From Halopiger aswanensis (GTDB lineage Archaea > Halobacteriota > Halobacteria > Halobacteriales > Natrialbaceae), in assembly GCF_003610195.1 (NCBI RefSeq), contig NZ_RAPO01000001.1, positions 186,001 through 250,000 on the forward strand: DNA of 64,000 nucleotides, read 5' to 3'. Shown here piece by piece: positions 1 through 64,000 of the stretch. Position 1 is the first letter of the stretch. Each line of letters starts with the position of its first letter. A program made the translations under genes and the position numbers. Below the pieces are notes generated by a model. The model was not told the DNA's origin, ran no database searches, and saw only the letters and a list, made by a program, of their open reading frames with translations.

Positions 1-848
1 CGGTCCAATCGTCGCCGTCGGGGAAGCCGATGCCCGTCGAGGTCGACGGGATTCAGGTCGTCAGCATCGAGCTGATCGCCGAGGACGGACCGGTCGCCTG
101 GCGCGGCGCGATGGTCCACGACGTCGTGAAGGACCTGCTTGGCGACGCCGCTTGGGACGACCGGGACGTGCTGCTCGTCGACCTCCCGCCGGGGATCGGC
201 GACGCGGTCTACACGATCGTCCAGCAGGCGCCGCTGGACGGCGGCCTGCTCGTGAGCACGCCGACCGAGGAAGGCGTCCGAGCGACCCAGCGCACCGCGG
301 CGCTGTACACGGCCAACGACGTGCCGACGGTCGGCGTCGTCCCCAACATGGTCGGCTCGGTCGCGGACGCAGCGGGGCCGTTCGACGACGCCGATCCCGA
401 GACGATCGCCGAGGACGTCGTCGAGGCGGCCTACGCCGACGTAGCACCCGTGCCCTTCGATCCGGCCCTGCGAGAGCCGACGGCGGCGTCGTTCGCCGAC
501 CCCGAGACCGAGGGCGAGCGAGCGATCGCCGACTTGCGGGCGACCGTCGAATCGTTCCTCGAGCACGAAGCCGGGCCGGCGGTTCCCGAAGATGCCGTCG
601 ACCTGCGGGGGCTGCCGCCGGAAACCTGTCACCGGCAGGTCGTCACCGAACTCGGCGTCACCGAGGGGCCGGTGTCGGTCGTGATGCGGGGCGAACCCGA
701 CGACCTCGTTTCGGTCGTCGACGAGAGCCTCGAACGCGACGGCCGCTCGCTCGAGCGAACCGACGTGGAGGATCTGGGCTACGAGGGCTGGTTGGTCGAA
801 CTCGAGCCGTCAGCGTCGTCGACGGCGGTGTCGGAACCGGCGACCTGA
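1..848 (+). CDS. Mrp/NBP35-family P-loop protein, 5' end cut by the window
   Basis: The frame is open from the window edge (first full codon at base 3), so the N-terminus with the expected P-loop lies outside. The visible part matches the second half of Mrp/ApbC ATPases: an AWRGAMVHDVV segment, then LLVDLPPGIGDA, which corresponds to the Walker B region LVVDLPPGTGD of the complete paralogue at 40838-41911. The CxxC pair that bridges an Fe-S cluster in typical Mrp carriers is missing: after NMVGS the paralogue's FACPDCGG stretch is replaced by an Ala/Asp-rich segment. About 85 extra C-terminal residues (from about residue 190) follow the ATPase core and I do not recognise them. It lies just upstream of a molybdoenzyme operon on the same strand, so a maturation role for that Fe-S enzyme is possible, but this is inference. 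Confidence 0.75.
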   Translation, partial: VQSSPSGKPMPVEVDGIQVVSIELIAEDGPVAWRGAMVHDVVKDLLGDAAWDDRDVLLVDLPPGIGDAVYTIVQQAPLDGGLLVSTPTEEGVRATQRTAALYTANDVPTVGVVPNMVGSVADAAGPFDDADPETIAEDVVEAAYADVAPVPFDPALREPTAASFADPETEGERAIADLRATVESFLEHEAGPAVPEDAVDLRGLPPETCHRQVVTELGVTEGPVSVVMRGEPDDLVSVVDESLERDGRSLERTDVEDLGYEGWLVELEPSASSTAVSEPAT

Positions 849-910
849 TCGCTCGGCTCACCGCTGATTTTGCCGGTCCGTCTGCACTCTCGTCGCGTCA
901 TTTCTGCCCT

Positions 911-920
911 ATTATAAAGA
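911..920 (+). promoter_or_regulatory. possible TATA box upstream of the narG-like operon
   Basis: The 263-base gap before narG holds one clear AT island, ATTATAAAGA, in otherwise GC-rich DNA. It is the best TATA candidate for the operon, but would leave an untranslated leader of roughly 170 bases, unusual for haloarchaea. No second gene or strong inverted repeat is seen in this gap. Confidence 0.3.
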
Positions 921-1111
921 CCCACTATTAGCAGGATTCTGGCGGTAGCGTCCTCAACTCGTGGGAATAGACGCGCTCGGTTAAAGAGTAGAGTCCGCAG
1001 TACCGACCGTGATGGTACACGGACGATCAACGATCGACTGTCGCTGTCCGCGCCGGCAGGCGAACGGCTCGCCCGCCGCCCATCCGCGCACGACACGTGC
1101 GAGGTGGTACG

Positions 1112-4100
1112 ATGAGTGACGAGGACGACGGCGGGCTCGAACTGACCCGCCGCGAACTCGGCGCGGCGGCCGCGGGGCTTGCCGGTGCGTCCGGACTCGG
1201 CTTCCTCGGCTATCGGCGCCTGCAGCCCGAAGAGGCCGACGCCGAGGAGGGCCCCGAGGTTGCGATGAACCCGCTCGAGGAGTATCCCAACGAAGAGTGG
1301 GATCAGAAGTATCGGGACATCTGGGAGCCCGACGACTCCTATATGCTGACGTGTACGCCGAACGACACCCACAACTGCTATCTCGAGGCCTCCGTCAAGA
1401 ACGGCCAGATCACGCGCCTCGGCCCGTCGATGAACTACGGCGAGGCGACGGACCTCGAGGGCAATCAGTCCTCCCAGCGCTGGGACCCCCGCGTCTGTAA
1501 CAAGGGCCTGGCGATGGTCGAGCGCTTCTACAACGAGCGCCGCGTCAAGGCCCCGATGATCCGCGAGGGCTTCATGCAGTGGGTCGACGACGGTTTCCCG
1601 CGCGAGGACGACGGCTCCATGCCCGAGGAGTACGCCCAGCGCGGCGAGGACGACTTCATCGAGGTCTCCCACGAGGAGGCCCACGAGTACGCCGCCCGGA
1701 CCTTCCTCGAGCTCGCCCAGCAGTACAGCGGCGAGAGCGGCATGCAGTCGCTGCTCGAGCAGGGCTACGACGAGCGCGTCGTCGAGGAGACCCAGGGTGC
1801 CGGCGTCCGGACGATGAAGTTCCGCGGCGGGATGCCGCTGTTGGGCGTCATCAAGCTGTTCGGCCAGTACCGTAACGCCAACTCGATGGCGCTGCTGGAC
1901 AACTACGTCCGGGACGTCTCCGAGGACGAAGCCCTGGGCGCGATGGGGCTGGACAACTACTCGTTCCACACCGACCTGCCCCCGGGCCACACGATGGTTA
2001 CCGGCCAGCAGACGGTCGACTTCGACCTCGCCTCGATCGAGTACGCGGACCACATCGTACTCGACGGGATCAACTTCCTGACCTCGAAGATGGCCGACTG
2101 TCACTGGCTGACCGAGGCCAAGCTCAAGGGGTCGAAGGTCACGGGCATCTTTACCGACTACAACGCCACGGCCTCGAAGTGTGACGAACTCATCACGGTC
2201 CGCCCGGCGACCGACTCGGCGCTGTTCCTCGGCGCGGCCCGTGAAATCATGGAAGCAGAGCTCTACGACGAGGAGTACGTCCGCAAACACACGGACCTGC
2301 CGCTGCTGGTCCGGATGGACGACAACGAACTCCTGCGGGCCAGCGACGTCTTCGCGGACTACGAGCCCGCCGACCTCGAGAAGACCGACGCCGTCGCCGA
2401 CGACGCCGATCGCCCCGGCGTCGACGTGACCGACATCGACGAGCAGGTCATCACCGAGGAACTCCGCCGCGAGTGGGGCGACTTCGTCGTCCGCAACGAC
2501 GAGAGCGGCGAGTTCGAGCCGGTCACTCGCGACGACGTCGGCGACGACTTCGACGTCCCGGCGACCATCGAGGGCGAGTTCGAGGTCGAACTCGCCGACG
2601 GCAGCATCGTCGCGGTCCGGACGGTCTTCGATCTCATCAAGGAGCACCTGACCGAGACCTGGGACCTCGAGTCCACCGCCGAGGTCACTGGGACGGACCC
2701 GCAGGCCGTCAAGAACTTAGCGCAGGACTTCGCGGACAACCAGCAGAGCACGATGTTGCTGACCGGGATGGGGCCGAACCACTACGCGAACGCCGACCAG
2801 CACGGCCGCGCCGCGTTCCTGCTGGCGTCGCTGACGCGCAACGTCGGCTACCAGACCGGCAACGTCGGCTCCTACTCCGGGAACTACCGGATGGCCTACT
2901 TCAACGGCGTCGGCCAGTACGCCAACGAGGACCCGTTCGATCCCGAACTCGATCCCGACGAACCCGCATCGACCGACAAGCGCTGGGACGCTCACTCGGC
3001 GCACTTCTACACGAACCTCGACAAGCCGCTGAAGGTCGACGGCGAATACTTCCAGGGCGACTCGCACATGCACACGCCCACGAAGTCGATCTGGGTGTCG
3101 GGGTCGAACTCCATCCTCGGCAACGCGAAGGGCGCTTACAAGATCATCGAGAAGGCCCTGCGCACCGGGAACATCGAGGCGTTCTTCACCAACGAGTGGT
3201 GGTGGTCGATGACCTGCGAGTACTCCGACATCGTCTTCCCGGCGGACTCGTGGGCGGAACACCACGTCCACGACATCACCGCCTCCGTCACGAATCCGTT
3301 CATCACGACGATGCCGGAGACGGAGATCGACCGGATCTACAACACCCTGAACGACACCCAACACTACAAGGGCGTCGCCAGGAAGCTCGCCGAACTCACC
3401 GGCGACGACCGCTTCGAGGACTACTGGGCGTTCATCGACGAAGAGGAGTACCGAGCTAAGCCGTACATCCAGCGCATCCTCGACAACTCCAACGCCGTCA
3501 AGGGGTACGACGTCGAGGACCTGCTTTCCGACGCCCGCGAGGGGACGCCGGCGATCATCATGACCCGGACCTACCCCAAGCACGTCGGCAACGAGCAGAC
3601 CCAGGACGACCAGCCCTGGTACACCAAGACCGGCCGCCTCGAGTTCTTCCGCGAGGAGGAGGAGTTCGCCGAGGCCGGCGAGCACATCCCCCTCCACCGG
3701 GAGCCGATGGACGCGACCCCCTACGAGCCGAACGTCATCGTCGACGACAGCGACAGTCCGGTCGTCGCGCCCGAAACGCCTGACGACCGCGACTGGGACA
3801 GTCAGGAGAAGGCTCGCGACACCAACGACCGCCAGGTCCGCAACGAGGTCCGGTCGCCGTCGGAACTGGTCGACACCAGCCACCCGCTGACCGACGTCGA
3901 CGATGGCTACGACTACGTCTACATGACGCCGAAGTACCGCCACGGGACCCACACCTTCGGGGCCGACCTCGAGGAGATGGCGGTCTGGTGGAGTAACTTC
4001 GGCGACCAGGGTCGCAAGACGGAGCGCGACTCCTTCGACAAGCGAAAGCCGTTCGTTGGCGAGGGATACGTCGAGATGAACCCCGAGGACGGCCGCGAGG

Positions 4101-4663
4101 AGGGCCTACAGGACGGCGACTACGTGTGGGTCGACGCCGACCCCTCGGACCGTCCGTTCCCGGGGTACGACCCCGACGACGAGGAGACCGAGTACACCCG
4201 TGCGCTGATGCGGGTCCGCTTCCAGCCGAGCCTCCCGCGCGGCGTCACTCGAAGCTGGATGAACGTCAGCCAGACCTCGCATAAGTCCTACGAGGCCCAG
4301 CAGGAGCGCGACGACGGCAAGGCCCAATCCGAGGACACGAACTACGTGTCGATGTACCGCAGCGGCGGCCACCAGTCGATGACCTCGACGTGGCTCCGCC
4401 GGACGTGGCTGACCGACACGCTCCCGCGCAAGGATATGTTCGGCCAGAACATGGACGTCGGCTTCGAGCCCGACGTCCACGCCGCCAACGGCGCGCCCAA
4501 GGAATCGTTCGTCAAGATCGAGAAGGCCGAAGACGGCGGCGTGAACGAGGACGGCGAGCCCGGCGGCAACTGGCGACCAGTCGATGAGGGCGTCCGGCCG
4601 ACCCAGGAGGACGACCGGATGGAACAGTACCTGCAGGGCGGTTACACGAGCGAATCCGACTAA
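1112..4663 (+). CDS. narG: type II DMSO-reductase-family molybdoenzyme catalytic subunit (NarG/NxrA-like), Tat-exported
   Basis: A protein of 1183 residues that binds the molybdenum bis-MGD cofactor. A Tat signal is visible (TRRELG at residues 12-17 followed by an Ala/Gly/Leu stretch), so the enzyme should face the outside of the membrane, as known for archaeal Nar. The FS0 cluster region reads CTPNDTHNC (Cys81, Cys89) with another Cys at 129. A DLPPG motif at 288-292 followed by GQQT and a GxN element aligns with the part of NarG that supplies the Asp ligand to Mo. The CTPNDTHNC and GFP segments look closer to NxrA and periplasmic-facing archaeal Nar than to E. coli NarG. ATG 1112 is preferred over GTG 1097 because GAGGTGG lies five bases before it. 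The narH-like gene follows after 17 bases. Nitrate is the likeliest substrate; chlorate, selenate or nitrite oxidation cannot be excluded. Confidence 0.85.
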   Translation: MSDEDDGGLELTRRELGAAAAGLAGASGLGFLGYRRLQPEEADAEEGPEVAMNPLEEYPNEEWDQKYRDIWEPDDSYMLTCTPNDTHNCYLEASVKNGQITRLGPSMNYGEATDLEGNQSSQRWDPRVCNKGLAMVERFYNERRVKAPMIREGFMQWVDDGFPREDDGSMPEEYAQRGEDDFIEVSHEEAHEYAARTFLELAQQYSGESGMQSLLEQGYDERVVEETQGAGVRTMKFRGGMPLLGVIKLFGQYRNANSMALLDNYVRDVSEDEALGAMGLDNYSFHTDLPPGHTMVTGQQTVDFDLASIEYADHIVLDGINFLTSKMADCHWLTEAKLKGSKVTGIFTDYNATASKCDELITVRPATDSALFLGAAREIMEAELYDEEYVRKHTDLPLLVRMDDNELLRASDVFADYEPADLEKTDAVADDADRPGVDVTDIDEQVITEELRREWGDFVVRNDESGEFEPVTRDDVGDDFDVPATIEGEFEVELADGSIVAVRTVFDLIKEHLTETWDLESTAEVTGTDPQAVKNLAQDFADNQQSTMLLTGMGPNHYANADQHGRAAFLLASLTRNVGYQTGNVGSYSGNYRMAYFNGVGQYANEDPFDPELDPDEPASTDKRWDAHSAHFYTNLDKPLKVDGEYFQGDSHMHTPTKSIWVSGSNSILGNAKGAYKIIEKALRTGNIEAFFTNEWWWSMTCEYSDIVFPADSWAEHHVHDITASVTNPFITTMPETEIDRIYNTLNDTQHYKGVARKLAELTGDDRFEDYWAFIDEEEYRAKPYIQRILDNSNAVKGYDVEDLLSDAREGTPAIIMTRTYPKHVGNEQTQDDQPWYTKTGRLEFFREEEEFAEAGEHIPLHREPMDATPYEPNVIVDDSDSPVVAPETPDDRDWDSQEKARDTNDRQVRNEVRSPSELVDTSHPLTDVDDGYDYVYMTPKYRHGTHTFGADLEEMAVWWSNFGDQGRKTERDSFDKRKPFVGEGYVEMNPEDGREEGLQDGDYVWVDADPSDRPFPGYDPDDEETEYTRALMRVRFQPSLPRGVTRSWMNVSQTSHKSYEAQQERDDGKAQSEDTNYVSMYRSGGHQSMTSTWLRRTWLTDTLPRKDMFGQNMDVGFEPDVHAANGAPKESFVKIEKAEDGGVNEDGEPGGNWRPVDEGVRPTQEDDRMEQYLQGGYTSESD

Positions 4664-4680
4664 CGACGAGGTGATCTACA

Positions 4681-5874
4681 ATGGCAGAAGTATACAACTG
4701 GCAGATCGGCCGCGAGATGGAGTACCCCTACCCGGAAGCGCGTCCGGAGCGACAGTGGGGAGCAGTGTTCGACCTGAACAAGTGTATCGCGTGCCAGACG
4801 TGCTCGCTGTCGTGTAAGACGACCTGGACCAACAACGAGGGCCAGGAGCACATGTTCTGGAACAACGTCGAGACCAAGCCCTACGGCTCCTACCCGCTCG
4901 GGTGGGACCAGGAGATCTTGGACCGGCTCGGGGTCCAGGAGTGGGGCTCCGACGGCGTCTACGACGGCGACACGATCTTCGAGGTCCGCGACTTCGACTG
5001 GGAGTCGATGGCGATGGACGACGATCCCGACACCATGCACAGCGAGGGGATCGAGGGCTACATCCCCGAGGACGAGGACTGGGCCCAGCCGAACCTCGGC
5101 GAGGACGAACCCGCAGGCGAGGCCGTCGAGTCCGACACCCACATCGAGGAGGACCACCACCCGACGTGGTTCTTCTACCTCCCGCGGGTCTGTAACCACT
5201 GCACGTTCGCCGCCTGCGCCGGCGGTTGTCCCGTCCAGGCCATCTACAAGCGCCAGGAGGACGGCATCGTCCTGCTCGACGAGGAGAGCTGCCAGTCCTT
5301 CCAGGAGTGCGTCCGCGCGTGCCCCTACGGGAAGTCGATCTACAACCCCGTCGAGATGAACTCCCAGAAGTGCGTCGGCTGCTACCCGAAGGTCGAGCAG
5401 GGACTCGTCCCGCAGTGTTTCGAGAACTGCCTGGGCAAGATCCGGATGCACGGCTGGGTCAACCAGCCCGAGCAGGCCGACCCCTCCGCACCCGTCGACT
5501 ACCTCGTCCACGAGGCCGAGGTCGCGCTCCCGCTGTACCCACAGCTGGGCCTCGAGCCGAACGTCTACTACATCCCGCCGATCAACGTGCCGACGGACTA
5601 CCTCTACCAGATGTTCGGCCCGGGCGTCGAGGAGGCCCAGGAGACCTACCGCAAGGCTCGCCGCGGCGACGAGGAGTACCGCAAGCTCCGCGGCGTGATC
5701 CAGCTGATGGGCTCGACCGAGTGGCGCATCGAGGAGTTCGAAGTGACCGAGGAGGAAGCCATCGGCTACGACAAGGACGGCCACACGGTCGCCCGCGTCC
5801 CGATGGAGGAACCGAAGTACGAGCGCGATCGCTTCGACGACCAGCACAACGCGTACCGACTGGACATCACGTAA
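4681..5874 (+). CDS. narH: Fe-S electron-transfer subunit of the molybdoenzyme (NarH/NxrB-like)
   Basis: A 397-residue ferredoxin-type subunit that carries electrons between the membrane partner and the NarG-like subunit. Four cysteine clusters are visible: CIACQTCSLSC (Cys35, 38, 41, 45), CNHCTFAACAGGC (from Cys171), CQSFQECVRAC (from Cys204), and CVGC followed by a CFENC pair. Directly after the first cluster comes a GQEHMFWNNVETKPYG segment, a hallmark of NarH/NxrB. No signal peptide is seen; such subunits are normally exported folded together with the Tat-tagged alpha subunit. A Shine-Dalgarno GAGGTGAT stands at 4670-4677, just before the ATG. An insertion rich in Asp/Glu separates clusters one and two. 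Confidence 0.88.
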   Translation: MAEVYNWQIGREMEYPYPEARPERQWGAVFDLNKCIACQTCSLSCKTTWTNNEGQEHMFWNNVETKPYGSYPLGWDQEILDRLGVQEWGSDGVYDGDTIFEVRDFDWESMAMDDDPDTMHSEGIEGYIPEDEDWAQPNLGEDEPAGEAVESDTHIEEDHHPTWFFYLPRVCNHCTFAACAGGCPVQAIYKRQEDGIVLLDEESCQSFQECVRACPYGKSIYNPVEMNSQKCVGCYPKVEQGLVPQCFENCLGKIRMHGWVNQPEQADPSAPVDYLVHEAEVALPLYPQLGLEPNVYYIPPINVPTDYLYQMFGPGVEEAQETYRKARRGDEEYRKLRGVIQLMGSTEWRIEEFEVTEEEAIGYDKDGHTVARVPMEEPKYERDRFDDQHNAYRLDIT

Positions 5875-5926
5875 CACCGCTGACCGCGCTCACCGCCTAC
5901 CGACCACCGACGACACCAACACCACC

Positions 5927-6772
5927 ATGACCCAACCAGACCACCACGTCCACCGCGCGCGACTCTACAAGCTCGCGTCGCTGGCGTTCGACCGGCCGAC
6001 CGACGACCTCCGCGAGGCGATGGAGTCCGACGAGTTCGACGACCAACTCGTCGAATCAGCCGCGGCGCTGGGGGACGACGACCTCCGCGAGACCGCCGAA
6101 ACCGTCGCCGCCGAGAGCCCGACCGACCCCGACGCGATCGACGACTGCTACTCGACCTACGCCGCGCTGTTCGGCTTCGAGCAGGGCGGGGAGATCCAGC
6201 AGTACGAGGTCGAGTACGGACCGGGCACGCTCGTGACCAACACCGACACGCTCGCGGACATCGCGGGCTTCTACGGCGCCTTCGACCTCGACCTCGAGGC
6301 GGGCAACCGCGAGCGGGTCGACCACCTCTGTGTCGAACTCGAGTTCGTCTCCCACCTCGCCTTACAGACGGCCTACCTCGCGGAGACCGGCGACGAGAAG
6401 GGCGTCGAGATCGTCGCGAACGCGCAGGCGGACTTCCTCGAGGACCACCTCGGACGGTGGCTCCCGCGGTTCCGCGAGACGGTCCACGAGGACGCCGACG
6501 ACCCGTTCTACCGCGCGCTGGCGGACCTCGTGGTGGCCCTGGTCGAGGCCGACGCCGAGCGGTTCGGCGTCGAGCCGGACGTCTTCCCCGAGACGCCGCC
6601 GTCGCCGCTCGAGGACTTCACCCAGCAGGACGGCGACTTCCGCTGTGGTACCTGCGGCGGCGGCCCGTCGCAGTCGCCGGCCCAGGGGCAGGGCCAGCCC
6701 CGGGGTCCATCGGCCGGCCCGACGCCCGGAAGCGATCAGATGCCGATGGGCGATCGCGACGGCCCGATGTGA
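5927..6772 (+). CDS. narJ: NarJ/TorD-family chaperone for the molybdoenzyme
   Basis: A 281-residue, mostly alpha-helical cytoplasmic chaperone of the TorD/DmsD/NarJ family, which binds the alpha subunit and its Tat signal until cofactor insertion is complete. The family pattern is seen in the acidic DHLCVELEFVSHLALQTAYL stretch near residue 130. It is the third gene of the narGH block, 52 bases after narH. The C-terminus is odd: after the chaperone fold a CGTCGGG motif (a Cys pair) leads into a Gly/Pro/Gln/Met-rich tail of about 40 residues that is probably disordered. The Cys pair could bind a metal or be redox-active; that is inference. Confidence 0.8.
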   Translation: MTQPDHHVHRARLYKLASLAFDRPTDDLREAMESDEFDDQLVESAAALGDDDLRETAETVAAESPTDPDAIDDCYSTYAALFGFEQGGEIQQYEVEYGPGTLVTNTDTLADIAGFYGAFDLDLEAGNRERVDHLCVELEFVSHLALQTAYLAETGDEKGVEIVANAQADFLEDHLGRWLPRFRETVHEDADDPFYRALADLVVALVEADAERFGVEPDVFPETPPSPLEDFTQQDGDFRCGTCGGGPSQSPAQGQGQPRGPSAGPTPGSDQMPMGDRDGPM

Positions 6773-6905
6773 GCGCGGCGCCGGCCCGCTCCGTTCGACA
6801 GTCGCGGAGCGGTCCGAGTCCGTGGCGGCCGTGGCTGTCTCCGTTGACGGAGCCGGCCGCGGTCGTTCGAACGCGTCTTAACGCCGCTCCCCGAATCTCG
6901 CTCGT

Positions 6906-7454
6906 ATGAGCGCCGACTCGAGGCCGAGACTGCGAGTCGTCTGTCTTGCTGGCCCGAGCGATTCGGGGAAGACGACGCTCGTCGAGGAACTCGTGCCGCG
7001 CCTGGCCGAGGATAGCCGCGTCGCGACCGTCAAGTCGATCCACCACGACATCGAGATCGACACGCCGGGCGCGGACACGCACCGTCACCGGACCGCGGGC
7101 GCGGAAACCGTCGTCGGCATTACGCCCGAACTGACCTTCGACATCACGACGCGTGGGAAACGGGATCCGCCGGACGAACCCGGAGTGAATCCGTTCGATC
7201 TCGAGCCCAGGACCGACCTCGACCCGTCCGAACGGCGGGAACTGCAGGCGCTCGCCAGCACCCTCGAGCGCCTCGAGCGCCGCGGCTACGACATCGTCCT
7301 CGTCGAGGGGTTTTCGGCGGCACCGCTGCCGACGATCCTCGTCGGGGATCGATCGCCGGCCGACATCGGCGGGCCCGTCATCGGCCGCCGCGACGACGGC
7401 CTCGAGTCCCTCGTCGAAGCGATCCGTTCGGTCGACCCGCTCGAGTTCGAGTGA
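6906..7454 (+). CDS. mobB: molybdopterin-guanine dinucleotide biosynthesis protein MobB
   Basis: A 182-residue GTP-binding adaptor that assists MobA in attaching GMP to molybdopterin to form the MGD cofactor used by the NarG-like enzyme upstream. Walker A is GPSDSGKTT (residues 16-24). The MobB signature follows, with VKSIHHDIEIDTPGADTHRH and then TAGAE. The gene is 133 bases after narJ on the same strand, so it may have its own promoter, but its role fits the block. Length is normal for MobB. Confidence 0.88.
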   Translation: MSADSRPRLRVVCLAGPSDSGKTTLVEELVPRLAEDSRVATVKSIHHDIEIDTPGADTHRHRTAGAETVVGITPELTFDITTRGKRDPPDEPGVNPFDLEPRTDLDPSERRELQALASTLERLERRGYDIVLVEGFSAAPLPTILVGDRSPADIGGPVIGRRDDGLESLVEAIRSVDPLEFE

Positions 7455-7549
7455 CCCGCCGATTGGTGGCCGTAACCGCGCTGGTTTTCACCGCAGTCAC
7501 AGGGCGAACTCGCTCGCGTATCGCCGTTGAAGAAAACATATGCGTTTAC

Positions 7550-7583
7550 GTTCCCACAAAATAGGAACTGAAATCAGTTATAT
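7550..7583 (+). promoter_or_regulatory. overlapping inverted repeats abutting the promoter of the molybdate-type transporter
   Basis: Two overlapping inverted repeats are directly visible: GTTCC-N9-GGAAC at 7550-7568 and AACTGA-AA-TCAGTT at 7566-7579. The second runs straight into a TATA-like TTATAT at 7578-7583, which is 26-31 bases before the ATG at 7609. The position over the BRE/TATA is typical of an archaeal operator. The cognate factor is unknown; a ModE-like or Bat-type regulator would make sense. Confidence 0.5.
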
Positions 7584-7608
7584 TGTGTGCGCGACTCGAT
7601 GACCGCGT

Positions 7609-8628
7609 ATGCGACGCGCCGACGGCACCGCCGGGAGTCCAACCGGGAGCCGTCGCGCTCTCCTCGCGACGCTGGCCGGCACGACGCTGGGTGTCGTCGG
7701 CACGGCCGGCTGTCTCGCCGACGGTGACCGCGTCCGCGTTCTCTCGGCCGGCAGCCTCGCGACCGTCCTCGAGAACGGCGTCGGCCCCGCGTTCCGATCC
7801 GAAACTGGCGTCGAGTACGAGGGCGAGTACCACGGCTCGAACGCCGTCGTCCGCATGATTCGTGACGGGACCAAGCGACCGGACGTCGCGATCAGCGCCG
7901 ATATCGACCTGCTTCGGGACCGGCTCCGGCCCGAGTACGCCGACTGGGACCTCGCTTTCGCGGCCAACGAGGTCGTGATCGCCTACGCGCCGGAGACGAC
8001 CCTCGGCGCCCGGCTGGCCGACGGCGAACCGTGGTACGAGGTGTTCACCGACGCCCGACCGGACGAAATCGCGATCAGCGATCCCGATCTGGACCCGCTC
8101 GGCTACCGCGCCGTCCACCTGTTCGACCTGGCCGCGCGCGAACACGGCCTCGAGGGCTTTCGGGAGGCGATGCTCGAGCGCGTCTACCGCGAGCCCGACG
8201 AGGCGAATCTGCTGGCCGGCCTCGAAGCGGGGAACCGGGCCTGTGCGGTCGCCTACGAGAACATGGCCGTCGAACACGACCTGCCCTACCGTCGGCTCCC
8301 CGACGCGTACAACTTCGGGAACCCCGACTACGCGGATCGGTACGCCGAGGCGAGCTACACGACCGACGACGACTACACGACTCGAGGCTCGCCCGTCGTC
8401 TACGGCGCGACGGTGTGTGACGCGGGCGACGCGCCGGCGGCCGGCCGCGAGTTCGTCGACTTTCTCGCGTCGAACCCGTCGCTGCTCACCGACCGCGGGT
8501 TGCGTGTCGGCGACGCGCTTCCGCGCGCTCACGGCGACGTGCCGGCGGCGCTCGAGGACGCTACCGCTCGAACCGTGACCGAAACCGAAACCGAGACGAC
8601 GTCGGAAGCGGAGGTGCTCGAGGCGTGA
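7609..8628 (+). CDS. molybdate/tungstate-type ABC transporter substrate-binding lipoprotein
   Basis: A 339-residue exported binding protein. The N-terminus combines a Tat motif (SRRALLATLAG) with a lipobox (GTAGC), so the mature protein should be anchored outside the membrane by a lipidated Cys near residue 37. The body fits the ModA/WtpA class of oxyanion-binding proteins: LSAGSL at the start of the mature protein, then GSNAVVRMI and a DPLGYR segment. The tail is rich in Thr/Glu. It overlaps the permease gene by four bases (GTGA). Next to narGH, mobB and narJ, molybdate is the likely ligand, but tungstate cannot be excluded from sequence. Confidence 0.8.
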   Translation: MRRADGTAGSPTGSRRALLATLAGTTLGVVGTAGCLADGDRVRVLSAGSLATVLENGVGPAFRSETGVEYEGEYHGSNAVVRMIRDGTKRPDVAISADIDLLRDRLRPEYADWDLAFAANEVVIAYAPETTLGARLADGEPWYEVFTDARPDEIAISDPDLDPLGYRAVHLFDLAAREHGLEGFREAMLERVYREPDEANLLAGLEAGNRACAVAYENMAVEHDLPYRRLPDAYNFGNPDYADRYAEASYTTDDDYTTRGSPVVYGATVCDAGDAPAAGREFVDFLASNPSLLTDRGLRVGDALPRAHGDVPAALEDATARTVTETETETTSEAEVLEA

Positions 8629-9458
8629 TCGACGGCGACCGAACCGGCGACGCCCGATTCGGAATCGAACTCGGGTACGGCCGCACCTCGAGCGGGCTGC
8701 TCGTGCCGGCGTTGCTCGGCGCAGTCCTGCTCGCGTACTTCCTCGTCCCGTTCGTCGTCTTCGTCCTGCAGATCGGGTCGATCGACGTCCTGGCGGGATT
8801 CGCGGACCCCGCCGTTCGGACGGCGATTCGCAACTCGCTGCTCACCGCGCCCGTCTCGACGGTCATCGCGACCGTCTTCGGCGTCCCGCTCGCGTACGTT
8901 CTCTCGCGAGCGAGCTTTCGGGGCAAGCGGCTGGTCGAGGCCGTCGTCGTCGTCCCGCTCGTAGTTCCGCCGATCGTCGGCGGCGTGTTGCTGTTGACCG
9001 TCGTCGGCCGCTACACGCCGATCGGCGCCGCGGCCGCTGCGCTGGGCGTCCCCCTGACGGACAGCCGCGCCGGTGTGATACTCGCCCAGACGTTCGTCGC
9101 CGCGCCGTACCTCGTCGTCACCGCGAAGGCCGGCTTCGACGGCGTCGACCCGCGGCTCGAGGAGGTCGCCCGAACGATGGGCTACGGGCCCCTCGAGACG
9201 ATCCGTGCGGTATCGCTGCCGCTGGCCCGGAACGCGATCGCCGCCGGGATCGTGCTGACGTTCGTCCGGGCGCTCGGCGAGTTCGGCGCGACGATGATGG
9301 TCGCGTACAATCCGCGGACGATGCCGACCCAGATCCGCGTCGCCTACATTTCCCAGGGGCTCGAGGCGATCGTGCCGATCGCGCTCGCCTTGCTCGCGGT
9401 GACGCTGCTCGCCGTCGTCGCCGTGCGCGTGCTCGTCGGAACGCCTCGGAATTATTGA
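8625..9458 (+). CDS. molybdate/tungstate-type ABC transporter permease
   Basis: A 277-residue inner-membrane permease with about six hydrophobic segments. The EAA loop that contacts the ATPase is visible as EEVARTMGYGPLETIRAVSL followed by PLARN. The GTG start at 8625 overlaps the stop of the binding-protein gene, so the two are translationally coupled. No ATP-binding subunit follows; the next gene is a transcription regulator. The ATPase is either encoded elsewhere and shared, or has been lost. Confidence 0.85.
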   Translation: MIDGDRTGDARFGIELGYGRTSSGLLVPALLGAVLLAYFLVPFVVFVLQIGSIDVLAGFADPAVRTAIRNSLLTAPVSTVIATVFGVPLAYVLSRASFRGKRLVEAVVVVPLVVPPIVGGVLLLTVVGRYTPIGAAAAALGVPLTDSRAGVILAQTFVAAPYLVVTAKAGFDGVDPRLEEVARTMGYGPLETIRAVSLPLARNAIAAGIVLTFVRALGEFGATMMVAYNPRTMPTQIRVAYISQGLEAIVPIALALLAVTLLAVVAVRVLVGTPRNY

Positions 9459-9571
9459 CTTTCGACGGAACGAGAAAGAAGCGATAAAAAATCCAGATAG
9501 TCGCTATCGGCGTTGCTAATCTCTTTGGAAGTGGGGTTATTGCGATCCCTGCTGTAGCAGAGTATGAGTTC

Positions 9572-10240
9572 ATGACATCAATCGCAGACATCGAGATTCC
9601 GGCCGACGGAACCGGATTGGGCGAGCTGTTCGAGGCCGTTCCATCACTGAACTGTGAGATGGAGCGCGTCATCGCCTCGAGCGGGCACGGGCTCTGGCTC
9701 TCGGGGGCGTCACAAGACGACGTTGAGGCCGCTCTCGCCGAATCCACAGAAATCGAGGAGTACACGATGATCAGCAGCGACGGCGATCGCTGGCTCTACG
9801 ACATCGAGTTCGATCCGGACACCGTCGATCCGTTCACGGTCGTCCTCGAGGAAGGCGGGACGGTACTGTCCGCCTCGGCCTCGAACGACACGTGGCTGCT
9901 GAGCGTCCGCGTCGTCGACCGCGAGTCGGTCAGTACGCTCTACGATCGACTGGTCGACAACGACGTGACGCCGACGATCGTCCGCCTGTTCGACGTGGCC
10001 GAGGAGACCCACTCCCAGTGCGGGCTCACCGCGCGCCAGTACGAGACGCTCGTCGCGGCGATCGATCACGGCTACTTCGAGATCCCGCGCGAGGTCTCGA
10101 TGCAGGAACTCTCCGACGAACTCGGCATCTCCCACCAGGCGCTCTCGGAGCGACTCCGCCGCGCGTACCGGGCGCTCGTCACCTCGGAGCTGAACGTCGC
10201 AGAGGAGGAGACGACCGCACCGCCGATGCCCTCGGACTGA
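9572..10240 (+). CDS. Bat-type HTH_10 transcriptional regulator
   Basis: A 222-residue protein with the layout of haloarchaeal Bat/DmsR regulators: an N-terminal alpha/beta region (residues about 1-150) and a C-terminal HTH_10 domain (about 155-210) with recognition-helix segment ISHQALSERLRRAYRAL. Only two cysteines are visible (LNCEM near residue 30 and QCGLT near 150), so the N-terminal Cys-rich redox motif reported for NarO-type regulators is not present. It ends the respiration block and is a candidate local regulator of the narGH or transporter genes, by position only. An upstream ATG at 9564 reads only three codons, so ATG 9572 is used. Confidence 0.8.
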   Translation: MTSIADIEIPADGTGLGELFEAVPSLNCEMERVIASSGHGLWLSGASQDDVEAALAESTEIEEYTMISSDGDRWLYDIEFDPDTVDPFTVVLEEGGTVLSASASNDTWLLSVRVVDRESVSTLYDRLVDNDVTPTIVRLFDVAEETHSQCGLTARQYETLVAAIDHGYFEIPREVSMQELSDELGISHQALSERLRRAYRALVTSELNVAEEETTAPPMPSD

Positions 10241-10501
10241 ACGGGACGGCCCGCGTTCGGCGGTTCGAACAGCTAACTCGTCCCCTCGATGTTTTCTCGA
10301 CTCGTGTTCGTCGAGCGACTACACGAGTCCCGCGATGTGGACGGGCGGAGAGTTCACACAGTCACAGTAATTTTGCAGTCGGCGCTCAGCCTCGCATCGC
10401 TTCGACCGGATCGCTCTCGAGACGGAAACGAGCGGCCCGGATCGTCGCAAGCCACCGCAAGCACCACCAACTTGGGCGTTTCCGACGGTAATTGAAACAC
10501 A
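10241..10501. other. 261-base gap
   Basis: No convincing gene or RNA is seen. One open frame on the plus strand (10289-10495) lacks haloarchaeal codon and composition character and is treated as chance. The last 20 bases carry no strong Shine-Dalgarno for the following gene. Confidence 0.4.
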
Positions 10502-11245
10502 ATGGCACAATTTACCGACGACGACATCGGCAAAGACGTCGTCAACGCACACGGCGACAAGGTCGGGATCGTCGCGGACGTCGAGCACGGCACCGCACAC
10601 GTCGAACCGGACCCGGGGATTACGGACACCATCAAGGCGACGCTCGGCTGGGGTGGCGCCGACGAGGACGCCTACCCGCTCCAGGAGGAGGCGGTCGCGC
10701 GGGTTACCGACGACGAAATCCGCCTCGAGAGCGACCTCGAGCGATCCGGGAGCCAGACTGGATCCGAGACGGGGATGGGAGCAGGAACGGCCGGAACAAC
10801 CGACACCACCGGAACAGGGGGCACGGATGCGGACGATGTCCAATCCAATACGACCGGGTCTCCGGGGTCCAGCGACCTCGAATCCGGACCGGCCGGAACG
10901 GCTGACACGGATACTGGAACGGACACCGGCACCGGCACTGGCACCGATTCCGGCATCACCGACGACGACGGACTGATGGGCGACGATGATGACGACGACG
11001 GCCTGATCGGCGACAATAACGATGATGACGGGCTCATCGGTGACGACGAGAGCCGCCGGAGCGACGAAGGGCGGCGACGGAACGATGACGACGAACTCAT
11101 CGGCGACGACAACGACGACGGCCTGATGAGCGACGACGATGACAGCGACCTGATCGGCGACGATAACGACGATGACGGGCTCATGAGCGACGACGACGAT
11201 GACGACGATCACATCGGCGACAGCGGCAACACGACCACTCGCTGA
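10502..11245 (+). CDS. PRC-barrel domain protein with long Asp-rich repeat tail
   Basis: A 247-residue protein in two unlike halves. Residues 1-80 form a PRC-barrel-like domain: DIGKDVVNAHGDKVGIVADV, then PDPGITDTIKATLGWG and a YPLQ motif, as seen in small haloarchaeal PRC-barrel proteins. From about residue 82 a Gly/Ser/Thr-rich linker begins. From about residue 155 to the end the chain is a degenerate repeat whose core is GLIGDD or GLMSDD followed by runs of Asp and Asn. Ligand and role are unknown. The tail could chelate cations or stay disordered in high salt. The gene converges on the Gln-rich gene at 11372-12646. Confidence 0.75.
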   Translation: MAQFTDDDIGKDVVNAHGDKVGIVADVEHGTAHVEPDPGITDTIKATLGWGGADEDAYPLQEEAVARVTDDEIRLESDLERSGSQTGSETGMGAGTAGTTDTTGTGGTDADDVQSNTTGSPGSSDLESGPAGTADTDTGTDTGTGTGTDSGITDDDGLMGDDDDDDGLIGDNNDDDGLIGDDESRRSDEGRRRNDDDELIGDDNDDGLMSDDDDSDLIGDDNDDDGLMSDDDDDDDHIGDSGNTTTR

Positions 11246-11284
11246 GCCGGTCCGTGATCCGGTCGCCCCGGGCCGAGTGCTACC

Positions 11285-11289
11285 TTTTT
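11285..11289 (+). terminator. T-tract after the PRC-barrel gene
   Basis: A T5 run in GC-rich DNA, 40 bases past the stop at 11245 and between two convergent genes. Archaeal polymerase terminates at such runs; no stem precedes it. Confidence 0.3.
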
Positions 11290-11371
11290 CCGCTAACTGA
11301 CCGATAGCCACCGGCGTAGTCCGCTCTCGAGGACGGCGAAAAATCGATCTGCTCCCCGTCTGAGTCGCCCG

Positions 11372-12646
11372 TTACTCCTCTCGTGCGTTGCTCTCGCTCT
11401 GCTCTTGGTAGTCGCTTCCGGTGTCGGCGTCTCGTCCTCGCCGCCGCTCGCTCGAGGGCTCGTGTGCCCCCCCAGAGCGCTCGCTGGTCCGATCCTCGCG
11501 GTTGCGGTTTTGGCTGCGATCCTGGCTGTCGCGGTCCTGCTCGTGTTCCATTCGAGTCGCGTCGATCCCGCGGTCGGTCGCCTCCGGGCCCCGTTGAGTC
11601 TGGGTCGGTTGCTGGTTCATCGCCCGTCGTTGGCCGGCGCGCTGTAGGCCCCGACTCGAGTTCGAACCGCCGGTTCCGCTGTCGATCCGCTGTGAGGGTT
11701 GGTCTCGAGACTGGTCGGGTGATTGCTGGCGACGCTGTCCGTGCTGCGTTTGCTGGCCGCGCTGGTCGTACTGGGGGTGCTGGCTTTGCTGACCGCGACC
11801 CTGCTGTGGGGAGCTCCGTCCGGCGGGGTGTCCCGACTGGTCGTTTCGCTGTTCCGGTCGCCGTTCCTGATCGCGGCGGGTGGTCGATTGCCCCGAGGAC
11901 TGGGCCTCCTGCATGCGGTGTTCGGGGCTGGTCGCGCTGGCGGATTCCCCGCCGTAGGTCATCCCCTGATTTTGGTGAGGCTGTGGCTGCGATCGTGGCT
12001 GTGACTGCCCCTGATCGATCCACTCACCCGTTTGCGGGTAGGCCTCCATCGGCTGCTGGGACTGCCGTTGCTGTGGTTGCCGTCCGCTCTGGTGGCGTGC
12101 TCGCTCGGTGTGTTGGTCAGTAGTCGACCGAGCACCCATCTCGGGTGACGGCTGTTGACGGCCCATCTGTGTGCTCTGGCCCTCCATCGACGGCCGCTGT
12201 TCGCTCCGTTGTGTCCGGCGCGTCGGCGGTGTTTGCGCTTGCGCTTGTTGCTGGGCCTGAGGCTGGGGCTGAGACTGGAACTGGGGCTGTGGCTGTAGCT
12301 GGGTCCCCGATTGAGACTGCGAACCCGCCTGTGCGGCCATTCCCGCCGCGGCACCCCGCTCGAGCGCGCGTTCCATCTCCGGCGCCATCGCCTCCATCCC
12401 CTGCAGGTAGCTCTCGAGCATCGACCGCGTGAACTCCTGGCCCGGAACCTGATCCAGCATCGATTGGGTCATCTCCATGCCTTGCTCCTGTGCGGTCTGT
12501 TGCCACTGCAGCGCGCTCAGGGTCATCTGGGCCATGCTTCGCTGGAGGTTCAGCAGTTGCTCGAGGGCCTCCTGTCCCTGATTCATCGTCGTTCGTTGCA
12601 TCTGTGTGGTCGGGTCCGTGCTGGAGTTGGATTGCTGGTCTGTCAT
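11372..12646 (-). CDS. very Gln-rich low-complexity protein with phasin-like helical N-terminus
   Basis: A protein of 424 residues if read from the ATG at 12646 (MTDQQSN). Residues about 20-100 are a predicted helical segment, EALEQLLNLQRSMAQMTLSA and onward, with regularly spaced hydrophobics that resembles polyhydroxyalkanoate phasins or other coiled-coil proteins. The remaining roughly 320 residues are dominated by Gln, Ser, Arg and Pro with almost no hydrophobic residues. A haloarchaeal protein with so few acidic residues and such a basic, Gln-rich body is unusual. A longer frame reaches 12748, but its first 34 residues lack character and cover the probable promoter. No homologous function is recognised; granule coating or condensate formation is only a hypothesis. 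Confidence 0.65.
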   Translation of the reverse strand: MTDQQSNSSTDPTTQMQRTTMNQGQEALEQLLNLQRSMAQMTLSALQWQQTAQEQGMEMTQSMLDQVPGQEFTRSMLESYLQGMEAMAPEMERALERGAAAGMAAQAGSQSQSGTQLQPQPQFQSQPQPQAQQQAQAQTPPTRRTQRSEQRPSMEGQSTQMGRQQPSPEMGARSTTDQHTERARHQSGRQPQQRQSQQPMEAYPQTGEWIDQGQSQPRSQPQPHQNQGMTYGGESASATSPEHRMQEAQSSGQSTTRRDQERRPEQRNDQSGHPAGRSSPQQGRGQQSQHPQYDQRGQQTQHGQRRQQSPDQSRDQPSQRIDSGTGGSNSSRGLQRAGQRRAMNQQPTQTQRGPEATDRGIDATRMEHEQDRDSQDRSQNRNREDRTSERSGGAHEPSSERRRGRDADTGSDYQEQSESNAREE

Positions 12647-13062
12647 TGGTTGGCTCCGTCGCGTAAGGATACGCTCCGCTCGCACTGTGAGGATCCGGCT
12701 AGGACGGCTATCGGCGCTGTGCCGTCGCGCTGACGGTGTAGCGCTCACCTATCACCGTCGCTGCCGTCCCCTCGACGCCCGCCGACCCGCAGTCGTCCTG
12801 GGCGACGGAGCAGTCAATAAAGGTCGCCGTCGGTTCCAGTCGGGTAGCACGAGGCCAACCGTTCGAAACGATCGGAAACGGTGATTCCCCACGGCCAGCG
12901 AGGGTGAATCCTACTCGAGTTCTGCGGGAGTAATCAGCTCCAGTTCGAGCGTGAACGGATGCTTAGTGTGGTAACAGCAGCTTAGCGGTCGCCGAAGCCA
13001 GATGGCGTCTCGTGCAACACCCGATGGATCTCTCCCTGACGGTCTCGAGACCAGCTGGTACC
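12647..13062. other. 416-base gap upstream of the Gln-rich gene
   Basis: A small inverted repeat, GCGTA-AGGA-TACGC at 12661-12674, lies 15 bases before the ATG at 12646 on the minus strand and contains a TATA-like TATCCTTAC for that strand. Around 12910-12970 the minus strand reads a short sensible-looking tail (HPFTLELELITPAELE then stop) without any start, which may be the remnant of an acidic protein. Nothing else is recognised. Confidence 0.35.
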
Positions 13063-13902
13063 TTACGACTCGGAGTTCGGCTCGCCGAACGATTTCCCCT
13101 CCCGCTCGTCGGCGCGGCGGCGCCGCAGCGCCGCCCGCGCGTTGGAAGCTTCGTAGCCGAACAGGACGCCGTCACCGTACGCCTCGGCCACCTCGAGGGC
13201 GTGAATCAGGTCGTCGACATCGACGTTTACCGCGTACAACTCGATATTGAACGGCGTCTCGAGCGCGCTCTCGAAGCCCTTCGCGATGGTCTCGAGCCAA
13301 TAGGTCGTCCCGTAGTGCGTGTCGTACAGCGGGACGACGAACTCGTCGACTAAGTCTTCGAGGGCCTCGAGATCGAGCCCGGCCCGCTCGTAGAGGTGGC
13401 CGGGATAGGGGTCCGGATAGAGCGTCATGTAGGTCTTCCCGGGGATGCGGTCGACCGCCTCCTCGACGAACTCGGTGACGACGCTGGCGCGCCACTCGAG
13501 GCGGTCGTCGTACTCGCTCGCCTCGAACGCCTGCTCGCAGACGCCGCAGTGACAGTACTCAGCCCGCGGGAAGCCGACGTCGTCGAGCCGGACGTCCTCG
13601 TTGGCCGCGACGCAGTCGTCGATGATCTCGAGCAGTCCCTCGCGGTAGTCGGTGCGGGTGGGACAGACGTAGTCCCAGTCGAACTGCGGGCGGTCGCGCG
13701 TCGCCGGTCGGCCGAAGTCGTCGACGGGGACGAGCGACGGATCGGCGTCCGCCGCGGCGTTGTCGGCGAAACACGAGACCATGTTGATCCCGTCGTCGAT
13801 CGGTTCGGCGGACCGGCCGGTCACGTCCTTGACTTCGTAGAATCCGCGGTCGAACTCCGGCCACCGGACTTCTTCGGCGTTTCGGGTGACGACGCCGTAC
13901 AT
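13063..13902 (-). CDS. conserved TIM-barrel-like protein, possibly glycosidase-related
   Basis: A 279-residue soluble protein without a signal peptide. The middle carries LDDVGFPRAEYCHCGVCEQA; an LDxxxFP strand followed by a C-x-C-x2-C group is often seen in uncharacterised TIM-barrel proteins related to glycoside hydrolases. Later segments YMTLYPDPYPGHLY and VVPLYDTHYGTTYW would form further barrel strands with aromatic and acidic residues at their ends. No catalytic pair can be named with confidence. The C-terminus is a short charged tail. Neighbours give no clue, and the gene appears to be transcribed alone. Confidence 0.6.
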   Translation of the reverse strand: MYGVVTRNAEEVRWPEFDRGFYEVKDVTGRSAEPIDDGINMVSCFADNAAADADPSLVPVDDFGRPATRDRPQFDWDYVCPTRTDYREGLLEIIDDCVAANEDVRLDDVGFPRAEYCHCGVCEQAFEASEYDDRLEWRASVVTEFVEEAVDRIPGKTYMTLYPDPYPGHLYERAGLDLEALEDLVDEFVVPLYDTHYGTTYWLETIAKGFESALETPFNIELYAVNVDVDDLIHALEVAEAYGDGVLFGYEASNARAALRRRRADEREGKSFGEPNSES

Positions 13903-13969
13903 AGCTCAGGGTACGACGCCGTCGCCGTAAGCCGTTCGGTTACGGTACGACTGCGTTGCGAGCGGGCCG

Positions 13970-14083
13970 TTACTCGGTCGGTTCGTAGTCGATCTCTTCG
14001 ACGTCGGACGAGCCGCTGAACGCGACTTTCCAGAGGGCGACGATGACGACCAGGGCGAGCAAGAGTTTGACTGTACGCGACAT
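13970..14083 (-). CDS. 37-residue single-span membrane protein
   Basis: A short minus-strand gene: ATG at 14083, stop at 13970. The product starts MSRTVKLLLALVVIVALWKV, one transmembrane helix with a basic N-terminus, followed by an acidic tail ending EEIDYEPTE. The clean helix-then-acidic-tail design, Trp at the membrane border and haloarchaeal codon use support a real gene despite its size, and similar tiny proteins are common in haloarchaea. Function unknown. It lies alone between the TIM-barrel gene and pyrI, which is encoded on the same strand 142 bases upstream. Confidence 0.6.
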   Translation of the reverse strand: MSRTVKLLLALVVIVALWKVAFSGSSDVEEIDYEPTE

Positions 14084-14225
14084 GTACACCCGAACGAACG
14101 CGCGGAAACCACTTAGATATTCTGGATGACTTTCTAGAAACGAATGACGGTCGACCGTCGTCGTTGCCGCAACCGTCGACGCGGTCGACCCCGACCGAAT
14201 TGCAGTTTCGGTTTCCGTTCCGGTC

Positions 14226-14717
14226 TCAGTTCGTCTCGATCAGCGACGCGATCTCGTCGCGGACGATCGTCTCGCAGTACGCGCACCGAACGCCGTCCTC
14301 GAGCACCTCGAACCGCGAGGTGACGGGCTCGTCGCCGGTCGTGATGCAGCCGCGGTTCGGACAGGAGAGGACGCCTTCGACGACGTCGGGGCGCTCGACG
14401 CGGTGTTTCTCGATCACCTCGTACTCGCGGACGATGTTGATCGTCGCGTCGGGCGCGATCAGCGAGAGCACGTCGACCTCGTCCTGGCTCAGTTCCCGGC
14501 CCTCGACCTTGACGATGTCCTTGCGCGCGAGCCGGTCCGAGGGGACGTTCATCCCGATCGAGACCTCCTCGCCCTCGCTGCCGTCGATGCCTAAGATTGC
14601 GAGGACGTTCAGCGCCTGACCCCCGTGGACGTGGTCGATGACGGTGCCATCCTGGATCTTGCTGACGCGCAGTTCGTGGTCCGCGTTGCCGTCGTGGTGG
14701 TCGTGGTCGTCACTCAT
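14226..14717 (-). CDS. pyrI: aspartate carbamoyltransferase regulatory chain PyrI
   Basis: A 163-residue regulatory subunit of aspartate transcarbamoylase, which binds nucleotides and controls the first committed step of pyrimidine synthesis. The allosteric domain begins [15 protein letters not shown], as in E. coli PyrI. The C-terminal zinc site is complete: CPNRGC (C-x4-C), then CAYC (C-x2-C). The start at 14717 is chosen because GGAGGTGA stands eight bases before it; this gives an eight-base overlap with the end of pyrB, so the two are translationally coupled. A His/Asp-rich N-terminal extension ([13 protein letters not shown]) precedes the domain. Confidence 0.93.
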
Positions 14718-15651
14718 CGGTCTCACCTCCCTGTCCCTCGGCGTCGCTTAGCAGGAGATCCAGCAGCGCCATCCGCACGGGAACGCCGTTGTGTGCCTGC
14801 TCGAAGTACGCCGCGTGGTCGGTCTCGTCGATCTCCGGCGCGATCTCGTCGACGCGGGGCAGCGGGTGCATCACCGTCAGGTCGTCGTCGGCCGCCTCGA
14901 GCGTCTCGCTATCGATCTGGTACTCGCCGGCCACCTTCTGGTACTCCTGTTCGTCGGGGAACCGCTCGCGCTGGATGCGGGTGACGTAGAGCACGTCCAG
15001 CGAGGGCAGGACCTCCTCGAGCGATTCGTGCTCGCGGATCTGGGCGTCCTGCTGCTGGTGGAGGTCGTAGACGACCTCCCGCGGGAGTTGCAGGCTCTCG
15101 GGACTGATGAAGTGCTGGCTCGTATCGAAGTTCGTCAGCGCGTAGGCCAGCGAGTGGACGGTTCGGCCGTACTTCAGGTCGCCCATGATCCCGATGGTGA
15201 GGTCGTCCAGGCCGGCGTTCTCCCGGATCGTGTAGAGATCGAGGAGGGTCTGGGTCGGGTGGTGGCCCGCACCGTCGCCCGCGTTCAGCAGCGGGACGTC
15301 GATAAACTCGCTTGCCATCGTCGCCGCGCCCTGTTTGGGGTGGCGCAAGACGAGCGCGTCGGTGTAGCCTTCGATGACCCGAACGGTATCGGCGAGCGTC
15401 TCCCCCTTCTTGACGCTCGAGGATTCGACCGAACCCATGTCGACGACGTCGCCCCCCAGGCGCTTCATCGCGGTTTCGAAGCTCATCTTCGTCCGCGTGC
15501 TCGGCTCGAAAAAGAGGAGCCCGAGCAGTTTCCCCGCGTGGCGGTCGGCGACGGCCGCCCGGTCGGCGTCGATCTCGGCCGCCCGATCGAGGACGGTTTC
15601 GATGTCCCCCCGCGAAAGCTGTTTGCTCGTGATGAGGTGATCGTGGCGCAT
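14710..15651 (-). CDS. pyrB: aspartate carbamoyltransferase catalytic chain PyrB
   Basis: A 313-residue enzyme forming N-carbamoyl-aspartate from carbamoyl phosphate and aspartate in pyrimidine synthesis. The carbamoyl-phosphate loop [13 protein letters not shown], the HPTQTLLDL motif and HPLPRVDEI near the C-terminus are all intact, and the length matches the family. It is the first gene of the pyrBI pair and is divergent from a KaiC-like gene. AAAAGG lies directly before the ATG, a short Shine-Dalgarno-like stretch. The 221-base upstream gap has AT-rich DNA near 15775-15790 but no decisive promoter. Confidence 0.95.
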
Positions 15652-15872
15652 TCCTTTTCGTTCGTGTAGGCTTCTGCCGGCCCCTTGAATCCCTCCATTC
15701 GGAGTCGGCGCTGCGCTCGGTCGTAATTAGCAACGACACCTCGGAATCGATCCCGATCCCGACGCCGTTTACATGTTAGTAAAATAACCCTATCCCGCCG
15801 GTTCAACGCCGTTGTGGGTCGAACGCGAAGGCAAAGAATTATCCGGGCACTGGGGAAACTACGTACAATCGT

Positions 15873-16499
15873 ATGGTGGATCGGTTGGAAACCGGCATCG
15901 ACGTGCTGGATCGGAAACTCGACGGCGGCCTCCCGCCGGGGAGTGTCATCGCCTATACGGCGCTGCCGGCCAGCCAGTCCGAACTGCTCCTGTACGAACT
16001 GACGGCCGCGCGCGGCACCCTCTATCTGACGACCGAACGGTCGACCGAGACCGTCGAGTACGCCATCGAGGATTCGCCCTCGGCCGTCGGCAGTCCGACG
16101 ATCAGACACGTCACCGGCGACGCGCCGCTCGAGGCGGCCCGACAACTCGTCGACGCGCTGCCGGACGGTGCGAACCTCATCATCGACACGATGAACACGC
16201 TCGAGCGGACGGATACCGACGAGTACATCGACTTTCTCAACGACCTCAAGCGTCGGATGGTCGAGACGGGATCGATCGCGGTACTGCACTGCCTGAAGGG
16301 ACAGGACCCACCCGCAAACCGAGCGCGGACGTTCCACGCCGCCGACGCCATTTTCGATCTCACGACGGACATTACCGGGACGGAACTCGAGAACCACCTC
16401 ACGATCCCGAAGTTCCGCAACGGCGGCCAGCCGACCGAGGCGATCAAACTCGAGCTCACGGAGGAAGTCGAGATCGACACGAGTCGGGATATCGCCTGA
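15873..16499 (+). CDS. RecA/KaiC-superfamily protein with degenerate P-loop
   Basis: A 208-residue protein with the RAD55/KaiC beginning: LETGIDVLDRKLDGGLPPGS. The P-loop that should follow (GxxGxGKT/S) is replaced by AYTALPASQSE, with no Gly-Lys-Thr. The Walker B strand survives as ANLIIDTMNTLE. A single-domain protein that has lost ATP binding but kept the fold is likely; related haloarchaeal RAD55-family proteins stand near signalling genes and may act as binding partners. A TATA-like ATTATC about 30 bases upstream suggests a leaderless message. Confidence 0.7.
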   Translation: MVDRLETGIDVLDRKLDGGLPPGSVIAYTALPASQSELLLYELTAARGTLYLTTERSTETVEYAIEDSPSAVGSPTIRHVTGDAPLEAARQLVDALPDGANLIIDTMNTLERTDTDEYIDFLNDLKRRMVETGSIAVLHCLKGQDPPANRARTFHAADAIFDLTTDITGTELENHLTIPKFRNGGQPTEAIKLELTEEVEIDTSRDIA

Positions 16500-16535
16500 C
16501 CGCTCCAGCGGTGGCGCAACTCGATACTTCGCAGT

Positions 16536-17528
16536 TCAAACTTCTTGCTCGGGCGTCGTAAACGGCGTAATCGCCGCAGTCCGCTCCGTAACCGTTGCCG
16601 TCCGCAGGATGTACGCGAACAGCAACGCGAGGGGAAACGAGCCGACCGCCGCGGCGATCGGAAAGACCACCCGCTGGACCGATCGGGCAAAGGGCGGCCC
16701 CGACAACCCCGTCAGCGCGAACAGCATCCCGATCGCGACCCCGACGGCGGGCACTCCGGCGTAGAGGAGGTTCCGGGAAAGCCGCGAGAGTTCGACCTGC
16801 AGGTAGACCGATTTGAAGTACTGCCGGGCGATGTCGATCTCCCGCAGCCGATCGAGCAGATCGTCGATCGCGGCGTCGGCCTCGTCGGACAGTTCGTCCT
16901 CGTACGCTCGTTGGACCTCGTCGAGCCGTCGAATCTCGTGGGCGAAGTTCGTCTCGAGCAGCGTCGAGAGCGTGTTGAAGATGCCCTCGTCTGACTCCCG
17001 GACGAGACGGTCGATCCGGTCGAACTCCTCAGTGAGTCCGGCCACGACGTCGTCGATTTCGCCGGCGGCGTCGTCCGGAAACGTGTTCGCGGCGAGCCCG
17101 CCCAACCGTTGGGCGTCCTGCCGGGTGCTTTCCATGACGAGCCGAAGAAAGCCCGACGGCTCGGCCGGCGCGGTCCGGTTCGCCACCGACTCGATCTCCT
17201 CGCGGTAGTCGACCGTCTCGGCGATTTCGGACTCGAGTTCCCCCGGCGGCTTGAGTTCCTGCGAGAGCAGTAACTGATTGATCGAGACGACGACGGTGAT
17301 CAGCGTGAAGTTGCCCGATATCAGGCCGCTGAACGCGTAGAACAGCGACTGGGTATCCGACAGCGGCGCGAGCCCGCTGACCGTCAGCGCCAGATAGAGC
17401 GCCCCCAGCCCGGTCGCGACGCCGGCGGCGATCGCGACCCGGTTGCCGTCCAAACGGAGCCACTGCGCGAGATCGTCGGGCCCGGCCTCGAGCGTCGATT
17501 CGGCCTCGTCGCTCGACGAGTCGGCCAT
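16536..17528 (-). CDS. conserved membrane protein with central coiled coil
   Basis: A 330-residue membrane protein of unknown function. Two hydrophobic helices lie near residues 32-55 and 60-85, then a long charged, helical soluble region (about 95-240; EEFDRIDRLVRESDEGIF, DELSDEADAAIDDLLDRLRE), then two more helices (about 250-300). The C-terminal tail is short. This arrangement of two helical hairpins around a coiled-coil region occurs in other haloarchaeal proteins without known role. It is convergent with the KaiC-like gene (36 bases apart). No motif for transport or catalysis is visible. Confidence 0.65.
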   Translation of the reverse strand: MADSSSDEAESTLEAGPDDLAQWLRLDGNRVAIAAGVATGLGALYLALTVSGLAPLSDTQSLFYAFSGLISGNFTLITVVVSINQLLLSQELKPPGELESEIAETVDYREEIESVANRTAPAEPSGFLRLVMESTRQDAQRLGGLAANTFPDDAAGEIDDVVAGLTEEFDRIDRLVRESDEGIFNTLSTLLETNFAHEIRRLDEVQRAYEDELSDEADAAIDDLLDRLREIDIARQYFKSVYLQVELSRLSRNLLYAGVPAVGVAIGMLFALTGLSGPPFARSVQRVVFPIAAAVGSFPLALLFAYILRTATVTERTAAITPFTTPEQEV

Positions 17529-17740
17529 CGTGTCCGTCGATCTACGAGCCTGCGAGCGAAAAATCCGGGCCGCGCAGGTGCACGTGTGCGGTCCGCGGGA
17601 CGGTCTGCCAGCGGAGCCGCATTACGATCCGCTACCACGGACGAAACCGGGGACTCGAGAACGAGATCGGTGCCGGAAAACCGAGCCGATGGACTACGCG
17701 GTTCCAGAATAAAACGGCAGAACGCGAGTCGGCGTCGCGC

Positions 17741-18706
17741 TTACTCGTCGGCGCCTTCGAGCTCTTCGACGATCTCGTCGGCGTCGACGTCGGCGTCCTC
17801 GAGGGCCTCCTCGATGTCGCCGCCGCCCATACCGCCCATGCCGCCGCCCATCATGCCGGGCATGCCCATGCCGCCCATGCCGTCGATGACTTCCTGGACG
17901 ATGACGCGGTCGACGTCGACCTTGCCCATGATGTCCTGAGCGATCTGCTGCTTGCCCATCATCCACTGCTGGTTCATCGTCATCTGGGGCGTGGCCTCGA
18001 GGTAGAGTGTCTCCTTCTCGACGACCTCGGTCTCGAACTCGGGCTCGGCGTCCTCGTCGTCCTCGTCGGGTTCGACGGGGACCTCTTCCTCGACTTCGTC
18101 CGTCTCGATCCAGAGCTCGGGCTCCATGCCGAGGTACATCTCGAACAGGCCGGCGGCCTTCTCCTCGCGGTCCTCGACTTCCTCGACGACCTCGTACTCG
18201 TACTCGATGTCCTCGCCCGCGAGCGGGTGGTTGAAGTCGACGCGGGCGCGGCCGCCGATGATCGTGCTGATGTAGCCCTGCTGCCCGTCAACCTGGACGT
18301 TCGCGCCGGGGTAGCGGTCGTCCTCGTCGATCTTCTCGGCGCTGACGGTCTGGACGTCGTCGGGGTCGTACTCGCCGAAGGCCTGTTCGGCGGGGACCGT
18401 CACGGTCCCCTCGTCGCCGGGCTCGGAGCCGACGATGTCGTCTTCGACGGCCTCGAAGATGTGACCCTCGCCGAGCACGATCGTGCGCGGCTTGAACTCC
18501 TGTCCCTGGTCGTCGACGCCTTCTTCCTCGGCGACCTCGGGATCGGTCGTGTCGACGAGCTGGTCCCCGTCGACGGTGTAGGCGGTGTACTCGATCTCGA
18601 CGAAGTCGCCGTTCTGAAGCCCTTCGGCTTCGGATTCGGCGTCTTCTGCGTCTGCTTCGACGTCATCGGCCTGCTCGTCTAGCTCGGCCTCCTCTTCCTC
18701 GGTCAT
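17741..18706 (-). CDS. FKBP-type peptidyl-prolyl isomerase, SlyD-like, with Met/Gly-rich tail
   Basis: A 321-residue isomerase/chaperone. After an acidic leader (residues 1-30) comes the FKBP fold: GDFVEIEYTAY at 33-43, then VLGEGHIFEAVEDDIVG, the inserted flap domain (residues about 108-160) that defines SlyD-like archaeal FKBPs, and VDFNHPLAGEDIEYE at 157-170. From about 185 a second acidic region follows. Residues 277-296 are a Gly/Met run that recalls the GGM tails of chaperonins. The start ATG at 18706 is preferred; an in-frame extension to 19207 is spurious because it covers the oppositely oriented CYTH gene and the promoter. Confidence 0.85.
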   Translation of the reverse strand: MTEEEEAELDEQADDVEADAEDAESEAEGLQNGDFVEIEYTAYTVDGDQLVDTTDPEVAEEEGVDDQGQEFKPRTIVLGEGHIFEAVEDDIVGSEPGDEGTVTVPAEQAFGEYDPDDVQTVSAEKIDEDDRYPGANVQVDGQQGYISTIIGGRARVDFNHPLAGEDIEYEYEVVEEVEDREEKAAGLFEMYLGMEPELWIETDEVEEEVPVEPDEDDEDAEPEFETEVVEKETLYLEATPQMTMNQQWMMGKQQIAQDIMGKVDVDRVIVQEVIDGMGGMGMPGMMGGGMGGMGGGDIEEALEDADVDADEIVEELEGADE

Positions 18707-18728
18707 ACGTTGTACGTCCCGCCGTCTG

Positions 18729-18737
18729 CATTTAAGG
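18729..18737 (-). promoter_or_regulatory. TATA box of the FKBP gene
   Basis: CCTTAAATG on the minus strand, centred 27 bases before the ATG at 18706, the spacing expected for a leaderless haloarchaeal transcript. Confidence 0.5.
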
Positions 18738-18811
18738 GCGACGTTTTCCCGCGAGGCCGAGCGCGACCGATACTTACTCGGTCGGTCGCCCACTCGAGGC
18801 AGACGAGCGCA

Positions 18812-19441
18812 ATGTACGAGGTCGAAGTCAAGGTGCCCGCCGACCCCGATCTCGCGGCCGTTCGGGAGCGCCTCGAGCGCGGGGGCGGTTCCGACGGCGA
18901 GGACGAGGCGCGCCGTCTCGAGGCCGAGCGGGCGGGGACGGTCGTACAGGAGGATACCTACTACGACGCGCCCCACCGATCGTTTCCGGAGACCGACGAA
19001 GCGCTGCGGATTCGCCGGGAGTCGAGGCCCGACGCCGATCAAACCGACGCCGAGAGCCGCATCACCTACAAGGGGCCGCTGCTCGACGACGAGTCCAAGA
19101 GCCGCGAGGAGATCGAGACCGGCGTCGCGGACGGCGAGAAGATGGACGCCGTGCTGACGAACCTCGGATTCGCCCCCGCCGCGACGGTGCGCAAGGAGCG
19201 CGAGCACTACACCCTCGAGCGCACGGTCGGCGACGACGGCGACCGGCGCGCGTACACCTACACGATCACCCTCGACGCCGTCGACGACGTCGGCGAGTAC
19301 GTCGAGGTCGAAACCGACGTCGAGCGGGAAGCCGACCTCGAGCCAGCCCGCGAGGGCGCCTACGCCGTCCTCGAGTCGCTGGCCCTCGATCCGGCCGACC
19401 AGATTCGGACCTCGTACCTCGGCTTACTGCTGGAGTCGTGA
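18812..19441 (+). CDS. CYTH-domain protein (class IV adenylate cyclase / triphosphatase family)
   Basis: A 209-residue CyaB-like protein. It begins MYEVEVKVPAD, the ExExK motif (EVEVK) that opens CYTH proteins and binds the triphosphate through divalent metal. Other conserved charged strands are visible: DTYYDAPHRSF, ALRIRRE, ITYKGPLLDDESKSREEIE and GEYVEVETD. Such proteins hydrolyse triphosphates or, in some bacteria, make cAMP; the substrate here cannot be told. ATG 18812 is used because the ExExK strand must lie at the very N-terminus. Confidence 0.82.
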   Translation: MYEVEVKVPADPDLAAVRERLERGGGSDGEDEARRLEAERAGTVVQEDTYYDAPHRSFPETDEALRIRRESRPDADQTDAESRITYKGPLLDDESKSREEIETGVADGEKMDAVLTNLGFAPAATVRKEREHYTLERTVGDDGDRRAYTYTITLDAVDDVGEYVEVETDVEREADLEPAREGAYAVLESLALDPADQIRTSYLGLLLES

Positions 19442-19483
19442 CGGCAACGCTTGCCGTGCGTATTACTAACAAGTATTTTCCAA

Positions 19484-19510
19484 GCGGAATCTGTTTCCGC
19501 AAGTTATAGA
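19484..19510 (+). promoter_or_regulatory. inverted repeat plus TATA box of mat
   Basis: A perfect six-base inverted repeat with five-base spacer, GCGGAA-TCTGT-TTCCGC at 19484-19500, directly abuts a TATA-like AAGTTATAGA at 19501-19510. The TATA is about 28 bases before the ATG at 19535, implying a leaderless message. The repeat sits where BRE-bound TFB would touch DNA, so it may be an operator. Confidence 0.5.
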
Positions 19511-19534
19511 ACCGCGCTCTTCGAAAGACCGCCA

Positions 19535-20740
19535 ATGAGCGAGCGGAACATCCGGGTCGAGCCGATCGACCGGCACGCAGTCGAGGATCAAGAAGTCGAA
19601 ATCGTCGAGCGAAAGGGGATCGGTCACCCAGACACCATCTGTGACGGCGTCGCCGAGGCGGTCTCCGAGGCGCTCGCCCAGGAGTACATCGACCGCGTCG
19701 GCGAGGTGCTGCACTTCAACACCGACGAGACGCAACTCGTCGCGGGCGAAGCCGCGCCCGCCTTCGGCGGCGGCGAGGTCGTCGACCCCATCTATCTCCT
19801 GATCGTCGGCCGCGCGACCAAACACTACGACGGCCAGACGATCCCCGCCGAGACGATCGCGCTGCGAGCGGCCCGCGAGTACCTCGAGTCCGAGATTCCC
19901 CAGCTGAACGTCGGCGAGGACATCGTCGTCGACGTCAAACTCGGCGAGGGCAGCGGCGACCTGCAGGAAGTCTTCGGCGAGGACGAAGTCTCGGTCCCGA
20001 TGGCCAACGACACCAGCTTCGGCGTCGGCCACGCACCCCTGACCGAAACCGAGCAGATCGTCCTCGAGGCCGAGCGACGGCTCAACGGTGAGTTCGCCGA
20101 CGAAAACCCGTACCTCGGCCCCGACGTGAAGCTCATGGGCAAGCGCGAGGGCGACACGATCGACGTCACCGTCGCCGCGGCGATGATCGACGAGTACATC
20201 GCCGACCTCGACGAGTATATCGAGGCCGTCGACGCGGTCGAGGAGTTCGTCGAAGACGTCGCGACCGACCACACCGACCGCGACGTTAACGTCCACGTCA
20301 ACACCGCCGACGACTACGAGGAGGGATCGATCTACCTGACCGTCACCGGCACCTCCGCCGAGCAGGGCGACGACGGCTCCGTCGGCCGCGGCAACCGCGC
20401 GAACGGGCTCATCACGCCCAACCGCTCGATGTCGATGGAAGCGACCAGCGGGAAGAACCCCGTTAACCACATCGGGAAGATCTACAACCTGCTCTCGACC
20501 GAGATCGCCGAGGAGGTCGTCGCCGACGTCGACGGTATCCGCGACCTGCGCGTTCGCCTGCTCTCACAGATCGGCCGCCCGATCGATCAGCCCCACGTCG
20601 CCGACGTCCACGTCGTCACCGCCGACGGCGTCGACCTCGAGGACGTCGAAGCGGACATCGAGGCCATCGTCGATCGGGAACTCGCGAACGTCACCGACAT
20701 CACGCGGCAGGTCATCGACGGCGAGCTCACCACGTACTGA
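19535..20740 (+). CDS. mat: archaeal S-adenosylmethionine synthetase
   Basis: A 401-residue archaeal-type methionine adenosyltransferase that makes SAM from methionine and ATP. The archaeal family differs strongly from bacterial MetK; its signatures are visible: [20 protein letters not shown] near residue 25, [29 protein letters not shown] and [14 protein letters not shown]. Length matches the family. The start [14 protein letters not shown] is chosen for the TATA spacing. Single-gene transcription unit with a possible operator upstream. Confidence 0.95.
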
Positions 20741-20772
20741 GCCGGCCGTCGTCCGGCACTCGTTGATCGCGC

Positions 20773-20849
20773 GCGTCTGGAGTCCATGGACGCTCGCGTC
20801 TGGAGTCCATGGACGCTCGCGTCTGGAGTCCATGGACGCTCGCGTCTCG
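20773..20849. repeat. 23-bp tandem direct repeat, three full copies and a partial fourth
   Basis: The unit starts GCGTCTGGAGTCCATGGACG and repeats exactly every 23 bases (starts at 20773, 20796, 20819, 20842); the fourth copy diverges after eight bases. Each unit contains the palindrome GTCCATGGAC, and GCGTC at one end pairs with GACGC at the other. It lies between mat and the MFS gene. Three back-to-back units without spacers rule out a CRISPR. It could be a cluster of protein sites or a replication-slippage product. Confidence 0.9.
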
Positions 20850-20952
20850 AGTGCTGCGATCGCTCCCAGCCTCGAGGCTGCCGCCAGCGCAACATCCAAA
20901 CCGTCCCGCAGCGTGCGTTCGTGTATCGAAACGAAACAGCGGTGAGCCTCAG

Positions 20953-22209
20953 GTGTCACGTCCGTCGGCCAGTTCGAACCGCGTCGTCCTCGCCGTCGTC
21001 GCCAGTACCTTCTTCGTCGGGTTCGGCGGCGGCGTCGTCTTTCCGATCCTCCCCAATCTGGGCGAGGTGCTGGGCATCTCGTCGTTTCTGGTCGGGATCA
21101 TCCTGAGCGCGAACCGGTTCACCCGGCTGGTGGCGAACGCGCCGGCCGGCTCGCTCGTCGACCGGATCGGCACCCGCAAACCGTTCATCGCCGGCCTGGC
21201 GATCGAGGGTGTCGCGACGTTCGGCTACGTCGTCGCGCTCGCCGCCGGAGGGTCTGTCCTGTGGTTTCTGCCGAACGTTCCCGAGTTCTGGTTCATGGTC
21301 GCCCGCATTCTCTGGGGCATCGGCAGTGCGCTCGTCTTCGCGACCGCGTACACGATCACGGCCGACGTCAGCGAGGCCGACTCGAGGGGGACGAGCATGG
21401 GCATCGTCCGCGCCGGGATCACGTTCGGCTTCCCCGCCGGGCTCGTGCTGGGCGGGCTGGTCAGCGACGTCTGGGGGAACGTCGAGGCCTTCGTCCTCGC
21501 GGCCGCCTTCGCCGGCCTCGCGAGCGTCATCGCGTTCCTGATCGTCCCCGAGACCCACGTCGACAGCGAGCAGAAGTCTGTCAAGCCCTGGGACATCGAG
21601 ACGACCGTCCCCGCGCTGACCGTCGGCCTCGTCAATTTCGGGCTCTACTTCGCGTACATCGGCGTGCTGTTCTCGACGCTCGTCCTCTTGCTCGACGAGC
21701 GAGCCATCGCGATTTTCGGGCTCAACGCGCAGGGCTCCTCGGGAATGCTGATGGCCGCGACGGTGCTCTCGGGCTCCGTGTTCACGCTCGGCGGCGGCGC
21801 GCTCTCCGACGCCGTCGGGGCTCGCGTCCCCGTCATGCTCGGATTCCTCCTCACGTCGTTCGTCGGCTTCGTCGCGCTGGCGATGGGACGGAGCTTCGAA
21901 GTACTGGTGCTCGCCTGCCTCCTGATCGGCGCGGGCCAGGGCGGCGTCGGCGGCCCGCTGACGGCGCTGCTGGCCGATCTCACGCCGGAGGAGCGTGTCG
22001 GCCGCGCGATGGGGACGAACAACGTCTTCGGCGATGTCGGCGGCGGTCTCGGACCGCTAGTCTCTCTGCCGCTCGTCAACCTCGTCAGCTTCGAGTTCGT
22101 CTACGGGCTCAGCGCGATCCTGCCGGTACTGGCCGGGGTCGTACTCCTCGCCGGAATCTACGCCCACACCGGCCGTGTGAACCCCTCGATCGGCGAGTCC
22201 GCGAGCTAA
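20953..22209 (+). CDS. major facilitator superfamily transporter
   Basis: A 418-residue transporter with about twelve hydrophobic segments. The family loop between helices 2 and 3 is visible as NAPAGSLVDRIGTRKP (the G-x3-D-R-x-G-x-R/K motif). Substrate unknown; drug or metabolite efflux is typical for this type. The GTG at 20953 is chosen as start because it directly precedes the first helix and has GGTGAG seven bases upstream. Longer in-frame starts fall in the 23-bp tandem repeat and encode no sensible sequence. Confidence 0.85.
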   Translation: MSRPSASSNRVVLAVVASTFFVGFGGGVVFPILPNLGEVLGISSFLVGIILSANRFTRLVANAPAGSLVDRIGTRKPFIAGLAIEGVATFGYVVALAAGGSVLWFLPNVPEFWFMVARILWGIGSALVFATAYTITADVSEADSRGTSMGIVRAGITFGFPAGLVLGGLVSDVWGNVEAFVLAAAFAGLASVIAFLIVPETHVDSEQKSVKPWDIETTVPALTVGLVNFGLYFAYIGVLFSTLVLLLDERAIAIFGLNAQGSSGMLMAATVLSGSVFTLGGGALSDAVGARVPVMLGFLLTSFVGFVALAMGRSFEVLVLACLLIGAGQGGVGGPLTALLADLTPEERVGRAMGTNNVFGDVGGGLGPLVSLPLVNLVSFEFVYGLSAILPVLAGVVLLAGIYAHTGRVNPSIGESAS

Positions 22210-22437
22210 CGGCCGCTCCAGCCGTCCGTTCCGGATGTCTACAACAACCCGAAACCGACTCGAGAGCCGCGACGGTGGAATTACCCTCGAAGGAACGCCT
22301 ACGCCGTGTTGTTCCTGGCGCTCGCAGCCTTCGGCGCCGGGCGCATCCTCGGCGTCGACCGCTACCTCGAGAACGTCCGCGCCGGCGGCCAGCGGCTGGT
22401 CGAGAGGGACCCGAACCTCCGCTACGTCCTGGGTTGA
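22210..22437 (+). pseudogene. remnant of a DoxX-like membrane protein C-terminus
   Basis: Directly after the MFS stop codon the same frame stays open for 75 codons. The translation turns sensible from VYNNPKP onward: a tryptophan-containing segment, one hydrophobic helix (AYAVLFLALAAFGAGRILG), then VDRYLENVRAGGQRLVERDP and NLRYVLG before TGA. The helix followed by GRxxGxDRYLE resembles the end of DoxX-family proteins. No ATG lies in frame and the earlier helices are gone, so this is probably a truncated relic. A GTG inside the helix is the only internal start, which would give a very short peptide. Confidence 0.45.
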
Positions 22438-22537
22438 CCGAGTCGGGTCGTGCGCCGCGGCTCCCGCGAGTCTCGGTTTTCTTTTCGACCGACTCCCCGG
22501 TGTCGCGTCCCACGCGAGGCTGTCCCTCGTAACCCCC

Positions 22538-22543
22538 TTATAG
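22538..22543 (+). promoter_or_regulatory. TATA box of thiI
   Basis: TTATAG after a C run, about 26 bases before the ATG at 22566, implying a leaderless message. Confidence 0.5.
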
Positions 22544-22565
22544 CCCCAATCGTCTATCCCCCTGC

Positions 22566-23744
22566 ATGCATCCGCCGGGAGCCGACACCGTTCTCGTTCG
22601 CCATGGGGATCTGAACACGAAGAGCAACGTCGTCAAGCGGCGCATGGAGGGGCTCCTCATCGAGAATCTCGAGGCGCTGCTCGCGGACCGCTCGATCCCC
22701 GGCGAGGTCGAACACCGGTGGAACCGGCCCCTGATCCACACCGAGCGGGACGCGGTCGAAGCGGCGACCGCGGCCGCAGCCGACGCTTTCGGTGTCGTCT
22801 CCGCGAGCCCGTGTCTGACCACGAGCACCGAGAAGGGGGAGGTCCTCGAGGCGCTCGCGGAAACGGCTCGCGAGTGCTACGACGGCGGGACCTTCGCCGT
22901 CGACGCCCGGCGAGCGAACAAGCAGCTTCCCTACGGCAGCGAGGACCTGGCTCGAGACGGCGGAACGGCGATCTGGGAAGCCGTCGAGGACGAGTTCGAA
23001 CCCGAAGTCGACCTCGACGATCCCGACCTCACGTTCGGCGTCGAAGTCCGGGAAGACGCCGCGTTCATCTACCTCGAGCAGGTCGACGGGCCCGGTGGCC
23101 TCCCGCTTGGCGCCCAAGAGAAGGTGATCGCGATGATCAGCGGCGGGATCGACTCGCCGGTCGCGGCCTACGAGATGATGAAACGCGGCGCCCCGGTCGT
23201 GCCGGTCTACGTCGACCTCGGTGCCTACGGCGGTATCGACCACGAGGCTCGAGCGATGGAGACGGTACGGACGCTCTCCGAGTACGCGCCCAACTTCGAC
23301 ATGCAGGTCTACAAGATTCCCGGCGGCGAGACCGTAGACCTCCTCGTTCGGGAGATGGAGCAGGGCCGGATGCTCTCGCTGCGGCGCTTTTTCTACCGAG
23401 CCGCCGAAGTGCTCGCGGAGCGGATCGACGCCCACGGGATCGTCACCGGCGAGGCCGTCGGGCAGAAATCCAGCCAGACGATGCAGAACCTCGCGGTCAC
23501 CAGTCGCGCCACCACGCTGCCGATCCACCGCCCGCTGCTGACCCGCGATAAACAGGACATCGTCGCAACCGCTCGCGAGATCGGCACGTTCACCGACTCG
23601 ACGATCGACGCCGGCTGCAACCGCGTCGCGCCGGATCGGACCGAGACCAACGCCCGCCTCGAGCCGCTGCTCGAGGCCGAACCCGACGAGCTGTTCGAGC
23701 GCGCCGAAGAGGCGGCGAAGAACGCAGAACTGGTCGAGCCCTGA
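22566..23744 (+). CDS. thiI: tRNA 4-thiouridine synthetase ThiI
   Basis: A 392-residue enzyme that adenylates uridine 8 of tRNA and replaces its oxygen with sulfur. Domains in order: an N-terminal ferredoxin-like plus THUMP region (about 1-170) and a PP-loop ATPase domain with MISGGIDSPVA near residue 190. Further conserved segments are GEAVGQKSSQTMQNL and RPLLTRDKQDIV. No rhodanese domain is present, as usual for archaeal ThiI, and a Cys (DAGCNRVAP) near residue 355 lies in the C-terminal part. A direct repeat of GAAGCCT sits just past the stop. Confidence 0.93.
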   Translation: MHPPGADTVLVRHGDLNTKSNVVKRRMEGLLIENLEALLADRSIPGEVEHRWNRPLIHTERDAVEAATAAAADAFGVVSASPCLTTSTEKGEVLEALAETARECYDGGTFAVDARRANKQLPYGSEDLARDGGTAIWEAVEDEFEPEVDLDDPDLTFGVEVREDAAFIYLEQVDGPGGLPLGAQEKVIAMISGGIDSPVAAYEMMKRGAPVVPVYVDLGAYGGIDHEARAMETVRTLSEYAPNFDMQVYKIPGGETVDLLVREMEQGRMLSLRRFFYRAAEVLAERIDAHGIVTGEAVGQKSSQTMQNLAVTSRATTLPIHRPLLTRDKQDIVATAREIGTFTDSTIDAGCNRVAPDRTETNARLEPLLEAEPDELFERAEEAAKNAELVEP

Positions 23745-23794
23745 GTTGAAGCCTGAAGCCTGAAGCGGTTCGCCCGAATTACCGGCGGCCGCGA

Positions 23795-25894
23795 TTACAA
23801 CTCCTCGGGCGTCCAGTCGCCTTCCTCGAAGAACTCGTTGAGGATCGTTTTCATCCCCTTCCGGAGGTGCTGGTGCATCGTCGGCGGCGTGACGTCCATC
23901 GCCTCCGCGATCTCCTCGCCCGTGCTCTCGCGGGGCCAGTCGAAGAAGCCGGCGTAGTAGGCGACCCGAAGCGTCGTCAGCTGGCGCTCCGTCAGTTCGT
24001 CGAGGATCCGGTTGCGCCGCTCGGCGGCCGTCCGAACCGGGCGATCGACCTCGCGGCGGGCGACCAGTTCGGTGTTCTCGTAGATCACCGACAGCGCGTC
24101 CGCGATCTCGCGAACGTTCGCGTCCTGGGGCACCTCGACCAGGCAGGTCCCGACGCCGTCGCTCACCGCGACGTCCCGGATCGTCGTCCCGTGGTTCGCC
24201 AGCGTCCGCACGCCGGACTCGGCCAGCCGCATCTCGATCGTACACTGGCTCGTCCCGTCGTGGATGAGCCGACACTCCTCGATCGAGTCGTGGGCCTGTG
24301 CCTCCTCGAGGACGGTCTCGCCGTCGAGGCCGTCGACGGTGACGAACTGGAAGGTCTTTCCCCGCGACGACGTGCCGACCCACTCGAGCGAGCAGGTGCA
24401 GTCGTACTCCGTCGAGAGGTCGAACGAGAACGTGTCGCCGCCGTCGATGCGGAACTCGAGTTCGACGACGGTGTCGGCCAGCAGGAGTTGGCGGTTCTTG
24501 ACCGCCATGATCGTAAAGCCGATCGTCTCGCCGAGTAGCTCGAAGGCGGCGGCCTCGCTGTCGGTGAAGGCATCGGTGCGGCTCGCGAGCACCGAGAGGA
24601 CGCCGTAGGTGGCGTCCTCGTACGTGATCGGCACCGCGATCGTGGCTCTGACGTCGTCCTCGCGGGCCGCCTCCTGCAGATCGGCAGGCAGCGGCTCGGA
24701 CTCGAGGATGTGGTCGGTGATCTGGGTCTCGCCCGTTTCGGCGGCCCGGGTGACCGAGCAGTGTTCGTCGGCGCCGACGTCCCGAGTGCGCTCCATGTAC
24801 GCCGTCGCGTCGCCCGCGCCGATCCGGTAGGCGAGGGTGTCGTCGGCCGCTCGCTCGACGATCAACGCGCCGCAGTAGAGGTCGGAGTCGACGAGTTGCT
24901 CACAGACCTGCCGTTCGATCGCGTCCCGCGTGGGCGCCTGGACGAGCGTCTCGATCGCGTCGCGGATGACCGCGTTGATCCGATTGAGTCGCTCGAGTCG
25001 GGCCTGTCGCGAGCGGAGTTCGCGCTCGCGTCTCGCGCGCTCGGTGATGTCGCGAGCCAGCCAGACGACGGCCCGCTGCCCCTCGATCCGCTCGTCGATC
25101 GGGACGACCCGCCCTTCGAATCGCCGCCAGCCCTCGGTGGTCTCGACCCCGTACTCGACGGACTGGATCTCGTCGGTCTCGAACGCGCGGTCTATACATC
25201 CCCGCAGTTTCGCCACGGTGTCGTCGGGGAACGCGTCCTCGAGCCTGCGGCCGATCAGATCGTCCGACGAGACGGTGTACAACTCCGCGGCGTCGGGTCG
25301 GATCTGCGCGTCGAGGTAAGTACCGTCCTTGCCGATCACGAACGCCTCGTCCGGGAGTTCGTTGGCGAGGATCTGGTGGTAGTCTCGCTCTCCGTCGGTT
25401 CCGTCGTGGTCGGGTCCGTCCGCGGCCGTCCCGAGGATGCGATCAACTGTATCGTCGTGGTCGCCCGGCGCGTACTCGTCCGCGTCCGCCCGAACTGCGG
25501 TCGCCGCGAGCGGTTCGCTGCCCGCCGGCGGCGCCGCGACCGTCGGCACGTCCGCGACGTCCCGGACGCGTTCGAGGAGCGTCCGCAGTTCCGATCGGTC
25601 GTCAGTCTCGAGGACGACAGCCGCGGGACGGCGAAGGCCGCCGTCGGCATCGGCGTCAGCGTCAGCGTCGGCGTCGGCATCGTCATCCCCGGCGGCCGCA
25701 CTCGAGTCGTCGGTGTCGGATTCCTCGTTCCTCTCCGCCCCGTCGAGCGTCTCGAGCGCGTCCGCGAGCCGCGCCGCCTCGATCGCCCGCACCGGCCGGT
25801 CGGCCGCCGCCTCGAGCGGCCCAGCGAGGCAACTCTCGGTGGTTTCCGAGCCGCAAACGAGGACGATCGGTCGCCCGTGCGAATCTAGTGTCAT
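23795..25894 (-). CDS. Bat-family sensor regulator: receiver-like, PAS, GAF, Bat and HTH_10
   Basis: A one-component regulator of 699 residues. Order: a receiver-like N-terminal region (IVLVCGSETTES at the start, but no clear phosphoryl Asp); a disordered Asp/Ala run encoded by a repetitive stretch near 25640-25690; PAS domain (about 175-290; YHQILANELPDEAFVIG to ITERARRERE); GAF domain (about 315-465; IERQVCEQLV, VPITYEDATYGVLSV); a Bat-type sensory region; and C-terminal HTH_10 (about 638-695; RQLTTLRVAYYAGFF, DVTPPTMHQHLRKGM). Such proteins sense light, redox state or small ligands and control nearby or distant genes. ATG 25894 is preferred to GTG 25900. Confidence 0.88.
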   Translation of the reverse strand: MTLDSHGRPIVLVCGSETTESCLAGPLEAAADRPVRAIEAARLADALETLDGAERNEESDTDDSSAAAGDDDADADADADADADGGLRRPAAVVLETDDRSELRTLLERVRDVADVPTVAAPPAGSEPLAATAVRADADEYAPGDHDDTVDRILGTAADGPDHDGTDGERDYHQILANELPDEAFVIGKDGTYLDAQIRPDAAELYTVSSDDLIGRRLEDAFPDDTVAKLRGCIDRAFETDEIQSVEYGVETTEGWRRFEGRVVPIDERIEGQRAVVWLARDITERARRERELRSRQARLERLNRINAVIRDAIETLVQAPTRDAIERQVCEQLVDSDLYCGALIVERAADDTLAYRIGAGDATAYMERTRDVGADEHCSVTRAAETGETQITDHILESEPLPADLQEAAREDDVRATIAVPITYEDATYGVLSVLASRTDAFTDSEAAAFELLGETIGFTIMAVKNRQLLLADTVVELEFRIDGGDTFSFDLSTEYDCTCSLEWVGTSSRGKTFQFVTVDGLDGETVLEEAQAHDSIEECRLIHDGTSQCTIEMRLAESGVRTLANHGTTIRDVAVSDGVGTCLVEVPQDANVREIADALSVIYENTELVARREVDRPVRTAAERRNRILDELTERQLTTLRVAYYAGFFDWPRESTGEEIAEAMDVTPPTMHQHLRKGMKTILNEFFEEGDWTPEEL

Positions 25895-26058
25895 GTCCAC
25901 CCGGTTCGATACCGCCCGACGGTGCGTCGTCGAGCGGCACCTTTCTACTTACAACCGGATGTCGGAATAAAAATGTAGTGGTCTCACAGACGCAGGGGTA
26001 ACTGCGCCGTCGAGCGAGCGGCGGCCACCGTCCGAGATCAGGACGGTTCCGGTTCCAG

Positions 26059-26310
26059 TTACAGTTCGCCGTTGTCCTTCAGTTCCTGGAGCAGGTCGTC
26101 GACGAGCGATTCGGGGTCGTCGTAGGGGAAGTCCCCGCCCGACACCTTCGTGTTCAGTTCCATCGCGGTCATCGAGAAATCGCCGGACTCGAACTTCGTT
26201 CCGGGCCCGTTCGGCAGCGCCGGGACGAGATCCATCGGACTCGAGACGGGGTAGTCTGCACCTTCGAACGCGTCGATCATCTGTTGTCGGAGTTCGGCTT
26301 CGTCTGCCAT
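26059..26310 (-). CDS. MTH865-family small protein
   Basis: An 83-residue acidic protein resembling the MTH865 family, whose members have an EF-hand-like helical fold and no known function. Characteristic pieces are YPVSSPMDLVPALPNGPGT, a GDFSMTAMEL strand-turn and DFPYDDPESLVDDLL. The start MADEAE at 26310 is used; an in-frame ATG at 26328 gives six more residues. An AT-rich promoter lies about 27 bases upstream of 26310. Confidence 0.72.
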   Translation of the reverse strand: MADEAELRQQMIDAFEGADYPVSSPMDLVPALPNGPGTKFESGDFSMTAMELNTKVSGGDFPYDDPESLVDDLLQELKDNGEL

Positions 26311-26329
26311 CGTGACTCCGATTTGCATA

Positions 26330-26347
26330 CCGTAAATAATAAATTTG
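26330..26347 (-). promoter_or_regulatory. TATA region of the MTH865-like gene
   Basis: On the minus strand AAATTTATTATTTACG lies 20-37 bases before the ATG at 26310, the only AT-rich island in the area. Confidence 0.45.
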
Positions 26348-26485
26348 TGGGTAGTTGCGATTGCCCGCGAAATCGAAGCGGTGTGTCCGTCGCGGCGTTT
26401 TTCGAGGTTCGACCGACGACTCCATCGCTACTCGAGATGACGCCCGTCGATCCGAGTCACTAGCTGCTGATATTTTCCCGAAACA

Positions 26486-26495
26486 GTAATTAATC
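26486..26495 (+). promoter_or_regulatory. TATA box of the RHH regulator
   Basis: GTAATTAATC centred about 26 bases before the ATG at 26516, typical for a leaderless haloarchaeal gene. Confidence 0.5.
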
Positions 26496-26515
26496 CGCGG
26501 CGGGACGTTCATCGT

Positions 26516-26905
26516 ATGGCTAAAGATACCGTCAGGTACCCCGACGAGGTCGTCGAGGAGATCGACGCGCTCGTCGAAGACGGTATGTTCGAGAGCAAAT
26601 CCGAGTTCTATCGGTTCTCCGCGGAGTACGTGCTCACGCTGATCAACGACGAGCACGAGGTCGAGACGTTCAACTTCGACGAGATCAAGTCGGAACTCGA
26701 TATCACCGAACAGGACCACGCGAAGGCGCTGGGTGCCGACGGGGGGACGCTCTTTCTCGACGCCGTCATCACCGTCCGGAAACAGGGCCTGCGCGGCAAC
26801 TACGAAGCCGCCGAGCGGTTCATCGACACCCACTACGACTCGACCGACCAGGAGTGTATCATCCTCGAGGAACTGCTTGGCACGTACCGGGAGAAGTCGC
26901 CCTGA
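26516..26905 (+). CDS. ribbon-helix-helix (CopG-type) transcriptional regulator
   Basis: A 129-residue protein with an N-terminal RHH fold: a basic/polar strand (DTVRYPDEVVEEIDALVEDG) followed by the FESKSEFYRFSAEYVL helices, which matches CopG/CdrS-type DNA-binding proteins that work as dimers. The C-terminal 75 residues (DITEQDHAKALGADGGTLFL and on) form an extra domain of unknown function. Haloarchaeal CdrS and CdrL regulate cell-division genes, but no ftsZ-type gene stands here, so no target is claimed. Confidence 0.75.
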   Translation: MAKDTVRYPDEVVEEIDALVEDGMFESKSEFYRFSAEYVLTLINDEHEVETFNFDEIKSELDITEQDHAKALGADGGTLFLDAVITVRKQGLRGNYEAAERFIDTHYDSTDQECIILEELLGTYREKSP

Positions 26906-26979
26906 GCGTCGCTCGAACTCCGCCTACTGCGTTCGTTGAGCGGTGCCGCTGTGACTACTACGATCGGTGTAGTCAGCGC

Positions 26980-28650
26980 TCAGCAGAACGGTTCGCCGAG
27001 CGCCTCGAGATCGACGTGGTCCCGAACGAGTGCGGCTGCGCGGTCGTAGGGCGTCTCGGCGGCCGACTCGCGTGTAGACCGATCGCCACTGGCACCGCTC
27101 GGTCGATCGACGCCCGCTGACTCGGCGACCGCCTCGAGAAACGCCGTCCGAACCGTCACGTTGTCGAACAGGCCGTGGAGGTACGTTCCGAACACCTGGC
27201 CGCGCGCGGCGCTCGCGTCCTCGAGCGGCCGGGCGACGCCCTCGAGCGCGCGCGTCCGGCCGGCGTGAATCTCGTACCCCGAAGCGGTCGCCTCGCCGTC
27301 GACGTCCGAAAGCAGCGGCGTCGCGGAGCCGTCGACCTGTACCGTCCGTTGCTCGAGTCGCTTGTCCGCCTCGAATCGGGTTTCAACTGGCAAGAGTCCC
27401 AGCCCCTCGACGACGTCGACGTCGCCGGTCCCGGTCCCCTCGAGGCCGGCGTTCGTAATGCGTTCGCCGAGCATCTGATAGCCGCCACAGAGGCCGACGA
27501 CGGGGCCGTCGAAGGCCCGGATTGCGTCGCCGACGGGCGACTCGCACAGCGCGAGCAGGTCGTCGACCGTGTTCTTCGTGCCCGGGAGGACGACGGCGTC
27601 CGCGTCGACGCGCTCGAGCGGATCAGTTGCGCGTGCGATCTGGGTGCCGTCCTCATCGAGCGGAACGAAGACGACCGATACGCCGGGTTCCGCCGCCAGC
27701 GCCTCGAGATCGGTCGCGTTGGAGATGCGCGGAAAGCGCGGGACGGCGATCCGAATCCGGCGATCTTCGGGGACGCCGTCGTCGTCGCCGAGCGTGCCAC
27801 GTTCTTCCTGCCCCGGCAGCGCAACGCTGTCCTCCTCGGGCAGTCCCGGATCGTCGTAGGGCAGCACGCCCAGAATCGGGACGCCGGTTCGGGATTCGAT
27901 CGCCTCGATGCCGGGCTCGAGCAGCGAGCGGTCGCCGCGGAACTTGGTGACGACGGCGCCGACGACCCGTTCGCGCAGGTCCTCGGGCAGCAGTTCGATC
28001 GTCCCGTAGAGGCTGGCGAAGGCGCCGCCGCGCTCGATGTCGACCAGCAGGAGGATCTCGGCGTCGGCGAACCGGGCCGTCTCGACGTTCGCGAGGTCGC
28101 GGTCGTGGAGGTTGATCTCGGCGATGCTGCCCGCACCCTCCGCGATGACTACCTCGTTGTCGGCCGCCAGCCGCCGGTAGGCGTCGACGGCGCTCTCGCG
28201 CGCGCGATCCCAGTACTCGTCGTAGTAGGTGCCGACGGGGACGTGGTCGTGGGCCTCGCCCTGGAGGACGAGTTGGCTCTCCGCGTCGCCGCGGGGCTTC
28301 AACAGGACGGGGTTGTGGTCCGTCGTCGGCGTCGTGCGTGCTGCTCGCGCCTGAACGAACTGCGAGACGCCGATCTCGCCCCAGCGGTCGGCGTGGGTCG
28401 TTCCGTCGCCGTGGTCCCCGCTCTCTCCGGGGGTTCCGACGGCTTCGTCTCGAGCGTCGCGTCCGTCCGTCGTCTCCCCGCGGTCGCTTGACTCGGGGCG
28501 AACGACGACGCGAGCGTTGTTGCTCATGTTCTGAGCCTTGAACGGAGCCACGGCGACGCCCCGATCGGCGAGTAATCGACAGAGACCGGCGGCGACGGTC
28601 GACTTACCGACGTGGCTCGCGGTGCCGGCGACGAGCAGCGTTCGAGTCAT
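26980..28650 (-). CDS. cbiP: adenosylcobyric acid synthase (CbiP/CobQ)
   Basis: A 556-residue amidotransferase that amidates four side chains of the corrin ring with glutamine and ATP in cobalamin synthesis. The N-terminal synthetase domain begins [20 protein letters not shown] and continues [11 protein letters not shown]. The C-terminal glutaminase shows the nucleophile motif [11 protein letters not shown] and the His motif [10 protein letters not shown] hydrophilic insertion of roughly 40 residues (about 53-92, rich in Asp, Gly, Arg) breaks the synthetase domain right after the [11 protein letters not shown] strand; this is longer than in bacterial CobQ and probably a surface loop. Links to B12-dependent glutamate mutase at 51469-53373. 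Confidence 0.93.
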
Positions 28651-28796
28651 CCGCGTACGCGTATTCGCGCGGCCTCGCGTATCGTCCTATCGGTTGCGGC
28701 GGGCCGACGCCGAACCGACCTCTTCAAACCGGTCACGGAACCGACGTGGCAGGCGTCGGGACTCGATTTTTGCTCGTCGTCGCCGATAGTCCGTAC

Positions 28797-29294
28797 ATGG
28801 CTACCCAGCGGCGTCGTCTGCGACGACGGCTGCTCCTCGCCGGCGGGATTATCGGGTTCGGGTTCGGCGCCGTCCTCGACGTCGTCATCTTCCACCAGAT
28901 TCTCCAGACCCACCACCTGCTCTCGGGGTTCTACGATCCGTACACCTACGACGGCGTCCGAACGAACGTCATGTTCGACGGGCTGTTCACGGCCGGCACG
29001 CTCACAATCGGGTGGATCGGCATCGCGCTACTCTGGCGCGTCGTCAACGGGACCGACGCGCGCCTCTCGACGCGGGCGCTCGCCGGTTCGATCGTCGTCG
29101 GCGCGGGCGTGTTCAACGTCTTCGACGGGATCGTCGATCACTACGTGCTCGACCTGCACAACGTCGTCCACGGGACCGAGGCGTGGAACCCACACTGGGT
29201 CGTCGTCAGCGTCCTCCTGCTCGCGCTCGGCGCGCTCATCCTGCGGTCCGCGAACGGCACCGAGCAGCGGACGAGCACGCGATCGGCCGATTGA
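28797..29294 (+). CDS. DUF2243 membrane protein
   Basis: A 165-residue protein with four hydrophobic helices. Family marks are visible: GFGAVLDVVIFHQILQTHHL in helix 1, MFDGLFTAG, and FNVFDGIVDHYVLDLHNVVH in helix 3. The conserved His and Asp residues inside the helices suggest metal or heme contact, but DUF2243 has no assigned function. The start MATQRRR at 28797 is preferred; it gives a positive N-terminus before helix 1. Confidence 0.78.
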   Translation: MATQRRRLRRRLLLAGGIIGFGFGAVLDVVIFHQILQTHHLLSGFYDPYTYDGVRTNVMFDGLFTAGTLTIGWIGIALLWRVVNGTDARLSTRALAGSIVVGAGVFNVFDGIVDHYVLDLHNVVHGTEAWNPHWVVVSVLLLALGALILRSANGTEQRTSTRSAD

Positions 29295-29296
29295 GA

Positions 29297-30394
29297 CTAC
29301 GCTAATCGATCCCCATCGAACGCTAGTTGCACGCGCTCGTGTTCGAGAAACGCCGTCTCGTACCCCTCGTGGCGGGCGACCTGCGGCGGTTCGAGAGTGA
29401 ACGAGATGTCGTCGATCCGGTCGGCCCCCAGCCCCTCGAGGGCGAGGCCGTAGTGGTGGCCGAGTTCGGGAGCGATCGTCTCGCGGGTCGGTTCGTCGAT
29501 CATCGTTCGCTCGCCGCTCCGACCGGTCACCGAGAGCGACGCGAACGGCAGGACGTAGCCGTTGTACGCCGTCTGCGGCACGACCGCGAGGTAGGGGCCG
29601 TCCGTGATGGCCGGCACGCCGTCGACGACGACCGCCGGAAAGCGTACGTCGCCGCCAGTCTCTACGGTGAGAGGGTCACCGGGAAACGATTCGATCGACG
29701 GCGCGACCGCTGCCGGCCGGTCGCGGTCCTCGTCGGTCGGTTCCATCGGCTCGAGCGCATCGCCGTCGTCGCGCTCGTCGGCGTCGACCAGGGTTCGCTC
29801 GAGCGACTCGATTTCTTCCCTCGAGAACTCGAGCGCGAACGTCGCCGTTGCGGGTTGCCCGAGCCGATCGGCGGACGGATCGGCCGTCCGACAGTCGGCG
29901 CCGCCGACGCGGACCGTCGCCTCGTAGCTGCCGTCGCCCGCGAGGGCGACGTTATCGCCGTAGTGAAACCCCATCCGCTGGGAGAGCATGGGCCAGAGGG
30001 TCCGCCTGTCGACGCGCTCGCCGTTCCGGCGGACGGTAACGGACACGGACGTCGGCACGATCGCGTTCGTCGCGACGTCCCGGACGCGGACCATCAGGTG
30101 CAGCGAGTGGTCGTCGTGCAGGTCCGCCCGCGTCCGTTCGTCGCCGGTGACCGTCCAGAACGAGTGGGGTCGTGTCGCCAGCGCCGTGATTTCGCGGCCG
30201 TCGATCGTCTCCGACCCGTAGGGAACCATCTCGTCTCTCTTCGGCGGGACGTAGACGCCGTCGGGCGGATCGACGACCAGCCGCCGCCAGGCGTCCTCCC
30301 GCTCGAGGGACTCGAGACAGCCCGCCAACGGCCCGAGGGCGGCGCCGCTGACGGTACCGATCGCGCCGAGTCGAAGGACGTCACGTCGGCGCAT
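29297..30394 (-). CDS. Tat-exported lipoprotein, Tp34/P19-like
   Basis: A 365-residue secreted protein. It starts MRRRDVLRLGAIGTVSGAAL and has a lipobox LAGC at about residue 26, so it is probably lipid-anchored after Tat export. The first half contains HSLHLMVRVRDVAT, PMLSQRMGFHYGDNVALAG and a beta-rich pattern resembling the Tp34/P19 metal-binding proteins involved in iron uptake. The second half (about 215-360) contains a similar beta fold with GPYLAVVPQTAYNGYVLPFA and APELGHHYGLAL, suggesting two related domains. No metal site can be fixed from sequence. The gene is convergent with the DUF2243 gene (two bases between stops). Confidence 0.6.
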   Translation of the reverse strand: MRRRDVLRLGAIGTVSGAALGPLAGCLESLEREDAWRRLVVDPPDGVYVPPKRDEMVPYGSETIDGREITALATRPHSFWTVTGDERTRADLHDDHSLHLMVRVRDVATNAIVPTSVSVTVRRNGERVDRRTLWPMLSQRMGFHYGDNVALAGDGSYEATVRVGGADCRTADPSADRLGQPATATFALEFSREEIESLERTLVDADERDDGDALEPMEPTDEDRDRPAAVAPSIESFPGDPLTVETGGDVRFPAVVVDGVPAITDGPYLAVVPQTAYNGYVLPFASLSVTGRSGERTMIDEPTRETIAPELGHHYGLALEGLGADRIDDISFTLEPPQVARHEGYETAFLEHERVQLAFDGDRLA

Positions 30395-30499
30395 GAATCG
30401 CCGTTTCTACGCCGGGATCGCCCATAGCGGTGCTGGCTGCGATTGCCACGGACGGATCGAAGGCCGAGACGAGACCGTGACGGGAAGCTACCGCGGTGG

Positions 30500-31975
30500 C
30501 TACCCCGCGCCGTCCCGATACTGCTCGTCCCAGCGCGGGCCCGCGCGACTCGAGAGGATGTACCCAACGGCGCCGACGACGATCCCGGCCAGTCCGAGCG
30601 CGGCGGCGACCGTCGGCGACGGCGGCGCGTCGACGAAGCCGGCGACCAGCGTCGGCACGAGCGGGACGGCGACGCCCGCGGTGAACGCCGAAAACCGGAC
30701 GGCGTCGAAGAGGAACTCGTTGGGGTCGAAGCCGGCCAGGTAGACCGTGAGCCCGTAGTAGTACAGCGCGTAGCCCGAAAGCACGAGCGCGCCGGCGACG
30801 GCGTCGACGAGCGTCGCGTCGAACCACAGGATCGCCGCCGCGTAGGGGACGGCGACCGTCGGCGCGCCGACGAGGACGAACGCCGTTCGCTTCGCCCGGA
30901 AGACGTCCTCGATCGGGATCGGGAAGGCGAGGTACGTCTCGAGCGAGTCGAACTGGGTCAGCCAGTTGTAGGTGGTAAACGCCGAGAGCCCGAGGACGCC
31001 GCCGAAGAAGATCCCCGGCGCGGGCGCGATGCCGGTGATCGACTCGACGACGCCGACGAGCGCGGCGACCAGCGCGAACAGGATGGCGGCCGAGACGAAC
31101 GGCTTCCAGACGCCGCCGGCCGAGCGCGCCAGTTCGAGCAGCGTCTTCGCCACGAGCGCGTCGGTCCCGAACGGGAGCGCGTCGCTGATCGTCCCGAACC
31201 GGTCGCCCGCCGTCCGCGACGGCTTCCCGTAGGTCGGATCGTAGATCGCGAGCGCGGCGACGCTCCCGAGCACCGCCGCGGCGGTCAGTCCGACGGCGCC
31301 GAGCAGCGAGCCGTTCAGCGGCACGAGTGCGGTGCGAACCGCCGCGGGGTCGACCGGGCCGGCGAGCCAACCGAGGACCGCGACGAACCCGAGCGCGAGT
31401 CCGATCCCCCACGTCGGAATCCCTCGCGTCCGGACGGCGATCAGCCCGACCGTCGCCGTCGCCCCGGCGGCGAAGACGAGACAGAGCGACAGCCAGAGCG
31501 CAACTACCGCGGCTACTGTGCCGAGTACTGTCACCGTCGACGTCGCGCGCACCTCGAGCGGGACCGCAGCGGTCGCCATCGGCAGTACGAAGACGAGCCC
31601 GTAGAACAGGGTGTCCTTTAGCAGAAACAGGCCCAGCAGCCGGCGCCGGGAGAGCGGCAGCGTCGTCGCCGTCGACAGCACGAGCGACAGCCGGCCGAAG
31701 ACGTTCTCGAGCATCGACGAGCCGGCGAGGGCGGCCGTCCCGCTGTAGAGCCCGAATCCGAGCGCGAGGACGTGGAGTCCGGTCACGACGGTCGCGGCCG
31801 CGGTCCCGGTTTCGACGAGCGCGAACGCGCCCGCGGCGGTCAGCGCGGCGACGACCAGCGGGAAGCAGCCGAACCGCCAGCCGCCGAACAGCCGCGCGTG
31901 GAGGCGCCACTCCTCGCGAGCGAGCGCGAGGAAGACGGCTCGAGTGGCAGTTCCCGAACGAGCGTCCGCCGTCAT
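30500..31975 (-). CDS. ABC transporter permease
   Basis: A 491-residue membrane protein with about twelve hydrophobic segments in two similar halves, each followed by a loop (LPLSRRRLLGLFLLKDTLF; FPIPIEDVFRAKRTAFVLV). This layout belongs to ABC-2-type export permeases. Its ATG overlaps the stop of the ATPase gene by four bases (ATGA), so the two form one operon. Substrate unknown. Confidence 0.82.
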   Translation of the reverse strand: MTADARSGTATRAVFLALAREEWRLHARLFGGWRFGCFPLVVAALTAAGAFALVETGTAAATVVTGLHVLALGFGLYSGTAALAGSSMLENVFGRLSLVLSTATTLPLSRRRLLGLFLLKDTLFYGLVFVLPMATAAVPLEVRATSTVTVLGTVAAVVALWLSLCLVFAAGATATVGLIAVRTRGIPTWGIGLALGFVAVLGWLAGPVDPAAVRTALVPLNGSLLGAVGLTAAAVLGSVAALAIYDPTYGKPSRTAGDRFGTISDALPFGTDALVAKTLLELARSAGGVWKPFVSAAILFALVAALVGVVESITGIAPAPGIFFGGVLGLSAFTTYNWLTQFDSLETYLAFPIPIEDVFRAKRTAFVLVGAPTVAVPYAAAILWFDATLVDAVAGALVLSGYALYYYGLTVYLAGFDPNEFLFDAVRFSAFTAGVAVPLVPTLVAGFVDAPPSPTVAAALGLAGIVVGAVGYILSSRAGPRWDEQYRDGAG

Positions 31976-32745
31976 GGCGCGACCCGCTCGAGCGACGGCA
32001 CGTCCCGCGTCTCGGTCGGATCGACGTGCTCGAGGAAGACCTCAAGCAGGGAGCCCTCCTCGGTACCGTCCCCGTCGCCGAGGCCGTCCTCGAGCGTCCG
32101 CTCGGTGACTAATCGGCCGTCGGCGACGATCCCGACCCGCGTACAGATCTCCGCGGCGACGTCGATGTTGTGCGTCGAGACGAAGACGGCGTTGTCGTCG
32201 GCCGCGTACGCGACGAGGAATCGCTTGACCTGCTCCTGGACGAGCGGATCGAGGTTCGCCAGCGGCTCGTCGATCAACACCGCGTCGGGCTCGTGGAGGA
32301 ACGCCTGTGCGATCATCACTTTCTGTTGCTGCCCGCGCGAGAGATCGGTGTGGAGCGTGTCCAGCTTCCCGCAAAACCCCAACCGGTCGCTCCAGAGTTC
32401 CGTCCGCTCGCGGACGTAGTCGGACTCGAGGTCCCGCACGTCGCCGACGAACTCGAGGTACTCCCGCGGCGTCAGGAAACTCGGCGGCGAGCCCCGTTCC
32501 GGTACGATGCCGACGCGGCGGCGCGTTTCGATCGGCTCCGCAACCGGATCGCAGTCGAGCACCCGGACGTCCCCTGCGTCCGGACGGAGCTGGCCGGTGA
32601 GCGCGCGGAGCGTGGTCGTCTTCCCCGCGCCGTTGGGCCCGAGAAAGCCGAAGACGTCGCCCCGGTCGACCTCGAAGGTCATCCCGTCGACTGCCTGAAC
32701 GTCCCCGTACGATTTCGTCAACCCAGCTACCCGTATGGCTCCCAT
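31972..32745 (-). CDS. ABC transporter ATP-binding protein
   Basis: A 257-residue cytoplasmic ATPase. Walker A is GPNGAGKTTT (around residue 36), the signature LSRGQQQKV, Walker B AVLIDEPLAN and the H-loop STHN are intact. It energises the permease encoded directly downstream and is the first gene of the pair. Such CcmA/NatA-type proteins usually drive export. Confidence 0.93.
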   Translation of the reverse strand: MGAIRVAGLTKSYGDVQAVDGMTFEVDRGDVFGFLGPNGAGKTTTLRALTGQLRPDAGDVRVLDCDPVAEPIETRRRVGIVPERGSPPSFLTPREYLEFVGDVRDLESDYVRERTELWSDRLGFCGKLDTLHTDLSRGQQQKVMIAQAFLHEPDAVLIDEPLANLDPLVQEQVKRFLVAYAADDNAVFVSTHNIDVAAEICTRVGIVADGRLVTERTLEDGLGDGDGTEEGSLLEVFLEHVDPTETRDVPSLERVAP

Positions 32746-32767
32746 CCAGCGGCGATTATCAACGGTA

Positions 32768-32776
32768 GGTAATAAC
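32768..32776 (-). promoter_or_regulatory. TATA box of the ABC exporter operon
   Basis: GTTATTACC on the minus strand, centred 27 bases before the ATG at 32745. Confidence 0.45.
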
Positions 32777-32862
32777 TGTGCTGGGGAAGATCGACCGAGG
32801 GCGACGGTTTACCGAACGTGTTCGCCGAGTGTGGGTCGCTATCGCTCCCTCTCCGAGGCGAC

Positions 32863-33612
32863 TCAAAACTCGGTTCCGCGGCGCGCCCGCTGGCCCGCAT
32901 CGATCGGGTGTTTCTCCTTGCGGACGTTCGTGATCAGGTCCGCGCGGTCCTCGAGATAGCTCGGCTCGCTGTGACTGCCCGACAGCACGAGTTCGAGATC
33001 GGCGGGCTTCTCCTCGATCAACTCGAGCACGTCGGCCTCGGTGAGCAGGCCGCGGTCCGCAGCGTAGAGCACCTCGTCGAGGATCAGCATGTGGACGCCC
33101 TCGTCGGCCGGTCCGTCGAGCGGGAACGGCGTCTCGAGGTCGGCCTCGCGGGCTGCCCCGAGGAGTTCACGTGCGCGCTCGAGGCCTGCCTGCGCCTGCG
33201 CTTCGTGGTCCTCCTCGTCGCTGCCGTCGGCCATGCCGTGCCAGCCGTAGTGACCGAGGTTCTCGTAGCTGATGCCGGGCAGCGCCGCGATCGCGTTGTA
33301 CTCGCCCCGGACGGCGTCGACGCTCGAGGCGCCGCCCTTCATGAACTGGAGCATGTGGACGCGGTAGCCGTGGCCCGCGGCGCGCATCCCCATGCCGAGC
33401 GTGGCCGTCGTCTTGCCTTTCCCGTCACCCCACCAGACCTGCACGAGGCCGAACGCCTCGGGTGCGGCGGGTTCGATGCGCTCCGGTTCCGGCGTGCGTC
33501 CTTGGCCGGGCGTGTTCGCGACCGGGTCCGCAGCCGCGTCTCCGTTCCTGTCGGCAGCCGAGTCCGAGTCTGAGTCCGCACCGGCGGACGGACGCTTGCG
33601 CTCGTCGCTCAT
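32863..33612 (-). CDS. cobA: corrinoid adenosyltransferase (CobA/CobO type)
   Basis: A 249-residue enzyme that transfers the adenosyl group of ATP to cob(I)alamin or cobinamide, giving coenzyme B12. The P-loop is WWGDGKGKTTATLG near residue 62, followed by YRVHMLQFMKGG; LILDEVLYAADRGLL and LVLSGSHSE also match CobA. An acidic, disordered N-terminal region of about 50 residues precedes the domain. The start at 33612 (MSDERKR) is preferred; an in-frame extension to 33783 would cover the promoter of the divergent regulator. It supplies the cofactor of glutamate mutase. Confidence 0.9.
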   Translation of the reverse strand: MSDERKRPSAGADSDSDSAADRNGDAAADPVANTPGQGRTPEPERIEPAAPEAFGLVQVWWGDGKGKTTATLGMGMRAAGHGYRVHMLQFMKGGASSVDAVRGEYNAIAALPGISYENLGHYGWHGMADGSDEEDHEAQAQAGLERARELLGAAREADLETPFPLDGPADEGVHMLILDEVLYAADRGLLTEADVLELIEEKPADLELVLSGSHSEPSYLEDRADLITNVRKEKHPIDAGQRARRGTEF

Positions 33613-33776
33613 GGACGACTCGTCGGCGCGCCGGCACATGTAGCCACCGACTGGGTCCCGCGGCGCGTCGACCGGGGCGGGCACAGCAGTCACGCCCCGG
33701 TCGGAGCCACCGTACCGGCGATGCCACCGCCGACCAAACGTGTCTTTAGGCCTCGCTCCTAACCCGTTCGCACCCA

Positions 33777-34142
33777 ATGTCACTCGAGTTTTCGTCGTCC
33801 GACGATTCCGCCGGCCTCGAGTCGATCGTGGCCGCGCTCGACGACGACGCGTGCCGTCGGATCATCGCGGTGCTCGAGGAGCCGCTGACGGCCGACGAGA
33901 TCGCCGAGAAGGCGGAGATCCCCCTTTCCTCGACGTACAAGAAACTCGACCGCCTGGCGGATGCGGACCTGGTGACTGAGGCGAACGGGATCCGCCAGGG
34001 ACCGAACGCCAAATCGCGGTACGTCGCGAACTTCGACCGGATCGCGATCAACCTCGGCGACGATCGGACGCTCCGCGTCGATATCGACCGCGAGAAGCGG
34101 ACGTCGCTCGACCTCTTTTCGGACGTCGAGCAGGAGTTCTGA
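33777..34142 (+). CDS. winged-helix transcriptional regulator (ArsR-like)
   Basis: A 121-residue DNA-binding protein. A helix-turn-helix is visible in residues 23-75: DDACRRIIAVLEEPLTADEI, AEIPLSSTYKKLDRLADADL. This is the pattern of small haloarchaeal ArsR/HTH_20 regulators. The C-terminal 40 residues (FDRIAINLGDDRTLRVDI) form a beta part. A TATA-like TCTTTAGG stands about 28 bases before the ATG. It converges on the XRE-CBS gene with one base between. Confidence 0.78.
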   Translation: MSLEFSSSDDSAGLESIVAALDDDACRRIIAVLEEPLTADEIAEKAEIPLSSTYKKLDRLADADLVTEANGIRQGPNAKSRYVANFDRIAINLGDDRTLRVDIDREKRTSLDLFSDVEQEF

Positions 34143-34143
34143 A

Positions 34144-34689
34144 CTAGGAAAATCGCGAGGCGATGTCGGCCTCGGTGATGATTCCGACCGTCTCGCCCGC
34201 CTCGGTGATCATCACCGCCTTGTAGTGCTCGAGCAGGTTGCTGATCTCGTCTAAGGTCGCGTCCTTCGAGACGGTCGGGAAACTCTCGCTCATGTGCTCC
34301 TCGACGGGTTCGTCCCGCGCCTGGGAGTCGAGGTGGACGAGATCGCTCTGGCTGATCGAGCCGACCGGGATCCCCTCTTGGATGACGGCCAGTTGGGAGT
34401 AAGCTTCCTCCTCCATCTTGCGGGCGGCCTCCGCGACGGCGTCGTCCGGCGAGACGCTGACGACGGCCTCGTTCATCAGATCCGCCGCGCGCACGACGTC
34501 GCTTTCGGCCTTCTCCAAGGCGTTGACGATTCGGCGGAGCGTCGAGAGGCGCGGATCGACGTCGCCGCCCTCGATGCGTGCGATCAGCGGCTGGGAGACG
34601 TCGGCCTTCTCGGCGAGTTCGCTCTGGGTCAGCCCGAGTTCGGTGCGACGCTGACGCAGGTCGGCGGGCGTCGGGAGTTCCATACGCAT
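34144..34689 (-). CDS. XRE-family HTH regulator fused to two CBS domains
   Basis: A 181-residue protein with a Cro/CI-type HTH at residues 8-60 (LRQRRTELGLTQSELAEKAD, VSQPLIARIEGG) followed by a CBS pair (about 68-181; LMNEAVVSVSPDDAVAEAA, VEEHMSESFPTVSKDATLDE). CBS pairs usually bind adenine nucleotides, so the protein may couple energy state to DNA binding; this is inference from the families. A perfect inverted repeat just before the start suggests autoregulation. Two in-frame ATGs, 34689 and 34683, cannot be separated; the first is listed. Confidence 0.85.
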   Translation of the reverse strand: MRMELPTPADLRQRRTELGLTQSELAEKADVSQPLIARIEGGDVDPRLSTLRRIVNALEKAESDVVRAADLMNEAVVSVSPDDAVAEAARKMEEEAYSQLAVIQEGIPVGSISQSDLVHLDSQARDEPVEEHMSESFPTVSKDATLDEISNLLEHYKAVMITEAGETVGIITEADIASRFS

Positions 34690-34690
34690 A

Positions 34691-34707
34691 GATAACTACC
34701 GGTTATC
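34691..34707. promoter_or_regulatory. inverted repeat at the start of the XRE-CBS gene
   Basis: GATAAC-TACCG-GTTATC, a perfect six-base inverted repeat with five-base spacer, between the start codon (34689) and a TATA-like element around 34705-34715 on the minus strand. Its size and place fit an operator for a dimeric HTH protein such as the one encoded next to it. Confidence 0.5.
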
Positions 34708-34757
34708 AAAAGTACTTTGGGTCGAGCCAGTACTCGCGGATCGGCGGAGTCGTCGGG

Positions 34758-35111
34758 TTATTCGTCCTCGGGGACTTCGACGACCTCGACGACCGACAGG
34801 GGGACGTCACGCAGCGCACCGCCGACTTCGCTCTTGGCGATACGCGAGGCGTGTTCCTCCCCGTCGGCGTTGTAGACCTCCATCTCGAGGGCCAAGCCCA
34901 CGAGCGCGGTGTCGGCCGCGATGAAGGCGGAGTCGAAGGGCTCGCCGCAGGCGGGACAGCCCGTCGCGCCGACCTCGACCTCGACGTAGTCCATGTCTTC
35001 GCTGTTGAGTCGTTTCCCGGCTTCGCTGACGGCGACGCCGATCGCGTCGTCGATCTCCTCGACGTCACGGACGAGCCATGCAGCTTCCATCGCGACGAGA
35101 TAATTGCCCAT
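34758..35111 (-). CDS. DUF555 (UPF0212) protein
   Basis: A 117-residue soluble archaeal protein. The start MGNYLVAMEAAWLVRDVEEI is characteristic of DUF555 and decides the start at 35111, not the in-frame extension to 35192. A CPACGEPF motif near residue 55 gives a Cys pair that may bind zinc. The end is LSVVEVVEVPED. Function unknown; widely conserved in euryarchaea. Confidence 0.85.
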   Translation of the reverse strand: MGNYLVAMEAAWLVRDVEEIDDAIGVAVSEAGKRLNSEDMDYVEVEVGATGCPACGEPFDSAFIAADTALVGLALEMEVYNADGEEHASRIAKSEVGGALRDVPLSVVEVVEVPEDE

Positions 35112-35429
35112 ACCACATCCTCGGCCCGAGGGGTTTCCTGCTTTGCGGTTCGTCGCCGTCAGCGCCAGTAGTGTCACGAATACGCGTGCCACGGGGCTCG
35201 CGAAGCGCGCCCGCGAATCGGATAATTCTCATAAGTTACGAGAATCGGCCGGATCGATTCCCGTCTGCATAGCCGGATTTCGCCGCGAGTACACCGTGAG
35301 TTGTCTGGACCGAAACCCAGGTTGAATCGCACGACGGCGTCGACCCAATAGTAAATTAACGATAATTATAGTTTTGAGCGTTCAAGAAAGCTTATATACG
35401 ACCCTCGTCTGAACCACGGCTGAACGCTG
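35112..35429. other. 318-base gap with a strong promoter at its end
   Basis: A palindrome CCTCGG-C-CCGAGG lies at 35119-35131, just upstream of the DUF555 gene. The last 90 bases are AT-rich, with the TATA box CTTATATACG at 35391-35400, about 30-39 bases before the ATG at 35430. No gene is seen. Confidence 0.45.
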
Positions 35430-35600
35430 ATGATATCCCGCGTGTACCGCGCGACCCTGTTCGCACTGTACCAACTGTGTATCGTGGTCGGCATCCTCGC
35501 GATGCCGCTCGCGGTCGCCGCCCGCCAGGCTGGACTGACCTTCCCGATCCACCGCGTTCTCGAGAACGTCGAGGACGCCTACGAGGCCACCCAACCCTAA
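35430..35600 (+). CDS. 56-residue membrane protein
   Basis: A short gene with a strong TATA box (35391-35400) and normal haloarchaeal codons. The product begins MISRVYRATLFALYQLCIVV, has one clear transmembrane helix (about residues 8-33, ending in PLAVAARQAG), and a small soluble tail (LPIHRV-like, ending EDAYEATQP). It lies 220 bases before psmB on the same strand. Function unknown; short proteins of this type recur in haloarchaea, but I cannot name the family. Confidence 0.6.
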   Translation: MISRVYRATLFALYQLCIVVGILAMPLAVAARQAGLTFPIHRVLENVEDAYEATQP

Positions 35601-35787
35601 TCCGAACACACGGCACCGTTCTGTTGTCTTTCGACCGCCGAGCGACTGCCGTCCCCATCCCCGTTCTCGACGGCTGACGGCTGCTACGCGGCCGTCCGAA
35701 CGAATTTGCTTTCGCCGATCCGTGGCCCTCGAGCGTCGACTGCGCCGTCACCGATGGTAGCGGAAACGACCGTGGTGAACGCCGGCC

Positions 35788-35796
35788 TTTTATACC
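35788..35796 (+). promoter_or_regulatory. TATA box of psmB
   Basis: TTTTATACC, centred about 28 bases before the ATG at 35820, giving a leaderless message. Confidence 0.55.
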
Positions 35797-35819
35797 GTTC
35801 CGGCCGTAAGGTTCCGTCA

Positions 35820-36551
35820 ATGCGTACACCCCAACACAACTCGGAGTTCTCCCGGACGGCCGACCAGCTGGCCGACGACACCGACCCCTACGCGCCGGAA
35901 GTCGGGCGCATGCCCCAGAACGACCTCTCGATGAACGATCTGGACAACGTCAACAAGACGGGGACGACGACCATCGGTATCACGACCACCGACGGCGTCG
36001 TCATCGCGACGGACATGCGCGCCAGCCTCGGCGGGCGCTTCGTCTCGAACAAGAACGTCCAGAAGGTCGAACAGATTCACCCGACCGGCGCCTTGACCCT
36101 CGTCGGCAGCGTCGGCGGCGCTCAGTCGTTCATCTCGACGCTGCGAGCCGAAGTCAACCTCTACGAGTCCCGCCGCGGCGAGAACATGAGCATCGAGGCG
36201 CTGGCGAACCTCGCGGGCAACTTCGCCCGCGGCGGCCCGTTCTTCGCCATCCACCCCATCCTGGGCGGCGTCGACGAGGAAGGCAGCCACGTCTTCAGCA
36301 TCGACCCCGCCGGCGGCGTCATGGAGGACGACTACACCGTCACCGGCTCCGGCATGCAGCTAGCCTACGGCCTGCTCGAGCAGGAGTACGAGGACGACCT
36401 CTCGAACGACGAGGCGACGACGATCGCCGCCAGCGCGATCAAGTCCGCCGCCGAGCGCGACACCGGCTCCGGGAACGGCGTCTTCCTCTGTGAGATCACC
36501 GACGAGGGCGTCGACATCCACGGCCACCACGACTTCGACGAGGTCGTCTAA
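35820..36551 (+). CDS. psmB: 20S proteasome beta subunit
   Basis: A 243-residue catalytic subunit of the archaeal 20S proteasome. The first 48 residues are a propeptide ending in NKTG; cleavage exposes Thr49 of the TTTIGITTTDGVVIATDMRAS strand as N-terminal nucleophile. Lys in the SNKNVQKV segment, the GGAQ strand and the SGMQLAYGLLEQEY helix fit the family. The start is fixed by the TATA at 35788-35796 and by MRTPQHN as in other haloarchaeal PsmB proteins. No psmA lies in the window. Confidence 0.93.
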   Translation: MRTPQHNSEFSRTADQLADDTDPYAPEVGRMPQNDLSMNDLDNVNKTGTTTIGITTTDGVVIATDMRASLGGRFVSNKNVQKVEQIHPTGALTLVGSVGGAQSFISTLRAEVNLYESRRGENMSIEALANLAGNFARGGPFFAIHPILGGVDEEGSHVFSIDPAGGVMEDDYTVTGSGMQLAYGLLEQEYEDDLSNDEATTIAASAIKSAAERDTGSGNGVFLCEITDEGVDIHGHHDFDEVV

Positions 36552-36716
36552 GGCCGCCGTCTCGGTCGCCCCGATTCCTTTCCGGGTTCGCTCTCGCTTT
36601 TCGCCCGGCACTGTCACCGTGCTCGAGAGCGGTGCGTCTCGCAGGTGCTGCTTCGCTTTTGGTCATCAACTTTCCAGCGCGTCCGCTGTAGCTCAGACGA
36701 AGACCTGAGAAACGAC

Positions 36717-36725
36717 AAATAAAAA
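36717..36725 (-). terminator. T-rich stop signal after the Gfo/Idh/MocA gene
   Basis: On the minus strand TTTTTATTT begins 26 bases after the stop of the dehydrogenase gene (36751). A T run in this GC-rich genome is the usual archaeal termination signal. Confidence 0.4.
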
Positions 36726-36750
36726 CCGAAACCGTCCCGCAGCGTCCGCG

Positions 36751-37866
36751 TCAGTCCGCCCGCGGCGTCAGTTCGGCCTCGAGGTCGGGCATCTCGACCG
36801 CCTCGGCGCGGCCGGATTCGCTCGAGCGGTAGATCGCGTCGATGACTCGCTGGACGGTCAGCGCCTCCGCGACCGTGTTCGTCTCCAGCGGCGAGTTCGT
36901 CGCGATCGCACGGAGGAACTGCTCGTCCTGCTGGGCGTAGCCGGTCATCGACTCCTCACCGGTCAACCGGATATCGGCGTAGTGGTCGGAGCCGGCCGTC
37001 CCGGTCTCGAGCAGTTTGAGGTTCGTGTCGCCGATTTCGAACTGCGCGCCGCCCTCGGTGCCGCGGATGCGGAAGTCCATGCTCTCCTCGCGGTTGGTCG
37101 CCCAGGCGGCCTCGAGCGAGACCGTCGTGCCGTCGGCACAGCGGATGAAGGCGCTGACCGAGTCGTCGACCTCGTAGGTCTCGCTCTCGGCGTCCCAGTT
37201 GTCGCCGAACCCTTCGGGGTCGGCGTACTCCTCGCGGGTGCCGAACGTGGTTCTGGTCGTGCCAGAGACCTCGACGATCTCGGGGAAATCGAGCGCGTAG
37301 AGGGCGAGATCGAGCGCGTGGACGCCGATGTCCAGCAGGGCGCCGCCGCCGGCCAGATCGGGGTCGGTAAACCACGAGCCAGGGCCGGGGACGCCTCGCC
37401 GGCGCACGTAGTTGGCCTCGACGTGGGTGAGTTCGCCGAAGCGGCCGCGCGCGTGCTGTTCCTCGAACATGGCCATCGAGGCCGCGTGGCGGTTGTGGAA
37501 GCCGACCATGCAGACGGCGTCGCTCTCGGCAGCCGTCCGAGCGACCCGCTCCGCGCTCTCTAAGGTGTGTGCGAGGGGTTTCTCGACGAGAACGTGGCGC
37601 CCCGCCTCGAGCGCGTCGACCGTGATGGGTTCGTGGAACCGGTTTGGCGTCGTGACGATGACCGCGTCGACGTCGTCGTTCTCGAGGAGGTCCTCGTGGG
37701 TTTCGTAGGTCGTTGCGTTGAACTCGTCGGCGAACCGCTGCTGTTGCTCGGGGACGAGGTCAGCGCCGGCGACGACCGAGGCTCCCAGCTCCGCGACGGT
37801 TCGGGCGTGTAGGTGCCCCATACCGCCCAGCCCGACGACACCGATACCGATGCCGTCGCCGATCAC
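36751..37866 (-). CDS. Gfo/Idh/MocA-family oxidoreductase
   Basis: A 371-residue NAD(P)-dependent dehydrogenase acting on a sugar or cyclitol. The Rossmann motif is GVVGLGGMGHLHART at the N-terminus, the family EKP motif is VLVEKPLA near residue 96, and the catalytic His lies in LLDIGVHALDLALYAL. The substrate cannot be read from sequence. The divergent neighbour is a ThuA-like protein; in rhizobia ThuA and a Gfo/Idh/MocA enzyme (ThuB) convert trehalose and related disaccharides to 3-keto derivatives, so this may be a similar sugar-oxidation pair. Confidence 0.85.
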   Translation of the reverse strand: MIGDGIGIGVVGLGGMGHLHARTVAELGASVVAGADLVPEQQQRFADEFNATTYETHEDLLENDDVDAVIVTTPNRFHEPITVDALEAGRHVLVEKPLAHTLESAERVARTAAESDAVCMVGFHNRHAASMAMFEEQHARGRFGELTHVEANYVRRRGVPGPGSWFTDPDLAGGGALLDIGVHALDLALYALDFPEIVEVSGTTRTTFGTREEYADPEGFGDNWDAESETYEVDDSVSAFIRCADGTTVSLEAAWATNREESMDFRIRGTEGGAQFEIGDTNLKLLETGTAGSDHYADIRLTGEESMTGYAQQDEQFLRAIATNSPLETNTVAEALTVQRVIDAIYRSSESGRAEAVEMPDLEAELTPRAD

Positions 37867-38163
37867 GCGCGGTCACCTCGCGTCTCGAGGGGGGAGGAAA
37901 TCTCTGTACGGGAGGCGAGCGACCGGTGAGAAAAATCTCGTTTCGATCCCATAGGCGGGCGGTTCCAGTTCATACAGAAACGCGGTCAGCAACCGAAATA
38001 AGAGTTGTGACTGATTACGCTCTCTCCGTGGGATTCATTCAGGTATTAAGATAGTTTTCCCGGAATCGGACGGGCAACTGCGAGTTAAAATAATATCTTA
38101 TATCCTGACTTTCACGCAAAGCGATCGGCCGACCTAAGGGGATCGAACGGCCACACGAGGATA
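37867..38163. promoter_or_regulatory. 297-base divergent promoter region of the sugar pair
   Basis: Most of the segment 37960-38115 is AT-rich compared with its flanks. AAATAATATCTTATATCC (38086-38103) contains likely TATA elements for the ThuA side; the distance to ATG 38164 implies a short leader. No clear inverted repeat operator is seen. Confidence 0.4.
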
Positions 38164-38868
38164 ATGGTCACCGTTACCGTCTGGAACGAGTTCCGACACG
38201 AGCAGGAAGACGAAGACGCCGCGGCCGTCTATCCGGACGGCATCCACGCGACCCTCGCCGACGCACTCGAGGGACACGACCCCGTCGACGAGGTGCAAAC
38301 GGCGACGCTCGACGAACCCGAACACGGCCTTACGGAGGACGTACTCGAGGCGACGGACGTCCTCTTCTGGTGGGGCCACATCGCCCACGACGAGGTCGAG
38401 GATGAAATCGTCGACCGCGTCCAGGAGCGCGTGCTCGAGGGGATGGGCCTGATCGTGCTCCACTCCGGGCACTTCTCGAAGATCTTCAAGCGCCTCATGG
38501 GGACGACTTGCGACCTCCAGTGGCGCGAGGACGGCGGCACCGAACGGCTCTGGGTCGTCGACCCCGGCCATCCGATCGTCGACGGTATCGACGAGTACAT
38601 CGAACTGCCCCAAACCGAGATGTACGGCGAGCCGTTCGATATCCCGGAACCGGACCGCCTCGTGTTTACGAGCTGGTTCGAGGGCGGCGAGGTCTTCCGC
38701 AGCGGCTGCTGTTACCAGCGCGGGAAGGGCCGAATCTTCTACTTCCGGCCGGGCCACGAGACGTTCCCCATCTACGAGAACGAGGACATTCAGCGGGTCC
38801 TCAGCAACGCCGTCGAGTGGGCGAGCCCGCGGGAGGGCTCGCCGCGGACGTTCGGCGAGCGCGAGTGA
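38164..38868 (+). CDS. ThuA-like (trehalose utilisation family) protein
   Basis: A 234-residue protein of the ThuA family, which has a glutamine-amidotransferase-like fold. Seen features: [11 protein letters not shown] at the start, [41 protein letters not shown], and [19 protein letters not shown]. These His- and Trp-containing strands are typical of haloarchaeal and actinobacterial ThuA proteins. It is divergent from a Gfo/Idh/MocA dehydrogenase and probably acts in the same pathway. Confidence 0.85.
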
Positions 38869-38895
38869 GCGGCGGTCTGCAAAGCGAAACGAAAC

Positions 38896-39747
38896 CTACA
38901 GTTCTCGCCGTCCTTCGTCGGTAATCACGCTCTCGAGCAACTCGACCGGCGTCGCGTCGTAGTTGGGGTTTTCGACGGCGAACCCCTCCGCGGGCTCGGG
39001 CATGACTTCGCTGCCCGGCCGGAACTCGTTCTCGAAGACGAACCCCTCGCTGACGATCTTCGAGGCCGAGCCCACCACGGTCACCGGCACGTCGAGGCGA
39101 TTCGCGGTCGAGGCGATCGGGAACGTCCCGACGCGGTTGTAGAGCGTGTCCTCGACGATGCAGTCCATCCCGATGACGACGCGGTCGCACTCCTCGAGGT
39201 AGACGCCGTGCGCGCTGTCGGTGATCAGCGTCGTGTCGACGCCCTCGAGGTCCGCGAGCGTCCGCGCGGTCTTGCGGCCGATGTACCGGGGACGGGCCTC
39301 CGTGACGTACACGTCGAAGGTCTTGCCGGCGTCGGTCGCCTGTTCCAGCGCCTCGATCACCGTCGAGGAGTAGTCGTGGGTCAGCAGCGTTGCGCCGTCC
39401 TCGAGGTGGTCGACCGTGTTCTCGGCGGCGAGTCGCTTCCCGGATTCGACCCGCGAGACGACGGCGTCGATCTTCTTCGCCGTGCGTTCCTTGGCTTCCT
39501 CGACGCTGTCGGGATCCGCGTCGGTGACGTCTTTGACGATCTCGCGGATCGCGGTCTGGAGCGAAGCGTGGGACGCGTTCGCGCGCCGGAGAACGGTGCC
39601 GTTGCGCTCGAGGTCCCGGAGGTACTCGTCGACGGTGGCGAACTCCCGATCGAGCAGCTCCTCGAGCGCCTGGGCCGCGTGGACCGCGACCACCGAGGAG
39701 CTGTGCGTCTGCATTTCCTGGATCTCCTCGACCGTCTCGTCGATCAT
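38896..39747 (-). CDS. ribose-1,5-bisphosphate isomerase (eIF2B-alpha family)
   Basis: A 283-residue protein of the eIF2B/MtnA superfamily. In archaea this type isomerises ribose 1,5-bisphosphate to ribulose 1,5-bisphosphate in AMP and nucleoside breakdown. Visible conserved parts: LTHDYSSTVIEAL, YVTEARPRYIGRKTARTL, the DSAHGVYLEECDRVVIGMDC strand region, and TFPIASTANRLDVPVTVVGS. The ATG at 39747 is used; an in-frame TTG further upstream is less likely. Translation-factor function is now doubted for such archaeal members, so the metabolic role is preferred. Confidence 0.8.
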   Translation of the reverse strand: MIDETVEEIQEMQTHSSSVVAVHAAQALEELLDREFATVDEYLRDLERNGTVLRRANASHASLQTAIREIVKDVTDADPDSVEEAKERTAKKIDAVVSRVESGKRLAAENTVDHLEDGATLLTHDYSSTVIEALEQATDAGKTFDVYVTEARPRYIGRKTARTLADLEGVDTTLITDSAHGVYLEECDRVVIGMDCIVEDTLYNRVGTFPIASTANRLDVPVTVVGSASKIVSEGFVFENEFRPGSEVMPEPAEGFAVENPNYDATPVELLESVITDEGRREL

Positions 39748-39836
39748 ACTGTAGGGGTTTCCCGTCAACGGCAAAGGTGTTCCGGGTAGTGTCGCCGTCA
39801 GCGTCCGGCTGCGGGTCGTTCGGGTCGCGGCCGCGA

Positions 39837-40226
39837 TTACTCGCTCGATTCGAACCCGAAGATCCGCCGCAACTCGCCCTCGATGCGGTCGACGAGTTCC
39901 TCGAGGACGGCGTCGAACTGTTCGTGGTCGGCAACGCTGCCGACGCGGTCCTCGACGTCGTCGGGAAGTTCGACGCGGAACTCGCCGTCGTGGGCTCGCG
40001 GGCGCTGCCCGCTCGCCTCACCCGCGGAGCGCGGCTCCGCGCTCCCCTCGTAAAACGGTTCGCTCTCGGCGAGCACCTTCCGGTCGATCGCCTTGAGAAC
40101 GGTCGAATCGTACTTCCCGTGCAGTTGCTGGTAGGCGTTCGAGTACGCCGTCTCGAGTTCCTCGAAGTAGTGGACGTACTTCTCCTCGAATTTTTCGGGG
40201 TCGAACTCGGCGCTTCCGTTACTCAT
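39837..40226 (-). CDS. DUF5783-like haloarchaeal protein
   Basis: A 129-residue acidic protein. Features: FDPEKFEEKYVHYFEELETA (helical), a KYDSTVLKAIDRKVL stretch, SEPFYEG, then RVELPDDVEDRVGSV and a C-terminal helix. This matches a family found almost only in haloarchaea and lacking a function. Between residues about 66 and 82 an Arg/Gly-rich insertion occurs. Start MSNGSAEFD at 40226; the in-frame extension to 40307 runs over the next promoter. Confidence 0.65.
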   Translation of the reverse strand: MSNGSAEFDPEKFEEKYVHYFEELETAYSNAYQQLHGKYDSTVLKAIDRKVLAESEPFYEGSAEPRSAGEASGQRPRAHDGEFRVELPDDVEDRVGSVADHEQFDAVLEELVDRIEGELRRIFGFESSE

Positions 40227-40319
40227 GCCCGTTCCTGGGGATGCGAGCCGGTAAACGGTTCGGGATCGAGGGGCGGGGCCGACCGCAACTTTACCTGCCT
40301 CACGCACCTAGAGTCGCCG

Positions 40320-40643
40320 ATGACAGTCACCGTCCGGTACACCTGTCCCCACTGCGACGCCGTCGTCAGCCTCGAGCGGCCGCCGGATCTCGCGGACCGC
40401 TCGGTCACCAAAGTACAGCAGCCGGGCTGGGAGTACGCCGCCCCCGACGACCCGGACCGCGAGTCGGCCGACGGCATCGAGTTTCTCTGCGGCGAGGACG
40501 GACCGGTCACCGACCTCGAGGGCGAGCCCGTCGAGGGCTGTGGCCGCCCCTTCTACCTCAACTTCGTCCGCTACGAGCAGGGCGTCGAACTCGAGCCGGA
40601 TCCGCCGACCTACGGCGGGCCGCGGTTCGATTTTAACGCGTAA
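40320..40643 (+). CDS. small zinc-ribbon-like protein
   Basis: A 107-residue protein with two possible zinc knuckles: CPHCDAVV near the start and two further cysteines (FLCGEDG, EGCGRPFYL) later. The spacing suggests a zinc ribbon followed by a beta domain. It is divergent from the DUF5783-like gene. Function unknown. Confidence 0.65.
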   Translation: MTVTVRYTCPHCDAVVSLERPPDLADRSVTKVQQPGWEYAAPDDPDRESADGIEFLCGEDGPVTDLEGEPVEGCGRPFYLNFVRYEQGVELEPDPPTYGGPRFDFNA

Positions 40644-40837
40644 GGAAGACGCCACCGTGTCCGACCGACAAGTCGCAACTGCGGTCAACACAGGCAATGC
40701 ACCCGCGAACGACCGCGGAGCGAGCGGCGTTTTTGGTCCCGATTTTTGCAAGCGGTTTGAGCGAGCGACGCGAGCGAAGGCCCGCAGCAAAAAGGTGGGA
40801 ACACAACCCTTTTCGACGCCGGGAAGTACACTCTTCT

Positions 40838-41911
40838 ATGGACGAAGCCGCCGTTCGCGACCGCCTCCGGACGGTCGAGGATCCGGAACTCGGCGACGAC
40901 ATCGTTTCGCTCGGACTCGTGAACGACATCACCGTCGACGGCGACGAGGTGAGCGTCGACCTCGCACTCGGCGCGCCCTACTCGCCAACCGAATCGGACA
41001 TCGCGGCCGAAGCCCGCGAGGTGCTCATCGAGGCGGGCCTCGAGCCCGACCTCTCGGCCAGCGTGCCCGACCGGGACGACCTCTCGAGCGACGAGCAGGT
41101 GCTCCCGGGCGTCAAGAACGTGATCGCCGTCGCCTCGGGGAAGGGCGGCGTCGGGAAGTCGACCGTCGCGGTCAACCTCGCGGCCGGCCTCTCGCAACTC
41201 GGCGCGCGCGTCGGGCTGTTCGACGCCGACGTCTACGGGCCGAACGTGCCCCGGATGGTCGACGCCGACGAGCCGCCGATGGCCACCGAGGACGAGACGC
41301 TGATGCCCCCCGAGAAGTACGGGATCAAGCTGATGAGCATGGCATTCCTCACCGGCGAGGACGACCCCGTCATCTGGCGCGGTCCGATGGTCCACAAGGT
41401 CATTACGCAGCTCACGGAGGACGTCGAGTGGGGCCACCTCGACTACCTCGTCGTCGACCTCCCGCCGGGGACCGGCGACACCCAGTTGACGATGCTCCAG
41501 ACGATGCCCGTCACCGGCGCGGTCATCGTGACGACGCCCCAGGACGTCGCGCTCGACGACGCGCGCAAGGGCCTCGAGATGTTCGCCCAGCACGACACGG
41601 TCGTGCTCGGCATCGCCGAGAACATGTCCTCGTTCGCCTGTCCCGACTGCGGCGGCCAACACGACATCTTCGGCTCCGGCGGCGGGAAGGAGTTCGCCGA
41701 CGAACACGACATGCCGTTCCTCGGCTCGATCCCGCTCGACCCGAGCGTTCGCGAGGGCGGCGACAGCGGCAAACCGACCGTCCTCGACGACGACAGCGAG
41801 GTCGGCGAGTCGTTCCGGACGATCACCGAGAACGTGGCGAACAACACGGGGATCGTCCACCGGCGCAGCGTCTCCCAATCGCAGCGGGCGGCGTCTCGGA
41901 GCGATGACTGA
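40838..41911 (+). CDS. Mrp/ApbC Fe-S carrier ATPase
   Basis: A 357-residue Fe-S cluster carrier. Domains: an N-terminal MIP18/DUF59 domain (1-90; VRDRLRTVEDPELGDDIVSL), the Mrp ATPase with the deviant Walker A SGKGGVGKSTVAVNLA near residue 98, Walker B YLVVDLPPGTGD, and the cluster-binding CxxC in SSFACPDCGGQHD near residue 268. It is complete, unlike the truncated paralogue at the left end of the window. The next gene overlaps by eight bases. Confidence 0.93.
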   Translation: MDEAAVRDRLRTVEDPELGDDIVSLGLVNDITVDGDEVSVDLALGAPYSPTESDIAAEAREVLIEAGLEPDLSASVPDRDDLSSDEQVLPGVKNVIAVASGKGGVGKSTVAVNLAAGLSQLGARVGLFDADVYGPNVPRMVDADEPPMATEDETLMPPEKYGIKLMSMAFLTGEDDPVIWRGPMVHKVITQLTEDVEWGHLDYLVVDLPPGTGDTQLTMLQTMPVTGAVIVTTPQDVALDDARKGLEMFAQHDTVVLGIAENMSSFACPDCGGQHDIFGSGGGKEFADEHDMPFLGSIPLDPSVREGGDSGKPTVLDDDSEVGESFRTITENVANNTGIVHRRSVSQSQRAASRSDD

Positions 41912-42176
41912 GGGCGACGTGACCGCAGACGGAGACGAGGGAAGCGACGCGAGCGCGGACGCAGACGAGTTCGACCCCGACCCCGAACGCGTCGACCTCC
42001 TGCGGCAGGTCGCCGACGACGTCCGCGGCGAGACCAGCGAGAGCAAACAGCTCGCGAACATCCTCTACCGGACCAGCGACCTCTACGACGAAGACGAGGA
42101 GACGACGCCCGAGGAGATCGTTCGCAACGTCAAGTTCATTCTCGAGGTCAACGAGCGCGGCGGGCTCGGCCGCTGA
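41904..42176 (+). CDS. conserved small acidic protein coupled to mrp
   Basis: A 90-residue protein whose ATG overlaps the end of the Mrp gene by eight bases, so it is translated in the same operon. The first 30 residues are almost all Asp/Ala/Glu. The rest is helical: RVDLLRQVADDVRGETSESK, LANILYRTSDLYDE, EEIVRNVKFILEVNERGGLG. A haloarchaeal conserved protein; no function known. Coupling suggests a partner or regulator of the Fe-S carrier, by position only. Confidence 0.7.
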   Translation: MTEGDVTADGDEGSDASADADEFDPDPERVDLLRQVADDVRGETSESKQLANILYRTSDLYDEDEETTPEEIVRNVKFILEVNERGGLGR

Positions 42177-42481
42177 CCGGTCCGCTTCTCTCCGTCGGTC
42201 GTCGTTCGTCGATCCGATCACCGTCGATCGCACCTGATCGTTGTCGAACCGGCTGATCGCCGTTCATCGCGTTTTCCGGTACTCGGTACTCTCGATAGCG
42301 ACGGCGTCTCGTCTCGGATCTCCGCGGCCCGTTCGCCGTCGATGCATCTCTCCACTGGATACCATCTAATACCTCTCAGGACCATGCAAGGGTCCCGCTT
42401 ATCCGTGTGTGAGTGTTCCGTTCGGATAGGAAGCGGCGACGAGGGGTCCGGCCCGCCTCGTCACCGAACTCAGTGATACCC
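42177..42481. other. 305-base gap
   Basis: No gene is recognised. A short direct repeat of GATCG-containing words around 42210-42260 and a TATA-like CGCTTATCC near 42394 are the only notable items; the latter is about 80 bases before the next ATG. A T-poor, GC-rich composition speaks against an AT-rich foreign insertion. Confidence 0.35.
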
Positions 42482-43498
42482 ATGACTAACGCAACCACGC
42501 CCATCGAAGCCACGTTCGAACTGCAGCGCCAGTCGATCAAACAGAGCCAGCAGCTGTTCGAGCGCGGACTCGAGATGCAGGAGAACGCGACCGAGACGGT
42601 CCTCCGGAACGGAATCGCGGCGCAGCGAAGCGCCCAGCGCCAGGGGACCGAACTCGCCCGCCAACTCTTCGACGCCCAGCTCGAGGCGTTCGAGACGGCG
42701 ATGGACGAGGACGGATACGACGTCCGTTCGACGATCGATCAGCAGTTCGAGGACAACGCGGCCCAGACGCAGGAACTGCTGAACGAGGGATTCGAACAGA
42801 GCGCCGACCTGTTTCGACACCTGCTGAACGCGCAGCTCGACGCGATCGAGTCGACGCTCGAGGGAGACGGACAGGACGTGCGAGCGGCCGTCGACGAGCA
42901 GTTCGACGAGTTCGAACGCACGCAGGACGAAGCCTGGAACGAGTTCGAGTCGGAGTTCCTCGAGGCGTTCGACGACCTGACCGAGCAACAGCAAACGGTC
43001 GTCGCCGAGTCGATCGAGTCGGTTCTCGAAACCCACCGGGAGACCGAGCAGCAGGTAGTCGAGGGCGCTCAGCTCGCGGAGGAGGCCACCGAGAACGTCC
43101 AGCAGCAGACCGAGCAGGCTACCGAAACCATCCAGCAGCAGTCCGAACAGGTCGCCGCGACCGTGCAGACGGCCCAGCAGGGGACCGAAGACGCCGTCGA
43201 AACAACCCAGGAGGGTGCTCAGGACCTCGTCGGTGAAGCGGCCGAAGCGGCCGAGGACACGGCGTCGGACACGACCGACGCGATCGAAACCGCGGCCGAA
43301 GGCGGGACCGAAGTCGTCGAAGAGAGCCTGCAGTCGATCGAAGGCGTCGGCCAGGTGTACGCCGACCGCCTCGCCGAGGCGGGTATCGAAACGATCACCG
43401 ACCTCGCGGAGGCGGACGCACACACCGTCGCTAGCACCGCGGAAATCTCGGAAGAGAACGCCGAGGAGTGGATCGACGCGGCGCAGACGCAGGGGTAA
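42482..43498 (+). CDS. phasin-like coiled-coil protein with C-terminal helix-hairpin-helix
   Basis: A 338-residue acidic, almost purely helical protein. Residues 1-235 are amphipathic heptad-like helices with many Gln and Glu and a 52-residue internal repeat: AQLEAFET at 65-72 recurs as AQLDAIES at 117-124, each followed by a GYDVRSTIDQQFEDN-like segment. The Gln-rich stretch 205-245 resembles a bacterial phasin or apolipoprotein-like coil. Residues 284-336 are a helix-hairpin-helix domain (IEGVGQVYADRLAEAGIETI, AEISEENAEEWID) like those in DUF4332 proteins. Phasins coat polyhydroxyalkanoate granules; the HhH tail could contact DNA or protein. Function is inferred only from layout. Confidence 0.7.
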   Translation: MTNATTPIEATFELQRQSIKQSQQLFERGLEMQENATETVLRNGIAAQRSAQRQGTELARQLFDAQLEAFETAMDEDGYDVRSTIDQQFEDNAAQTQELLNEGFEQSADLFRHLLNAQLDAIESTLEGDGQDVRAAVDEQFDEFERTQDEAWNEFESEFLEAFDDLTEQQQTVVAESIESVLETHRETEQQVVEGAQLAEEATENVQQQTEQATETIQQQSEQVAATVQTAQQGTEDAVETTQEGAQDLVGEAAEAAEDTASDTTDAIETAAEGGTEVVEESLQSIEGVGQVYADRLAEAGIETITDLAEADAHTVASTAEISEENAEEWIDAAQTQG

Positions 43499-43544
43499 TC
43501 GCGGTCCGGCGTTCGGTTTTCGATCTCCCGCGGCGCCGATCCCG

Positions 43545-43551
43545 TTTTTTT
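43545..43551 (+). terminator. T7 terminator after the phasin-like gene
   Basis: An uninterrupted T7 run, about 47 bases past the stop at 43498 and before the next gene on the same strand. Confidence 0.5.
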
Positions 43552-43615
43552 GCGGCTCGTTCGAACGCTGCCGGCCAGCCGCGTCGCTTTTGGTCGTTCC
43601 GCCCGAGACGCGAGT

Positions 43616-44281
43616 GTGGACGCGAATCAGCAACGCCGGGCGAACCCGTTCAACATGGACGAGCAGTGTCGGAACTGTCCCGCGCTCTGCGAGACGCGCA
43701 CGCAGGTCGTCCACGGCTACGGCGACGTCGGCGCGGACTTTCTGTTCGTCGGCGAGCAGCCGACGCCGACGGCCGACGAGATCGGGATTCCGCTCGTCGC
43801 CCGTCGCAGCGACGCGGACGGCGCCGACGACCCCGACGCCGACGGCACCGACCTCCGGCGCATCCTCGAGCGCCTCGCTCTCTGCGACGCGACCTCGCCG
43901 AGCGACGAGCCGGGACTCGAGAACGTCTACTGTACGAACCTCACCCGCTGTCGCGAGCCCGAGCGGCCGCCGACCGACGAGGAGATCGGCAACTGCGAGC
44001 CCTACCTCAACGCCGAGATCCGGATGATCAACCCCGAAATTCTGATTCCGGTCGGCGAGCGCGCGCTCGCGGAACTGGGCAAGGAGTACACGACGACGCC
44101 GGTCGAGGACCTCGAACTGCCGGACGCCCACGCGACGACGATCCGCGGCCGCGGGTTCGAACTCGTTCCCATGATCGCCCCGTCGGAGCAGACCGACGCA
44201 CAGACCCAGGCGTGGGTCGAACACTTCGCGGAGCTAATGGCGTCGGACTACCGCCAGACGAAGGGGCGGCAGGGTCGGTAA
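43616..44281 (+). CDS. uracil-DNA glycosylase family protein
   Basis: A 221-residue DNA-repair enzyme of the Fe-S-containing UDG superfamily. Residues 14-60 contain the Cys group (CRNCPALCETR) and motif 1 region VGADFLFVGEQPTPTADEIG. Later come CTNLTRCREP with cysteines for the cluster, NCEPYL, and the PVGERALAELG strand; the C-terminal His/Ser motif is less clear. GTG 43616 is chosen because the haloarchaeal family begins MDANQ just before this; ATG 43655 is the alternative. An insertion rich in Asp (about 62-75) separates motif regions. Confidence 0.8.
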   Translation: MDANQQRRANPFNMDEQCRNCPALCETRTQVVHGYGDVGADFLFVGEQPTPTADEIGIPLVARRSDADGADDPDADGTDLRRILERLALCDATSPSDEPGLENVYCTNLTRCREPERPPTDEEIGNCEPYLNAEIRMINPEILIPVGERALAELGKEYTTTPVEDLELPDAHATTIRGRGFELVPMIAPSEQTDAQTQAWVEHFAELMASDYRQTKGRQGR

Positions 44282-44313
44282 CGACGAGATGTCGATAGCG
44301 ACGGGCTCGCCTG

Positions 44314-44529
44314 CTACCAGTACGGCGTCTCCAGCCGGCGGCTGGCCCGCGTCCCGAGCCCGACCAGCGTGCCGACTACAACGAGCGCGACGATAGCCGT
44401 CCCGATCGACGGTGCGAGTAGGTCGGTCGATCCAGTCAGGTAGCCGTTCGCAGCGCCGTACAGTCCGATCGAGAGCAGTGCCGCGATACCGATACAACCG
44501 AGTAGCCCCGCGAGCGGTTGTGCGTCCAT
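44314..44529 (-). CDS. 71-residue two-span membrane protein
   Basis: A small protein with two hydrophobic helices (PLAGLLGCIGIAALLSIGLY; IGTAIVALVVVGTLVGLG) joined by a short polar loop and ending RRLETPYW. The arrangement, in a genome with little room for chance hydrophobic frames, supports a real gene. Function unknown. It is convergent with the UDG gene. Confidence 0.6.
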   Translation of the reverse strand: MDAQPLAGLLGCIGIAALLSIGLYGAANGYLTGSTDLLAPSIGTAIVALVVVGTLVGLGTRASRRLETPYW

Positions 44530-44681
44530 AGGTTCGTAACCGTCGTCCGGGCTCGTAATCGTACGGGTGGATAGAAGTAAGCGGATTGCTTCGCCTCAAG
44601 CAGGTCGGTTCCTCCCGGTTCAGTTCTCCGTACCGGTCGCGAAAACGCCGCGTTCAAGGACGACGCCGTCGAAGTATCCGT

Positions 44682-45431
44682 ATGATCGTCGTCGTTCCCG
44701 TCGACCCGCCGCGGGGGGGACTCGTCCTTCCATCGCTCGTCGAGACCACGCCGCTGACCGCTGCGGAGGCAGTCTCACTGTACGAGGCTGCGGTTGCGGA
44801 CGTGCTCTACACCGTCGCCTCGAGCGGCGGCGACCTGCTGGTCAACTACCGCGACGAGGAGACGCTCCCCGACGAGTTCACCGGCCCGGAGTTCGACGAT
44901 CCGGAGACCGAAATCCGCGAGTTGACGGCTGCCGCCCTCGAGGACACCGGGGACGTCCGCTTCGAACGGCAGGTCGGCTCGAGTCACTCCGCGCGGATCG
45001 GCAACACCGTTACGCACCTCCTCGAGCGCGAGGACGCGGGCAGCGTCGGGGTGCTCGAGCCGACGGCGCCGCTGGTGAGCCGCTCGGAGATCGACTCGGC
45101 GGCGATGTCGCTGCGGCGCTACGACGCGATTCTCGGGCCGTCGACGGGCGGCCGAGCGTACTTCGCCGGGTTCACCGCGCCGATCGATTTTGCCGATGCG
45201 TACGCGACGCCCGCGCTGGCTACGCTCGCGGACCGCAGCGAGAGCGCCGGGTTGAAGCTCGGCTTTGCGCCGATGGTGCCGGACGTGCGGTCCGAGTCGG
45301 GGCTGTGCGCGACGATCGCGGGCCTCGAGGCGCGGCAGGCGGCGGAACGGCCAAGTGCGGCGGCGACGGCCGCCGTGGTGGACGAACTCGGACTGGTGGT
45401 CGGTGACGGCGACTCGCTCGAGCGGCGATAG
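44682..45431 (+). CDS. GT-A-like (DUF2064-type) conserved protein
   Basis: A 249-residue protein. It starts MIVVVPVDPPRGGLVLPSLV, similar to nucleotidyl- or glycosyl-transferases with a Rossmann-like GT-A fold. Further conserved stretches: GDLLVNYRDEETLPDEF, RIGNTVTHLLERED, VGVLEPTAPLV and YDAILGPSTGGRAYFAGF, where a Pro-Ser/Thr-Gly-Gly loop may bind a nucleotide. The classical DxD motif of glycosyltransferases is not evident. Widely conserved in haloarchaea; exact activity unknown. Confidence 0.65.
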   Translation: MIVVVPVDPPRGGLVLPSLVETTPLTAAEAVSLYEAAVADVLYTVASSGGDLLVNYRDEETLPDEFTGPEFDDPETEIRELTAAALEDTGDVRFERQVGSSHSARIGNTVTHLLEREDAGSVGVLEPTAPLVSRSEIDSAAMSLRRYDAILGPSTGGRAYFAGFTAPIDFADAYATPALATLADRSESAGLKLGFAPMVPDVRSESGLCATIAGLEARQAAERPSAAATAAVVDELGLVVGDGDSLERR

Positions 45432-45472
45432 ACCGATAACCCTTTTTGAACGGATGCGGTACGAGGTGGTGA

Positions 45473-45556
45473 GGTGGGGTAGCGAAGCGGCCCAACGCGC
45501 CTGCCTTGAGAGCAGGTGGCTGTATAGCCTCATGGGTTCAAATCCCATCCCCACCG
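45473..45556 (+). tRNA. tRNA-Ser (UGA)
   Basis: Eighty-four bases fold into a class II tRNA: acceptor stem GGTGGGG/CCCCACC with discriminator G, D-stem GCG/CGC, anticodon stem CCTGC/GCAGG with loop CTTGAGA (anticodon TGA), a long variable arm TGGCTGTATAGCCTC, and T-arm ATGGG/CCCAT with TTCAAAT. The long variable arm and discriminator G fit tRNA-Ser. CCA is not encoded. It reads UCA codons. Confidence 0.93.
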
Positions 45557-45599
45557 TATTCTGCCGCGAACAAACCCGTGAGCGGTAAATACGATATGG

Positions 45600-45657
45600 T
45601 GGGATTTGAACACGGTCGGAGCGAAGCCCCTCTCTGATTCAAATCCCATCCCTTCCG
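45600..45657. repeat. duplicate of the tRNA-Ser 3' end inside an inverted repeat
   Basis: GATTCAAATCCCATCCCTTCCG at 45636-45657 copies the T-arm and acceptor 3' side of the tRNA-Ser at 45535-45556 with three mismatches. In front of it TGGGATTTGAA (45600-45610) is the exact reverse complement of TTCAAATCCCA (45638-45648). The partial tRNA sequence about 100 bases downstream of an intact tRNA, with an inverted copy, resembles an attachment-site scar left by an integrated element. Confidence 0.55.
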
Positions 45658-46019
45658 CTTCTGCGACGTGTTTGTGACGCTGAACAGCCGCGAGGACCAC
45701 TCGAGCACCAGTTCTCTCCCTCGTTACTGTATGTAGACTGACCGAATTTGGGGGTCCCCAATCTCGACTACTGCTTCAAAGAGAGGGATCTAGTAATCGA
45801 CGACAGTTGTCGATACTGGGGTTGCGTCTGTCACCCCGAAACTATTGCTCCCGGGCTTCCAAGACAGCGTATGGAAACTGTCGATTCGGCGACAGCGTTT
45901 GCGCCGGGTGAACGGCAACCGGCGGGACGCGTGTGGAGCGACGGAAGCCGGAGTCGGGATCGGGGTCGAGGTCGGGGTCGGGGTCGGGGGCGCCACCAGC
46001 GAGCACGGAGGTGGCCCCG
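45658..46019. other. 362-base gap with a GGGGTC-type simple repeat
   Basis: Seen here: TTGGGG-GT-CCCCAA at 45748-45761, a short inverted repeat CGACA-GT-TGTCG near 45802, and a run of GGGGTC-like hexamers at 45953-45990 just before the Shine-Dalgarno GGAGGTGG (46007-46014) of the next gene. No gene is recognised. Confidence 0.45.
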
Positions 46020-47351
46020 ATGGTAGACCTCGCAGTCTCCGGCGCACGGTTGGCCGGTGCGTTCCTGCTGGTCGCGCTGAACGGTTTTTTCGTCGCCTCG
46101 GAGTTCGCCTACGTTCGCGTCCGCTCCTCAGCCGTCGAGCAACTCGTCGCCGAGGGTCGGACCGGAGCGAAGCTCCTGCAAGATGCCGTCGACAACTTAG
46201 ACGACTATCTCGCGACTACTCAACTCGGCATCACTATCGCCTCGCTGGGGCTCGGGTGGCTCGGCGAGCCGGCCGTCGCAGCGCTGCTCGAGCCGGTACT
46301 CGCACCCCTACTCCCGGAGAGCGCCCTGCATCTCGTGGCCTTTGCGGTCGGCTTCGGTTTCATCACATTCCTCCACGTCGTTTTCGGCGAACTCGCGCCG
46401 AAGACGGTCGCCATCGCCGAGGCCGAGCGAGTCGCCCTGCTGGTCTCGCCGCCGATGAAGTTCTTTTACTACGTGCTGCTCCCCGGCATCATCGTCTTCA
46501 ACGGGACGGCGAATCGCTTCACCCGATTGCTCGGCATCCCGCCGGCCTCCGAAACCGACGAGACGCTCTCTGAGGACGAAATTCGGACCGTACTGGCTCG
46601 ATCCGGTCAGCAGGGAGAGATCGCCACCGATGAGGTCGAGATGATCGACCAGATTTTCGAACTCGACAACACTGACGTCCGCGAAGTGATGGTCCCGCGG
46701 CCGGACGCGATCACCGTCACCAGCGATCAGTCAGTTGCAGCGGTTCGATCGCTGATCCTCGAGGCGGGCCACACCCGGTATCCCGTCGTCGATGCCGACG
46801 ACCCCGATCAGGTGGTGGGCTTCGTCGACACCAAGGACGTGTTACGAGCGCTCGAGGACGAGCAGTCCCTCGAGTCGTTGACCGCAGGGGACATCGCTCA
46901 CGAGCTGCCGATCGTTCCCGAAACGACGCCGGCGGTCGATCTCTTGGAGCAACTCCAGCGCGACCGGGTCCAACTCGCTGCGGTCATCGACGAGTGGGGC
47001 GTCTTCGAAGGACTGGTCACGGTCGAGGACGTCGTCGAGGAGATCGTCGGCGACCTCCGCGACACGTTCGATGCCGACGAGCCGTCGATCGATCGGCGCG
47101 GGGACGGCGCCTACGTCGTCGACGGCGGGGTCACGGTATCGGCGGTCAACGAGCACTTGGACGCCAACTTCGAGGCGGAGACGTTCGGTACCATCGGCGG
47201 GCTCGTCCTCGATCGACTGGGCCGCGCGCCGGAGGTCGGCGACCGGATCGAAGTCGACGACTACGCGCTCGAGGTCGCCGCCGTCGAGGGGGCTCGGGTC
47301 GACTCGCTGGTGGTCCGCGAGGAACCGCGGACCGCGGAGTCCTCCGAGTGA
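46020..47351 (+). CDS. CorC/HlyC-type membrane protein (DUF21, CBS pair, CorC domain)
   Basis: A 443-residue protein of the CNNM/CorC family, linked elsewhere to Mg2+ transport. Residues 1-180 are the DUF21 membrane domain with four helices (LVALNGFFVASEFAYVRVRS is its hallmark start), 200-320 a CBS pair (DVREVMVPRPDAITVTSDQS, HTRYPVVDADDPDQVVGFVD), 345-430 the C-terminal CorC/HlyC domain (DGAYVVDGGVTVSAVNEHLD). The start is fixed by GGAGGTGG six bases before ATG 46020; an in-frame extension to 45933 would be encoded by the GGGGTC repeat. Confidence 0.9.
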   Translation: MVDLAVSGARLAGAFLLVALNGFFVASEFAYVRVRSSAVEQLVAEGRTGAKLLQDAVDNLDDYLATTQLGITIASLGLGWLGEPAVAALLEPVLAPLLPESALHLVAFAVGFGFITFLHVVFGELAPKTVAIAEAERVALLVSPPMKFFYYVLLPGIIVFNGTANRFTRLLGIPPASETDETLSEDEIRTVLARSGQQGEIATDEVEMIDQIFELDNTDVREVMVPRPDAITVTSDQSVAAVRSLILEAGHTRYPVVDADDPDQVVGFVDTKDVLRALEDEQSLESLTAGDIAHELPIVPETTPAVDLLEQLQRDRVQLAAVIDEWGVFEGLVTVEDVVEEIVGDLRDTFDADEPSIDRRGDGAYVVDGGVTVSAVNEHLDANFEAETFGTIGGLVLDRLGRAPEVGDRIEVDDYALEVAAVEGARVDSLVVREEPRTAESSE

Positions 47352-47412
47352 CGATCGGCGCGAATCGACGATTCCATCCCGGCGAGCTGTCCGACTCCGA
47401 TTCGAGCCCGTA

Positions 47413-47421
47413 GATTAATTT
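47413..47421 (+). promoter_or_regulatory. TATA box of the OsmC gene
   Basis: GATTAATTT centred about 28 bases before the ATG at 47445. Confidence 0.5.
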
Positions 47422-47444
47422 CCCACGGCGGTGATCGACCAACC

Positions 47445-47957
47445 ATGGTAGATAATAGCTTACACGACAAGCAGGAGCCGTTAAAGCGAGAGTACGAAAC
47501 GAACCCGGAAGCGGCACAGCTCACCCTCACGGCGACCGGCGAGGAGCAGGACGACGCTCGAGCGTGCAACGTCGACATCGGGCGTGCGATCTACGAGGCT
47601 GAGTTACACGAGGGCGCCGGCGGGCCCGGGTCCGGCGCCTGTTCGGGCGATCTTCTGCTGGGGGCGCTGGCGGCGTGTTCCCAGCTCACGGCCCAGGCCG
47701 TCGCGGAGAACTTCGGCATCGGGGACGAGGTCGATATCAGCGTCGAGGCCAGCGGCGACCTCGATCTCCGGGGCACGATGGGCGTCGACGAGGACGCCCC
47801 AGTGGGTTTCGAGGAGCTTCGTCTCGACGTCACGGTCGAGGGTGACGTCGACGAGGAGACGAAAGCAGCGCTGCAGAAGTATACCGAGCGATACTGCGTC
47901 GTGTATCAAACCCTCGAGAACCCGTCGGGTGTCGAGACGGCGTGGACGTTCGAGTAG
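47445..47957 (+). CDS. OsmC-family peroxidase-like protein
   Basis: A 170-residue protein of the OsmC/Ohr family. The two redox Cys are present: GALAACSQLTAQAV near residue 77, and TERYCVVYQTL near 150. In the family these reduce organic hydroperoxides with thiols. A further Cys (GACSGDLLLG) sits close to the first. It starts with a good TATA box and converges on the methylaspartate operon. Confidence 0.85.
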   Translation: MVDNSLHDKQEPLKREYETNPEAAQLTLTATGEEQDDARACNVDIGRAIYEAELHEGAGGPGSGACSGDLLLGALAACSQLTAQAVAENFGIGDEVDISVEASGDLDLRGTMGVDEDAPVGFEELRLDVTVEGDVDEETKAALQKYTERYCVVYQTLENPSGVETAWTFE

Positions 47958-47970
47958 GTGCGGAAGCGCG

Positions 47971-49029
47971 CTACCGGTAGGACAACTCGAGTTCGAGCGC
48001 GCGCTCGAGTAACTCGTCGTCGTAGTACTCGGCGGTCTGGTCCGGTCGGCGCTCGTCGATCGTCCGCACCGTCCGCACCGTGTTCACGAAGTTCTTGAAC
48101 GTCGCCTCGTCGACCATCTGGCCGTCGATCGTCACCGCGCCGGTCCCCTCACGTTTGGCCTCGTTGAACCGCTCGATCTTGTGCACGTCGCGCTCGAGCT
48201 CTTCGGGCGTGGGCATGTGGATCGTGTTGGCCTGGATCGTCTGCTTCGGATACAGCGACCAGGAACCGTCCAGTCCCAACCGGGCCTCGTGTTCGACTTG
48301 ATCGGCGTACGCCTCGGCGTTGTAGTAGGTCAGGCCGGCGCGTTCCTTGAACAGGTCGTCGAACGGGCCGCCGATCGAGAGCAGTCCTGCGGCGCTGGCC
48401 TCGTTCGAGAGCGCCTCGAGCAGCCCGTCCCAGCGCGGACGGCCGTCGCCCAAGTCGCGGCCGCCGAGTTCGGCGGTGTAGTCGACGGGCCCGAACACGA
48501 GTGCGGTGAGCCGGGAGTCCTCGCCGAACTTCGCGATTTCGCGCAGATCCGAGCGCGCCCGGCCGGTCTCGACGATGATCGAGAGCCCGATCGAGCCGTC
48601 GGCGTAGCCGTGCTCGCGCTCGGCCTCCGCGACGGTCTCGGCGGCACGTCGGACGTCCTCGAGGCGGCCGACCTTGGGGACGACGACGCCGTCGATCTCG
48701 TCGCCGATCTCGGCCACGAGTCGGTCGACCTGCTCGCGGCCCTTCTCGCGGTACGTTTCGTCCTCGTAGCTCCACTCGACGCGGGGCCAGATCTCGCCGG
48801 GGAACTCGTACCGGGGAACCTGCTCGATGGTGTTCTCGAGGCCCTCGGCCTTCATGTCCGGCGCGGTACCGTCCTCTAAGTCGGGCACGAGCCAGTCAGG
48901 GGCCTGGAAGCCGTCGGCCTCGAGGCCGGAGGTGAGGTACTTCGCCGAGTCCTCTTTGGGAACGGCGGCCGGTGCGGTCTGGAAGGTTCGACAGAGTCGG
49001 ATGTCTGTGTCGGTGTCGTCGGTCGTCAT
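47971..49029 (-). CDS. mcl: L-malyl-CoA / beta-methylmalyl-CoA lyase (CitE-like)
   Basis: A 352-residue HpcH/HpaI aldolase. In the methylaspartate cycle this enzyme splits methylmalyl-CoA to propionyl-CoA and glyoxylate. The family pattern is visible: SAKYLTSGLEADGFQAPDWL, LVPDLEDGTAPDMKAEG (the E and D metal ligands), GVVVPKVGRLEDVRRA, LSIIVETGRARSDLREI and LGLDGSWSLYPKQTIQANT. Last gene of the operon, 51 bases after mch. Context decides between simple malyl-CoA lyase and this role. Confidence 0.85.
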   Translation of the reverse strand: MTTDDTDTDIRLCRTFQTAPAAVPKEDSAKYLTSGLEADGFQAPDWLVPDLEDGTAPDMKAEGLENTIEQVPRYEFPGEIWPRVEWSYEDETYREKGREQVDRLVAEIGDEIDGVVVPKVGRLEDVRRAAETVAEAEREHGYADGSIGLSIIVETGRARSDLREIAKFGEDSRLTALVFGPVDYTAELGGRDLGDGRPRWDGLLEALSNEASAAGLLSIGGPFDDLFKERAGLTYYNAEAYADQVEHEARLGLDGSWSLYPKQTIQANTIHMPTPEELERDVHKIERFNEAKREGTGAVTIDGQMVDEATFKNFVNTVRTVRTIDERRPDQTAEYYDDELLERALELELSYR

Positions 49030-49080
49030 CTGTGGATTTGTGGGTTGGATGGGGGTGTTCCGGTGGGTGTCGTCGGTGTG

Positions 49081-50175
49081 CTATCGGGATCGCTTCTGAA
49101 TCTCCGCGGTTCGAATACCCGAGTAGACGGGCTCGTCGTTCTGGTTGAACGCGACGTGTTCGAAGCGGACCGTGCCCGCCTCCTCGGGCGCGCTCGAGTC
49201 GTCGTCGGCCTCGAGCACCCGCGTGAACGCGTAGACGGTGTCGCCAGGGGTGACGAAGGTGTGGAACGACTCGTCGTCGAAGCCGACCTCGCGCCAGGTC
49301 CGTTCGTCCGAGCGAGCGTGACCGAGCGCCGTCGAGCGGGTCACGTCGCCGTAGGTGACGATGTCGCCCGAGGGCGCGTCGGCCATCGCGTCGGCGTTGT
49401 GGTGCTGTTTGGCGGTGTTGAGCGTCGCCAGCGGCAGCGAGGCCACGGTGACGTCGTCCTGCGTGCGGCCGCGTTCGTGGCGATAAGCGACGGCCGCGTC
49501 GCGGTCGGCGGCGTCCTCGAGGGCCGCGACGAAGTCCTCGTAGGAGCCGCCGTCGGGGGTGACGAAGGTCTCGGGGAGGTCAGGTGCGGGGTCGTCGCCG
49601 TCGCCATCGTCCTCGGCCGCCGCCGCGCCGCTTCCGTCGGTCTCGAGCGGCTCCCGGCGCGGGATCATGTTCGTCCGTTCGTACGAGCAGAGGACGTCGT
49701 CCGTCTCGGCGTCTCGTCCCCGCGTCCGCCAAGTGACGATGCCGTACTGCGGGCGCGAACTCGAGGTTGCTGTCGAAACGACTTCGCTCTCGACGCGGAG
49801 TTCAGTGCCCGGCGAGACGGGCGCGCCGGGGAATCGCACGTCCGTCCGCCCGAGGAAGTAGCCGCCCTTCTCGCTCAAATCCTCGACGGTGATCCCGAGC
49901 GTCGCCGCGGTGAGGTAGTCGGGATGGATCGGCGGTTCGTCGAACCCGCGCTCGCGGGCGGCGTCGGTGCGCCAGTAGGCCGGATCGTGGTTCAGCGTCT
50001 GGCTCATCCACGTCTCGTTGCCCCAGCGGGTGAGCCGGAGGCCGCGGTCGTGGTCGAGGACGGCGCCCTCCGCGAAGTCCTCGAAGTAGTTGCCCTTCTC
50101 CTTCGTTTCGGCGCGCTCGAGGGCCCGCGCGAAGGTGTCGGGGTCGGTCCACTCGATCGAGTCGTCATCAGTCAT
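49081..50175 (-). CDS. mch: mesaconyl-C1-CoA hydratase (MaoC family)
   Basis: A 364-residue double hot-dog hydratase. It adds water to mesaconyl-C1-CoA to give beta-methylmalyl-CoA. MaoC features are seen in both halves: FAEGAVLDHDRGLRLTRWGN early; and NADAMADAPSGDIVTYGDVT, SDERTWREVGFDDESFHTFV later. It overlaps mal by eight bases, which couples their translation. Confidence 0.85.
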   Translation of the reverse strand: MTDDDSIEWTDPDTFARALERAETKEKGNYFEDFAEGAVLDHDRGLRLTRWGNETWMSQTLNHDPAYWRTDAARERGFDEPPIHPDYLTAATLGITVEDLSEKGGYFLGRTDVRFPGAPVSPGTELRVESEVVSTATSSSRPQYGIVTWRTRGRDAETDDVLCSYERTNMIPRREPLETDGSGAAAAEDDGDGDDPAPDLPETFVTPDGGSYEDFVAALEDAADRDAAVAYRHERGRTQDDVTVASLPLATLNTAKQHHNADAMADAPSGDIVTYGDVTRSTALGHARSDERTWREVGFDDESFHTFVTPGDTVYAFTRVLEADDDSSAPEEAGTVRFEHVAFNQNDEPVYSGIRTAEIQKRSR

Positions 50176-51469
50176 CGGCAGTCACCTCGTCGCTTTCGGC
50201 CGAGGCGTCGGTCCGTCGCTGCGCTCGCTCCCGGCGGGCGACCGTCCGCCGCATCTCGTTCTCGACGATCATGTACCCCTCGTCGAAGCCCATGCCGGGT
50301 TTCGCGAGCACCTGCGCGGCGTCGGTCGCCAACGCCACGTGCGCACAGGCGCGTGCGGACGTCTCGGTCTCGTTGCAGGTCCCGCCCAGGTAGGCGCGGG
50401 TGTCGGTCCCCTCGCAGTAGCGGACCGCCCGCCCGCTGCGCTGGACGCCGCCCAGATCGGGCGTCTTGACCTGCACGAGGTCGGCCGCACCCGCGTCGAC
50501 GAACGCCCGCACGTCCTCGAGCGTGTTGCACCACTCGTCGGCGACGATGTCGACGCCGACGCCGGCATCGGCCAGTCCCTCGCGCAGTTCGACCATCGCG
50601 TGGATCTGCTCGGCGCGGCCGCCCGCGTCCATCGGCCCCTCGATCTGGATCGGGTACGGCGCGGCGGCTGCCTCGAGATCCGCGAAGTAGTCGACGACCT
50701 CGACCCGGTCGTAGGGCGGGCCGAAGAGCTCACCGATCATGCCGTAGACGTCGATGTGGAACCGCGGCTCGTAGTCGTCGGGGCCTAACTCTTGGGAGCG
50801 TTTCCCGAGCCACTCGACGTACTCGAGCAGGGTCTCGCCGTCCGCGCCGATCTTCTCGCGGCTGTTGATGAGCCCGTGGGGCAGGACGGGCACGCGCTTG
50901 ACGAACATCTTCTCGGCGTTGGTGTAGCGGTCGTCGCCGGACTGGCCGAAGACCGGCACCGGCTCGGTCGCGGGCTCGGTGCCGAGTGCGTCGGCGAGCA
51001 CGTCCGTCCGCGTGGTGTTTTGTGCGCCGGCAGCCGCAGCCAACAGCGCCTGCGAGACGCCGTAGCGGATCGCCGTGTGGAGCCGATCCCCGTTCACTTG
51101 CAACTCCTCGAGTGCCTCCGCGTTCTCGAGGAAGGCGGTCGGGTCCCGGCCCTCGAGTTCGTCGGCGACGGGGCCCTCGACGACGGGCGCGTACTCGTCG
51201 GCCTGAAACAGCGGATCGCGGCCGCCGGCCCCGGAGTACTGCACCGCGGCGCAGTCGCCCCGCACCGTCGTACCGTCCTCGAGTTCGACGTCGACGATGA
51301 GCGTCTCGCCGGCTTGGCGGATTTCGTCGAACCCCTCGGTTACGGGGTCGCCGTCGTAGGTGAATCCGTCCTGGCGGGCGCCCCGCTTGATCGCGCGCTG
51401 GTCGTCGAAGAAGAACCCGGAGTAGCCGGGCGTCGCGTGGATCGCCGTAATCGTCGTCTCGGTCGTCAT
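50168..51469 (-). CDS. mal: methylaspartate ammonia-lyase
   Basis: A 433-residue enolase-superfamily enzyme that removes ammonia from 3-methylaspartate to form mesaconate. The general-base Lys is visible in LVQVKTPDLGGVQRSGRAVR (Lys335), and the substrate-binding GGTCNETETSARACAHVALA is present. The start ATG shares its first base with the TAA stop of mamB. It is the diagnostic gene of the pathway. Confidence 0.93.
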   Translation of the reverse strand: MTTETTITAIHATPGYSGFFFDDQRAIKRGARQDGFTYDGDPVTEGFDEIRQAGETLIVDVELEDGTTVRGDCAAVQYSGAGGRDPLFQADEYAPVVEGPVADELEGRDPTAFLENAEALEELQVNGDRLHTAIRYGVSQALLAAAAGAQNTTRTDVLADALGTEPATEPVPVFGQSGDDRYTNAEKMFVKRVPVLPHGLINSREKIGADGETLLEYVEWLGKRSQELGPDDYEPRFHIDVYGMIGELFGPPYDRVEVVDYFADLEAAAAPYPIQIEGPMDAGGRAEQIHAMVELREGLADAGVGVDIVADEWCNTLEDVRAFVDAGAADLVQVKTPDLGGVQRSGRAVRYCEGTDTRAYLGGTCNETETSARACAHVALATDAAQVLAKPGMGFDEGYMIVENEMRRTVARRERAQRRTDASAESDEVTADD

Positions 51470-52926
51470 TAGATATCACCCTGCGAGGTCGATTGCGACC
51501 GCGACTGCGGTCGGCCGATGAGCTTCCCGTCGCTGATCGCGTCGACGTCGTCCGCGACCATCCTGAAGGACTGATCGCGGCCCTCGGTGTCGGCGCGCCG
51601 GGAGAGCCGGGCCTTGTGGATCTCCTTGATATCGTCGTCCATCGCGAGATCGCCCCACTCGAAGATGCGGACGCGGCCGTCGTCGTCGCGGGCCGGGAGC
51701 ACGGCGCCTCTCGCGCTGTCGCTGGGTGCGAAGGGAACGTCGAGCGCGCCTGACTCGAACGCTTTCAGCGTCCCCTGGACTACGTCGCCGTCGCCGTGCT
51801 CGAGCACGGTGTCCATCAGACACCGCGTCTCGCGTTCGATCAGGTCCTGTTCCTCCTGGATGCCGTCGATGTCGATGTTCTGCTCGATCGCCATGTCGAT
51901 GACCTGTCTCGTGGTGCGGAGGCCGGCGGCGTTGGCCTCCTTGGTCGGCACGCCCTGGAACTCCTGGGGCGACTTCGTGATGACCTTGTCGGGCTGTGCG
52001 ATGGCGGCGGTCATCCCGCCGAGGCCGATGACGCCGTTCGCGCGGGCCTCGTCCGGCGGGAAGCCGCCCATCCACTCGTGGAAGACCGTCGTGACGACGA
52101 CCTCGTCGGGGAGGAACTCGTCGCCGAGCTTCTGTAAGGCGTTCAGGGCGGCCACGTCCTGGACGACGTTACCGACCTGTCCGTAGCCGAGCGTGATCGA
52201 GCGCACGCCCTGCGTGGCGGCGAGTTGCCCCTCGATCAGCATGATCGCGATCGCGATCGACGGCGGCACGAGCGTGCCGGTGAGGGGACCGAACGGCTCG
52301 CGGTTGATCCGCACGCCCCGCTCGGTGTAGGCTCCCGCGAGGCGGTCCACGAACTGCCAGCGCTCGATCGTCTCCTCGAGCCCGTGCCGTTTGGTGTACG
52401 GAATGTTGTAGGAGATCGGACCGCCCTCGAAACTCTGGAAGCCGCCCGCGAAGGTGATCGCCGCGAGCAGCCGGGCGTCGGGGGTCCCGTGGCGGACCTC
52501 GATCGGGGCGTCGATCGCCTCTATCAGTTTCCGGCAGCCCTCGACGCCGTGATTGACCGCAGGAAAGCCGTTCAAGGTGTCCTCGCCGGTCTCGCGGGCA
52601 TTCTCGAGTCCCTCCTGGGCCTTCTCGTACTCGTTGTCGCGCGTGTACGAGTCGATGGTGGTGGGGAGCAGATCCGCCTTCCCCTCCCCGTGGAGGTACT
52701 CGAGCAGTTCGATCTGGTCCTCGAGGCGGGGGACGCCCGCCCGCGGCTGCAGGAGCGGTTTGTCCGCCGACTCGAGGACGTCTGCGAACCGCTTACGGTC
52801 GGGGAGCGACTCGTGGTAGCGAATTGCTTCCTCGAAGTCGACCTCGTCGCCGGTGGGCCAGTCGGACCGGATTTCCTCGTCGATGCGCCGTAGCTGGTCG
52901 GCCGGAATGCGTTCGTCGCGTATCAT
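51469..52926 (-). CDS. mamB: glutamate mutase epsilon subunit (methylaspartate mutase)
   Basis: A 485-residue catalytic subunit of B12-dependent glutamate mutase, interconverting glutamate and 3-methylaspartate by radical rearrangement. Conserved parts: LLQPRAGVPRLEDQIELLEY, GFPAVNHGVEGCRKLIEAI, EVRHGTPDARLLAAITFAGG and EGGPISYNIPYTKRHGLEET. It follows mamA by six bases and precedes mal without a gap. Length is in the family range. Confidence 0.92.
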   Translation of the reverse strand: MIRDERIPADQLRRIDEEIRSDWPTGDEVDFEEAIRYHESLPDRKRFADVLESADKPLLQPRAGVPRLEDQIELLEYLHGEGKADLLPTTIDSYTRDNEYEKAQEGLENARETGEDTLNGFPAVNHGVEGCRKLIEAIDAPIEVRHGTPDARLLAAITFAGGFQSFEGGPISYNIPYTKRHGLEETIERWQFVDRLAGAYTERGVRINREPFGPLTGTLVPPSIAIAIMLIEGQLAATQGVRSITLGYGQVGNVVQDVAALNALQKLGDEFLPDEVVVTTVFHEWMGGFPPDEARANGVIGLGGMTAAIAQPDKVITKSPQEFQGVPTKEANAAGLRTTRQVIDMAIEQNIDIDGIQEEQDLIERETRCLMDTVLEHGDGDVVQGTLKAFESGALDVPFAPSDSARGAVLPARDDDGRVRIFEWGDLAMDDDIKEIHKARLSRRADTEGRDQSFRMVADDVDAISDGKLIGRPQSRSQSTSQGDI

Positions 52927-52932
52927 CGAGAT

Positions 52933-53373
52933 CTACGAACTCACCGTGGCGCGTTCCGACTCGGTCGGTGTGATCTTGAGGTCCCGCCGGAGGGCGGCGA
53001 TGGCTTCCTCGGGGTCGGTCTCGGAGTCGAAGACCCGATCGAAGCCGAGCTCGCGGAAGGTGCGCCGCGTCTGCTCGAAGTCGTCCTGGCCGACGGCGAG
53101 GTTGCCGCCGATGTAGGTGACGGCCTCGACGCCCGCGTCCTCCAAGACCTCGTGGAAGCCCTGGCAGTCCTGCTCGGCGTGTCCGTAGAGCGAGGAGACC
53201 AGTACGGCCTCGGCGTCGTGTGCTACGGCTGCCTCGGCGAACTCCTCCTGGGAGGTCTGGACGCCGAGGTTGACGACGTCGAAGCCTGCCGCGCTGAACG
53301 CCTGCTCTAGGATCGTGATGCCAACGACGTGAGCGTCGGAGCCGATCACGCCGAGGACGACCGTTCCGGACAT
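52933..53373 (-). CDS. mamA: glutamate mutase sigma subunit, B12-binding
   Basis: A 146-residue corrinoid-binding subunit. The DxHxxG motif, whose His coordinates cobalt, is DAHVVG at residues 13-18; a further VNLGVQTSQEEF and SSLYGHAEQDCQGF match methylaspartate mutase S subunits. It opens the five-gene methylaspartate operon and has a good TATA box. Coenzyme B12 needed here depends on cbiP- and cobA-type genes also found in this window. Confidence 0.93.
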   Translation of the reverse strand: MSGTVVLGVIGSDAHVVGITILEQAFSAAGFDVVNLGVQTSQEEFAEAAVAHDAEAVLVSSLYGHAEQDCQGFHEVLEDAGVEAVTYIGGNLAVGQDDFEQTRRTFRELGFDRVFDSETDPEEAIAALRRDLKITPTESERATVSS

Positions 53374-53399
53374 CGTATTCGCGACGATGAGAGCGCGGG

Positions 53400-53407
53400 C
53401 TATAAAG
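53400..53407 (-). promoter_or_regulatory. TATA box of the methylaspartate operon
   Basis: CTTTATAG on the minus strand about 31 bases before the mamA ATG (53373). Confidence 0.5.
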
Positions 53408-53455
53408 TTAATGATCTTCCATGATAATATTCTTTAATGGTGTTTAACCGAACAG

Positions 53456-53472
53456 TGTGGCATACAGCCACA
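53456..53472. promoter_or_regulatory. inverted repeat between divergent mamA and mct promoters
   Basis: TGTGGC-ATACA-GCCACA, six-base arms with five-base spacer, in the AT-rich 151-base gap. It lies about 50 bases upstream of the mamA TATA box and 53 before the mct start. A shared operator for both directions is plausible. Confidence 0.45.
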
Positions 53473-53524
53473 ACATCATTATTGATAGTAAAGGTTTTTG
53501 CGTCCGGCCCGGGACGGTGGCTCC

Positions 53525-54697
53525 ATGGGTGCGCTTTCGAACCTGCGCGTGCTGGATCTGACCCAGGTGCTCGCCGGCCCGTACTGTACGATGTTGCTCG
53601 CGGACATGGGCGCGGACGTGGTAAAGATCGAGCGCCCCGGCGGCGATCTCATCCGCTCGAACCCGCCGTACGTCTCCGATCCCGACGAGGAGGCCTACGG
53701 CGGCTACTTCCAGAGCGTCAACCGCGGGAAGAAGAGCCTCGAGCTCGATTTCGGCGACGAGGAGGACCGCGCGGACTTCCTCTCGCTCGTCGAGGAGGCC
53801 GACGTCGTCGTCGAGAACTACCGCGCGGGCACGATGGAGAAGTACGACCTCGGCTACGAGACGCTGCGCGAGCACAACCCGGGGTTGATCTACTCCTCGA
53901 TCCGCGGGTTCGGCGATCCGCGCACGGGGGAGACGGACCGGCAGGGCCAGCCCTCATTCGACCTCATCGCGCAGGCGCTGGGCGGCGTGATGGAGATCAC
54001 GGGCCAAGAGGACGGGCCGCCGACGAAGGTCGGCCCCGGCATCGGCGACCTCTTCACCGCGACGCTGAACTGCATCGGCATCCTCGCGGCCGTCAATCAC
54101 CGCGAACAGACCGGCGAGGGGCAGTACGTCGACACCGGCATGTACGACTCGATGCTCAGCCTCACCGAGCGCGCGATCTACCAGCAGTCCTACACCGGCG
54201 AGGCGCCCACGCGGCAGGGGAATTCCCACCCGACGCTGTTTCCCTACGACGCGTTCGAAACTAACGACGGGTACGCCGTCATCGCCGCCTTCGGCACCAA
54301 CCACTGGCAGGCGCTGTGCGACGCGATGGACCGCGAGGACCTCGCGGACGCCCATCCGACCGCCGCCGATCGCCTCGAGCACCGCGAGCACCTCCGCGAG
54401 CAGATCGCCGACTGGGCGAGCGGCCTCGAAACCGACGAGCTGGTCGGCCGACTCGAGGGCCGCGTACCGGCCGCGCCGGTCCAGTCGACCGAGGAAATCT
54501 TCGACGATCCCCACGTGCACGATCGGGACATGCTCGTGCCGGTGGAACAGCCCGGAGCGGGCGAGACGGTCGAGATCGCGGGGAACCCGATCAAGATGAC
54601 CGCGACGCCGCCGGAACCGCGCGGCCGGGCGCCGCTGCTCGACGAACACCGCGAGGACGTGCTGGGCGAGGAAAGCGAGGTGGCGGCCGACGACTGA
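53525..54697 (+). CDS. mct: succinyl-CoA:mesaconate CoA-transferase (CaiB/BaiF family)
   Basis: A 390-residue class III CoA-transferase. It moves CoA from succinyl-CoA to mesaconate. Family signs: LRVLDLTQVLAGPYCTMLLA, DMGADVVKIERPGGD, the NRGKKSLELDF strand, and the catalytic Asp in DTGMYDSMLSLTERAI. It begins at ATG 53525 (MGALSNL). Divergent from the mamA operon, it completes the set of characteristic methylaspartate-cycle steps. Confidence 0.88.
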   Translation: MGALSNLRVLDLTQVLAGPYCTMLLADMGADVVKIERPGGDLIRSNPPYVSDPDEEAYGGYFQSVNRGKKSLELDFGDEEDRADFLSLVEEADVVVENYRAGTMEKYDLGYETLREHNPGLIYSSIRGFGDPRTGETDRQGQPSFDLIAQALGGVMEITGQEDGPPTKVGPGIGDLFTATLNCIGILAAVNHREQTGEGQYVDTGMYDSMLSLTERAIYQQSYTGEAPTRQGNSHPTLFPYDAFETNDGYAVIAAFGTNHWQALCDAMDREDLADAHPTAADRLEHREHLREQIADWASGLETDELVGRLEGRVPAAPVQSTEEIFDDPHVHDRDMLVPVEQPGAGETVEIAGNPIKMTATPPEPRGRAPLLDEHREDVLGEESEVAADD

Positions 54698-54923
54698 GGC
54701 GAGGTGCGGTCCGTTTCCGGTTCGTCGATTCTGCTCGGTTTTGGGTGCTCGGCCCGTGCTCGAGAAGGGGAGCGGAGCGGCCGCCGGGTTCGTCGGTGGG
54801 TGTACGGAGCGACTACCGCACCGCCGCGTGGACGGTGCCGGGCCAACGCTGAAGCCGCCGACCGTGATACGGGGCGGTATCGAGCGCCCGGTCCTATCGC
54901 GCGCTCGAGCGACAACCATACCC

Positions 54924-56999
54924 ATGGTCGACGACGCTACGGACGATACGAGTATCGACGCTGCCCTCTCCCGCCGGGGCTATCTCGCTGCTGGAGTGCT
55001 CGGAACTGGACTGGCAGGCGGCTACGCTGGCTACCGCGGACTTCGCGACGAATCGTCCGACGGGCCCAGTGATGCCGACTCCACCGCGCCGCCGGCCTCG
55101 AGTCGACGGTCGGGTCCCCGCGAGGACTTCCTCTGGCTCGGCGCCGGCCTGTGGCAGGACGAGCCCGTTCGCGAGAACCTGTACGCGTTCGCGCGACGCC
55201 ACGACCTCGCGGTCGTCCTCGTGGCCACGCACTCCAGCGAGACGCCGCTGGTCGAGAAACTCGAAGAGCCGATGGTCGCCGCGAGCGAGTTCGGACTGGA
55301 CGTCTGGCTCAACGTCGGCCTGCTGAGCGAGGTGCCCGCCGACCGGCTCGCGACCGACGGCGAGGCCCGCGAGGCCCACCTCGAGCAGCTCCGAGCGGTG
55401 GCCCGGCGACACGGCGAACTGTTCGATTCCGGCCGGGCGATCTGCTGGCAGGAGGCCCCCGTGATGGGCGAGTGGGTCGAGGGCGGGGAGTGGAACGAGG
55501 CGGCGGTCCAGAACCTGCTCGAGTACGGCCCCGAAATCTTCGCCGCGCAGGCGTCGGCCGTCCGGGAGGCCAACGACGCTCTCGAGGTCGGACCGTTCGT
55601 CCACTTTCCGTACATCGTCGACTCGAAGCGTCCGGAGGTGTTCGCGGCGCTGGCCGACGGGCTGCAGGCACACGACGCGGATCCCGACTTCGGGTTCGTC
55701 GACTTCTACCGCGGCTGGTACGAGAAGGACGTCGGTCCCGAGCCGGCCAACGCGGCCGTGCGCAGCCTCGTCTCGAACGTCCGGACCGAACTCGAGCGGC
55801 CCGTCTTCTACCTCGGGCAGAGCCACACCGTCAACCCGAACCACACGCCGAGCAAGCAGGCGCTGCGGATGAACCTCCGGGCCTCGCTCGAGGCCGGCGC
55901 GGCCGGCGTCGGCTGGTACGTCCGCAACGGGTACGTCCCGACCGAAAGCGGGTTCGACCCGTTCGTCCCGAACGTCGAGGGCGCCGAAGTCGACGGCGAC
56001 TCGGTCAATACGCTGACGATCGCCCGCGATCGGGTCCTGTACGCGTGGCTGGCCACGCTCGAGGCGCAGGACGGGTTCGACCCGGCCGACAGATTCGCCC
56101 TCTGGCTGATCGGCGACGGCTTCGGGTTCCACGACCACCGACTAGCGGTCCGTACTGCGGAGAGCGCTGGGGATGAGGGCGACGACGCGGCGTGGGAGTA
56201 CATCGGCGATTTCGGCGGCTACGCCGACGGCGACTACCCCGACGGCAGCATGGCCACCGATCGGGCGACCGTCTTCCGCGCGCTGGATCGCGAGCGCCTG
56301 CTTTCGGGGGACGAACTCGAGTGTCGCGTCGAAACGGCCGACGGCAGCGAGGGTGCCGACCTGCTTGCCGCGTACGCGATGCCCTGCGATCCCAGTGCCT
56401 ACGTCGCCGAGCAGGAGGCTGCGGCGCTCGCGCTCGGGGACGACGGCGACGGCGCGGTGGACGACGCGGCGCTCGAGGAGGTCTGCCTCGGTCGGACGAC
56501 GGACGGTATCGCGTTGGAGTCCGGCGAACAGCAGCAATTTACGGTTCCGATCGCCGGCTCGGGCACGTCGTCGCTTCGGTCGTTGTGCTATTCCGACCAC
56601 GCCGACGTCGCGCAGGAACTGGCGTCGTTCGAGGCGGATGCCGACGTCGATCCGTCCGCGCGCTTCGACCTCTGGCTGCAGGGTTCGGGGCTCGGCGAAT
56701 CCGGGGCTCTCCCCTCGATCGTCGACGGAGACGGTGCCGAGCACGCGCCGTCGGACGTCGGAATCGTCACCGCGACCGATTCGGTCGCGCTCTGTTACGG
56801 CCTCGAGCGCGATCGGTTCCTCGCGGACGGGCTCGATCTGGCAACCGACGGGGACGGAGCACTCGAGGCAGCCTACGCCATGCCCTACGCCGGATCGACG
56901 ACGTTCCGATCGCCCGCTCGAGCGGCGACGCTTCTGTCGAATCAGCCGACGGAGGCGGAAATCTTCAGTCTCGGGTACATGATTCGAAGCCAAGATTAG
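54924..56999 (+). CDS. Tat-exported TIM-barrel-like protein with duplicated C-terminal domain
   Basis: A 691-residue secreted protein. The Tat signal SRRGYLAAGVLGTGLAGGYAG occupies residues 16-36, followed by a Ser/Pro linker. Residues about 68-380 look like a glycosidase-type barrel: DFLWLGAGLWQDEPVRENLY, GRAICWQEAPVMGEWVEGGE, FGFVDFYRGWYEKDVG, GAAGVGWYVRNGY. Two similar C-terminal units follow about 190 residues apart, one from DRFALWLIGDGFG (389) and one from ARFDLWLQGSGLG (579), both ending AAYAMP. No known catalytic pair is assigned. The role may be polysaccharide or cell-surface binding; this is inference. Confidence 0.65.
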   Translation: MVDDATDDTSIDAALSRRGYLAAGVLGTGLAGGYAGYRGLRDESSDGPSDADSTAPPASSRRSGPREDFLWLGAGLWQDEPVRENLYAFARRHDLAVVLVATHSSETPLVEKLEEPMVAASEFGLDVWLNVGLLSEVPADRLATDGEAREAHLEQLRAVARRHGELFDSGRAICWQEAPVMGEWVEGGEWNEAAVQNLLEYGPEIFAAQASAVREANDALEVGPFVHFPYIVDSKRPEVFAALADGLQAHDADPDFGFVDFYRGWYEKDVGPEPANAAVRSLVSNVRTELERPVFYLGQSHTVNPNHTPSKQALRMNLRASLEAGAAGVGWYVRNGYVPTESGFDPFVPNVEGAEVDGDSVNTLTIARDRVLYAWLATLEAQDGFDPADRFALWLIGDGFGFHDHRLAVRTAESAGDEGDDAAWEYIGDFGGYADGDYPDGSMATDRATVFRALDRERLLSGDELECRVETADGSEGADLLAAYAMPCDPSAYVAEQEAAALALGDDGDGAVDDAALEEVCLGRTTDGIALESGEQQQFTVPIAGSGTSSLRSLCYSDHADVAQELASFEADADVDPSARFDLWLQGSGLGESGALPSIVDGDGAEHAPSDVGIVTATDSVALCYGLERDRFLADGLDLATDGDGALEAAYAMPYAGSTTFRSPARAATLLSNQPTEAEIFSLGYMIRSQD

Positions 57000-57083
57000 G
57001 AACGGAAGGTGGTGCTCGAGAAAAATAATCTGTAGTGACGGCGACGAGTCGATCCCGAGGCCGCGAACGGATCGCCGGGTCCG

Positions 57084-59018
57084 TCAGCGACCCTCGGACT
57101 TCGATTTCGACTGTTTCGACCGCTTCGATTCGGGGTGCTCGTCAGGACTCCGCCCTCGAGCCTGGGGCAGATTCACCCCAACGGCCAGTCCGTCTCGAGC
57201 GGGATCCGCAGCCCCCGTAAACCCATTTGGACCGATGTCCATCAGTTGCACGTTGCCGATCGTCTCAGGCTCGTCGGCCCACGGCTGGCCGCGCGCCTCG
57301 CCGTACTCGACGGCCGCTGCCGGAACCTCCGGCTCCCACATGACGTCGTAGCTTCTGGCGCTGAAGATCGACGGCTCCCGGATCGCCTCGAGCGGCTCGA
57401 GGCCGTAGACGAGCCGGTGCAGGATGGCCTGCTGGACGCTGGTGATGATCGTAAAGCCGCCCGGCGAGCCGGCGGTGAAGATCGGCTCGCCGTCGCGGAA
57501 GACCATCGTCGGGCTGGTGCTGCTCAGCGGGCGCTTGCGAGGCTGGACCTGGTTCGGTCCGCCGGGCTCGAAGTCGAAGTCCGTGAGCTCGTTGTTGAGC
57601 ATGAACCCGCGGCCGTTGACCATCTTCCCCGAGCCCATGAGCTGTTCGATGGTCGTCGTGTAGGAAACGACGTTGCCGTGGCGGTCGGCGGTCGTGAAGT
57701 GGGCGGTCGAGCTGACCGGGTCGGCGGTCGACGCCGTCGCGGCCCAGTCGGGCGTGAACCGCTCGGGCGCACCCGCCGGCACGCCCGGCGGGACCTGCTC
57801 GCCGGCCGCGTAGTCGGCGATGACGCTATCCAGATCGATCCGAGCGGCGCGCTGCCGGAGGTAGTCGTCGTCCAGCAGCCCCTCGATCGGCACGTCCACG
57901 AACTCGGGGTCGCCCATGTACTGGTCCCGGTCGGCCCAGGCGACGCGGTTCGCCTCGGCGATGAGGTGGTACTTCTCGGGTGCGCGGATGTCGTACTCCT
58001 CGACCCCGAGGAACTCGAGCATCCGCATGATCATCGCGATGGTCGTCGGCCCCGAGGTGGGCACGGGCTGGCCGACGATCTCGAAGTCGTAGGCCTCCTT
58101 GCGCACCGGTTCGTCGATCGTCACCGAGTACTCCGCGAGGTCCCGCTCGTCGATGCCGGGGCCGCCCTCGAGGCTCTCGACCGTGGCGGCGATGTCGCGG
58201 GCGATCGGGCCCTCGTAGAAGGCGTCGCGGCCGCCGCGGGCGATCAACGCGAGCGTCTCCGCGAAGTCCTCGTTGACGAGCCTGTCGCCGGGCTGGGGGA
58301 CGTTCCCGTTCGCGTCGAGGAAGACCTCGCGCGCGGCGTCGTTGAACTTGTCCCGGTTTTCCGCGATCACCTCGGAGAGGTACTCGTCGACGGTGAATCC
58401 GCCGGCGGCGAGGTCGATCGCGGGCCGAATCAGCCGCTGGCGGGGCCGGGTCCCGAACCGCTCGCGGGCCGTCTCGAGGGCGTCGAGCGTGCCGGGGACG
58501 CCGATGGCCTCGCTGCGCTGGATGGCCGCGTCGAAATCCCGCGGTTCCCCGTCGTCGAGGAACATCTCCGGGTGTGCGTCCCGCGGCGCGCGTTCGCGGC
58601 TGTTGATGCAGTGGACGCTGTCGCTCTCGGCGTCGTAGACGACCATGAACCCGCCGCCGCCGATACCCGACCCTTGCGGGGAGACGACGTTCAGCACGTA
58701 CTGGACCGTCACGGCGGCGTCGATGGCGTTACCGCCCTCGGCGAGGACGCGAGCGCCGGCCGCCGACGCGCGCGGATCCTCGGCCGAGACCATTCCGCCC
58801 GCAGCCGTCACTTGCTGGCCGCACTCGAACGTCGGCTGGCCGCAGTCGAAGCCGTCGAGGTCGGCCGACGCGAGGTCCTCGGGTGTCTCGGTGGCGGCTG
58901 CCGGTGAGGCACCGAGCGAAAGTGCCCCGGCGCTCGCGCCTGCGAGCGCGAGAAACCGCCGCCGATCGATACGACTGCCGTCCCGTCCGTCCGTCCTTGA
59001 TGAGGGGTCACCTGGCAT
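57084..59018 (-). CDS. ggt: gamma-glutamyltransferase, Tat-exported
   Basis: A 644-residue Ntn-hydrolase that cleaves gamma-glutamyl bonds after self-processing. A Tat signal (DRRRFLALAGASAGAL) starts at residue 18. The body has AEGGNAIDAAVTVQYVLNVV, SGIGGGGFMVVYDA and SRERAPRDAH. The processing site reads SSTAHFTTADRHGNVVSYTT; Thr438 is the expected nucleophile. The second Thr of the usual T-T-H is Ala here. The GSPGGFTI loop near the end is present, and the tail is Ser/Lys-rich. Haloarchaea use gamma-glutamylcysteine as thiol, and some make poly-gamma-glutamate, so either could be substrate. Confidence 0.92.
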   Translation of the reverse strand: MPGDPSSRTDGRDGSRIDRRRFLALAGASAGALSLGASPAAATETPEDLASADLDGFDCGQPTFECGQQVTAAGGMVSAEDPRASAAGARVLAEGGNAIDAAVTVQYVLNVVSPQGSGIGGGGFMVVYDAESDSVHCINSRERAPRDAHPEMFLDDGEPRDFDAAIQRSEAIGVPGTLDALETARERFGTRPRQRLIRPAIDLAAGGFTVDEYLSEVIAENRDKFNDAAREVFLDANGNVPQPGDRLVNEDFAETLALIARGGRDAFYEGPIARDIAATVESLEGGPGIDERDLAEYSVTIDEPVRKEAYDFEIVGQPVPTSGPTTIAMIMRMLEFLGVEEYDIRAPEKYHLIAEANRVAWADRDQYMGDPEFVDVPIEGLLDDDYLRQRAARIDLDSVIADYAAGEQVPPGVPAGAPERFTPDWAATASTADPVSSTAHFTTADRHGNVVSYTTTIEQLMGSGKMVNGRGFMLNNELTDFDFEPGGPNQVQPRKRPLSSTSPTMVFRDGEPIFTAGSPGGFTIITSVQQAILHRLVYGLEPLEAIREPSIFSARSYDVMWEPEVPAAAVEYGEARGQPWADEPETIGNVQLMDIGPNGFTGAADPARDGLAVGVNLPQARGRSPDEHPESKRSKQSKSKSEGR

Positions 59019-59323
59019 AGCTGGGTCGACACCGGCTCCACCACCCAGTCCCGGAAAAATCTTTAATCTGTATTATATTTATGTCACACATCACTATCGG
59101 AGCGACGGTAAAATCAGCGCGCTATCGACGCAGTTTCTCGGAGAGTCATCGCCTCGAGAGCGTTTAGCGACCCCGATATCCCCTCTTTGTCACGTCGGTC
59201 ACCGCGCTCCGATCCCGTGGTCGTCGTATCCCGCCGCGTTTGTCGTCCGGACGGCCGTCGGTCGCGACGAACGGCAGTAACAGTAACCCTTTTGCGGGAC
59301 CCCTACACACGTCCGAGTATACC
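59019..59323. other. 305-base divergent gap with AT-rich promoter of ggt
   Basis: On the minus strand ACATAAATATAATACAG (59068-59084) is the likely TATA area for ggt, giving a leader of about 30 bases. For the plus-strand gene CCTTTT at 59287-59292 is the best TATA-like element. No gene or strong repeat is seen. Confidence 0.4.
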
Positions 59324-59650
59324 ATGAGCAGCGACTGGCCAGTCGATCCCGACGGCGAGGAAGGCAGCGAGGGACGCCGCAAGTACGACATGCGGATCAT
59401 CGCGGACAAGGTCGACGAGGAGGAGGACTTCCCGCTCAACGTCGCCGAGTTCGTCGACGAGTACGGCGACTACCCGATCCGGGTCAACCACGAGCGGGTC
59501 GTCGCGATGCGTGAAATCTTCGAGTACGTCGACGCCGAGGAGTTCGACGAAATGGTGCAGATGCACAAGGCCGTCGGCAACGCCATGCGCGAGGGTGACT
59601 TCTGGATGTACCACCCGAAGGGCGTCAACCCCGAGAAGAAACACGCGTAA
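59324..59650 (+). CDS. DUF5785-like haloarchaeal protein
   Basis: A 108-residue acidic protein. Visible: DWPVDPDGEEGSEGRRKYDM, IADKVDEEEDFPL, DYPIRVNHERVVAMREIF and GDFWMYHPKGVN. This matches a small family restricted to haloarchaea. No function is known. The start MSSDWP at 59324 is used; an in-frame extension to 59240 covers the promoter. Confidence 0.7.
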   Translation: MSSDWPVDPDGEEGSEGRRKYDMRIIADKVDEEEDFPLNVAEFVDEYGDYPIRVNHERVVAMREIFEYVDAEEFDEMVQMHKAVGNAMREGDFWMYHPKGVNPEKKHA

Positions 59651-59730
59651 CCGCCCGATCGAACGGGAGCCGCCGTCCCGGACGCGGATTGTGGCATCGC
59701 GTCCCGCATCACGAATCTGGATTACGTATC

Positions 59731-59740
59731 ACTTATACGA
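59731..59740 (+). promoter_or_regulatory. TATA box of the GTP cyclohydrolase III gene
   Basis: ACTTATACGA about 28 bases before the GTG start at 59765, indicating a leaderless message. Confidence 0.55.
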
Positions 59741-59764
59741 CGGGCGTCGAAACGTGGGCCTACA

Positions 59765-60529
59765 GTGACTAACACGCAGGTTACGCTCCTTCAGATCGAC
59801 AACTACGGCCCGTGGACGGTGACGCCCGAGCCTCGTCGGGAAACCGACCTGCAGACCATGCAGTCCCGCCTGTACGCCGATATCTCTCAGTTCGTCGGCG
59901 CCCGCGACGGCTACGTCTTCTTCACCCGCTTCGACAACATGATCGCCGTCACGAACGGGCTCTCGATCGAGGACCACGCGCGCTTGCAGGACTCGATCGG
60001 CAACCGGTATCCGGTCACGCTCAGCCTCGGCGTCGCGACCGGCACGACCCCCGTGCAGGCGCTCTCGGACGCGACGACGCGCCTGCAGGAGGCCGGCAGC
60101 GCCCAGGACAAGGACCGCCGCGAGGTCCTCGAGGGCCGCGCCATCGAGGACGGCCACCGAACCGAGGGTGACGTCCAGATCGCCCACTTCGACGTCATCA
60201 ACGCCACGGGGACCTACACGGACGAACTCAACGCCTTCGACACGTTCATCGAGATCGAACAGGGCTACGCCGAACTCATGCGCCACATGCGCCACACCCA
60301 CGACAGCCTCTCCTTCTTCGTCGGCGGCGACAACGTCATCGTCGTCTGTCCCGACCTCGAGGAACCCGACTACGAGGAGGCGATCCACCACGTCGCGGAG
60401 GCCGTCGACGTCGACCTGCAAGTCGGCGTCGGTCGCGGTGACAGCGCCCACGAGGCCGGCTACGCTGCAAAGCACGCCCTCGAGACCTGCCGGGCGGACG
60501 GCACCCGGGTCGAACTCGAGTGGGAGTAG
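59765..60529 (+). CDS. gch3: GTP cyclohydrolase III
   Basis: A 254-residue archaeal enzyme that opens the imidazole ring of GTP to the formylated pyrimidine used for F420 and riboflavin. Family marks: TLLQIDNYGPWTVTPEPRRE at the start, LQTMQSRLYADISQFVGARD, GYVFFTRFDNMIAVTNG, and FFVGGDNVIVVCPD near residue 180, two related halves as known for the family. Starts with GTG; no ATG lies near. Its last codons LEWE-stop are duplicated just downstream. Confidence 0.93.
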   Translation: MTNTQVTLLQIDNYGPWTVTPEPRRETDLQTMQSRLYADISQFVGARDGYVFFTRFDNMIAVTNGLSIEDHARLQDSIGNRYPVTLSLGVATGTTPVQALSDATTRLQEAGSAQDKDRREVLEGRAIEDGHRTEGDVQIAHFDVINATGTYTDELNAFDTFIEIEQGYAELMRHMRHTHDSLSFFVGGDNVIVVCPDLEEPDYEEAIHHVAEAVDVDLQVGVGRGDSAHEAGYAAKHALETCRADGTRVELEWE

Positions 60530-60555
60530 CCGATCGATCTCGAGTGGGAATAGCC
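60515..60555 (+). repeat. 17-bp direct repeat spanning the gch3 stop codon
   Basis: CTCGAGTGGGAGTAGCC (60515-60531) recurs as CTCGAGTGGGAATAGCC (60539-60555), one mismatch, period 24. The second copy again reads LEWE-stop, so the end of the gene was duplicated locally. Confidence 0.85.
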
Positions 60556-60642
60556 AGTACCCCCGATCCGTAAATCTTCGCCGGCGACTCGCTTAAGCGT
60601 AGCGGGGGTAGCTTTTAGCCTGTCTGTGCGTATCGTTCACAC

Positions 60643-61278
60643 ATGGAATCGGAACTGTCGGTCACGGACGTCCTGACGACCGACTACGTCGGCGTCAGCG
60701 AGTCCGATACGGTCCGCGGAGCCGTGCAACTCATGCGAGACGAGCGCGCGAGCTGTGTCCTCGTCGTACGCGGCGCCGACGCCGTCGGCATCATGACCGA
60801 GTGGGACCTGCTCGACCTCGTCGCGGACGAGCGCGAGCCGAGCGAGCTGACCGTCGGCGATGTCATGACGACGCCGGTCATCTCGGTCGCACCGGACCGC
60901 TCGCTCACCGATGCCGCGAGTCTGATGACCCGCGAGAACATCCGGAACGTCGTCGTCGAGGACGAGGAGGGCGTCCGCGGGGTCGTCACCCAGCGCGACG
61001 TCATCGCCGCCGCGAGTTCGTTCCAGGCGACGGTCGCACCCCGCTCTCGCTCGAGTTCGGACGGTGCGGTTCCGGGGCCCGGGCCGGGATCGGAACCCGG
61101 ACAGCGACCGGAGGACCCGGCGGCCCAATCCACCGCTGCGGAGGCCGACGACCGGGCCCTCGCCAACGGGGGCGACGAGTACACGACGCAGGGCGTCTGC
61201 GAGGCCTGCGGCTCGTTAGCCGAGTCGCTCCAGGAGTCGAACGGCCAACTCGTCTGTCCGGACTGCCGAGCGGTGTAG
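60643..61278 (+). CDS. CBS-domain pair with C-terminal zinc ribbon
   Basis: A 211-residue protein. Residues 8-125 hold a CBS pair (VTDVLTTDYVGVSESDTVRG; VGDVMTTPVISVAPDRSLTD). After a disordered Pro/Gly/Glu linker the end has two Cys pairs, CEACGS and CPDC, forming a zinc ribbon. CBS pairs bind adenine nucleotides; the ribbon may contact DNA, RNA or protein. TATA-like CTTTTAGCC stands about 26 bases before the ATG. Confidence 0.85.
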   Translation: MESELSVTDVLTTDYVGVSESDTVRGAVQLMRDERASCVLVVRGADAVGIMTEWDLLDLVADEREPSELTVGDVMTTPVISVAPDRSLTDAASLMTRENIRNVVVEDEEGVRGVVTQRDVIAAASSFQATVAPRSRSSSDGAVPGPGPGSEPGQRPEDPAAQSTAAEADDRALANGGDEYTTQGVCEACGSLAESLQESNGQLVCPDCRAV

Positions 61279-61438
61279 CGGGCGCGTTCGAATTCCAGTC
61301 TCCCCTCCCGTCCCTCGTCCCCGGGCTTCCCACGCTCTCCTCGAGGCGATGAAAAGACCTTTCGGCGGGGGCGATTGAGGACCCGACGATGAGACGTCTC
61401 CGGCGGCCGACGCCGATTCTCGACCCTGCTTTCCATCC

Positions 61439-61963
61439 ATGTCGGCTGACGTAACGATCGAACCCGCGACGAGCGACGACGTCGAGGCCGTCACGGAGCT
61501 GTGGGTCCGACTGGCCCGCGGACAGCGCGCGTACGACTCCTACGTGCGCGCGGACGCGAATCGAAATCGGATGCGCGAAACGCTCGCCGCCCACCAGGCC
61601 ACCGACGGGCTGCTCGTCGCTCGAACCGAAGGCGCCCTCGTCGGCTTCGTCTCGTTTTCCATAGAGCACGGCACCCTCGACCTCGACGCCACCCGCGGAA
61701 CGATCTCGAACATCTACGTCGAACCGATCCACCGCGATCGCGGGACCGGTGCGGCGCTGCTCGAGGCGGCCGAGGACGCGCTCGCCGATCGGGGGGCCGA
61801 GGTCGTGATTTTGGAGGTTATGGCCGACAACGAGGCCGCACGCCGGTTCTACAGGGAACGGGGCTTCGACACGTTTCGCGTGACGATGGAGCGGTCACTC
61901 ACGGATCGCGATGACCGACCGGCGCAATCCGAAAACGATACACACTCAAAGGAGGACGAGTAA
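61439..61963 (+). CDS. GNAT-family N-acetyltransferase
   Basis: A 174-residue acetyltransferase. The acetyl-CoA pyrophosphate loop is visible in VEPIHRDRGTGAALLEAAED (R-x-x-G-x-G/A pattern), and VILEVMADNEAARRFYRERG is the typical helix 4 region. The substrate is unknown. The last 20 residues are an acidic tail. tRNA-Thr follows 12 bases later. Confidence 0.88.
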   Translation: MSADVTIEPATSDDVEAVTELWVRLARGQRAYDSYVRADANRNRMRETLAAHQATDGLLVARTEGALVGFVSFSIEHGTLDLDATRGTISNIYVEPIHRDRGTGAALLEAAEDALADRGAEVVILEVMADNEAARRFYRERGFDTFRVTMERSLTDRDDRPAQSENDTHSKEDE

Positions 61964-61975
61964 CCAACGACCCGC

Positions 61976-62049
61976 GCCAGGGGAGCATGGGCGGTTCATG
62001 CACTCGACTTGTAATCGAGACTTCGTGGGTTCAAATCCCACCCCTGGCT
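61976..62049 (+). tRNA. tRNA-Thr (UGU)
   Basis: Seventy-four bases: acceptor GCCAGGG/CCCTGGC with discriminator T, D-stem GCAT/ATGC, anticodon stem CTCGA/TCGAG with loop CTTGTAA (anticodon TGT), variable ACTTC, T-arm GTGGG/CCCAC with TTCAAAT. CCA is not encoded. It decodes ACA and, by wobble, other Thr codons. Confidence 0.95.
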
Positions 62050-62587
62050 TGACTCCGTCAGTTCAACCTTCCTATCTGGTATTGCTCGACTCCAGTGGTC
62101 GGAGTATGCCGGCAACTCGGACCGAAGCCCAACCCCGCGGGAAGTCTCGAAGCGGTTCACTACGTTACGCGGATTTTGAACCGGCAATCGTGAATGTGCT
62201 GTCAGTCGTTGGAAGACAATAGCGATTCGCTGGCTGCTGTTGATCGCTGCGTCTGAACCAGCAGCCAGTCGGTCAGCAGCACGTGCGTGGGCGAGACTGA
62301 ACACGGATGCATCCACAAGCCAACCGCGAAGCCGACCACAGAATACCGCTGTGAGTGGGAAATGGGGGTCGGAATGGGGGACGTCCACTCGGTGGGTGAC
62401 ACTGACTGTCACCACACCACCATCCGGTATGTTACCATCGGTGATAATGTTTGGGATGGAGGACTGTTCGATACGGTTTGGAGTCCGACAGATAGAGTCG
62501 CGACGTGACTCACAACTGCGATTGAAGCGTCCGAAGGAGTCGATCAAAAAATCGGTCCGTGAGTTATGGCACACAAACGGCGACCGA

Positions 62588-62667
62588 ATCACCGGCCGGG
62601 CAAACCGGTGATCCGTCCCGTCGGTGATCGGAAGGGTCGCGGTATCACGGGCAGTGATACCCGCGAC
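62588..62667. repeat. two consecutive hairpins
   Basis: Hairpin 1: ATCACCGG (62588-62595), nine-base loop, CCGGTGAT (62605-62612), perfect eight-base stem. Hairpin 2: GTCGCGGTATCAC (62636-62648), five-base loop, GTGATACCCGCGAC (62654-62667), a 13-base stem with one bulged base. Between them CGGTGATC, which occurs in hairpin 1, is repeated. Such stems could be part of a structured RNA or of a mobile-element end. Confidence 0.55.
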
Positions 62668-63150
62668 GGTGGCGAGGCGGAGATCTGTCCGGGCGAACAG
62701 GCGCTGTCAGGGCACCGATAGTGGATCCCCCATCCCCTCGCCGATTGAACGTTCATTCACAGCAGTGATAAAGGTATCGGACCGGCCGTTTCCCGACAAC
62801 TGATCCGCTTGAGTCGGGAACAGGGACGGTGTCTATCGAGATCGGCGACCGGGTGTTTTGTCTCAACGGACTACACGGCCGACAACTAGCCTCAACATCT
62901 GTCTGATGCTATCGCTGGTCGATCTCGGAGTGCGATGCGATTACAGCAACTGAAACCGAACTGTCCCTCATTCGTCGGCAAAAACGGCTTACAACCCCTG
63001 CTTGTTCGGCGAATATTCCTGCTTGAAAGGTTTCAAAACGAATTACAATACTAATATCATCTCTCCATCTCTGCCCAAATAGTACTATAGCGGTCGAATA
63101 AATACATCTACGATCAAATCCGTCCATTGCTTTCGGAACAGGGCCAGAGG

Positions 63151-63159
63151 ATTTATATC
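63151..63159 (+). promoter_or_regulatory. TATA box of the HalOD1 gene
   Basis: ATTTATATC, about 28 bases before the ATG at 63183. Confidence 0.55.
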
Positions 63160-63182
63160 TCGGCGAAGAAAGAGTCCGGCCA

Positions 63183-63473
63183 ATGCTACTCTCAGTCGAT
63201 CGTTCGGAAGCAGCCGACGACCAGTCGCTTAGTTTTGCAGTCATTGCCGCAGTCGCCGAACGGGAAGGCGTCGATCCGACCGATATCGAACCTCCGGAGT
63301 ACGAAGCGCTCTACGACGCGATCAACCCCGAAGCCCTCGATTCGCTTTTCGCGCCGCGAACGGACGGGACCGCTCGAACCGCCGGTCGCGTCGAATTCAC
63401 GTATTGTGACTACCACGTCGTCGTAACGAGTGACGGTGACGTCGAAGTACACGACGACGATCCACAGCAGTAA
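63183..63473 (+). CDS. HalOD1 output-domain protein
   Basis: A 96-residue stand-alone HalOD1 domain, an output domain found in many haloarchaeal signalling proteins. Features: SLSFAVIAAVAEREGVDPTD, EYEALYDAINPEALDSLF, VEFTYCDYHVVVTSDGDVEV. Single-domain copies are common and probably act as partners or regulators; no target is known. It begins a new unit after the 1.1-kb gap. Confidence 0.8.
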   Translation: MLLSVDRSEAADDQSLSFAVIAAVAEREGVDPTDIEPPEYEALYDAINPEALDSLFAPRTDGTARTAGRVEFTYCDYHVVVTSDGDVEVHDDDPQQ

Positions 63474-63520
63474 CCCCGTAGCTTCAGACACGTCCAGCAC
63501 ACGACACCGCTGAGCGCCGC

Positions 63521-63922
63521 TTACCCTCGAGTCGCGTCGATTCGTCGTCGCCACTCGTCCGGCAGTGTCCGCGAGTCGCCCGTCTCCTCGTCGACGAGCA
63601 CCTGGACCGTTCGTGCGGTTGCCGCCTGGTCGCCGTCCGCTCGGATCTCGTACTCGATCGGGAGACTCGAGGTGCCAAGTTCTGGGACCCGGAGGGCGAT
63701 AGTGACGTCGGCGTCGGCATCGATCGGACGGACGTAATCGATCTCGAGGTTTACCAGGACGGTGCCGGTGTCGACGAGCGAGACGCCGAGCACGTCGGTG
63801 AAGTACGCCTCGCGGGCTTGCTCGAGGTAGGTCGCGTACGTCGCGTTGTTGACGTGGCCCATGAAGTCGATGTCGCGGAGCCGAACGTCGATGCTGACGT
63901 CGTACTCGTACTCAGTTGTCAT
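63521..63922 (-). CDS. hot-dog acyl-CoA thioesterase (YbgC/FadM type)
   Basis: A 133-residue 4-hydroxybenzoyl-CoA thioesterase-like enzyme. The signature is DIDFMGHVNNATYATYLEQA, where Asp and His are catalytic. VNLEIDYVRPIDADADVTI and the ARTVQVLVDEETG strand complete the hot-dog. Start MTTEYEYD at 63922 is used. A TATA-like TTATATG overlaps the ATG itself, so the true promoter must lie further upstream or the start differs; the last 78 bases of the window show no other gene. Confidence 0.83.
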   Translation of the reverse strand: MTTEYEYDVSIDVRLRDIDFMGHVNNATYATYLEQAREAYFTDVLGVSLVDTGTVLVNLEIDYVRPIDADADVTIALRVPELGTSSLPIEYEIRADGDQAATARTVQVLVDEETGDSRTLPDEWRRRIDATRG

Positions 63923-64000
63923 ATAAGCAGCGATGACTGCCAGCACCGTAGGCGTACCGCTCGGTATCAGCGTCGCCTGTCACGCCCGGTCGCTCGCGCG

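Follow-up and report, generated by a model that had tools for sequence, protein, structure and literature searches.

A Gln-rich protein of the Natrialbaceae with a PhaP-related head: a putative accessory phasin

Introduction

Two convergent genes for proteins of extreme composition lie side by side in the genome of a Natrialbaceae-type haloarchaeon (Halopiger aswanensis; 4.87 Mb in 17 contigs), within a stretch of 64,000 nucleotides that was analysed as a whole and is referred to here as the window. One product ends in Asp-rich repeats and the other is dominated by Gln. The locus raises the question of what the Gln-rich protein does, and whether its convergent neighbour is a partner or simply a gene that shares its site. 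A preliminary description of the DNA had proposed that an Asp-tailed PRC-barrel protein and a basic, Gln-rich protein, opposite in charge, might form a charge-complementary pair or a condensate, possibly at storage granules. The Gln-rich protein is here called Q and its neighbour the PRC protein.

Layout of the locus

The gene order is Bat-type HTH / PRC / Q / unnamed / pyrI / pyrB, and the convergent pair is present as previously described. The genes of immediate interest are as follows.

10502–11245, plus strand: PRC neighbour gene, 247 aa; core at 10502–10747, T/G/S-rich linker, Asp-repeat tail at 10967–11242
11372–12646, minus strand: Q gene, Gln-rich phasin-like protein of 424 aa from the ATG at 12646
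13063–13902, minus strand: flanking unnamed gene, co-directional with Q, serving as the locus marker and present in 117/117 family genomes

An alternative upstream GTG start would extend Q to 458 aa. Q was found in 48 of the 107 Natrialbaceae loci inspected, always at the same site next to the unnamed gene. The unnamed gene encodes a protein of 279 aa which shows mostly 65–96% identity across the 117 genomes and has no match in Pfam or NCBIfam; many genomes carry a second copy, about 40–46% identical.

Composition and charge of Q

Q can be divided into two parts.

12332–12646, minus strand: phasin-like helical head, residues 1–105, with homology to PhaP and helices predicted at 12–64 and 71–110
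11375–12316, minus strand: low-complexity Gln/Arg/Ser/Gly/Pro tail, residues 111–424, almost without hydrophobic residues

The whole protein is 21% Gln, against a gene median of 2.2% in a background consisting of 664 genes of the window and of the relatives' loci, rather than of the proteome. The tail, at 314 residues, bears out the stretch of some 320 residues dominated by Gln, Ser, Arg and Pro that had been described earlier: it contains 22% Gln, 13% Arg, 12% Ser, 9% Gly and 8% Pro, while Ile, Leu, Val, Met, Phe, Trp and Cys together account for under 5%. Searches of Q against Pfam, NCBIfam and PHROGs returned a weak Nop match alone (E 0.1).

The supposed basic character of Q did not survive calculation. 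From the ATG at 12646 the protein has a net charge of −5 and a pI of 6.1, the head contributing −8 and the tail +3. Across 46 intact orthologues the median net charge is −11 and the median pI 5.25, with a pI above 7 in only two; the tail alone has a median net charge of −2. Since Q is near-neutral to acidic rather than basic, the opposite charge attributed to the pair is not shown. Q is unusual by virtue of its Gln content, not of positive charge.

The head of Q is related to PhaP

Used as a single query, the Q protein of the window finds relatives at E values of 6e-6 to 7e-4 in five genomes without an orthologue at the locus. Four of these relatives (at L062, L063, L064 and L065, from other families) directly adjoin phaE-phaC, PhaE and PhaC having been identified by PF09712 and TIGR01836 at L062 and by similarity at the other loci. 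The fifth, at L066, is an orphan in one Natrialbaceae genome. In profile–profile comparisons the Q head matched three PhaP-type proteins with a probability of 97.7% and a set of 24 PhaPs with a probability of 97.0% (score 65), while the controls (PhaE, reversed PhaP, reversed head and PRC) scored 10–14 with probabilities near 0.3% or less. The homology is restricted to the N-terminal segment, residues about 13–96, where Q and PhaP share the pattern QR....Q.Q close to the beginning of the segment, with SY..GmEA..PE closing it. At the level of sequence comparison, common ancestry of the N-terminal 100 or so residues of Q with haloarchaeal PhaP is established.

The AlphaFold2 model of the head consists of two long helices, at modest confidence (pLDDT 65), and the mean hydrophobic moment is 0.32, versus 0.19 for shuffled sequences. 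A phasin-type amphipathic helical segment is thereby predicted for the head. Q has no match to the Pfam phasin families (such as PF09361 and PF09602), and a haloarchaeal PhaP from a pha cluster likewise falls below the cut-off, with 15.6 bits for PF09361 against the 24.9 required. Profile searches of the PDB with the Q head, and with the PRC core, gave nothing significant. In a scan of 391 genomes from the order, matches with E below 1e-15, counted as strong, came from the Natrialbaceae alone; outside this family the scan yielded only weaker matches, with E values of 1e-6 to 3e-12.

Two further observations concern phasin-type genes. The window holds a second one at 42413–43498 (plus strand, ATG at 42482), whose PhaP-like head matches the genome's PhaP at E 1e-9 in a two-sequence comparison and whose C-terminal helix-hairpin-helix resembles that found at the C-terminus of haloarchaeal PhaC; the product is possibly another PHA-granule protein. 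Meanwhile, the PhaP of genome G041 (L063:8957–9589) contains the stretch LLYTSLMAXAPSEMCIRDR, which resembles translated sequencing-adapter sequence; the assembly is therefore probably faulty there.

Conserved motifs in the tail

Three short motifs stand out within the low-complexity tail, which otherwise evolves fast.

12017–12037, minus strand: tail motif PQTGEWI/V, residues 204–210, conserved
11945–11956, minus strand: tail motif YGGE, residues 231–234, conserved
11681–11701, minus strand: tail motif xxSQRID, residues 316–322, conserved

In most relatives YGGE follows PQTGEWI/V within a few residues; in the Q of the window a local insertion sets the two further apart. Columns of the motifs are 63–100% conserved among 46 aligned Q proteins, with T at 91, G at 100, E at 91 and W at 96% in PQTGEWV, values which the few misplaced N-termini in the alignment could only have lowered. 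The composition of the tail suggests that it is disordered. Conserved islands in disordered tails are usually binding sites, and the motifs of Q may be read in this way. The TGEWV–YGGE block, searched against 117 genomes, recovered only Q tails and two marginal matches elsewhere (E 0.026 and 0.037); its occurrence in other proteins was rejected, none of the matches being convincing.

Promoter-like element and regulation

Upstream of Q lies a further conserved feature.

12817–12837, minus strand: promoter-like element of Q, GGAAC[C/T]GACG-N4-C[C/T]TTTAT (BRE/TATA-like), conserved, its TATA-like box at 12817–12823

Of the 48 Q copies, 46 have this element, or one closely similar to it, upstream. 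A wider regulon sharing it was considered and rejected, as 12817–12837 is the sole exact match in the genome. Several Natrinema-type genomes have an inverted repeat, GAGGATC ... GATCCTC, between the TATA-like box and the Q start, which may be a site for a regulator; in the window only the GATCCTC half is present, at −49.

The phaR gene has upstream sequences of a different kind. At L096 and L226–L245 a conserved repeat, ATGGTAT..AGATGGTATCTAGTGGAAA, stands before a CTTAT TATA-like box upstream of phaR. The [A/T]GGTAT repeat occurs in 19 of 21 phaR upstream regions versus 2 of 48 Q upstream regions, and is a candidate PhaR operator. PhaR-type control of Q was rejected because the phaR upstream element is absent before Q, which would be regulated apart from PhaR.

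Association with polyhydroxyalkanoate genes

The host genome carries a pha cluster consisting of phaJ, phaR, phaP, phaE and phaC together with a phaB-like reductase, at about C1:630–635 kb. The full phaJRPEC cluster is present in all 20 Q-bearing genomes inspected for it, the host included, and it is also complete in G001, a genome of the same genus from which Q has been lost. PhaC is encoded in 48/48 Q-bearing genomes and Q in 0/19 genomes without PhaC, while Q is absent from about half of the PhaC-bearing genomes of the family. An independent-pairs test of the association counted one pair in the same direction and none in the opposite one, which is not significant and carries no power. Co-loss with PhaC was accordingly set aside as proof of function, being suggestive but drawn from too few independent events.

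Q lies outside the phaJ-R-P-E-C cluster, and the genome's own PhaP sits inside it; because cluster position and promoter differ, Q is not classed as a PhaP. The granules of Haloferax mediterranei have PhaP as their main structural protein (PMC10948481), and the six granule-associated proteins reported for that species include none resembling Q (PMC4823750). Among the 391 genomes scanned the Q type was found in the Natrialbaceae alone, which qualifies this absence.

The reading preferred here, to which a probability of about 0.6 is assigned, is that Q is an accessory phasin-like protein of the Natrialbaceae which binds polyhydroxyalkanoate (PHA) granules through its head and offers a docking site on its tail. 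By analogy with phasins, the head, with its two amphipathic helices, would sit at the granule surface, and the soluble tail of about 300 residues would project from it, holding granules apart in the manner of a brush. The TGEWV/YGGE and SQRID motifs would then serve as docking sites for a partner. The Q gene is a dispensable one, equipped with its own promoter-like element in place of the one preceding phaR, and the convergent Asp-tailed PRC-barrel gene is judged to encode a separate protein, a locus-mate by conserved gene order and no charge partner. The earlier suggestion of a location at storage granules is in this respect strengthened for the Gln-rich protein, through the homology of its head to PhaP, with the granule site itself being predicted.

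An alternative is that the PhaP superfamily supplies a general-purpose amphipathic or coiled-coil module, and that the head is one which in this branch serves some other surface or assembly (a membrane, a gas vesicle or a protein scaffold), the tail acting in the cytoplasm in a role unrelated to PHA. The distance of Q from the pha genes and its separate promoter-like element are in keeping with this, as is the lack of phylogenetic significance in the co-occurrence with PhaC. Head paralogues also occur in other architectures, as exemplified by 42413–43498, but the helix-hairpin-helix of that paralogue is common to PhaC itself. Furthermore, four of the five relatives from genomes without a locus orthologue are pha-cluster PhaPs, and Q is missing from every PhaC-less genome. 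Use of the head at another surface or assembly is considered unlikely, though it deserves to be kept in mind.

The PRC neighbour and the question of a charge pair

The tail of the PRC protein matches the earlier estimate of some 90 residues, comprising 92 residues of which 39 (42%) are Asp. It is built from units of the form D-(x)-L-I/M-G/S-D-D. These number from 0 to 13 per sampled PRC orthologue, with at least two in 64 of 94, and their copy number changes fast. The full-length protein of the window has no Pfam match; 13 of 15 relatives give weak, sub-threshold matches to Pfam PRC, the best at E 7.5e-4. In the model of the fold formed by residues 1–80 (pLDDT 71), Foldseek recognises RimM (E 9e-4) and Archaeoglobus fulgidus PRC1/PRC2 (E 2e-3), and also matches CdpB1/CdpB2 structures. 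The PRC-barrel label is thus backed by the predicted fold together with the weak Pfam matches of the relatives. The host genome contains several PRC-like genes, that of the window being one.

In 45 of the 48 Q-bearing loci the PRC gene is adjacent to Q, the exceptions being G011, G016 and G066. In 40 other genomes, however, the PRC gene and the unnamed gene lie no more than 1.6 kb apart and Q is missing from between them, and the adjacency is therefore attributable to a fixed gene order. Hence the pair is indeed conserved in position, as the preliminary description required, but this follows from the locus rather than from a tie between the two proteins.

This bears directly on the proposal that the Asp-tailed PRC protein and Q form a charge-complementary pair or a condensate. 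In its favour stands the convergent adjacency of the two genes. Q is near-neutral to acidic, and its charge does not co-vary significantly with that of the PRC protein across genomes (Spearman 0.20, p 0.17, with some Q starts misplaced). The PRC tail has a median of 62 Asp residues in Q-lacking genomes versus 44 in Q-bearing ones (p 0.007, uncorrected for relatedness), and in G001, where Q has been deleted, the PRC protein is retained with a longer Asp tail. The molar internal salt of haloarchaea would, moreover, screen plain charge attraction. On the basis of the orthologue charges, the lack of co-variation and the sites empty of Q, charge pairing was rejected, and a pair or condensate of this kind is regarded as highly improbable.

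Coding status and loss of Q

In 13 close pairs of Q genes dN/dS ranges from 0 to 0.31 for the head and from 0.29 to 0.85 for the tail. On comparative grounds, namely the orthologues, these ratios and the conserved promoter-like element, Q is a true coding frame.

In G001 a gap of about 262 bp at the position of Q holds 89 nt with 81% identity to the last Q codons, and the gene has therefore been deleted there. A second relic, of 74 nt, was found in G130. On a tree of the two flanking proteins the presence of Q needs 14 changes, at least 8 of them on supported branches, and the Q-bearing genomes include the deep branches G011, G016 and G066. The tree alone cannot separate gain from loss, and the simplest account would be that Q is old in the Natrialbaceae and has been lost repeatedly. 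Two orthologues apparently broken by frameshift, at L058:9028–10536 (G028, broken in the tail) and L137 (G068, broken in the head), are consistent with repeated loss, unless they are assembly errors.

The view that Q is no functional gene but a spurious or decaying low-complexity open reading frame can scarcely be credited, since its patchy presence, the two relics, the out-of-frame tail of G028 and the broken head of G068 have to be set against 48 orthologues over deep branches, dN/dS of at most 0.31 in the head and below 1 in the tail in 13/13 pairs, the conserved tail motifs and the widely retained promoter-like element.

Comparison with known systems and significance

Q resembles the PhaP encoded by the Haloferax mediterranei phaJ-phaR-phaP-phaE-phaC cluster (PMC10948481, PMC4823750) in its homologous helical N-terminus with predicted amphipathic helices and in its occurrence in genomes encoding PHA synthase. 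It differs in its location outside the pha cluster, with a promoter-like element of its own, and in having, instead of the acidic helical C-terminal half of PhaP, a tail of about 300 Gln/Arg/Ser-rich residues with private motifs.

In outline only, Q also recalls a second type of phasin, PhaF, by its combination of an amphipathic granule-binding helix with a long disordered part. The tail of PhaF is basic in character, unlike that of Q, which is near-neutral and Gln-rich (median net charge −2, n=46). In Pseudomonas putida the disordered part of PhaF binds DNA (PMC5658603). No sequence relation of Q to PhaF was found, Q being without a Pfam phasin match. It is conceivable, if rather doubtful, that Q is a separately evolved archaeal counterpart of PhaF-like tethers, in which a PhaP-derived head carries a Gln-rich disordered tail, and the TGEWV/YGGE motif of the latter recruits a specific partner and so organises or partitions the granules.

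The PRC neighbour, for its part, is like RimM, A. fulgidus PRC1/PRC2 and CdpB1/CdpB2 in the predicted fold of residues 1–80, but departs from all of them in its Asp-repeat tail and in its position beside a Bat-type HTH gene and Q/unnamed/pyrI/pyrB. Its likeness to CdpB-type proteins, which act in archaeal cell division with SepF/CdpA, is one of fold.

In the open papers searched, no description was found of an archaeal protein combining a phasin head with a long disordered tail, and the haloarchaeal phasin which that literature names is PhaP. If the assignment of Q to granules is true, genera with PHA synthase such as Natrinema and Haloterrigena would possess a second, patchily kept granule protein. 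It would also furnish a concrete short motif with which a partner might be fished out, and a test case for the behaviour of a Gln-rich disordered tail in a cytoplasm of molar salt.
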